Shown: one piece after another, positions 1 to 31,126 of the stretch
How positions within the stretch are numbered: the stretch's first letter is position 1
How the letters are laid out: the number at the start of each line of letters is the position of its first letter
IMG/VR virus record: IMGVR_UViG_3300031974_002463
Location: 1-31,126 of that record
Length of the DNA: 31,126 nucleotides
DNA from: a virus
Strand: one strand, 5' to 3'
Notes under the pieces: model-generated
Seen by the model: the letters and a program-made list of their open reading frames with translations, nothing else
The model's database searches: none
Told to the model about the DNA's origin: nothing
Made by a program: the position numbers and the translations under genes

Positions 1-1531
1 TGAGTACTTGTTGTACCAAATCGTGATCCATTAGCATATCGTCGTCAATGTCTAGCCCATCAGTAAATTCGTAGTATGTACTATCACTAAAGTAATAATC
101 ATCTTTTTGAATGTCTTTGGCCATTTCAATTGCATCTTGTGCAAATTCCTGTGCTTGTATATCAATATCAGACATACCACCTTCGTCTACTTGCGCACTA
201 AAGTTATCAGCAAATTGTCCTAGCAATTTATCAAATGCTGCATCAATTTCTGACTCTGTGTTAAAGCCTCTTGTGCTGCCTGTAACTTGACCGTTTGGTG
301 CAATTTCTCTGCTGCCTATATTGCTTTGATCGGGAACAGTTTGAACATATGTAAATTTTCCGCCGCTTAGTTTTTGTACTTGAAATTCGCCTTCTTTATA
401 ACCTGCTTTAATGGCTGCCATCTTTGCCTCTTGTTCGCTTGCAAACATTTGTGGACGTTGTTTTGGACGTGGACTAGTTGCAGGTGCACCTCCTACTGCT
501 TGTCTTACTGCTGCGTCAATACTTGCTTTATCAACTTCATTTACAATGTCTTCAAATGCAAGTTCTGTTGGAGAAGTTGTTTCTTGCACCAATCTATAAA
601 TGTAAGGAAAAACATCTTTTAATTCTTCATTAAATTGTTTGACAGTTAATTCTTCAATCCAATCTCCTGCTACATTTTCTGGAACTTCAATTCCTTCGAT
701 TGGAACAAACTCCTCAAATGCTGTTTGATAAAAAGATGGTTTTTGTAAATTTGCTACTTCTTTTCTTACAGAAATTATTCTTTCATTTACAACATCTATA
801 TGTTGTGCTAGGCTTTCTGCCATTACACTGCTACGACCCATATAAGTTTTGAACTTGCGGAGATTAGATAGTTCTTCACTTAGGCTCGAAATGTGCTTAC
901 CGAAGTCGTCAAAAGGATGACCTCCTTCGCCAATATGTCTTGCCATTGCTCTAGCACCACTTAAATGTTTAAAAGGATATTTAAATTTTTCACCTTGTGC
1001 ATTTTCAATGAAAAGTGAACCAATTTTTTTCGTTCTATTTTCACCTTCTTCTAAACTTCCAGTATGCTTTATTGAAAGTTTTGCACTGCCAAATTTTTGA
1101 AAACTTGTTTTATGAGTGCCATACATTTTTGATTCAGCCATTTGTTGTTCTCCGCTACGAGTAGTCGCTAATTGATTATAATCTCTTTTGGTTAAATTTG
1201 ATCTATTTATATCTCTCACTTCAAAATTAAGTAAACGTTTTTTTGAAAATGTTCTTAGATTTTTTAAAAAACTATACCAATCTTCTTTTTCATTTACTAG
1301 AGCATTTTCTGTAAAGTCTTTATTATACATTACAGTTACGCCATCATTTTCGTCTAAAGATATACTTACATTTCCTAAAGTTTGTCCTTGATTTTCAAAT
1401 TCAAAATCAAAAAATCTTGCTAGTAAAGGTTCACTAGTAATATTACCTTCGGCATCACCGATTGTAATTTTTGGAAATCTTCCTCTAATCTCATTAAAGA
1501 GTTGTTCTGCTATTTTATTTACGTCTCTCAT
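1..1531 (-). CDS. Conserved unknown phage protein, probably virion-associated; 3' end cut off by window edge
   Basis: An open frame of 510 codons runs from the ATG at 1531 to the left edge with no stop, so the C-terminus is missing. The N-terminus (MRDVNKIAEQLFNEIRGRF) and the region around residues 140-230, including a GARAMARHIGEGGHPFDDFG stretch, resemble a family I recall from marine T4-like phages with no established function. The middle is helical and charged. After about residue 330 there is a low-complexity A/G/P linker (GGAPATSPRPKQRPQ) followed by an acidic region. It lies directly downstream of the large terminase in the same direction and has its own late-type box, so expression with virion genes is likely. 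I see no enzyme motif. A structural role is inference. Confidence 0.75.
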   Translation of the reverse strand, partial: MRDVNKIAEQLFNEIRGRFPKITIGDAEGNITSEPLLARFFDFEFENQGQTLGNVSISLDENDGVTVMYNKDFTENALVNEKEDWYSFLKNLRTFSKKRLLNFEVRDINRSNLTKRDYNQLATTRSGEQQMAESKMYGTHKTSFQKFGSAKLSIKHTGSLEEGENRTKKIGSLFIENAQGEKFKYPFKHLSGARAMARHIGEGGHPFDDFGKHISSLSEELSNLRKFKTYMGRSSVMAESLAQHIDVVNERIISVRKEVANLQKPSFYQTAFEEFVPIEGIEVPENVAGDWIEELTVKQFNEELKDVFPYIYRLVQETTSPTELAFEDIVNEVDKASIDAAVRQAVGGAPATSPRPKQRPQMFASEQEAKMAAIKAGYKEGEFQVQKLSGGKFTYVQTVPDQSNIGSREIAPNGQVTGSTRGFNTESEIDAAFDKLLGQFADNFSAQVDEGGMSDIDIQAQEFAQDAIEMAKDIQKDDYYFSDSTYYEFTDGLDIDDDMLMDHDLVQQVL

Positions 1532-1538
1532 TATATAC

Positions 1539-1546
1539 TATTTATC
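1539..1546 (-). promoter_or_regulatory. Late-type promoter box GATAAATA
   Basis: The minus strand reads GATAAATA, one base from the T4 late box TATAAATA. It overlaps the gp17 stop codon (TGA at 1547-1545). Only seven bases separate the box from the ATG at 1531, and there is no Shine-Dalgarno sequence in between. Confidence 0.6.
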
Positions 1547-3125
1547 AATAACTACTACTTACGAAGATCGGCATTGGCATTTCATAATCTTCTTCTTGTT
1601 CTATTTGACTGAAAGTATTGTAAACAGTAGGATCCCAGTCTTTCATCACACTCATCATCCTAATAGTTAAAATCAATGCACTTACTAAATCATCATTATA
1701 CCCGGGCTTTGCCTGAAAACTACTACCATTTGCAATATATGCTTTTAGTTCGCTTATTAATGCTTTACTTCTGACAATCATCTTATCGTTTTCTATCATT
1801 GTTTTTAACCTAGCACAACAGGTAGTTTTTGACCCATGAGTAGTGTTAAATCCTTTTCTAAATTTTCTTACATGCCCTTTACGTATAGGTTCACTAATAA
1901 ATAATCCTGGAATGTTTTCTTCTCCAAAATCTTGAATAACTAGTAATGCTGCCTCTCCTATACCATTGTTTTCAACGCTCCAATATATTCCAGTATCTGA
2001 TCTAGTTTCACTTGCAATATATTTACATATATCTGCTAGTATACGTATTTGACCTGGAATAGCAGTTGTATTGTGTTGCCATTCTCCTACTTGCTCATAT
2101 GTAGGTAATTCAATAATTTGTATCGCAGCATAGTCTCCACCTGTTCCCATTGCCGGATCTAATCCTATTACATACGAATTTTTAGGGCTTGGTTTTTTAT
2201 ACCAACGTACTTGTCCCATTTTTATAATTGGATTGTTTCCTTCCATTACTGAAAGTTTTAAACTGTTTATAAGTGTTTCGTCAAATACTAAAAACTCGCA
2301 TCCGTATTCACGGCGAAACTTTTCTTCGCCAATACGGCCAATTTCGGCAGATTTCCATTCATCATCTCTGTCCGGATGTTCATGCCATTCTGCTACATAT
2401 GAATGGAACCCATTTACACCTACTTCATTTTCATTGCCATGTTCATCAAAACGTTGCTCTGCTTGTTTCCAAATAGTAGCAAATGTATCTTCATCTGAGT
2501 TAGGTGTGCTTGTAATAATAGCACGACCACCTGTTGCTAGTGTAGGCGATATTGAAGTCCAAAATTCTTCTGCAATGTTGGGTTGCACAAATGCAAACTC
2601 GTCACAGTATAGTAATGAAATAGATAAACCACGTCCTGTAGTTCCTGTTGTTGTTTGACTAATAATACGTGAACCATTTTCAAACTCAATACTACCTTTG
2701 TTATAACTTGTAACACCTGCACGTATATGATCAGGACAAAGTTCATATACATAACGTATACGTTGCATAATCTCTTGTGCGCCTGTATACTTGTGTGCGG
2801 CAATAAGGATAGTTTGGTCTGGATTAAACATTGCATACCATGCTAGGTATATACTAGCACATGTAGTTTTGCCTGTTTGTCTAGGCATCATATTAATGTT
2901 AAAGCGATAACTATGATACGAATGCATTAAACGTAATTGATATTCATAAGGATCGAATAATAATTTTCCTTTTACAGGATGTTGTATGTGTGCAAAGTGC
3001 CGAGCAAAATGTAAGTATCCTTCGTCAGGATCCATACACTTAGCAAGATCTTCAATTTGCTTTTCTGTAAATGTTTCTTTTTGATTTGCTTTTTTGGTTA
3101 ATACACCATCTAAACTTTTGCTCAT
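1545..3125 (-). CDS. 17: Large terminase subunit (gp17-like), packaging ATPase and nuclease
   Basis: This is the motor that drives DNA into the prohead and cuts concatemers. Counting from the ATG at 3125 it is 526 aa (T4 gp17 is 610). The ATPase domain shows a Walker A, PRQTGKTT (residues 81-88), a Walker B, LLYCDE (171-176), and a coupling motif, TSTPN (205-209). The C-terminal RNase H-like nuclease domain shows acidic residues at D323 (GLDPAMGTGGDY), E385 (SVENNG) and D478/D479 (GYNDDL). A longer reading from a TTG at 3140 exists, but the TTG sits in the terminator T-tract just before the late box, so the ATG at 3125 is preferred. It is separated from gp16 by two extra genes, whereas in T4 the two terminase genes are adjacent. 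Confidence 0.96.
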   Translation of the reverse strand: MSKSLDGVLTKKANQKETFTEKQIEDLAKCMDPDEGYLHFARHFAHIQHPVKGKLLFDPYEYQLRLMHSYHSYRFNINMMPRQTGKTTCASIYLAWYAMFNPDQTILIAAHKYTGAQEIMQRIRYVYELCPDHIRAGVTSYNKGSIEFENGSRIISQTTTGTTGRGLSISLLYCDEFAFVQPNIAEEFWTSISPTLATGGRAIITSTPNSDEDTFATIWKQAEQRFDEHGNENEVGVNGFHSYVAEWHEHPDRDDEWKSAEIGRIGEEKFRREYGCEFLVFDETLINSLKLSVMEGNNPIIKMGQVRWYKKPSPKNSYVIGLDPAMGTGGDYAAIQIIELPTYEQVGEWQHNTTAIPGQIRILADICKYIASETRSDTGIYWSVENNGIGEAALLVIQDFGEENIPGLFISEPIRKGHVRKFRKGFNTTHGSKTTCCARLKTMIENDKMIVRSKALISELKAYIANGSSFQAKPGYNDDLVSALILTIRMMSVMKDWDPTVYNTFSQIEQEEDYEMPMPIFVSSSY

Positions 3126-3129
3126 ACTG

Positions 3130-3137
3130 TATTTACT
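3130..3137 (-). promoter_or_regulatory. Late-type promoter box AGTAAATA for gp17
   Basis: The minus strand reads AGTAAATA followed by CAGT and then the gp17 ATG at 3125. The four-base gap would place the transcription start at or next to the start codon. The box lies immediately downstream of a strong terminator, as expected for the start of a new transcription unit. Confidence 0.55.
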
Positions 3138-3138
3138 C

Positions 3139-3164
3139 AAAAAAATAGCGCCCGGAGGCGCTAT
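3139..3164 (-). terminator. Intrinsic terminator after the 505-aa gene
   Basis: On the minus strand the perfect 8-bp stem ATAGCGCC/GGCGCTAT with a 4-base loop is followed directly by a run of T. It lies between the stop of the peptidoglycan-binding protein gene (3186) and the gp17 late box, and is oriented to end transcripts from upstream. Confidence 0.9.
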
Positions 3165-3185
3165 TGAGTTGGGGGGATGTATTAC

Positions 3186-4703
3186 TTATTTTGATGCGGC
3201 TTTTGCTTTTTTATCTGCTTCGGCATCTTTCCAAGATTCTTTTTCATTGCCGTCACCATCGACATCTTGATGGTCTGGTTTCTCTCCATCTTCTGCATCG
3301 TGATCTTTTTCCCATGGTGCTTTTGGTAGTGTAACTTTTCTACCACTTTGTTGTGAAGCATCATACGCATCTCTATCTTTGTATGTTTCAAACGCTTGCA
3401 TTAATCTCTCTTTGATTTGATCTTCAAGAGCCATTGGATTGTCGCCGCCTGCTGTGGCTGGATACGATCCTTTTTCTTTGTGTAAATCATTACCTGATGG
3501 AATACTTGCACTTACATCGTTTGCATATTCTTCATCCGGTGCACTTGGCTCATCATCATATTCGTCACCCATTGGACCTTCTTCTTCTGCCATGCCTTCT
3601 TCTGGTGCCATCAATTTAATCATATCGCCCATGCCAGGTTCTTTTGGTTTACTACCGCAACCACCCATTGGTTGACTAGGTCCATGCATTTTACCACATA
3701 TTGGGCAAGGCTTAGGACCTTGGTTGATGTCATCGGGTCCAACTACTTTTGCATCACCTGCACCTGCTAGTTGCATCATGCGTAGTATTTCTGCTACTTC
3801 ACTAGCATCAGCACCATTGATGTTGATGCTTGCTTCATCTATTTGTTTTTTACTTGCCACGACTGACTCTCCCATTATAGCATTAACATCTGCTTGTGTC
3901 ATAGGTTCTCCAATCATACCATAATCTAAACCTTTTTGTTTTAAGATTCTTTGGTATTCTGCTGTAATTGGATCGCCTACTTTTGGACCTATTTTAGTTG
4001 TTCCACCCATGTCTACCTTATTAACATCTACGTAAAAACCTGCTGCACCTACCATACCAGTTGGTTTACCGTTTTGCATTTTCACTGGACCGCCGCCTAT
4101 ATATCTTCCATTTTTTGGATCAGGACCTACATAGTAATATCTGCTACCGTCTGTGATTAGAATTTTATTTACTTGACGTCCGTATCCTGGTGGTTGTGGA
4201 TTAACTGCTCTCCATGGTTTATTGGCTGAAACCGCACTAGGTTTTCTTTGAGGTTGTTGTACATTTACTCTTGTAGGATCTTTGTCTGGACTATTTGCAT
4301 ATTTTTCAATCATGCCTCTAGTTTCTGGACCAACAATACCATCTACTTTTGCACCAGAATTTTGTTGAAATGTTTTCACTGCTTTTTCAGTCGCAGGACC
4401 AAAAATTCCATCAATTTCAGAACCAGTCATTCCAAGATTTCTTTGAAGTTCTTTTACACCTTCGCCTCTACTACCACGTTTCATAATTTTATTATAGTCT
4501 GCGCCTTGTGGTGCTGGTCTTGCTGCTGCTGGTTGTTTATCTGGATCTTTCCAAGCACCTGTTTTTGCATCGTTAACAGCCTGTGTTGCTGCTTTCTTTG
4601 CTTTTTCTTTTTCTAGTCCCATACCGACTAGTGCAGCCATTAATGCAAATGCTAATGGATTTTCGTTTAACTGTTCTGCTTCTGTGACTTCTTTACGTTT
4701 CAT
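3186..4703 (-). CDS. Virion-associated multidomain protein with peptidoglycan-binding domain and Cys/His cluster
   Basis: 505 aa. The N-terminus MKRKEVTEAEQLNE ends in an L-x-E that fits the T4 prohead-protease site. A PG_binding_1-like domain spans about residues 74-134 (RGEGVKELQRNLG, IDGIFGPATEKAVKTFQ, VDGIVGPETR). Residues 180-235 look like a small beta domain. Residues 285-300 contain QIDE followed by ASININGADA, a second possible I-x-E cleavage site. A CPICGKMH...C cluster (C333, C336, H340, C349) could bind zinc. The acidic tail contains DEEYAND and GGDNPMALEDQIKERL, which match a module I recall from marine phage proteins. The ATG overlaps the previous stop (ATGA), with AAGGCGG upstream. 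Between gp16 and gp17, a head-internal or tail-tip role is the best guess; catalysis is not evident. Confidence 0.85.
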   Translation of the reverse strand: MKRKEVTEAEQLNENPLAFALMAALVGMGLEKEKAKKAATQAVNDAKTGAWKDPDKQPAAARPAPQGADYNKIMKRGSRGEGVKELQRNLGMTGSEIDGIFGPATEKAVKTFQQNSGAKVDGIVGPETRGMIEKYANSPDKDPTRVNVQQPQRKPSAVSANKPWRAVNPQPPGYGRQVNKILITDGSRYYYVGPDPKNGRYIGGGPVKMQNGKPTGMVGAAGFYVDVNKVDMGGTTKIGPKVGDPITAEYQRILKQKGLDYGMIGEPMTQADVNAIMGESVVASKKQIDEASININGADASEVAEILRMMQLAGAGDAKVVGPDDINQGPKPCPICGKMHGPSQPMGGCGSKPKEPGMGDMIKLMAPEEGMAEEEGPMGDEYDDEPSAPDEEYANDVSASIPSGNDLHKEKGSYPATAGGDNPMALEDQIKERLMQAFETYKDRDAYDASQQSGRKVTLPKAPWEKDHDAEDGEKPDHQDVDGDGNEKESWKDAEADKKAKAASK

Positions 4704-5254
4704 GATATAACCGCCTTACTGTTTTCAGCATCGCTAATATCTTTGCTATCACCTACTGGTGCTTCGCCAACATAATCGTTGTCTCTTTCTTTACGTGCTG
4801 TTTCTAATTCTTTTAACAAGTTCATTACACGAGCACCGCCTGCGTCTTCTTGTGCGCTTTCACCGCCCATATCTTCTTGTGTCAATTGTGCAACATACTC
4901 TTTGTCCATTGGTTCTTGTTGATATAATTCTTGTGGTTCGTTTGGATTGCGTACAATTATATGACTCTGCGGCACACTGCATACACTACCTAAATATTCT
5001 TGTAAAACTTGTATAGTTGTTGGATATGAAAGTTCTACTTCATAGTATGTTACTTCTGTGTTTTCTAATTGTGGAAAATCTAATGGACGTTCTTGAATTG
5101 GTGTTTTCTTACCTGCGGACATTTTTTGACAACCAAATCTTTGCAATCCTGTGTCAATCATATCTTCGCATCCTTCTGGTAAAGCACCTGCAATACCAAT
5201 TTTAAATTCATATGTTTTTTTTGATTCTGTTAAATAATCAGCAAAATTTTTCAT
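4700..5254 (-). CDS. Small protein with T4 internal-protein-like capsid targeting sequence
   Basis: 184 aa. The first ten residues, MKNFADYLTE, closely resemble the capsid-targeting peptide of T4 internal proteins (MKTYQEFIAE), which is removed by the prohead protease after an L/I-x-E. The predicted cut here is after residue 10. The rest has no recognised domain: residues 13-30 look like a beta strand (TYEFKIGIAG), the middle (VTYYEVELSYPTTIQVLQEYLG) is mixed alpha/beta, and the C-terminus is acidic and probably disordered. It starts from a late-type box with a TAGGA ribosome site and overlaps the next gene by ATGA, so the two are translationally coupled. I infer a protein packaged inside the head; whether it is ejected with DNA or acts in scaffolding cannot be told. 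Confidence 0.8.
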   Translation of the reverse strand: MKNFADYLTESKKTYEFKIGIAGALPEGCEDMIDTGLQRFGCQKMSAGKKTPIQERPLDFPQLENTEVTYYEVELSYPTTIQVLQEYLGSVCSVPQSHIIVRNPNEPQELYQQEPMDKEYVAQLTQEDMGGESAQEDAGGARVMNLLKELETARKERDNDYVGEAPVGDSKDISDAENSKAVIS

Positions 5255-5276
5255 TTGTATATCCTAAACTATAATA

Positions 5277-5762
5277 CTATTTATCTTTATCTAGCCCTTT
5301 TAGGCGTTGAAGTAAACTATTTCTATCAGTAACAACATACCCTTCGCCGCTTACAATATCTCCGTCGCCAGGCCCGCTATCTCTATCCATTTTTTCTTTT
5401 TTCAATTGCAATTCTACCATCTTAATTTTTTTGTCTAGTTTTGCAACTTTTGCATCAAGATTAGTTTTTAACATTGTACCTGCAACTTCGAAAACTCTGC
5501 CACTATAACGACTTTCGACATTCATACCTAAATCCATTAAATCATCGTATGCCGACATTGCCTTATCTGCTACTTCATTTAATTCTTTATCTGCTAATTC
5601 ACCTAATCCTTTTACAGCAGGTAAAGCACTAGAAATTTTGTCTAATTCGTTAATATCTCTAAATGTTTCTTCATGTTGTTCTACAACTTGGTGTTCTTCA
5701 GATGTATCAATAATATCTGCGTTATCAGGCAAGTTTAACATATCTTCTAATTTTTTAGTCAT
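5277..5762 (-). CDS. 16: Small terminase subunit (gp16-like)
   Basis: 161 aa, almost the same length as T4 gp16 (164 aa). Small terminase oligomers recognise DNA and regulate the gp17 motor. The protein is acidic at the N-terminus, then helical, with a central segment (MSAYDDLMDLGMNVESRYSG then VFEVAGTMLKTNLDAKVAK, about residues 69-107) that aligns by eye with the T4 gp16 central helices. A strongly charged coiled-coil-like stretch follows (KLDKKIKMVELQLKKEKM, about 107-124). It is preceded by a late-type box and an AATGGAA ribosome site. The assignment rests on length, helical pattern and presence in the packaging cluster; small terminases diverge quickly, so it is less certain than gp17. 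Confidence 0.75.
   Translation of the reverse strand: MTKKLEDMLNLPDNADIIDTSEEHQVVEQHEETFRDINELDKISSALPAVKGLGELADKELNEVADKAMSAYDDLMDLGMNVESRYSGRVFEVAGTMLKTNLDAKVAKLDKKIKMVELQLKKEKMDRDSGPGDGDIVSGEGYVVTDRNSLLQRLKGLDKDK
5278..5285 (-). promoter_or_regulatory. Late-type promoter box GATAAATA before the internal-protein gene
   Basis: The minus strand reads GATAAATAGTATTAT, close to the extended T4 late consensus TATAAATACTATT. The box lies 23 bases before the ATG at 5254, with TAGGA between them as a ribosome binding site. It overlaps the gp16 stop codon. Confidence 0.65.
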
Positions 5763-5788
5763 AATATTATTCCATTATATGCTAGTAT

Positions 5789-5796
5789 TATTTATC
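5789..5796 (-). promoter_or_regulatory. Late-type promoter box GATAAATA for gp16
   Basis: The minus strand reads GATAAATAATACTAG 26 bases before the gp16 ATG at 5762. It overlaps the gp4 stop codon, repeating the arrangement seen at the two genes downstream. Confidence 0.6.
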
Positions 5797-6229
5797 TACG
5801 TTTTCCTTGATGGAAAATATCTCCTTCGTTAACAATTCTAAAATACATTCCTTTTTGTTTACAGTATGCTCTTGCCGCTTGCCATTTTGCTTGATTCAAA
5901 ACATAGTGTGCTTTATTGCTTGTGCTATTACCAACTTTTTCTTTGATAGTTTGATTTGCTGGTTTTACCTCAACTAGTTCAACATGTTGCTTACCGTTTC
6001 TGTCTCCGTAAACTAGAAAAAAATCAGGCACATAGATTGTAAACTTTCCTGTGAATGGATTTCTATAAGGTATCTTTATTGCTTCACTTGCCCATTGTGT
6101 AATATTTTGATTGTTATCGCACATACGCATAAAAGCAAATTCCCAACTACTTCTATATGTAGGGGATCTGCCTCCTATATATTTGTCTGGGTTTTTGAGA
6201 TTAAATTTTCCTTGGGCAAAACGTCCCAT
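5792..6229 (-). CDS. 4: Head completion protein (gp4-like) with PD-(D/E)XK nuclease fold
   Basis: 145 aa, matching T4 gp4 (about 150 aa), which acts late in head completion before tail joining. The N-terminal pattern (residues 1-30, ending TYRSSWE) resembles T4 gp4 TYRSNWE, and ITQWASEAIKIPY parallels T4 IIAWGSETAVIPY. Nuclease-fold residues are visible: E30, D69 (VPDF) and E87-V-K89 (VEVKP). A C-terminal WQAARAYCKQKGMYFRIV helix-strand also matches the family. The start codon shares one base with the preceding stop (TAATG), so translation is coupled to the 122-aa gene upstream. Whether nuclease activity is used is not known from the sequence. Confidence 0.93.
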   Translation of the reverse strand: MGRFAQGKFNLKNPDKYIGGRSPTYRSSWEFAFMRMCDNNQNITQWASEAIKIPYRNPFTGKFTIYVPDFFLVYGDRNGKQHVELVEVKPANQTIKEKVGNSTSNKAHYVLNQAKWQAARAYCKQKGMYFRIVNEGDIFHQGKRR

Positions 6230-6597
6230 TAGAGAATAACATTTCTATTTTCTGCTGTTTCAACTTGACTATCTCGTTTGTAGCCTAAAATACTAATCTT
6301 GCTACGATTATTATTTAGAATTGCTGCAATAAGTTGATTTAGTTTTACTTCGTCTAATCCTTCTAAAGTATCTAGTAAAGTAAATATTTTTTTATTTTCA
6401 ACTTTTGCTTGTTGCAACAATATTGAAGCAATAGTAACAGAACTATCTTTTTCAAATCCTCTTTTGGTAAAAAAAGCAACAACACTATCAACTTCGTTAC
6501 TTGTAAACGAAATAGGTTTTGTAAAATACCTGTCAAAAAATTGTTTTGTTTCAGAAGCACTATCTGGGTTGTTAATTGTATTTGTTACACTACTCAT
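6229..6597 (-). CDS. Small conserved unknown protein between tube-fold protein and gp4
   Basis: 122 aa, not assigned to a function. The N-terminal 35 residues are polar. Residues 33-95 form an alternating helical pattern (NEVDSVVAFFTKRGF, VTIASILLQQAKVENKKIF, LLDTLEGLDEVKLNQLIAAILNNNR) that looks like a compact all-helical domain, and the end contains ILGYKR. I recall similar small proteins in marine T4-like genomes. It overlaps the upstream gene by ATGA and the gp4 start by TAATG, so it is the middle cistron of a tightly coupled late operon. That context suggests a head or tail assembly factor, which is inference only. Confidence 0.8.
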   Translation of the reverse strand: MSSVTNTINNPDSASETKQFFDRYFTKPISFTSNEVDSVVAFFTKRGFEKDSSVTIASILLQQAKVENKKIFTLLDTLEGLDEVKLNQLIAAILNNNRSKISILGYKRDSQVETAENRNVIL

Positions 6598-7910
6598 CTA
6601 ATTAATCCTAAATTTCTTAAACCTTCTTGAAACGCAAAAGGATTTGTTCTAGATCCTGTTAAATCTTTTGCATTTGAAAGTGAGAGGCCTCTCACTTGTT
6701 GTTTTGTAGACTCACTTAATGAGTTGTATATTTCGGTAGACTCAGTGCTTGTATTTCCTGCATCACTAAAAAGTCCAAAACTTCTGCGAGCAAATGCATC
6801 TAGTCTTCTAGGATTTTGTTCAAGTCCTCGAATAAAAGTCTGGTCTGCTTGAGGAATACTACCTGCTACTGAAGTTGTTGCCAAGGTCGATGATGTTTGT
6901 GAAAGAGGCTGAGGAAAAATTGTATCGCTTAAAAAATCAAATCCTGCATCAATTCTCACTTCATTTACTTGTGTTGGTAAATCCTGCCCTTTTCGAAATG
7001 TGTCTATGTCAGTTTGTCCTACTTGTTTAAATAATTGGTCAAAAAATACATCAAAAAATCTATCAAGAACATTAAATTCATTCTGCTTTTCAAAAATTGC
7101 TTCTCCGGTTTGTAGAGGGCTAGGACTAACATCATAATGTGCAGGATCAGCAAATCCTGCAGGATTGTCTGTAGCAGTTCTTCCTCTGCCGTATAATACA
7201 CTTTCGTATGCAAATCTAATCTGGGTTTGCATAGTGCCTTGACCTTCTTGATTTACAGTATCATGTCTAATTGTTTCAATTAATGGATTTACTAATGTAA
7301 AAGATGTAAAGGTAGGTTTTGTATTTTGAGAATGCAATTGATTTATTGTAATAGTGTTAAAAAATGGAACATCTAAATACCTAGGTCTATCCAAACCAAA
7401 TTTACGTTGATTCAATATTTCATTAGTATACATTCCGTTCAAATAAGCAGGAGGTACATCTGTGTTTGGTGTACTAGTTGTATTTTTTCTTGCATAATTA
7501 GGATCTTGGTAATAATACCTAAAATATGCTTCCCATAATAAAGTTGTAAGACCTGCTTGGTCGTCATGGAATGTAAAGTTTACTGGATCATAATTAATTT
7601 TAGTTTGTACAATTTTTTTCCTGTTATATTGATTTTTTGTATCTGTATCTACATTATAACTTGGCAAATCTGCTTGAGAAACTAATAAATTAAATTCTCT
7701 TTTATCCAGCAATGATGACACAGTTGTTCCTAATTGTTGTAAAGCAAGAGGATTAACGTCAAGAACAACATGGTATAAAAAAGGAACTTTAGGTGTAAGC
7801 CTAAAATTATTACGCAGATATAATGCAGATGCATGACTATAATCTGCAAGATTGCCTTTAGGATTTCCTTGTTTAGTTAAATTATCATAATATGAATATT
7901 GCAATGCCAT
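6594..7910 (-). CDS. Tail-tube-fold structural protein, possibly gp54-like tube initiator
   Basis: 438 aa from the ATG at 7910. Residues of about 40-150 contain features of the phage tail-tube fold: FLYHVVLDVNP, EFNLLVSQADLPSYN, QYNRKKIVQTKINYDPVNFTFHDD and LLWEAYFRYYYQD. These match the tube/gp54/gp48 superfamily pattern in which tube monomers and baseplate tube initiators share a fold. It is more than twice the length of gp19, with a second half rich in Q, S and T that has no recognised domain. It follows gp19 after a terminator and has its own late-type box four bases before the ATG. A TTG at 7928 could extend the frame by six residues, but it sits between the T-tract and the promoter. gp54 is the best guess; gp48 or a novel tube paralogue are alternatives. 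Confidence 0.8.
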   Translation of the reverse strand: MALQYSYYDNLTKQGNPKGNLADYSHASALYLRNNFRLTPKVPFLYHVVLDVNPLALQQLGTTVSSLLDKREFNLLVSQADLPSYNVDTDTKNQYNRKKIVQTKINYDPVNFTFHDDQAGLTTLLWEAYFRYYYQDPNYARKNTTSTPNTDVPPAYLNGMYTNEILNQRKFGLDRPRYLDVPFFNTITINQLHSQNTKPTFTSFTLVNPLIETIRHDTVNQEGQGTMQTQIRFAYESVLYGRGRTATDNPAGFADPAHYDVSPSPLQTGEAIFEKQNEFNVLDRFFDVFFDQLFKQVGQTDIDTFRKGQDLPTQVNEVRIDAGFDFLSDTIFPQPLSQTSSTLATTSVAGSIPQADQTFIRGLEQNPRRLDAFARRSFGLFSDAGNTSTESTEIYNSLSESTKQQVRGLSLSNAKDLTGSRTNPFAFQEGLRNLGLIR

Positions 7911-7914
7911 AATG

Positions 7915-7922
7915 TATTTATC
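7915..7922 (-). promoter_or_regulatory. Late-type promoter box GATAAATA for the tube-fold gene
   Basis: The minus strand reads GATAAATACATT followed immediately by the ATG at 7910. Only four bases separate box and start codon, and no Shine-Dalgarno sequence fits, so a leaderless transcript is predicted. Confidence 0.6.
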
Positions 7923-7926
7923 ATCC

Positions 7927-7957
7927 AAAAAATAAGGAGCCTCAAAGGCTCCTTATT
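7927..7957 (-). terminator. Intrinsic terminator after gp19
   Basis: An 11-bp perfect stem AATAAGGAGCC/GGCTCCTTATT with a 5-base loop is followed on the minus strand by TTTTTT. It lies 24 bases after the gp19 stop and just upstream of the next late box, so it insulates the abundant tube transcript from the downstream operon. Confidence 0.92.
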
Positions 7958-7980
7958 ATTGATAGCAATCTTAAAATTAA

Positions 7981-8601
7981 TTATGCGCCTGTAATTAATT
8001 GTCCGTTTTGTCTTGGATTATTTACAGGTGTTCCTACACCTTCATTTAGTTGCACAGCATTATCATATTGAATGTTCAATGATACTGTCATTGGATCATT
8101 TGTTGCATATGCCATTGAGCCGTAATCAACTTGTGTTAGATAACAACCGTATAGTTCCCATGTTTCGAGAACGCCCACATCATTTGTGCCGTTACCACCA
8201 TCTAACACTTCTATACGTTGTAAGAATTTGTAATCTTGTCCTGATGTTCCACCTGACTGATTAAAGAAATCAAATTGTTTCTGTAATTGTTCACCAACAA
8301 TTCTAGTAACGTTGCCGTTTACATCATCACGCAATGTTAGTGTAACTGCTTGCCATTGATGTTTACCTGCCAAATATACACGTGAGTTGTATACTGGAAT
8401 TTCGATTTGATCGAACTGCACGTTTGGTCTTGATGCATCAATAACTTGTTTTGTTAATTCTTGAGTATCGCCTGATACACCAAAGTTTTCAAGTGTAACT
8501 CTAAAGCGATATTGTAGTTTTGGCATTAACAAACCTTGTGCGCTTGCACTTGTATCGTTTGCTAACGGAACCGTTAAGTTTAATAGTGTTGAGATTGCCA
8601 T
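7981..8601 (-). CDS. 19: Tail tube protein (gp19-like)
   Basis: 206 aa (T4 gp19 is 163 aa). It polymerises into the inner tube of the contractile tail. Family features are YRFRVTLENFG near residue 31, VQFDQIEIPVYNSRVYLAGKHQWQAVTLTLRDD around 61-93, and VLETWELYGCYLTQVDYGSM around 143-163, the last matching the T4 region ending in GLWPTNVGELQLDW. A strong ribosome site, AAGGAG, lies about 9 bases before the ATG, and a late-type box lies further upstream, as expected for a highly expressed major structural protein. It is bracketed by hairpins on both sides, which makes it a monocistronic unit. Confidence 0.92.
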   Translation of the reverse strand: MAISTLLNLTVPLANDTSASAQGLLMPKLQYRFRVTLENFGVSGDTQELTKQVIDASRPNVQFDQIEIPVYNSRVYLAGKHQWQAVTLTLRDDVNGNVTRIVGEQLQKQFDFFNQSGGTSGQDYKFLQRIEVLDGGNGTNDVGVLETWELYGCYLTQVDYGSMAYATNDPMTVSLNIQYDNAVQLNEGVGTPVNNPRQNGQLITGA

Positions 8602-8626
8602 CTAATTGTTTCTCCTTATACACAAG

Positions 8627-8634
8627 TATTTATC
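8627..8634 (-). promoter_or_regulatory. Late-type promoter box GATAAATA for gp19
   Basis: The minus strand reads GATAAATACTT, matching T4 late promoters at all but the first base of the octamer. It lies 25 bases before the gp19 ATG, with AAGGAG in between. Confidence 0.7.
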
Positions 8635-8638
8635 ATTT

Positions 8639-8665
8639 GTAGGGGGTTTTATTTTTACCCCCTAC
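8639..8665. terminator. Hairpin between gp18 and gp19
   Basis: A perfect 9-bp stem GTAGGGGGT/ACCCCCTAC with a 9-base loop lies 10 bases after the gp18 stop. The T-run follows the stem on the plus strand, while on the minus strand an A-run precedes it. It should end gp18 transcription at least partly, and would be most efficient against plus-strand readthrough. It directly abuts the gp19 promoter. Confidence 0.7.
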
Positions 8666-8674
8666 TTTTTGATA

Positions 8675-11600
8675 TTAAAGACCTGCGATCTCTCCTGTGT
8701 TTTTGATACGTAGCGGAATGTAAATAAATTCTACTGCTTTGACTGGTTCAATAGCAATATCTACATACAACTCGTTTCTATCAATTCTTGCTGGTGTGTT
8801 GTTTGTTTCATCACACACAACTAGGAAATCGTACAATGCTCTTAGTCCTACTAACTCAACCATTAATGTTTCTACTTGCTGTTTGATTTGATCACGTGTG
8901 ATTTTATCATTTGGTTCAAATAGATATGGTTTTGCAAGTTGATTTAACTGTCCACGTAAGTAAACAACAAGTCTTGCAACATTAATTCTATCTAATGCAC
9001 TTGCATTTCTTGCACGAGTTTTTTGTCCAAATACAACTAATCCTGCTCCACTTAAGAACGTGATTGGGTTTACGTTGTTTTGATATAATGTATCTCGTTG
9101 ACCTTCGTTAAGAGCAATACTTACAAATTCACCTTCGTTATCAATATAACCTGTTGCAGTTGCGTTTGTAACTCCGCCACGTCTTGTACCTGCTGGTGCA
9201 AACCATGGATAAGCAACTTGGTCGTTAAGCGCAAATGTACGTAGTACCATATGACTCGGAGGAACAACTACATTGTTACCTGCATTGTCACTAGTAAATC
9301 CTGCTGGATAATATACGCCTAAGTACTCATCTCTGCTTACTAATCCGTTATCGTTATCTTCTACAACTGTGTTAACATTGTTTGCCCAATCATTTAATGA
9401 TGTTGCATCGCTTGTTAAACGGAATGGAGAATCTCCTACAACAAATGCTGTTAAGCCTCTGTCATAGTTAAGTGTAATCATTTCACCGATTAATTCTGGA
9501 TAACCCGGTGTAGCCATTAAGTTAAATATTCTTGATTCATCATCACGTATATCTTGGTTTTCATTTACCAATGACTGTAATTTTTGGATTACAACTTTAC
9601 GTTGTGCTTTGCGTCCAAATGTACCAGAACCGTCTTCTTGATTAGCACTTTCAGTTACCCAACGATGTGGATAATAAGTACTCATATCTTGATCGTTATA
9701 ACGTTCGTTGTCACCTGTTGTGTCTACGTAGTTACGCTCAAAACGCTTAACGTTAAATCCGCTTCTACGTAAATTCCATAGTAACATACCTTTTGGATAT
9801 AGTGCTGGATCTGGAGCATCTGGATCTAAATAATCGCTTTCTAGTAGTGCTGCAATTGTTCCTGCTGTATGTGCAGAAGCACTGCCGCCATTTGTACTCC
9901 AACGAGCATCAGCAAAAAGCACACCGTTTTCAGTAGTTTGATCTGCGCTATCTAGTAATTCCCATTTTGACAATGTAGCATTGTATCTGTAAATGTTAGG
10001 ATAATTATCAATATTTGCAGTACTGATCCAAAGATCGCCAGTTACAAGATTTTCGCCATCTGATCTATCGCCATTTACTGGTTCTGTAGCACTTACAATA
10101 GGTCCTTCAGGATCTGGTTGCGTAGTGCTTACTCCGGTCCAATATGGACTTGCTGTGCTGCTTTCACCAGATGAACCGTCATATAATAATCCAACCCACT
10201 CACTGCCGTTATGTACCATCATGTCAACTTCGTCAACAACACTGCTATACCATAATGCTCCGTCTGCTGCTAGGGCACTAGGTGCATCATCACTTGCTGT
10301 GTATGTCATTTCTTGCCATAATGTTGCATGTAATTGTAAAGGACTTGAACCACTGCCAGTACCTGGAACATAATGCATGTTTACTGTACCGGTTTTATCG
10401 GTATAATCATATGGCTCAAATCCTAATAATGTTAATGCACCTGATGTGTCTACTAAGCGTATTTCTCCGCCTTTGCTGTGGCTAATAACTAATCTATTGA
10501 TACTATCAACACTACCTGTTACATTTGTTAGTCCTGCTGCGTTGATTGCTGCCGCTGCTGTTTCTGCATCAGTTGCATCGCCTGCTGCTGTAAATGTCAC
10601 ATTGACTGCTGGATTTAATGCTTCTTGATTTACAATACTTTCTGCAATAGTAAATGAATAACTTGATGCTCCAGTTAATTGTGCAGCAACTTTAGCACTA
10701 GTTACTGTTAATGGAGATCCACTTGAGCGTCTATATATTGTGTAATCAGCAACACTAGAACTTGCTTCTGTTCTATTGTATTGTACATATACAGTTCCTG
10801 CGCCAAGATTTGCTCCACCGCCGGTTCTATCTAAGTTATAAATTGCGCTATGATTAGATGCATATAAAGGTGCATTTACACTTGACCATAATTCGCTATC
10901 TGCACTCCATTCTTTTACACTCCAGTTTGCACCAAAGTTTGGATTAGTTGTTTTGACCCAAATACTACCTGTTGGACGAGGATTGGTATCTGTTGATTTA
11001 TATCCTGGAATACTTGTATGCGCACTCATCTGTAAGTTTGGTGCATAGTATTGTCCTGCTGTTATACCTGCTGTTGCAAGTGGTGTACCTGTTCCGTCTG
11101 TCAATGTAATGCTATCTGCTGTTGATCCATTGTTAAAGAATACTAATCGTGAATTTACATTTTCTGCTCTTACGCCTGTGCCGCTTAGTGCTGTGTTGAT
11201 ATCAGTTACAGCATTGTCTAGTGTGTTGCCTGTTGTTAATGCTACAGTGTAAGGTGTACCACCTGCTCCTGGAATAGCAATAATAAAGGTATCTACACCA
11301 CCTGTAAATGTAGGTGCACCTACTGTACCAGTAACAGTTGCCCAACTGTTTTTCCAATTAGCACTACCAACTTCTACCCATGTGCCGCTTGTATTTTTGT
11401 ACCATGTACGAATAACAGTAGATACTGCGACTACTGCGTAATCTCCTACAGCACCTACGCTACCGTTTGGTGCAAAAGGACTTGATGAAGCAGTTTGTGT
11501 AGTACTTGTAATTAAAATCGGTGTCTTCTTTGTAAAACTTTGACCGCTTGTGTTACTAGTACTTAATGCACTTCCGTCCCATTCAAACACACCAAAAGAA

Positions 11601-12025
11601 GATATACCAGTGTCTAGCCAGTATGTTCCGTCATCTGGATTTTCAGTAGTAGGAGTTGAACTTGCATTTAGTGCAGCAAGATCAACATCTGCACGTACAA
11701 CATATGCTCTGTTGCTCACACCCAAGTATGAATATGCTGCTTGCAAACCGTATTCGTTTTGTTCTCCGCCGTGTATTGGGTTGTTATTTGTATCTGTATA
11801 AAATGCTGGATCTCCGAATGTTTCTACTAAATCACGCTGTGAAGTTAGTAAGTAAACTTTTCCTGCATTTGCTTTTGTTGTTCCAGGTGCAATGCCTGTT
11901 CCTGCACCATTTAATTTATTTTGTGCTGTAGCAACAAAAATAATAGGTGTTGTGCCTGGCTCAGCAGGAGTATAAAAACTCTCATCTATTACTGAGACCT
12001 GAACGCCCGGTGATGTTAATGCCAT
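8675..12025 (-). CDS. 18: Tail sheath protein (gp18-like) with very large surface insertion
   Basis: 1116 aa, against 659 for T4 gp18. The sheath core is split. Residues 1-115 (MALTSPGVQVSVIDES, LVETFGDP, NRAYVVRA) form the N-terminal part. Residues of about 735-1116 hold the conserved C-terminal part, including SALDRINVARLVVYLR, VVCDETNNTPARIDRNEL and a terminal beta strand as in T4. Between them lies an insertion of about 620 residues. It contains two related copies of a flagellar-hook-IN-like motif (about 240-325 and 435-545, each with a DA-x-x-INAA/INTAL helix and a LVI/LVF strand) and several G-x-[LI]-W plus [YEH]-[NW]-x-W aromatic modules (about 133-150, 353-380, 589-612, 663-690). A TAGGAGA ribosome site precedes the ATG. 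The insertion is presumably displayed outside the tail. Confidence 0.94.
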   Translation of the reverse strand: MALTSPGVQVSVIDESFYTPAEPGTTPIIFVATAQNKLNGAGTGIAPGTTKANAGKVYLLTSQRDLVETFGDPAFYTDTNNNPIHGGEQNEYGLQAAYSYLGVSNRAYVVRADVDLAALNASSTPTTENPDDGTYWLDTGISSFGVFEWDGSALSTSNTSGQSFTKKTPILITSTTQTASSSPFAPNGSVGAVGDYAVVAVSTVIRTWYKNTSGTWVEVGSANWKNSWATVTGTVGAPTFTGGVDTFIIAIPGAGGTPYTVALTTGNTLDNAVTDINTALSGTGVRAENVNSRLVFFNNGSTADSITLTDGTGTPLATAGITAGQYYAPNLQMSAHTSIPGYKSTDTNPRPTGSIWVKTTNPNFGANWSVKEWSADSELWSSVNAPLYASNHSAIYNLDRTGGGANLGAGTVYVQYNRTEASSSVADYTIYRRSSGSPLTVTSAKVAAQLTGASSYSFTIAESIVNQEALNPAVNVTFTAAGDATDAETAAAAINAAGLTNVTGSVDSINRLVISHSKGGEIRLVDTSGALTLLGFEPYDYTDKTGTVNMHYVPGTGSGSSPLQLHATLWQEMTYTASDDAPSALAADGALWYSSVVDEVDMMVHNGSEWVGLLYDGSSGESSTASPYWTGVSTTQPDPEGPIVSATEPVNGDRSDGENLVTGDLWISTANIDNYPNIYRYNATLSKWELLDSADQTTENGVLFADARWSTNGGSASAHTAGTIAALLESDYLDPDAPDPALYPKGMLLWNLRRSGFNVKRFERNYVDTTGDNERYNDQDMSTYYPHRWVTESANQEDGSGTFGRKAQRKVVIQKLQSLVNENQDIRDDESRIFNLMATPGYPELIGEMITLNYDRGLTAFVVGDSPFRLTSDATSLNDWANNVNTVVEDNDNGLVSRDEYLGVYYPAGFTSDNAGNNVVVPPSHMVLRTFALNDQVAYPWFAPAGTRRGGVTNATATGYIDNEGEFVSIALNEGQRDTLYQNNVNPITFLSGAGLVVFGQKTRARNASALDRINVARLVVYLRGQLNQLAKPYLFEPNDKITRDQIKQQVETLMVELVGLRALYDFLVVCDETNNTPARIDRNELYVDIAIEPVKAVEFIYIPLRIKNTGEIAGL

Positions 12026-12062
12026 TTCTGTGTTCTCCTATGGGTAAAGTGTTTATTAATAC

Positions 12063-12070
12063 TATTTACC
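12063..12070 (-). promoter_or_regulatory. Late-type promoter box GGTAAATA for gp18
   Basis: The minus strand reads GGTAAATAGTATT, with the -GTATT tail resembling the extended T4 late consensus. It lies 37 bases before the gp18 ATG, leaving a leader of about 32 bases that holds TAGGAGA. Confidence 0.55.
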
Positions 12071-12120
12071 ATACATGAAGTAAATTTAGCGGTTTATACC
12101 GGTTATATGCGTAGTTTATA

Positions 12121-12149
12121 TTGACAAAATATTAAATCTATGTTACATT
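12121..12149 (+). promoter_or_regulatory. Sigma-70 promoter for the kinase gene
   Basis: A perfect -35 box TTGACA (12121-12126), a 17-bp spacer and a -10 box TACATT (12144-12149, 4 of 6 consensus) lie just before the ATG at 12156. The predicted start of transcription falls on or beside the start codon. This points to expression by unmodified host RNA polymerase. Confidence 0.8.
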
Positions 12150-12155
12150 AAATGC

Positions 12156-12659
12156 ATGAAGAAAAAGTTATTAGTTGTAGGTCATGGTAGACATGGTAAA
12201 GATACTGTTTGTGAAATTTTAAGAGACAAGCATGGTTACAGTTTTGAATCCAGTAGTAAATTCTGTTCAAAGTTGTTTATCTATGATATGTTAAAAAACA
12301 AATATAATTATAGTAACGAAGAAGAATGTTATGCAGATAGGCATAACCATCGAGTAGAATGGTATAATGCTATTTGTGATTATAACATTCCAGATGCTGC
12401 AACGTTAGGCCGAGAAATGTTTACAGCATATGACATTTATTGTGGATTACGAAACAAACGTGAATTTTTTGCAATGCAAAATACTGGTGTTTTTGATTAT
12501 GCTATTTGGGTAGATCGTTCTGATCACTTGCCTCCCGAATCTAAAGAATCAATGAGCATAGAACAATGGATGTGTGATTATCATATTGACAACAATGGTT
12601 CTTTAGATGATTTAGAATTTTGGACTACAAATCTTATAAACTACTTAGAAACAACTTAG
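12156..12659 (+). CDS. P-loop kinase, deoxynucleoside monophosphate kinase-like
   Basis: 167 aa. The N-terminus has a beta strand followed by a kinase-type P-loop, VVGHGRHGKDT (residues 7-17), as in T4 gp1 and related nucleotide kinases. Downstream are a charged YADRHNHRVEWYNAICDYN segment, a FDYAIWVDRSDHLPPE strand with an acidic end, and a C-terminal DYHIDNNGSLDDLE typical of nucleotide kinases, where D-x-x-I-x-N-[ND]-G-x-[LP] follows the last strand. I recall the family from marine phages. The likely role is phosphorylating a deoxynucleotide for phage DNA synthesis, but the substrate cannot be read off. It is a lone plus-strand gene inside a late region, driven by its own sigma-70 promoter, and its 3' end overlaps the opposing gene by 26 bases. 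It lacks a Shine-Dalgarno site. Confidence 0.85.
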   Translation: MKKKLLVVGHGRHGKDTVCEILRDKHGYSFESSSKFCSKLFIYDMLKNKYNYSNEEECYADRHNHRVEWYNAICDYNIPDAATLGREMFTAYDIYCGLRNKREFFAMQNTGVFDYAIWVDRSDHLPPESKESMSIEQWMCDYHIDNNGSLDDLEFWTTNLINYLETT

Positions 12660-13392
12660 ACCAATCCCTGTGTGCTTTTTCTAATGGATGATTTGCTGAT
12701 TTGCCTCTATTATATTCTTTTAAATCAGTATATTCATTAAAATAAAATACATGATCTTTATGTTTATAATTTATAAATGTTTCTGTATGATTTAACCTTT
12801 GATACAATTCTTCTATATATAAATTATCCTTAGTAGCATTCATATCATCATAGGCACATGTAAATTTGTAGTTTATATTATTTGCCTCTAAATATGATTT
12901 TAAATAATCTATTTCTTTCAAGTTGTAATATAACAAACTTATGTTAGTTCCTCTTCTATATGATTCTTTTACTAAATTTAAAATTCCAATACTTGATAAA
13001 AATTGTTGTCTTTCATTATTGTATTTTTTTAAGTAGGCTGTGTTACCTTTATCAAATAATACATCGTTTAGGTATGTTTTTACAAAATCTTGTTCGTTGT
13101 TGTTATCATAATAAAAAAACTCTTTTCTTCCTATTCCAGTCCACATCACTGTAACAAATATTTGATTATTTTTATGTTTTTTTAAACTATTATGGACGGC
13201 ACTAATTACACGTCTGCAAATACTTTCATTACTTAAACCGCCAATTGCAGTCTGTATCATTTCAGCATTTGGACATAATTGAGATTTTACTAAAAAATCC
13301 CATGTTAACCTGCTATTAAATTCTTCTGTAAAATCTGCTAGTTCGTGTCCTGCTGTAAAACTACAACCGCCACTTATAAAACATTTATACAT
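12634..13392 (-). CDS. SGNH/GDSL-like hydrolase or phage-specific relative
   Basis: 252 aa. Block I is GGCSFTAGHEL (candidate nucleophile S11). Block II is AIGGLSNESICRR (G51/G52, N55), with a VTVMWTGIGR strand afterwards. A final NHPLEKAHRDW (N234, H235, H241) resembles the block V His region. This order matches SGNH-type esterases and phage relatives I recall with GCS[FW]T near the N-terminus. The canonical Asp of block V is not obvious, so activity is unproven. Its ATG shares one base with the gp13 stop (TAATG), so it should be translated together with the neck protein late in infection. Possible substrates are acetylated or acylated surface glycans, which would fit a role in lysis, tail modification or envelope penetration; that is speculation. 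Confidence 0.75.
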   Translation of the reverse strand: MYKCFISGGCSFTAGHELADFTEEFNSRLTWDFLVKSQLCPNAEMIQTAIGGLSNESICRRVISAVHNSLKKHKNNQIFVTVMWTGIGRKEFFYYDNNNEQDFVKTYLNDVLFDKGNTAYLKKYNNERQQFLSSIGILNLVKESYRRGTNISLLYYNLKEIDYLKSYLEANNINYKFTCAYDDMNATKDNLYIEELYQRLNHTETFINYKHKDHVFYFNEYTDLKEYNRGKSANHPLEKAHRDWSKLFLSSL

Positions 13393-14153
13393 TATCCAAT
13401 TAGAAAACCATAACCTACACCACCGGCAACGGCTGTATCTAGTTCTTTTTCTAGTTTTTCCATTTCTTGCTGTGCTTCTGCTTTTAATGTATCACCGTTT
13501 AATGTTGTTCCGCCGCCAGGTCCAGCAATTGTTGAGAATTTACTACGTGCTTCACCTAACATATATTTACAACCTGCTAATGTGTAATCTTTAATCCATT
13601 GATATGCTTTATAATCTTTATATAATTCAAAGTCAGGACGATAATTATAACACCAAAGTAATAATTCTTCTTCTGCTCTTGGTCGTTGTAAGATCGTTAA
13701 TTGCTTATTACTTGTATTCCAGACAAATTCCATAAAACTACCAAACATACGTCCTACTAGTTCTTGCTGTTGTGAAAAGAAATCATATGTGGCTAGACCA
13801 CCAATGCCGCTTCCTGCTAACAAATATGTGTTTGTATATGCTAGGTTAAATGGTTCAAACAAACTGCCGCCGTCTCCACTGCCACCTAATCTACTACCAA
13901 CGCTTCTTCTAAATACTTTACGCACCTCAATGATTTCATTAGGTAGAATATATTTGTTTTGATCTTCGCTAATTTTTAAAGTAACGTAACTTTCTTCTAC
14001 GCTGTTTTCACTGCGTTGTCTATATCTAGTTAAACTTTTTGATAAAGAAGTTTCGTAATGCACAGGATCAAGTTCTACATCAACCATTCCTCCGCCAAGG
14101 AATGTATTTACATAATCAAATATTTCTTGTTTTTCTGTAGTTATATCAGCCAT
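13392..14153 (-). CDS. 13: Neck protein gp13-like (head-tail connector)
   Basis: 253 aa (T4 gp13 is 309 aa). gp13 sits beneath the portal and, with gp14, forms the neck to which the tail attaches. The N-terminal GGGMVDVELDPVHYETSLSKSLTRYRQR parallels T4 [28 protein letters not shown]. The C-terminal WIKDYTLAGCKYMLGEARSKF then LNGDTLKAEAQQEMEKLEKEL and YGFLIG parallels T4 WVKDYATALAKELNGQ..., [21 protein letters not shown] and FGILVG. A GGAG ribosome site precedes the ATG. In other T4-like phages 13 and 14 are adjacent and co-directional; here gp14 is divergent and this gene is followed by an SGNH-like gene. Confidence 0.92.
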   Translation of the reverse strand: MADITTEKQEIFDYVNTFLGGGMVDVELDPVHYETSLSKSLTRYRQRSENSVEESYVTLKISEDQNKYILPNEIIEVRKVFRRSVGSRLGGSGDGGSLFEPFNLAYTNTYLLAGSGIGGLATYDFFSQQQELVGRMFGSFMEFVWNTSNKQLTILQRPRAEEELLLWCYNYRPDFELYKDYKAYQWIKDYTLAGCKYMLGEARSKFSTIAGPGGGTTLNGDTLKAEAQQEMEKLEKELDTAVAGGVGYGFLIG

Positions 14154-14169
14154 TGTTTGTCTCCATATG

Positions 14170-14184
14170 TATTTATGCTAAATA
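14170..14184. promoter_or_regulatory. Palindromic bidirectional late-type promoter
   Basis: The 15-base element TATTTATGCTAAATA is a perfect inverted repeat (TATTTA/TAAATA with a 3-base centre). On the minus strand it reads CATAAATA and points to gp13, with GGAG following. On the plus strand it reads GCTAAATA and points to gp14, whose ATG lies five bases after the box. Confidence 0.7.
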
Positions 14185-14189
14185 TACAT

Positions 14190-15344
14190 ATGCCTAGACT
14201 TAGTTTATATAGACCAACAAAATCCAATGATTACGAATTCTTAGACAAGGTTGTCTTAGAACAGTTTACAGTTGGAGGCACTGATTTTTTAATCCACAAA
14301 TATTTAGGTCCAAAAAATCCTAGCAACGATGACACTACATTAGAACAACAGCAATATGATACAGTATCTGAAACAAATATACAAGATCTTTTGTTTTTAG
14401 AAAATAGAGACAGAAAATATGATCAAGATATCTATTCAATACGTGGACATTATAATGTGCAAGATCAAGATTTTGATTTAAGTCAGTTTGGTTTATTTTT
14501 ACAAAATGATACATTGTTTATGACAATACATATCAATAGCAGTGTAAAAACTTTAGGTAGAAAAATTATGAGCGGAGATGTAATTGAACTTCCCCACATG
14601 ATAGACGAATATGCACTGAACGATTACAGTGTTGCATTAAAACGTTTTTATGTTGTTGACGAAGTTACTAGAGCAGCAGAAGGATTTTCACAGACTTGGT
14701 ATCCTCATTTGTATCGCTTACGTGCAAAACAAATTGTTGACAGCCAGGAGTATAAAGAAATTTTAGATTTACCCGCCGAAGAAGGAAGTGATCAAACACT
14801 TAGAGATGTATTGAGCACATATGAAAAAGAAATGCAAATCAATGATGCAATAATTGCTCAAGCAGAAGATAACGCTGCAAAAAGCGGATACGATACAGTC
14901 CAGTTTTTTACACTAAGTGTCGAATCTAGTGGCGAAGTAGCAATCACAAGTTCTGATGAAACAGATTTACTTGTAGACGGAACTATTGATTCTAGTCAAG
15001 TTTTTATACCACCAGATAGTGCAGGCTATCTTGGATATTTAGTAGGCGATGGATTACCACCAAATGGTGCAAGATACGGAAGTGGTGTAGGGTTTCCGTA
15101 TGATGTAAATTTAGGAGATTATTTCTTAAGAACAGATTTATCTCCCAATAGACTGTTTTATTATGATGGTAATAGTTGGCGTAAGGTTGAAGACAACGTA
15201 AGACAAACACTTACTCCATCAGATAATAGACAAACTCTAAAAGGATCGTTCATTAACAATACTACTGTAAATACAATAGCAGGTGAACAAATACAAGAAA
15301 GACAAGCACTGAGTAAAGTACTTAGAGCAAAGGCAGACAACTAA
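14190..15344 (+). CDS. 14: Neck protein gp14-like with C-terminal extension
   Basis: 384 aa from the ATG at 14190 (T4 gp14 is 256 aa). The frame is open back to 14058, but that extension runs antisense through the start of gp13 and is not credible; an ATG at 14175 would add only five residues and lies inside the promoter box. Residues of about 25-190 match T4 gp14: a DFLIHKYLG-type N-terminal region, FGLFLQNDTLFMTIHINS, MSGDVIELPHM and YPHLYRLRAKQIVDSQEYKEI. After residue 230 there is an extra region with a beta module ending LFYYDGNSWRKVEDNVRQT (about 325-345). It forms a TAATG overlap with gp15. No Shine-Dalgarno site is visible. Confidence 0.9.
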   Translation: MPRLSLYRPTKSNDYEFLDKVVLEQFTVGGTDFLIHKYLGPKNPSNDDTTLEQQQYDTVSETNIQDLLFLENRDRKYDQDIYSIRGHYNVQDQDFDLSQFGLFLQNDTLFMTIHINSSVKTLGRKIMSGDVIELPHMIDEYALNDYSVALKRFYVVDEVTRAAEGFSQTWYPHLYRLRAKQIVDSQEYKEILDLPAEEGSDQTLRDVLSTYEKEMQINDAIIAQAEDNAAKSGYDTVQFFTLSVESSGEVAITSSDETDLLVDGTIDSSQVFIPPDSAGYLGYLVGDGLPPNGARYGSGVGFPYDVNLGDYFLRTDLSPNRLFYYDGNSWRKVEDNVRQTLTPSDNRQTLKGSFINNTTVNTIAGEQIQERQALSKVLRAKADN

Positions 15345-17047
15345 TGCAATATTTTTATGACGGTCAAGTACGAAGATATCTTACACAAATAGTCAGAGCA
15401 TTTAGTAATTATAGTTACAAAAATGGTGACGGAGAAATTATAAGAGTACCCGTAATGTATGGCGATATTACTAGGCAAGTTGCTAGTATTATAAAAGACA
15501 ATAGCGATAACAAAGTTTTGAGTGCGCCACGTATGGGTATATACATTACTAGTTTACAAATGGACAGAAGTAGACTAAGTGATAGTAGTTATGTAAGTAA
15601 AATTAATCTTAGAGAAAGAGACTTCGACGAAGAAACACAATCATATTTGGTTAATCAAACGAAAGGTGTAACAGTAGAAAGACTACACCCTACTCCTTAT
15701 ACACTAAGTGTAAATGTTGATTTATGGAGTACAAGTACAGATCAGAAATTACAAATTATGGAACAAATACTCATGTTGTTCAATCCTGATTTAGAATTTC
15801 AAACAACTGACAACTATGTTGATTGGACTAGTTTGAGTGTGCTACATATGGAAAATATAAATTTCAGTAGTAGAACTATTCCAATGGGAGCAGGTGACGA
15901 TATTGACGTTGCAACCATGGGCCTCACGGCACCTATATATATTTCTCCACCAGTTAAAGTTAAAAAATTAGGAATAATTACAGACATTATAACAAGTATA
16001 TTTAACTCTGAACAAGGAACAATAAGTTTAGAAGGATTTAACCCTCCTTCAGATGGTGCATTGTTTGCTGCAGATGGTGTAACAGTTTTACCAGACGGTA
16101 GTATTGTAAACGAAGGATCTACTAGTTTAACATCAACAGTATTAAGTGGTAACGGACGTTTAGATTTAAATAATCCACTAGTAGCAAGTTATAGAAATTT
16201 TGACTTGCTTATTGATGACGCTACTGGTAGTCTTGTAAAAAATGGTAAATTAAGAGTAGGAGAAATTGATTGGCTAAGTGTAATTGAAGCAGAATTACCT
16301 GCAAAATTTCAACCAGGAATTAGTCAATTAAGATTACGTAGAGCAGAATTAACAAATCCTATAGTTGGTACATTTAACATTAAAACTAATGATAGTTTTA
16401 CCATAGAAATAGACTATGATGAGGACACACTTCCAGCAAATACAATTATTACTGGCCCTTCAAAAACTGCGGGTACTGTAGATGGAATTATCAATCCTTT
16501 ATCATTTGTTCCTATAAACAATGTAGGTCAACGTTATCTAATTTTACAACCTATTGGTTATAAAGTAGAAAGATCTTTTGTTGCAACTACAAGTTCTAAT
16601 AGGATTGATACCGAAGTTGATTATCTTGTTGCCGAAACTGTCTCTGGAAGTATTCCAAACCGTAGAGCGGATACTGTGACAGACTTTACAGTATTTGTAG
16701 ATGGTTTAGAAGTTAGTGGTACTAAATCAAATATCGATGGTAAATTTGTAATTAATTTAGATGCAGCATATCCTATTGGAAGCACAGTAACATATATACT
16801 TAACTTAAATGAACAAGGTCCAACTGGTTGGCAAAATACAGACGGAAGTGATTTACTTGCAGATGCAAACGATATTTTAGAATGGTCTGGTAGTAAATGG
16901 ATCAATATTTTTGATGCTAGTCAAACTTCAGAAAAGGTATATATAACTAATCTTTACTCTGGTGAACAAATATACTGGAATAACTATTACTGGCAAAGTA
17001 GCGTAGACGGATACTATCCAAGAGGTACTTGGGAAATACTACTTTAA
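15344..17047 (+). CDS. 15: Tail sheath stabiliser / tail completion protein (gp15-like), enlarged
   Basis: 567 aa, about twice T4 gp15 (272 aa), which caps the tail and joins it to the neck. Residues of about 1-220 match the family: YFYDGQVRRYLTQIVRAFSN (T4 YFYNSSFRRYATLMGDLFSN), IIRVPVMYGD, RLHPTPYTLSVNVDLWSTSTDQKLQIMEQILMLFNPDLEF, and PIYISPPVKVKKLGIITDI. The C-terminal 340 residues are additional and beta-rich. They include a repeated-looking fibronectin-like stretch and a final aromatic module (ILEWSGSKWINI, then GEQIYWNNYYWQ). The start overlaps the gp14 stop. The extension is likely exposed at the top of the tail; its function is unknown. Confidence 0.9.
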   Translation: MQYFYDGQVRRYLTQIVRAFSNYSYKNGDGEIIRVPVMYGDITRQVASIIKDNSDNKVLSAPRMGIYITSLQMDRSRLSDSSYVSKINLRERDFDEETQSYLVNQTKGVTVERLHPTPYTLSVNVDLWSTSTDQKLQIMEQILMLFNPDLEFQTTDNYVDWTSLSVLHMENINFSSRTIPMGAGDDIDVATMGLTAPIYISPPVKVKKLGIITDIITSIFNSEQGTISLEGFNPPSDGALFAADGVTVLPDGSIVNEGSTSLTSTVLSGNGRLDLNNPLVASYRNFDLLIDDATGSLVKNGKLRVGEIDWLSVIEAELPAKFQPGISQLRLRRAELTNPIVGTFNIKTNDSFTIEIDYDEDTLPANTIITGPSKTAGTVDGIINPLSFVPINNVGQRYLILQPIGYKVERSFVATTSSNRIDTEVDYLVAETVSGSIPNRRADTVTDFTVFVDGLEVSGTKSNIDGKFVINLDAAYPIGSTVTYILNLNEQGPTGWQNTDGSDLLADANDILEWSGSKWINIFDASQTSEKVYITNLYSGEQIYWNNYYWQSSVDGYYPRGTWEILL

Positions 17048-17060
17048 AATAAGTATTGTT

Positions 17061-17495
17061 ATGAACAAGATTATTTGCAGTGGTGCTTTATTTTATTGCA
17101 CATCTACAAAACGTTTTTTACTATTATATAGAGAAAAAAGTAAAAGTAAAAATGTATGGGGATTAGTAGGAGGCAGGAATGATTCTTATGAAACCCCATG
17201 GAGTGGTTTACAAAGAGAAATTAAAGAAGAAATAGGATTTTTACCCGATATTAAAAAAACTGTTCCTTTAGAAACTTTTATCAGTACTGATGAACACTTT
17301 AATTTTCATACATATTTGTGTGTTATAGATAAAGAATTTATTCCAAATCTTAATGAAGAACATAGTGGATATGCTTGGGTACAAATTAACAAATGGCCCA
17401 AGCCTTTACACAATGGTTTACAAAACACATTGCGTAGCAAAACTAATCAACTAAAATTGGATACAGTTATTCGTCTGGTAGAATTAATTGATTAA
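17061..17495 (+). CDS. Nudix hydrolase
   Basis: 144 aa with a complete Nudix box, G38-x5-E44-x7-R52-E-x-x-E-E-x-G59-F60, inside the usual context VWGLVGG before it. The family hydrolyses nucleoside diphosphate-linked compounds using a metal bound by the REUXEE glutamates. T4-like phages carry related enzymes (NudE in T4), but this substrate cannot be inferred. The gene begins 13 bases after the gp15 stop and lacks a strong ribosome site. It is probably read from the gp14-gp15 transcript, since I see no separate promoter. Its last 29 bases overlap the end of the opposing 1284-aa gene. Confidence 0.92.
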   Translation: MNKIICSGALFYCTSTKRFLLLYREKSKSKNVWGLVGGRNDSYETPWSGLQREIKEEIGFLPDIKKTVPLETFISTDEHFNFHTYLCVIDKEFIPNLNEEHSGYAWVQINKWPKPLHNGLQNTLRSKTNQLKLDTVIRLVELID

Positions 17496-20400
17496 ACTGG
17501 GATTTGAGCCATTCAAAATCGTTTATCTTTTTCATTTCTTCAACATTTGATTTATTCTCTTCGCCAAATTGTTTACCTGCTTTTGCTCCTGCTATAGCAA
17601 ATTTTCCAAACGGTTTATCGTCGCCTCTTGTACACCATGCATCTAATCTAAATTCAGTCTCTTCATCTACTTGCCTTGCGATAGTTTTACTAGATAGTTT
17701 TGCACATTCTCTAAATCCACTACGCCATGCACTAAATGCATCAGTGTTAAATAAAGTTTTGTTACTCATTTCTGCAATTGCTTTGAATTTATCACTAATA
17801 CTTGTGGTCATATCTGCACTACTTACATCAACATTTCTGGTTAAATGTGTTGGTAATAATTTTACACCGCCATAACCATATACTAATCCGTTAACTGGAT
17901 TATAACTACGCCAAACATGTACAGTATCCTGTCCATCAATGTCATATTTAGGAACATAGTAATCAAAATTAAATTCTTCTAAAATTTCTGCATCAGCATC
18001 AACTACCCAGAACATATCTGTTTCAACAAGTTCGGCTGCACGTTTATGTGCTTGATGGATACCTTTTATATTTTGAACGTGTTTTGCTCTTGCAAATTTT
18101 GATGACAATAAATTAAAATTATCATCTGCATTTGGTTCACCGTTACTAATGAAAACAATATCATAAGGCTTAGGCTGGCTTGCTACTTCGTCATATTCTT
18201 TTTTAACAGCAAAAAATCTATAATCTATTTCACGTTGACTTAAATTTAAATCTTTACTAACAAGTGCTATACCATCATAATATTCGTTATTTTTCCATAC
18301 GTGGTTTATTTTTCTTTCGTATTGGTTATGATGGCTAATATAAAAGTTCCAATTAAAATCTTTATTTGGAAGAATATCATTGTATGTTATCCAGAACATA
18401 CCTGTATTACATTCTTCTTTTGCTTGCATATAGTCAGTATAATCATTTATAGTATAAATTGGAAAGGGTTTAGGATCACTTGCTACTATGTCCCATTCTT
18501 TCTTTTGAATTATAAATCTATGCTCCACTTCTTTTTCGCTAACCAATACATTTTTACTGAATAAAACAAGCCCATCATAATTTTCTCCATTTAAGAAAAC
18601 ATGATTTATATTTCTATCAAATGTATTATGATGACTAAAATATAAATCTAAATCAAAATCTTCTCTAATTACAATGTCACTTGGTATACCCCAAAACATT
18701 TCTGTAGCAGTATGATATAATGCATTGGTATAATCATCATAATTGTTAATTGTAAAAACATTATATTTTTTAGGTTTACTAAACATAACATCGTGTTCTT
18801 TTTTATCAGCATAAAATCTATGCTCTATTTCTTTTTCTGAAACAGAATTACTTTTGCTATATAATGCTACACCATCATAGTCATCGCCATTTTTAAAGAC
18901 ATGTGTCACACTTCTATCTAAGGTTTCTAACTCGGATACATATTTGTCCCAATCAATTGTATCGTCAGGTTCTACATCCTCTGGTATTCCCCAGAACATA
19001 TCTGTCTTACTATGTAAAAGAGCATTTGAATAGTCTTCAAATCCATTGATAATAAATTTTTCAAATCTTTTTGGTATACTTACAACTTCATTGTGTTCTA
19101 TTCTATCTACTAAAAATCTATGTGTAAATTCTTTTTCAGTAACAACACTATGTTTGCTCATTAACGCAATACCGTCATAATTTGCACCATTTTTCCATAC
19201 GTGGTTTGTCTTTCTATCAGTGCTGGAATGAGGCAAATAAAAGTCTAAGATATCTTTTTGTAGTAACTCAATGTCGTTTGGTATTACCCAAAACATCTCG
19301 CTAAAACTTTTTTCTACTGCATCTAAATATTCATCATATGTGTTAATATAATAGTGATCGTATCTTTTAGGATTGCTTGCTACTATGTCCCATTCTTTTT
19401 TGTTTGCACTATAGAACCTATGATCAATTTCTTTTTGAGTAAATGGGCTGTGTTTACTAAACAAAACAACACCATCACGATGTTCGCCATTTAAAAAAAT
19501 ATGATTTATTTCTCTATCAAATTTGTTGTCGTGACTAAAATATAAATCAAAATCAAAGCCTTTTTCTAATTGTACATCGTTTGGCAAGCCCCAAAACATT
19601 TCAGTTTCGCTATTGCTTAGGGCATTTAAGTAATCGTCATAACAAGATATTTCAAAAACCTGATATTTTAATTGATTACTTGCTATATCTTCATGCTGTT
19701 TTTTGTTTACAATATATCTATGTTCAACTTCTTTTTGGGTAAGAGGAGATGCTTTTGAACATAGGAAAAGTCCGTTATATAAAATTTCATCTCCAACCTT
19801 GTGACCAAATACATGATTTATTTCTCTATCATATTTGTTATCATGACTAAAGTATAAATCAAATTTCCATCCTGAAGTATCAATATTTCTACTGTCTGCC
19901 CAAAACATTTCTGTTTCAGAATTTTCTAAAGCAGATTGATATTCGTCCCAACTATCTACAAAAAACACTTGATATTGTTTTGCTTTACTTGCAATTTCTT
20001 TGTGTTCTTTTTTATTTACAAGATATCTGTATTCAATTTCTTTAGGTGTTAATGGAACAAGTTTTGAGCACAAGAACAATCCGTTATATAAAATTTCATC
20101 TCCAACACTATGGCCAAACACATGATTTATTTCTCTATCAAACCTGTTATGGTGACTATAATAGATATTAAAATTCCAATTTATTGTATCGATATTTCTG
20201 CTATTGGCCCAAAATAAATCAGTTTCGGAATTTTCTAAAGCATATTCGTATTCTTCCCAGTTATCGATCATAAAAACAGGATATGGTTTAGGTTTGCTTG
20301 CTTCGACATTCCACTCTTTTTTATTAGCAATAAATCTATGTTCAAATTCTTTTTCACTAATAGGTGCATGTTTAGATAGAAGAATTATACCGTCATAAGT

Positions 20401-21321
20401 TTCTCCGTTGAGCCATACATGATTAATTGTTCTATCAAAATTATTATGATGACTAAATGTCATAGAAAAATCAAAATTGTCTTTTACTATAATATCATCT
20501 GGCACATACCAAAATAATTCTGTTTTAGCGTATTCTTGTGCATGTAAATATTCTTCATAATTTTTAAAACTATATTTTTCATACTCACGTGGAGTACTTG
20601 CCATTATGCGAATTTCTTTTTTGTTTGCATAAAATCTATGCTCTAATTCTTTATCAGTAATATCTAAGTTTTTTGGAAATAATGCAACACCATCTAGTCT
20701 GTCAATATCTCCGTTGCCGAACACATGCACAAAATCAAAACTCCATTCGTCTGGTTTGTAACTAAACTTAAATGTATCTCTCAATAATGTATCATCGTAA
20801 ACTGCCCAAAACATGTCTGTAAAACTTTGTTCTTGTGCTTGTTGAAAACTATCTACAATTTGAATATTGTGGTTCTTTTTAATTTTTTCAAATTGTTCTG
20901 TATCTTTACCAATATAAAAAATATCAAACTTGTCTTGTCCTTTGTAAGGACTATAATGTCCGCAAATATATTTTTCTTCTATTTCAAGAAAGTTATTGTT
21001 ATGTGCATTTCTAGGAACAAGTCTAACTTCATCATAACTTTTAATTTTTCTACTTTCTTCGAAAACATAAGGAAATTTAAATACAGCCAGTTGTGTAGGA
21101 TTGTAATACCAAGGAAAACTTGGATAAATTTCTATGCCTTTTCTAACTAGCCATACATAGTCAGTTGTGATTTCGTTGTTATTCTGTAATATAGAATAAT
21201 CTGTAGGATCGTCTACATATAAAATATCTGCCTTATTCAAGATATGATTTTTTAAACTATCTTGTCCTGGAAAAATAGATGATGTCTTTTCGGCTAGTGA
21301 AAATTTACTAAATGCTTTCAT
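17467..21321 (-). CDS. Giant tandem-repeat glycosyltransferase-like protein
   Basis: 1284 aa. The C-terminal domain (about 1052-1284) matches a phage glycosyltransferase-like family I recall from marine phages: YDIVFISNGEPNADDNF, KGIHQAHKRAAELVETDMFWVVDADAEI with an intact D1108-A-D1110, YGYGGVKLLP, then TTSISDKFKAIAEMSN and a Cys-containing end (LDAWCTRGDDKPFGKFAIAGA). Before it lie nine repeats of about 100 residues and a degenerate N-terminal copy (about 53-105). All repeats keep T-[ED]-MFW, HV[FW]-x-NG, YDG-[VI]-x-L-x-SK, [KR]E-[IVF]-x-[HY]-R-[FY] and NKKE, but none keeps D-x-D. Start and upstream stop overlap (ATGA). The N-terminus MKAFSKFSLAE resembles a capsid-targeting peptide. Expression is from a sigma-70 promoter two genes upstream. 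I infer sugar transfer or sugar binding; the repeats may be scaffolds or lectin-like arms. Confidence 0.85.
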   Translation of the reverse strand: MKAFSKFSLAEKTSSIFPGQDSLKNHILNKADILYVDDPTDYSILQNNNEITTDYVWLVRKGIEIYPSFPWYYNPTQLAVFKFPYVFEESRKIKSYDEVRLVPRNAHNNNFLEIEEKYICGHYSPYKGQDKFDIFYIGKDTEQFEKIKKNHNIQIVDSFQQAQEQSFTDMFWAVYDDTLLRDTFKFSYKPDEWSFDFVHVFGNGDIDRLDGVALFPKNLDITDKELEHRFYANKKEIRIMASTPREYEKYSFKNYEEYLHAQEYAKTELFWYVPDDIIVKDNFDFSMTFSHHNNFDRTINHVWLNGETYDGIILLSKHAPISEKEFEHRFIANKKEWNVEASKPKPYPVFMIDNWEEYEYALENSETDLFWANSRNIDTINWNFNIYYSHHNRFDREINHVFGHSVGDEILYNGLFLCSKLVPLTPKEIEYRYLVNKKEHKEIASKAKQYQVFFVDSWDEYQSALENSETEMFWADSRNIDTSGWKFDLYFSHDNKYDREINHVFGHKVGDEILYNGLFLCSKASPLTQKEVEHRYIVNKKQHEDIASNQLKYQVFEISCYDDYLNALSNSETEMFWGLPNDVQLEKGFDFDLYFSHDNKFDREINHIFLNGEHRDGVVLFSKHSPFTQKEIDHRFYSANKKEWDIVASNPKRYDHYYINTYDEYLDAVEKSFSEMFWVIPNDIELLQKDILDFYLPHSSTDRKTNHVWKNGANYDGIALMSKHSVVTEKEFTHRFLVDRIEHNEVVSIPKRFEKFIINGFEDYSNALLHSKTDMFWGIPEDVEPDDTIDWDKYVSELETLDRSVTHVFKNGDDYDGVALYSKSNSVSEKEIEHRFYADKKEHDVMFSKPKKYNVFTINNYDDYTNALYHTATEMFWGIPSDIVIREDFDLDLYFSHHNTFDRNINHVFLNGENYDGLVLFSKNVLVSEKEVEHRFIIQKKEWDIVASDPKPFPIYTINDYTDYMQAKEECNTGMFWITYNDILPNKDFNWNFYISHHNQYERKINHVWKNNEYYDGIALVSKDLNLSQREIDYRFFAVKKEYDEVASQPKPYDIVFISNGEPNADDNFNLLSSKFARAKHVQNIKGIHQAHKRAAELVETDMFWVVDADAEILEEFNFDYYVPKYDIDGQDTVHVWRSYNPVNGLVYGYGGVKLLPTHLTRNVDVSSADMTTSISDKFKAIAEMSNKTLFNTDAFSAWRSGFRECAKLSSKTIARQVDEETEFRLDAWCTRGDDKPFGKFAIAGAKAGKQFGEENKSNVEEMKKINDFEWLKSQFNQLILPDE
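18022..20820 (-). repeat. Nine tandem protein-coding repeats of about 300 bp
   Basis: Units begin at residues 168, 267, 367, 470, 573, 674, 773, 873 and 973 of the 1284-aa protein; the next copy, at 1101, is the catalytic-looking domain. Lengths are 99-103 aa, except the last, which is 128 because it includes the PNADDNF segment. Units three and four share an extra loop (GHxVGDEILYNGLFLCSK) found in no other unit, indicating a recent duplication. The DNA shows matching recurrent segments such as the antisense of HRF...NKKE about every 300 bases. Confidence 0.9.
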
Positions 21322-21902
21322 AATGTATTTGCTTTCAATCCTAAATGAGTCAGTTTTATATCTGCATCAACGTAAACGTCTATTCCGTGATGCATTGCCT
21401 GATTACAAAAGTATATATCTTCTCCGCTGAAGTTATCTAAAATTTTATTGTATTCATGTGCAAACCAAGGTTTAGGTAATTCGTTATAAACTGTTGCTCT
21501 TGTTAACATACACCCCATACCTATTGCCCAAACTTTGTGTAATCCTGTAGATTCATTTAATCTACTATTCATATTGTTAGGATCTGTAAATGCTACAGTT
21601 TGATAAGGAGCATATCTAGTGCTATACTGTCCTGCTACAATGTCTTGATCATGTTGTAATAATTTTTCTGCAATAGAACTAGAAAAATGCATGTCACTGT
21701 CTAGCCAAAGTAAGTGTGTAGCATTTTTGCTTAATGCTTCTTTGGCTAAATCAGTACGTAGTTGTGCTATTACACTACCGCAAACTATATGTAATTCAAA
21801 GTCTATTTGTTTACTGGTTAACCTATTGGTAAGATTAACTAGGCTTTTTGTAAATAGTGTGTGAACTTGATCTCTAGCAGGAACGCAAATACCAAGTTTC
21901 AT
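21318..21902 (-). CDS. Small GT-A-fold glycosyltransferase
   Basis: 194 aa. It shows the short GT-A arrangement: an N-terminal strand GICVPARDQV, SVIAQLRTDLAKEAL (the S-x-I-x-x-x-R segment), then HLLWLDSDMHF with a metal-binding D68-S-D70. A GMGCMLTRA loop follows, and then SGEDIYFCNQAMHHGIDVYVDADIKLTHLG, which carries the ED and the final H typical of this group. It should transfer a sugar from a nucleotide sugar; acceptor and donor are unknown. It overlaps the upstream 125-aa gene by TAATG and the downstream repeat protein by ATGA, so all three are translationally coupled. This makes a joint pathway with the giant protein likely. Confidence 0.88.
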   Translation of the reverse strand: MKLGICVPARDQVHTLFTKSLVNLTNRLTSKQIDFELHIVCGSVIAQLRTDLAKEALSKNATHLLWLDSDMHFSSSIAEKLLQHDQDIVAGQYSTRYAPYQTVAFTDPNNMNSRLNESTGLHKVWAIGMGCMLTRATVYNELPKPWFAHEYNKILDNFSGEDIYFCNQAMHHGIDVYVDADIKLTHLGLKANTL

Positions 21903-22279
21903 TACAAGATTGTGCTAGGAATTTCTGCTTCGTTCAATTCTTTTTCTGCTTCAACAGTCAAATCATTCCAGCGTCTTGCACAACCTGTTGCAACTTTTAC
22001 TGCTTCTTGAAAATCTTCAGCACTTAAACTAGACATAGCAATCATGTTTTCAGGTTGTACTTTTCCAATTGTAAGCAAGTCTGCCCCGGCTGCACGACCA
22101 ATTTTTTGTGTCCAATGATGACGTTCGTCGTCTTCTGGAATATCCATTTCGCTGATTGCTTCTTTTACAGCAATTTCAACTTGTGTATCCATGATAATGG
22201 TTTCCAGTGTTGCAAGTTTACGTGCTTTTGTATATTCTTGTGCTAAATCAACGTTCAGCACTTCGTAAAGTGTTTTCAT
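21902..22279 (-). CDS. Unknown 125-aa protein, first gene of the glycosyltransferase operon
   Basis: 125 aa, mostly helical and acidic. I do not recognise a family. Visible features are a charged helix at residues 14-45 (AQEYTKARKLATLETIIMDTQVEIAVKEAI), a DIPEDDERHHWTQKIGRAAGADLL segment, and a C-terminal helix containing CARRWNDLTVEAEKELNEAEIP. There is no membrane segment or signal peptide. AGGAG lies eight bases before the ATG, and a strong sigma-70 promoter lies upstream, so it is probably well expressed. Its position ahead of two glycosyltransferase-like genes suggests a partner or regulator of them, but that is context only. A tail-fibre accessory role is equally possible. Confidence 0.75.
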   Translation of the reverse strand: MKTLYEVLNVDLAQEYTKARKLATLETIIMDTQVEIAVKEAISEMDIPEDDERHHWTQKIGRAAGADLLTIGKVQPENMIAMSSLSAEDFQEAVKVATGCARRWNDLTVEAEKELNEAEIPSTIL

Positions 22280-22301
22280 AGTTTGCTCCTATTGTTCTTT
22301 A

Positions 22302-22330
22302 ATTGTAAATGATTTACTTTTGTTTGTCAA
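22302..22330 (-). promoter_or_regulatory. Sigma-70 promoter of the glycosyltransferase operon
   Basis: On the minus strand a perfect TTGACA (22330-22325), a 17-bp spacer and TACAAT (22307-22302, 5 of 6) precede the 125-aa gene, with AGGAG in the leader. A palindrome GTAAATGATTTAC (22305-22317) overlaps the -10 box and could be an operator. Confidence 0.85.
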
Positions 22331-22334
22331 CCTT

Positions 22335-24398
22335 TTATCCATCAAAGGTAAAGTGATACAAATTGCCTCCACGAGACAAGATGTACATATTTTCTCCAAC
22401 ATGATCTGCTTGCCAGCCCGCAATGTCAATACCGTAAGGCAGTTGCAGTGTTCTTTGTAATGTCCAGGTACCGTTTACAAGATCTCTACTACTGCACGTA
22501 AATTGCCCAATTGTATTTGCCCTAGGGGCATATAAAAAGAATTCTAAATAATCGGGTTGGATAGAATTATTCAAGTGTCTTACCAATAATCCAGTAATAT
22601 GTCCGCCGCTTGCAACTCCTGACGAAACTCTACCATATGGATCAAATCCTGCATTCACAGCCTTTGTATCTATAGCAGTATTAACAGAAAAACTACTATA
22701 TGCACTACCAAACTGTGCCCAACTTTGATTATTTGATGCAGACCATTGATATAAGTATTCATTATCTCTAAGCAACCAAAAATAAGACTCTATATTGTCT
22801 TCGCCCAGTCTTGATGTTTCAACACTGTGTCGCATACTAACCATATCAATTGATGAGTTTACATCAGTATTAACATTTTTAGTTTGTCTAGAAGTGGGTG
22901 GATTGATTAATGAGCCGCCATTGGAAGCATTTAATGCTAAAAATGGAGTGCCGGCACTATTGTATGCGTATGCATATTTTGTATTAGTAGAATGATATAA
23001 CCAATCTCCAAGTGTAAATGCAACCATATTGTTTGCTGTTCCGTCGATCCAACTACTTACATTAAAATTTGCTGTGCTTGAAAGAGATTTAATGTTCCAT
23101 CCTTCGCTTAAAGTAAGTTGATAAGTCGATTCATTTATTGTATCATAAAATCCAACAACGGTTCCTGCTTTGTTATTTGCATATAAACTCCCTGTGTTGT
23201 ATCTTCTAAGCATTTGGTATTGTTGTCTTACACCAGTTAATGATCCGGGTAATCCAATCATAGGATACCAAAAATCTTTTGTTTGATTAGTAGGATCAAC
23301 TGACGACAAGTCTTTAGTAGTATAATCAAATGCAGTAGTAAGAGGAAAGGTAATCAAAGAGGTTGAAGTCACAGGTGCCATAACTACTTGTGTTCCGGCT
23401 GCATTTATATGCCAACCACCATATGTACCAAATTCAGGAATAGTAAAAGGACCGGCTCTATCGTTAGACGTAACATTACTTGCTATAATATCCCACGGTG
23501 TACTCAGGTCCCATCTGTAATGAGTACCACTAGTGCCTCCTTGAGTATGTGCAGATACATAAACATAGTCTCTTGTAACTTGGAAAAAATCAGGATATTG
23601 TACGGCAGTAATAACTGTGCTAATACCGTCGTAAGTTGGTGTATTTGCAACAGGGTCGTTTCCTGTAAAACTGAATTGACGTATATATTGATATGAGTTG
23701 GCACTTTGGCCAACATCAGGTGTCATCAGCCATAGTTTACCTTCTTCAACATTAATTTGTGCATACTCGCTACGAGGTAACGGATGATCTGAAACAAATG
23801 TAGACATTGATCTTGTGCCGACTTTTGTGGAGGTGGATAAATCCCAGGCAGTTGTCAATGTCCATTTGTCAATTCTAGCACTTGATCCGGCACCTGTAAT
23901 TCCATAACATACAGTCCCTGCTGCATTAAATCCTATACCAGAGTCATAATGTTCAAAACAACTATCTGAGTTGTTGGATTGAAAACTTTTAAATTCGCCT
24001 GTACCTAATGCATACGGACTTGCAAATTTAATTTGACAACCACCTTCGGTATTGAGTCTGTAATAAATGTATGCATAAGTTCCGTCAGGATTAACATACA
24101 AATAATCTATTTGAGGGTTATTAATGGTATGATGTCTCCATCCTTCAACTTCTTGAAAGTTTTGAGGTTGACCTTGAATTCTAAGATTTGCAAGATTGAA
24201 GTTTTTTGAATTAGCATAACTACCAGTACTAGACCCTAATCCTCCAAAACTGCTACTCATGCTAACAGTATTACCAGTACTAATGCCAATATATGTCCCA
24301 AGCACACCTAGCACAAATGTACTAGGTTGTCCTTCAGAAACAAAAAAGTTTCTAATATCACTCATTGTTATAGTAGAGCCAGTTGCGGGTAAAGCCAT
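22335..24398 (-). CDS. Propeller-like tail or receptor-binding protein
   Basis: 687 aa. The N-terminus, MALPATGSTITMSDIRNFF, resembles short anchoring segments of marine phage tail proteins. Residues of about 75-687 contain recurrent blade-like units with an aromatic strand ending followed by a TxWD turn: KWTLTTAWDLSTSTKVG, YRWDLSTPWDIIASNV, ITFPLTTAFDYTTKDL and YQLTLSEGWNIKSLS. Further Y-x-Y and G-T-x-x-V strands lie between them, together suggesting a beta-propeller of four or more blades. This repeat style is common in phage proteins predicted to bind surface ligands. It lies directly downstream of the long fibre and is driven by a consensus sigma-70 promoter rather than a late box. Receptor binding is inference; a decorated baseplate protein is an alternative. 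Confidence 0.8.
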   Translation of the reverse strand: MALPATGSTITMSDIRNFFVSEGQPSTFVLGVLGTYIGISTGNTVSMSSSFGGLGSSTGSYANSKNFNLANLRIQGQPQNFQEVEGWRHHTINNPQIDYLYVNPDGTYAYIYYRLNTEGGCQIKFASPYALGTGEFKSFQSNNSDSCFEHYDSGIGFNAAGTVCYGITGAGSSARIDKWTLTTAWDLSTSTKVGTRSMSTFVSDHPLPRSEYAQINVEEGKLWLMTPDVGQSANSYQYIRQFSFTGNDPVANTPTYDGISTVITAVQYPDFFQVTRDYVYVSAHTQGGTSGTHYRWDLSTPWDIIASNVTSNDRAGPFTIPEFGTYGGWHINAAGTQVVMAPVTSTSLITFPLTTAFDYTTKDLSSVDPTNQTKDFWYPMIGLPGSLTGVRQQYQMLRRYNTGSLYANNKAGTVVGFYDTINESTYQLTLSEGWNIKSLSSTANFNVSSWIDGTANNMVAFTLGDWLYHSTNTKYAYAYNSAGTPFLALNASNGGSLINPPTSRQTKNVNTDVNSSIDMVSMRHSVETSRLGEDNIESYFWLLRDNEYLYQWSASNNQSWAQFGSAYSSFSVNTAIDTKAVNAGFDPYGRVSSGVASGGHITGLLVRHLNNSIQPDYLEFFLYAPRANTIGQFTCSSRDLVNGTWTLQRTLQLPYGIDIAGWQADHVGENMYILSRGGNLYHFTFDG

Positions 24399-24420
24399 AT
24401 TTTATATTCCGTTTCTTAAC

Positions 24421-24448
24421 ATTATAACATACTGTGTACGTGTGTCAA
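24421..24448 (-). promoter_or_regulatory. Consensus sigma-70 promoter (perfect -35, extended -10)
   Basis: The minus strand reads TTGACA (24448-24443), a 16-bp spacer, then TATAAT (24426-24421), preceded by TGT as an extended -10. Both hexamers match consensus exactly. The predicted leader to the ATG at 24398 is about 15-17 bases and contains AACGGA as a weak ribosome site. Confidence 0.88.
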
Positions 24449-24469
24449 GTAGCCGTTACCGGCTACTTG
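24446..24469 (-). terminator. Hairpin directly after the fibre stop codon
   Basis: A perfect 10-bp stem CAAGTAGCCG/CGGCTACTTG with a 4-base loop begins at the base after the fibre TAA. No T-run follows on the minus strand, so it may be a weak terminator, an RNA 3'-end stabiliser or a processing site. Its last bases form the start of the -35 box of the next promoter. Confidence 0.65.
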
Positions 24470-27400
24470 TTACTTATCTAATAATTTCTGAACCATAGAT
24501 TTTAATTCATCAATTTCTTTTTGTTGCTCTTTTATTGCTTCTATAAGAACCGGTGCAATACGTTCGTATTTTACAGTTAAATAATCTTTACCGCTTCTAC
24601 TGTTTTGTTCATCATCTAAGTCAAACGGTGCAGGAGCAACTGCCTCAGGTAATACTTCTTGAACTTCTTGTGCAAGTAAACCAACTTCACGTTTTTCTGT
24701 GTCAACATCAAGTCCCCACTTGTGACCTTCGTCTGTCCAATTATAAAGAACACCATTTAATGCTTTGACTTTGTCAAGTGCATTTGGAATGTTTTCAATG
24801 TTGGTTTTAAGTCTAGCATCCGAAGAGTATGCTGTAACTTCTCCAGGGAATAATGTATTACCGCTACCGTCTAAGATCGTTGCAGTTCTAGTTAAAGTAG
24901 TAAACACACCGCTATATTGTCTATGGTAATGAGGTTCTGTACCGTCGTCGCCTGTTGCTGCTTCCAAGTAACCTGCATTTGATCCAGTAGCAGCACCACC
25001 AAATCTCCATTGGTCGTTGTCGCCCATTGTACCTTGTGTACCACGGAATGCTGTACCGCTATTACTAAACAATATAGTTGCAGTTGCAGTATTGTTACCG
25101 CCTGTTCTCAAGAATCCTGTGCTGTCAATACCGTCAAGTGTATTAGCATCATCAGCACTAATACCGCTTAGTCCGCTACCGTCTCCACTAAATGATGTTG
25201 CACTAATATTACCGCTAATACTAATACTACCAGTACCGCTTAATGTACCTGTGAATGAATCATTTGCATCTGCACGTATAAAAGATCCGCTACTCAACCC
25301 ATCTAATTGGTCTGCATTAAGTCCGCTACCTGCACCATCGTTGCCACTGTGCCAAACTGTATATGCAGTTCCGTCAAAGGCATATTCTAGTCCATTTGCA
25401 CCTGATCTAATATCTAAATAATCATCACTAGTATCATTATACAAACGTAATCTGTTACCACTATCAACAAATTGAATATACGCTGCTCTTGTTGTTGATT
25501 GATAGAAACTCATATACGGATCACCTGCTGCATCAGTATCTTGTAGACGCAGCATTTCATTACCTGCTTTACTAATTGTAATCATACCTGATGTAGTATC
25601 ATCTGCATTACTACGTAAGAATGCTGTGCTATCAACACCGTCAAGTGTTGTAGCATCGACGCTAGTAAGTCCACTACCGTTACCAGTAAATGTACTTGTA
25701 CCAATGTTAATATTGCCAAACCCGCTTGTGATTTCGCCAGCATTTAGAGCACCAGTACCTGTTAAGTTACTGTATGTTCCTGATACACGAGCATTTGGAA
25801 CAGTACCCGAACCTAAATTATTTGCATTCAAATCAGTTAGTCCAGAACCGTTGCCGTTAAATGAACCACCGTAAATATCTCCTGCTACACCTAAACCGCC
25901 TCCTACTCTGACAGCACCTGTAGTTGTATTTGTTGATGCGCTAGTATCACTAAATGTTTTTACACCAGCCATACTTTGATTACCGCCTAGTCTGCTACCA
26001 GACACTGTACCAGTTGATAAGTTGCTTGCATTTAAACTGGTTAGTCCGCTACCATTACCAGTGAATGTATCGGTACCAATGTTAATACTGCCAAATCCGG
26101 CTGTAATACTACCACTGTTCAAAGCACCTGTACCTGTTATACTTCCTTGGTGCTGAACTATGCTTGTAGAGGCTATTCTTGCGTCAGGCACTGTACCACT
26201 TGACAAATTGCTTGCATTTAGTGTTGTAATACCACTGCCGTCACCTGTAAATATACTAGTGCCAATGTTGATATTACCAAAGCCTGTGCTAATACTGCCG
26301 CTGTTTAATATTCCAGTTCCTGTAATATCTGCTTGGTGTTGTGTTATACTACTAGATGTAATACGTGCATCTGCAATACTACCACTGGTAATATATTGAG
26401 CATCAATATCGCCAATGAAATTATCTGCACGTATGTCTTTGACAACAGCCAATCCACCGCTGATAATAACTGCTGCACTGCTATTGCTTGTAGCATTTGT
26501 TGCTTCTGTAAATGTAACAAAGTTGTTTGCAGTGAGTGTTGTAAATGCACCTGTAGAAGGAGTAACATTACCAATTGGTGTATTGTTGATTTGGCTAACA
26601 AACAAATCACCGTCGATGTACATATCTGCGTTAGTTCTTAAATCAAGTCTAACAATCATTTCGCCTAATGCACTTGCTAAGTTTGCGGCTGCTTTTGTTT
26701 CGCCAATTACAATTTCTGTTGCTGCCTGAGCCATTGCTAATGTAGTAGCATTATCTTTTAGTAAGTTAAATGTACCTGTTTCATCTGTATCAAGTGTATT
26801 ACCATTTACAAATAAATTTCCTGCAAAGTTTGCAGTAGCATTTGCAACACCAAAGTCACCAGTTGCTGCACCAATGTTGATATCTGTTGCTGCACCAAAT
26901 GCATTTACTGTTGTGGCAGTTGTATTAAGTAAATTAAATGTACCTTGGTTAGTTGTAAAGTCGCCACCGTCAACATTCAAATCTAAATCAACATCTAAAT
27001 TGTTGTTTACACTTGTTGTACCAGTAGTAGCACCAATGTCAATAGCGGTAGCAGCACCACCAAAGTTAATAGTCGTTGCTGTTGTATCCAGTAATCCCAT
27101 TGTAGCACTACCTGCAACAATACTTGTTGTTATAGTTGGACTTGTGCCAAATACTAATGCACCTGTTCCAGTTTCGTCACTTATAACGCCAGCAAGTTGA
27201 GCACTTGTTGTTGATGCAAATTGGCTTAATGGATCACCTATAATTGCTAATGTACCACTAGTTGGCAGTGTTATACTTGTAGCACCAGTTGTGGTAAGTC
27301 CTAGTGTATGAGCACCAGTATGCGTCAAATTACCGCCAAGAGTAATAGTTTTGCTACCATTGTTTACACCTGTACCACCATATGTTGGGTCAATAATTGT

Positions 27401-30400
27401 TGCTTGCCAAGTACCTGTTGCAATTGTACCTAATTGCTGTAGACTACTGTTTACAACTGCTGATCCTAGTGTAGTACTGTTGAGAACGCTCGCATCGTTA
27501 ATATAATAGGCTTTACCGCTTGCTAGGTTAAAGTCTTCACTGCTATCCCAACTTGTATTTGCGTTATCCCATGTTAAAGTAGCATTTGCACCATCTACAG
27601 TAATTCCTGCGCCATTTGCTGCTGCACCATCTGCTGCTCCGCTGGCAACAACAATATTCAAGTCATCAACTGTGAGTGTTGTACTGTTTATAGTTGTAGT
27701 TGCACCATTTACTGTAAGATTGCCTGTTATTGTTAAATCGCCTGCAATACCTGTATTACCTGTTGCATATGCAACAGTAAACTTAGTCAAACCATCACCA
27801 AACCCTAAGTCACCAGTTGCACCAATTTGCATACGTGATGTGCCTGCTGTTAAGAAATCAAGTTCGTCATTATCAGCGCCTGCACTTGTTTCTGGTCTAA
27901 TAAGTGTGTCTTGATCGACGTCTTTAACACCGCCTAGTGATCCCCAGTTACTTCCATCGTAACCTTCAAATGTACTATCGCTTGTGTTATAACGAATCTG
28001 ACCTTGTGCTTCAGGTGTTGAAATGCCTGTTTCTCCAGGACGTTGAGCACTTGAACCAACTGGTACTTTTACTGCTGTTGTATCAGTAAATTCTGAATAC
28101 CCTGTTACAGTCATTTTGCCACTTGTATTAATTCTCATACGCTCAGTAGGTGTATGCTGAATATCTCCGGTTGTCAAAACTTCACCTGTTTTAATAACTA
28201 CGTCACCACCTGTTGCATTACCTGTACCGTGTCCGCCTTCAATTGTAACAGCACCGCCTGCTATATCTACACCAATACCATCAGAACCTTTTATAGTTGC
28301 ATCTGTTGTAGAAGATTCTGCTTCTGCTCCTCCTAAAATAATTTTCTTATTTCTTAAAATTAAAGAGTTATCAATAGTTAAAGTTCCAGTTATTGCACTT
28401 AACGGGTCTGCTGTTACGTTAGCATCAGTTCTTACTGTAAATGATGTAGCGTTACTAGTTGCACCTACAACTGGCCAACTACCATCTAAATTTGTAATAC
28501 CACTGCTACCAAAATTAATAGTATCTCCTGCACGTACACCTAGTGTAAATGGAGTATATGTAAATGTGAGTGTAGTACTTGATAAAATAGTACCAGTTGT
28601 ATCATTACTTAAATATACATATTCGTCAGTGACACCACTGACTGTTGTATTTGCTGGAATACTTCCACTGCCCGTAATGAGCATACCTGCAAGCACTCCT
28701 GTTGTATCGCCTAAAGGTATTTCTTTTTCACCATTAGCAACTGGACCGTTTGTTGTTTGATTTACATCACCTAAGTTAACAACTACATCTTGAGATGATG
28801 TTGCTTCATAACTACTCGCAAAAGTGAATAAGTTTCTATTAGTAGAACTTTTACCTATTTTGATATTTGTAGCATCGCCGCCAATTTCTAAACTTGTTAC
28901 ATTATCATTGTAAACTTGTCCAGCACCTGTACTACTTGAAGTAAGTTTTGCAGATCCAACATCCAAACCCTCTGATAGATCTAGTGCCGTTCCCCATTCT
29001 GGTGTAGTACCGTTTGATTTAAGGAACGCATTGTTTCTACCAATGTTTAGTGTGTTTAAACTACCAGTTGTTTGTGCATACAAAATATCACCAATTGCAT
29101 ATGTACTGATGTTTGTACCGCCTCTATTTACAGGAACAAGACTTGTTAAGTTTGCAGGGTTTAAGAAATATGCACTATCTAATCCGTCTACTGTACCTGC
29201 ATCAATGACACCGTCTTTGATGAATACTTGTCCGCTTGCATCAGTTGCAACATTAAATTGTGTTTGCAAAAATCTACTTACACCTAATGTTGAAAATGTT
29301 CCAAGTGGATCATAGTCTGTATTTGATATACCAATGTTAACAGGATCGCCATAGAATTCATCATTTACACTGCTACCTGTTAGCGTAATTGGGTTGTCAG
29401 TTGTGTTTAATTTTTTCAATGTTTGTACAACAACTTTGTAAGAACTGTCACCAAACAATGTTGTGTCACTGTTAGCAACTCCTGCTGCTCCTAAACGTGA
29501 TGGAGATATCGTACCTGAAATAATATTTTCAGCATCGATGTTTGTAACAGCAAGAGTGTTCCAGTTTACTTTAACTCTACTTGACGTATTGATTACAGTG
29601 TTAACTTGCACGTTGTTTCTAATAATTCTCGCACTACCAATGCCTGCGTCTGTTAAATCTTCTGCATTTGTAACCAAGTCGTTAATACTGCTTAGTGCGT
29701 CACTTCTTAGTGCATGTAAAGTAAACGAACTTGTAGTTACACTACCTATAAAGAATCTAGAACCGCTGTCTATCTCTGCACCATTAATATCTGGTAAAGC
29801 ATTAGAAGTACTTCCGTCACTTAATGATTCTACTCTAATTGCATCACCAGTAGTATATCCATGATTTTGAACAACTACACTGTTATCTGTTGTATTGACT
29901 GTAAATCTTGTAATATTATGATTGTTGTTTGCCGGAGTGCTTGTAAACTCTACTTTGTTTAGTAGTGCAAAGCCTTCGTGCAATTCTATTGTATCTACGT
30001 CAATGACTTTTACATAATATACTTGGTCATTTAGCAAGCCGCCAATTGGAACATTTGCTAATGTATCATAAGTAACCGGATCCCCATTTGTAAATCCGTG
30101 ACTCGGAATATTTATTCTGTAATTTCCATAATCAACTGCACCACCTGCTCCTGAACCACCTGCTAAGAAGTTATGGGTAATAATATCATCTAAATTAATA
30201 TCACGGGCTTGTTGCACTGCTGTATTGTCTTCAACAAAGTCAATACTTGAACTACTTGCAACAAATAGTTCACCGCCTAAAATGTTTACATAAGCACGTT
30301 TTTCTATTGCAGTAATTTCAATTTGGAAGCCGCTACCTGTGCCACCAACATCTGATGCACTTACTCCTAATAAGTCGCCTTCTGCATATCCAATGCCGCC

Positions 30401-31126
30401 TCTTGTAATATCCACATCAGATACAGCCCCGGCTGTTACTGTAATGTTTCCTTTAGCACCAGTACCAGATCCGGTTATTGATGTTAAAGCAACATCTGCA
30501 TAAATTTGACTACCATTTGTCGGTGTATACAGTGTTCCGCCTACTATGTTTGCGTTATCTAAATTAGTTGCAACACCAAATCTTGTTTCTGTTACAGCAC
30601 CTTGAGCACCGCCATCAGCACTAGTTACAATACTAAGTGCTTGTCCGTCTGTTACAGAAAATGATCCAACATCGCTACCTGTGTTAGCAATAGTGAATGT
30701 AGTAGTAGTGGGTGTACTTAAAACTAAACCGTTTTGATTGAAAGTTTCATCATCTGTAGTTTGAACTCGAACATTATTATCAACATTCAAATTATGTGCG
30801 CCACTTGTAGTGACGGTAACAACGTTACTACTTCTTGCTAAGTTTGTTATTGTAGCACTTGTAAAAGTATAATTATCAGTTGTATCTAATGTTAAAAATT
30901 GACTAGTGTTACTACTACGTAAGAAGAAGTTATCAATAATTTCACTACTCACACCTTTACTTGTTATATTTACACCACTGTCAACGCCGTTAACATAAAT
31001 ATTTCCGCCACTTACTTCCCAAGGATCTCCTGTGCTATCGTCAGTAGCATCCCATGCTGCTCCAGTTGTAGCAACTAATATGTTTGTACTACTTGGATAA
31101 TCATTTTTTGCATAACCAATAGCACC
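24470..31126 (-). CDS. Very long tail fibre with S74 intramolecular chaperone; N-terminus beyond window
   Basis: At least 2218 aa. The frame stays open from the TAA at 24472-24470 to the right edge; a GTG at 30952 is internal, because 58 further codons upstream continue the same glycine/serine-rich style. The body is a beta-rich fibre of low complexity (G, N, S, T, D). It has recurrent GFGNINIGTSTFTGNGSGLT and NLSSGTVPDARI units, several LDGIDSTGFLR collagen-fibre-like modules and TTATTINFGGAATAIDIG units. The last 117 residues are a Peptidase_S74/endosialidase chaperone: SDARLKTNIENI at the start, VGLLAQEVQEVLPEAV, VKYERIAPVLIEAIKEQQ and a terminal coiled coil. Such domains trimerise the fibre and are then cut off just before the SD. 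Its role is host attachment. Confidence 0.93.
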   Translation of the reverse strand, partial: GAIGYAKNDYPSSTNILVATTGAAWDATDDSTGDPWEVSGGNIYVNGVDSGVNITSKGVSSEIIDNFFLRSSNTSQFLTLDTTDNYTFTSATITNLARSSNVVTVTTSGAHNLNVDNNVRVQTTDDETFNQNGLVLSTPTTTTFTIANTGSDVGSFSVTDGQALSIVTSADGGAQGAVTETRFGVATNLDNANIVGGTLYTPTNGSQIYADVALTSITGSGTGAKGNITVTAGAVSDVDITRGGIGYAEGDLLGVSASDVGGTGSGFQIEITAIEKRAYVNILGGELFVASSSSIDFVEDNTAVQQARDINLDDIITHNFLAGGSGAGGAVDYGNYRINIPSHGFTNGDPVTYDTLANVPIGGLLNDQVYYVKVIDVDTIELHEGFALLNKVEFTSTPANNNHNITRFTVNTTDNSVVVQNHGYTTGDAIRVESLSDGSTSNALPDINGAEIDSGSRFFIGSVTTSSFTLHALRSDALSSINDLVTNAEDLTDAGIGSARIIRNNVQVNTVINTSSRVKVNWNTLAVTNIDAENIISGTISPSRLGAAGVANSDTTLFGDSSYKVVVQTLKKLNTTDNPITLTGSSVNDEFYGDPVNIGISNTDYDPLGTFSTLGVSRFLQTQFNVATDASGQVFIKDGVIDAGTVDGLDSAYFLNPANLTSLVPVNRGGTNISTYAIGDILYAQTTGSLNTLNIGRNNAFLKSNGTTPEWGTALDLSEGLDVGSAKLTSSSTGAGQVYNDNVTSLEIGGDATNIKIGKSSTNRNLFTFASSYEATSSQDVVVNLGDVNQTTNGPVANGEKEIPLGDTTGVLAGMLITGSGSIPANTTVSGVTDEYVYLSNDTTGTILSSTTLTFTYTPFTLGVRAGDTINFGSSGITNLDGSWPVVGATSNATSFTVRTDANVTADPLSAITGTLTIDNSLILRNKKIILGGAEAESSTTDATIKGSDGIGVDIAGGAVTIEGGHGTGNATGGDVVIKTGEVLTTGDIQHTPTERMRINTSGKMTVTGYSEFTDTTAVKVPVGSSAQRPGETGISTPEAQGQIRYNTSDSTFEGYDGSNWGSLGGVKDVDQDTLIRPETSAGADNDELDFLTAGTSRMQIGATGDLGFGDGLTKFTVAYATGNTGIAGDLTITGNLTVNGATTTINSTTLTVDDLNIVVASGAADGAAANGAGITVDGANATLTWDNANTSWDSSEDFNLASGKAYYINDASVLNSTTLGSAVVNSSLQQLGTIATGTWQATIIDPTYGGTGVNNGSKTITLGGNLTHTGAHTLGLTTTGATSITLPTSGTLAIIGDPLSQFASTTSAQLAGVISDETGTGALVFGTSPTITTSIVAGSATMGLLDTTATTINFGGAATAIDIGATTGTTSVNNNLDVDLDLNVDGGDFTTNQGTFNLLNTTATTVNAFGAATDINIGAATGDFGVANATANFAGNLFVNGNTLDTDETGTFNLLKDNATTLAMAQAATEIVIGETKAAANLASALGEMIVRLDLRTNADMYIDGDLFVSQINNTPIGNVTPSTGAFTTLTANNFVTFTEATNATSNSSAAVIISGGLAVVKDIRADNFIGDIDAQYITSGSIADARITSSSITQHQADITGTGILNSGSISTGFGNINIGTSIFTGDGSGITTLNASNLSSGTVPDARIASTSIVQHQGSITGTGALNSGSITAGFGSINIGTDTFTGNGSGLTSLNASNLSTGTVSGSRLGGNQSMAGVKTFSDTSASTNTTTGAVRVGGGLGVAGDIYGGSFNGNGSGLTDLNANNLGSGTVPNARVSGTYSNLTGTGALNAGEITSGFGNINIGTSTFTGNGSGLTSVDATTLDGVDSTAFLRSNADDTTSGMITISKAGNEMLRLQDTDAAGDPYMSFYQSTTRAAYIQFVDSGNRLRLYNDTSDDYLDIRSGANGLEYAFDGTAYTVWHSGNDGAGSGLNADQLDGLSSGSFIRADANDSFTGTLSGTGSISISGNISATSFSGDGSGLSGISADDANTLDGIDSTGFLRTGGNNTATATILFSNSGTAFRGTQGTMGDNDQWRFGGAATGSNAGYLEAATGDDGTEPHYHRQYSGVFTTLTRTATILDGSGNTLFPGEVTAYSSDARLKTNIENIPNALDKVKALNGVLYNWTDEGHKWGLDVDTEKREVGLLAQEVQEVLPEAVAPAPFDLDDEQNSRSGKDYLTVKYERIAPVLIEAIKEQQKEIDELKSMVQKLLDK
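25640..26405 (-). repeat. Internal fibre repeats of roughly 180 bp
   Basis: Related segments begin near 25640, 26035 and 26215. Each encodes a NASNLSSGTVPDARI-type motif, a TGTGALNSGSITAGFG-type motif and a NINIGTSTFTGNGSGLT-type motif. The spacing between the last two copies is about 180 bases (60 residues), while the first is separated by an unrelated insert. Boundaries are approximate. Confidence 0.75.

Follow-up and report, generated by a model that had tools for sequence, protein, structure and literature searches.

Introduction

The GT2-like GT-A enzymes (PF00535) possess a strand-helix core and a D-x-D motif, both of which are common to the C-terminal domain of the phage protein described here. 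Sequences of the phage family fell below the PF00535 cutoffs, and nine dead copies precede the domain in the phage protein, which distinguishes it from the PF00535 enzymes. CHPF and LH3 carry an extra GT-A domain that is catalytically inactive and lies beside an active one, as in the phage protein. Both were among the matches of the structure models described below. These two proteins have one full-size partner, whereas the phage family has 0-16 shortened tandem units.

Tandem BACON repeats occur in proteins of crAss-like phages and have been described as an evolutionary hotspot (PMC6949934). As far as the available text of that paper goes, they are likewise a tandem carbohydrate-associated domain in a phage protein, but BACON is a different domain, and the repeat described here derives from an enzyme fold. 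In pelagimyophages, a host-recognition island with glycosyltransferases and radical-SAM cassettes was located between VrlC and gp14, a neck gene (PMC7029224). The present family shares its genomic place and its association with glycosyltransferase and radical-SAM genes, whereas the available part of that description makes no mention of tandem dead units.

The locus lies in a 31-kb IMG/VR virus record of a marine phage (31,126 nucleotides, analysed whole and termed the window), which carries T4-like structural genes for the sheath, tube, a gp15-like protein, neck, terminase and an S74-domain tail fibre. The tail sheath protein (8675-12025) has 1116 residues and is much longer than that of T4. 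IMG/VR was scanned with the catalytic domain, which returned at least 592 relatives, and further scans were aimed at long arrays. The relatives compared were the best 80 related contigs of each scan.

Results and Discussion

Layout of the Repeat Glycosyltransferase

The repeat glycosyltransferase gene, obtained from the ORF call and its translation, encodes 1284 residues (Table 1). An N-terminal domain is followed by nine units of about 100 residues each (144-1049 in total) and by a C-terminal domain. The MFW motif was located at residues 170, 269, 369, 472, 575, 676, 775, 875 and 975 in units 1 to 9 (LFW in two of them) and at residue 1103 in a tenth, catalytic copy. The framework of MFW, HVF/HVW and YDG/YNG was present in 9/9 units, the pairwise identity among the units was 30-70%, and their scores against the unit profile were 108-151 bits. 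The nine repeats and the C-terminal domain with VVDADAE, which had been proposed in the first-pass annotation, were thus confirmed by the ORF, the unit profile and the MFW spacing. Residues ~30-135 resembled a further, very degenerate unit. No strongly hydrophobic segment was found in the protein (maximum Kyte-Doolittle 19-residue mean of 0.96). The convergent Nudix gene on the plus strand (17061-17495) overlaps the repeat gene by 29 nt (17467-17495).

Table 1. Coordinates of the repeat glycosyltransferase gene, its parts and the neighbouring features in the window.
Feature	Position	Strand	Basis
Repeat glycosyltransferase gene	17467..21321	-	ORF, translation
N-terminal domain, residues 1-143, degenerate unit-like stretch VWLV...YVF...YDEVRLVP	20893..21321	-	6-12 bits, unit profiles
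Unit 1, residues 144-237, YDD; orthologous to the first unit of the common five-unit form	20611..20892	-	tree, profile
Unit 2, residues 238-336, PDD; ortholog of common-form unit 2	20314..20610	-	tree, profile
Unit 3, residues 337-439, SRN; additional, pairs with unit 4	20005..20313	-	tree, identity
Unit 4, residues 440-542, SRN; additional, duplicate partner of unit 3	19696..20004	-	tree, identity
Unit 5, residues 543-643, PND; additional, probably matches L002 unit 4 in position	19393..19695	-	tree
Unit 6, residues 644-742, PND; additional, common to L002 unit 5	19096..19392	-	tree
Unit 7, residues 743-842, PED; ortholog of common-form unit 3; modelled	18796..19095	-	tree, structure model
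Unit 8, residues 843-942, PSD; ortholog of common-form unit 4; modelled	18496..18795	-	tree, structure model
Unit 9, residues 943-1049, YND; ortholog of common-form unit 5; modelled	18175..18495	-	tree, structure model
C-terminal domain, predicted GT-A glycosyltransferase, residues 1050-1284	17470..18174	-	L002 model fold, PF00535 in homologs
Intact D-A-D (VVDADAE), residues 1108-1110	17992..18000	-	sequence
GT194, second glycosyltransferase, intact LWLDSDM	21318..21902	-	phrog_1574 E 4.5e-25
p125, small conserved protein, first operon gene	21902..22279	-	phrog_1409 E 3.9e-10, function unknown; synteny
Predicted sigma-70 promoter TTGACA-17-TACAAT, 11/12	22302..22330	-	promoter search
Giant tail-fibre gene, truncated by the window edge; S74 chaperone domain at the C-terminus	24470..31126	-	PF13884 E 1.6e-18

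Fold of the Units and the Catalytic Domain

The fold of the repeats was evaluated with an AlphaFold model of three units (residues 743-1044), from which the catalytic domain was excluded and for which 44 homologs were used. The pLDDT was 93.1 and the pTM was 0.84. Strands and helices alternated in each unit; the beta-solenoid that had been named as a contrary outcome was not seen in the model. In the Foldseek comparison with the PDB, the E-values were not significant, and the top rows were mostly GT-A enzymes. After VIA re-alignment, the best 50 rows were all of the glycosyltransferase or nucleotidyltransferase type, with Z values of 4.6-7.1 over ~98 residues per unit; these values are below the stand-alone level of 8, and the case is made by the uniformity of the rows together with the sequence homology. 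The profile-profile comparison of the units with the C-terminal domain by hhalign gave a probability of 97.7% and an E-value of 2.1e-12 over 62 columns. According to these fold matches and this homology, the units are shortened GT-A domains, in line with the GT-like character first attributed to them.

The C-terminal domain was examined in the model of a close homolog (L002, residues 948-1092). It displayed a GT-A fold with VIA Z values of 9.5-12.1, 125-140 aligned residues in most rows and an rmsd of typically 2.6-3.5, and the Foldseek GT-A match had an E-value of about 1e-4. The matches included B4GALNT1 (Z 12.1), SpsA, GalNAc-T2 and SunS, among others. PF00535 was seen in the C-terminal domain of 6/10 homologs (E 0.006-0.01, best E 0.0063); the gathering cutoff was not reached by the homologs, and the window protein itself gave no match to PF00535. 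The C-terminal domain is, by its modelled structure, an ordinary GT-A fold of an unnamed family and a predicted glycosyltransferase.

The difference between unit and enzyme was located by eye. The units proceed from the first strand (PKxYDxFxI) straight to the helix before MFW and lack the ~30 residues that make up a helix plus a strand at that point in the catalytic domain. Since this segment is missing and the first Asp of the D-x-D is gone, the units should not bind a nucleotide sugar in the usual way, that is, the usual site should not be formed. The whole protein is predicted to be a soluble glycosyltransferase with a C-terminal catalytic GT-A domain and an arm of shortened tandem GT-A domains.

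The full-length model matched two-domain GT-A enzymes, such as chondroitin polymerase and CHSY3-CHPF, at low confidence in the additional units (pLDDT <60 in parts, pTM 0.46), and no shape of the whole array is claimed from it. These matches would agree with units that serve the catalytic domain in dimerisation or allostery, in the manner of inactive GT-A partners such as CHPF, with no contact to the substrate. That role is regarded as rather improbable, because the range of 0-16 units and the array without a catalytic domain described below are hard to fit with a fixed interface.

Loss of D-x-D and Selection on the Units

To follow the motif, 1179 unit-like segments, taken from non-identical ORFs of the relatives, were aligned by profile. 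The D-x-D was present in 189/1179 segments, all 189 of which were listed as catalytic domains, and in 0/990 repeat units. The observation that only the last copy has an intact D-x-D therefore extends to the whole family, and intact active sites in every unit of the relatives, the other contrary outcome named at first, were not encountered. DGD or DAD occurred in 150/151 distinct homologous C-terminal domains, and the exception was a truncated fragment. The framework of the units was strict (His 97%, Gly 98% and Trp 91% of 990 units), as had been suggested. The motif was not lost completely, however: the second Asp was retained in 7/9 window units and in 521/990 family units (53%), and Asn was found in 281/990. 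The loss of the D-x-D is mainly at the first Asp.

The units are under purifying selection. Their dN/dS in comparable pairs of five-unit relatives was ~0.02-0.21, as against ~0.01-0.11 for the catalytic domain; dS was often near saturation in these pairs, and the less diverged pair L019/L023 agreed. Recent multi-unit duplications in some lineages could be taken as neutral duplication with decaying, functionless copies. Such decay is scarcely credible, since it is contradicted by the low dN/dS, the positional orthology and the strict framework residues (H 97%, G 98%).

Moreover, the array survives without a catalytic domain. An 845-residue ORF with seven units and no catalytic domain was found in six contigs (L279, L280, L281, L288, L289 and L309; 7977-10511), and no remnant catalytic domain was found downstream of this ORF. 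Between two of its alleles, 138 synonymous changes were counted against 52 nonsynonymous ones (dS 0.39, dN 0.025, dN/dS ~0.065). This array adjoins the fibre, p125 and GT194 genes, and a 236-kb phage with this array contains another, catalytic one at a radical-SAM locus. Two overlapping ORFs encode the array and the catalytic part separately in L301-L303 and L151/L152; they may be separate genes or the result of a frameshift. The selected array without a catalytic domain and the split ORFs indicate that an array need not share its polypeptide with a catalytic domain to be useful. Hence, the dead copies appear to be of use in their own right, probably as an arm for binding or scaffolding, and the selection for fold or binding suggested by the first-pass annotation is supported by the low dN/dS and by the survival of the array alone.

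The conservation of this array beside the fibre could also indicate a virion part, i.e., a spacer or decoration on the fibre or baseplate, in which the glycosyltransferase domain would be a remnant or an adhesin. Copy number typically varies in modular virion proteins, as it does here. The retention of the D-x-D in all distinct C-terminal domains except the fragment and the common occurrence of single-domain relatives without units argue against such a part, which is given roughly one chance in eight.

Copy Number and Evolution of the Array

Counting by profile, which had been recommended at the outset, gave 0-16 units in the relatives, most often five. The numbers of distinct proteins with a complete start were 24 for 0 units, 8 for 1, 6 for 2, 20 for 3, 10 for 4, 55 for 5, 3 for 6, 1 for 7, 3 for 8, 9 for 9, 2 for 10, 6 for 11, 1 for 12, 3 for 14 and 5 for 16; these counts differ from population frequencies, as the sampling tracks the queries and near-identical contigs remain. 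The nine units of the window, at first considered unusually many, are thus in the middle of the range, with five as the common form and 16 as the maximum seen among the relatives.

In the unit tree, the units of the common five-unit form were orthologous by position. Units 1, 2, 7, 8 and 9 of the window fell in the five common-form groups, and units 3-6 were additions. Units 3 and 4 are a duplicated pair (70% amino acid and 74% nucleotide identity) related to unit 3 of L002; unit 6 grouped with L002 unit 5, and unit 5 was matched to L002 unit 4 by position. The 16-unit array of L135 (135-5678) is a repeated three-unit block whose equivalent units are 59-92% identical. Copy number was thereby shown to change when one unit, or a block of several, is duplicated. 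In L097 and L100, the catalytic domain is followed by an extra C-terminal region of ~225 residues (about residues 890-1116 of the repeat glycosyltransferase). In L164 (3747-5708), a radical-SAM domain is fused to the same glycosyltransferase domain; this contig was binned as an Oligoflexia MAG.

The copy-number states are discrete, as would be expected of a molecular ruler, in which the length or spacing of a modified polymer would be dictated by how many units there are. The length of the neighbouring fibre was unrelated to the unit number: fibres had 3156-3637 residues beside five units, 2717 beside 8, 3920 beside 9, 3599 beside 11 and at least 3601 beside 16, a comparison that covers the neighbouring fibre only, with one or two complete fibres per class except five. 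The ruler put forward in the first-pass annotation is thus without support and is considered very unlikely.

Genomic Settings and Proposed Function

Two genomic settings were observed. In that of the window, a giant tail fibre (2717-3920 residues in the relatives), sometimes p687, and then p125, GT194 and the repeat glycosyltransferase face the Nudix, gp15 and neck genes. The end of GT194 overlaps the start of the repeat gene by 4 nt, and p125 overlaps GT194 by 1 nt. The homologs of GT194 retain the D-x-D, and its match to Anp1 (E 2.9e-6) was below the Pfam cutoff. Among 48 distinct five-unit loci, GT194 was present in 47/48, p125 in 45/48, Nudix in 47/48 and the fibre in 38/48. In most relatives, the fibre stop immediately precedes p125; where it does not, a promoter comparable to that of the window occurs in the same place. 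In the window, the 687-residue protein p687 (22335-24398) lies between the fibre and the operon; its weak resemblance to an actin cross-linking domain (E 0.0011) was below the cutoff and is probably due to chance. Just past the fibre stop lie a mismatch-free TTGACA-16-TATAAT promoter, on the minus strand, and a 10-bp GC-rich palindrome (24421-24448 and 24446-24469). The fibre and glycosyltransferase genes may be separate transcription units in the window phage. The T4 late promoter TATAAATA had one copy in the window, distant from the repeat gene, which is below chance expectation.

In the second setting, 0-4 (sometimes more) units are flanked by GT8-like genes, so named from resemblance only, a paralogous glycosyltransferase of 300 residues and two to four radical-SAM genes, two of which belong to the NF033640 twitch family. 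Relatives with 0-2 units were mostly found beside the twitch radical-SAM and GT8-like genes, with the fibre operon absent. Hence, the fibre cannot be the general substrate of the family.

The array is tentatively interpreted, with slightly less than even confidence, as the non-catalytic acceptor-binding or scaffold arm of a glycosylation system linked to the tail fibre. As a multivalent scaffold, the units would keep the acceptor (the fibre polypeptide or its glycan) close to the catalytic domain and GT194, so that a fibre of great length and repetitive sequence could be glycosylated many times, and the product would most likely be a glycosylated tail fibre. This function is preferred because it best joins the anatomy of the protein, the operon and the array without a catalytic domain. 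Putative multivalent sugar binding by the units is plausible, and putative binding of the fibre polypeptide is on an equal footing. Against this function, the unit number does not track the length of the neighbouring fibre, and promoters are predicted in the window between the fibre and the glycosyltransferase operon, so that co-transcription with the fibre is uncertain.

The main rival is a modification of the host surface polysaccharide (O-chain) that would exclude competing phages, in which the units would hold the glycan or organise a complex of several glycosyltransferases. The islands of pelagimyophages contain many glycosyltransferases and, in the available part of that account, were proposed to alter the host O-chain (PMC7029224). 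The window gene is in a like place, between fibre and neck genes, and the predicted sigma-70 promoters before the operon would permit expression outside the late phase. An enzyme of this kind is less easily reconciled with the tight coupling of the operon to the fibre in most relatives, with a protein that has no membrane-like segment and with the operon genes, among which no polyprenyl-linked glycosyltransferase partner was recognised. O-chain modification is given about one chance in five.

Novelty and Significance

No family for the repeat glycosyltransferase was found in Pfam, PHROGs or NCBIfam, and weak Pfam rows, e.g., DUF4309, were below the cutoff. The PDB gave no credible match by sequence, and no description of such dead-unit arrays was found in the open-access literature. 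A tblastn search of isolate phage records with the full protein, the catalytic domain and a single-domain relative gave no match in a collection that may omit near relatives. The unit model matched two uncharacterised proteins of uncultured Caudovirales in BFVD, A0A6J5LK21 (E 1.3e-9) and A0A6J5L5L5 (E 5e-9). The tandem array of shortened inactive glycosyltransferase copies is new with respect to the family models, the PDB sequences and the papers searched. A further-reaching proposal, doubtful as a whole, is that of a new repeat protein with a glycosyltransferase fold, without a nucleotide-sugar site and in up to 16 copies, whose stripped array would be an adjustable, non-catalytic scaffold for the processive modification of giant fibres, with the catalytic domain possibly on a separate protein.

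Environmental phage contigs often carry the family (one scan gave at least 592 related contigs), which is absent from the isolate records and family libraries searched. If true, the array would clearly exemplify the conversion of an enzyme fold, by a virus, into a series of repeats that can expand. A natural series of 0-16 copies and a natural form without the catalytic domain are available, and the family is a defined system for asking whether and how tail fibres become glycosylated.
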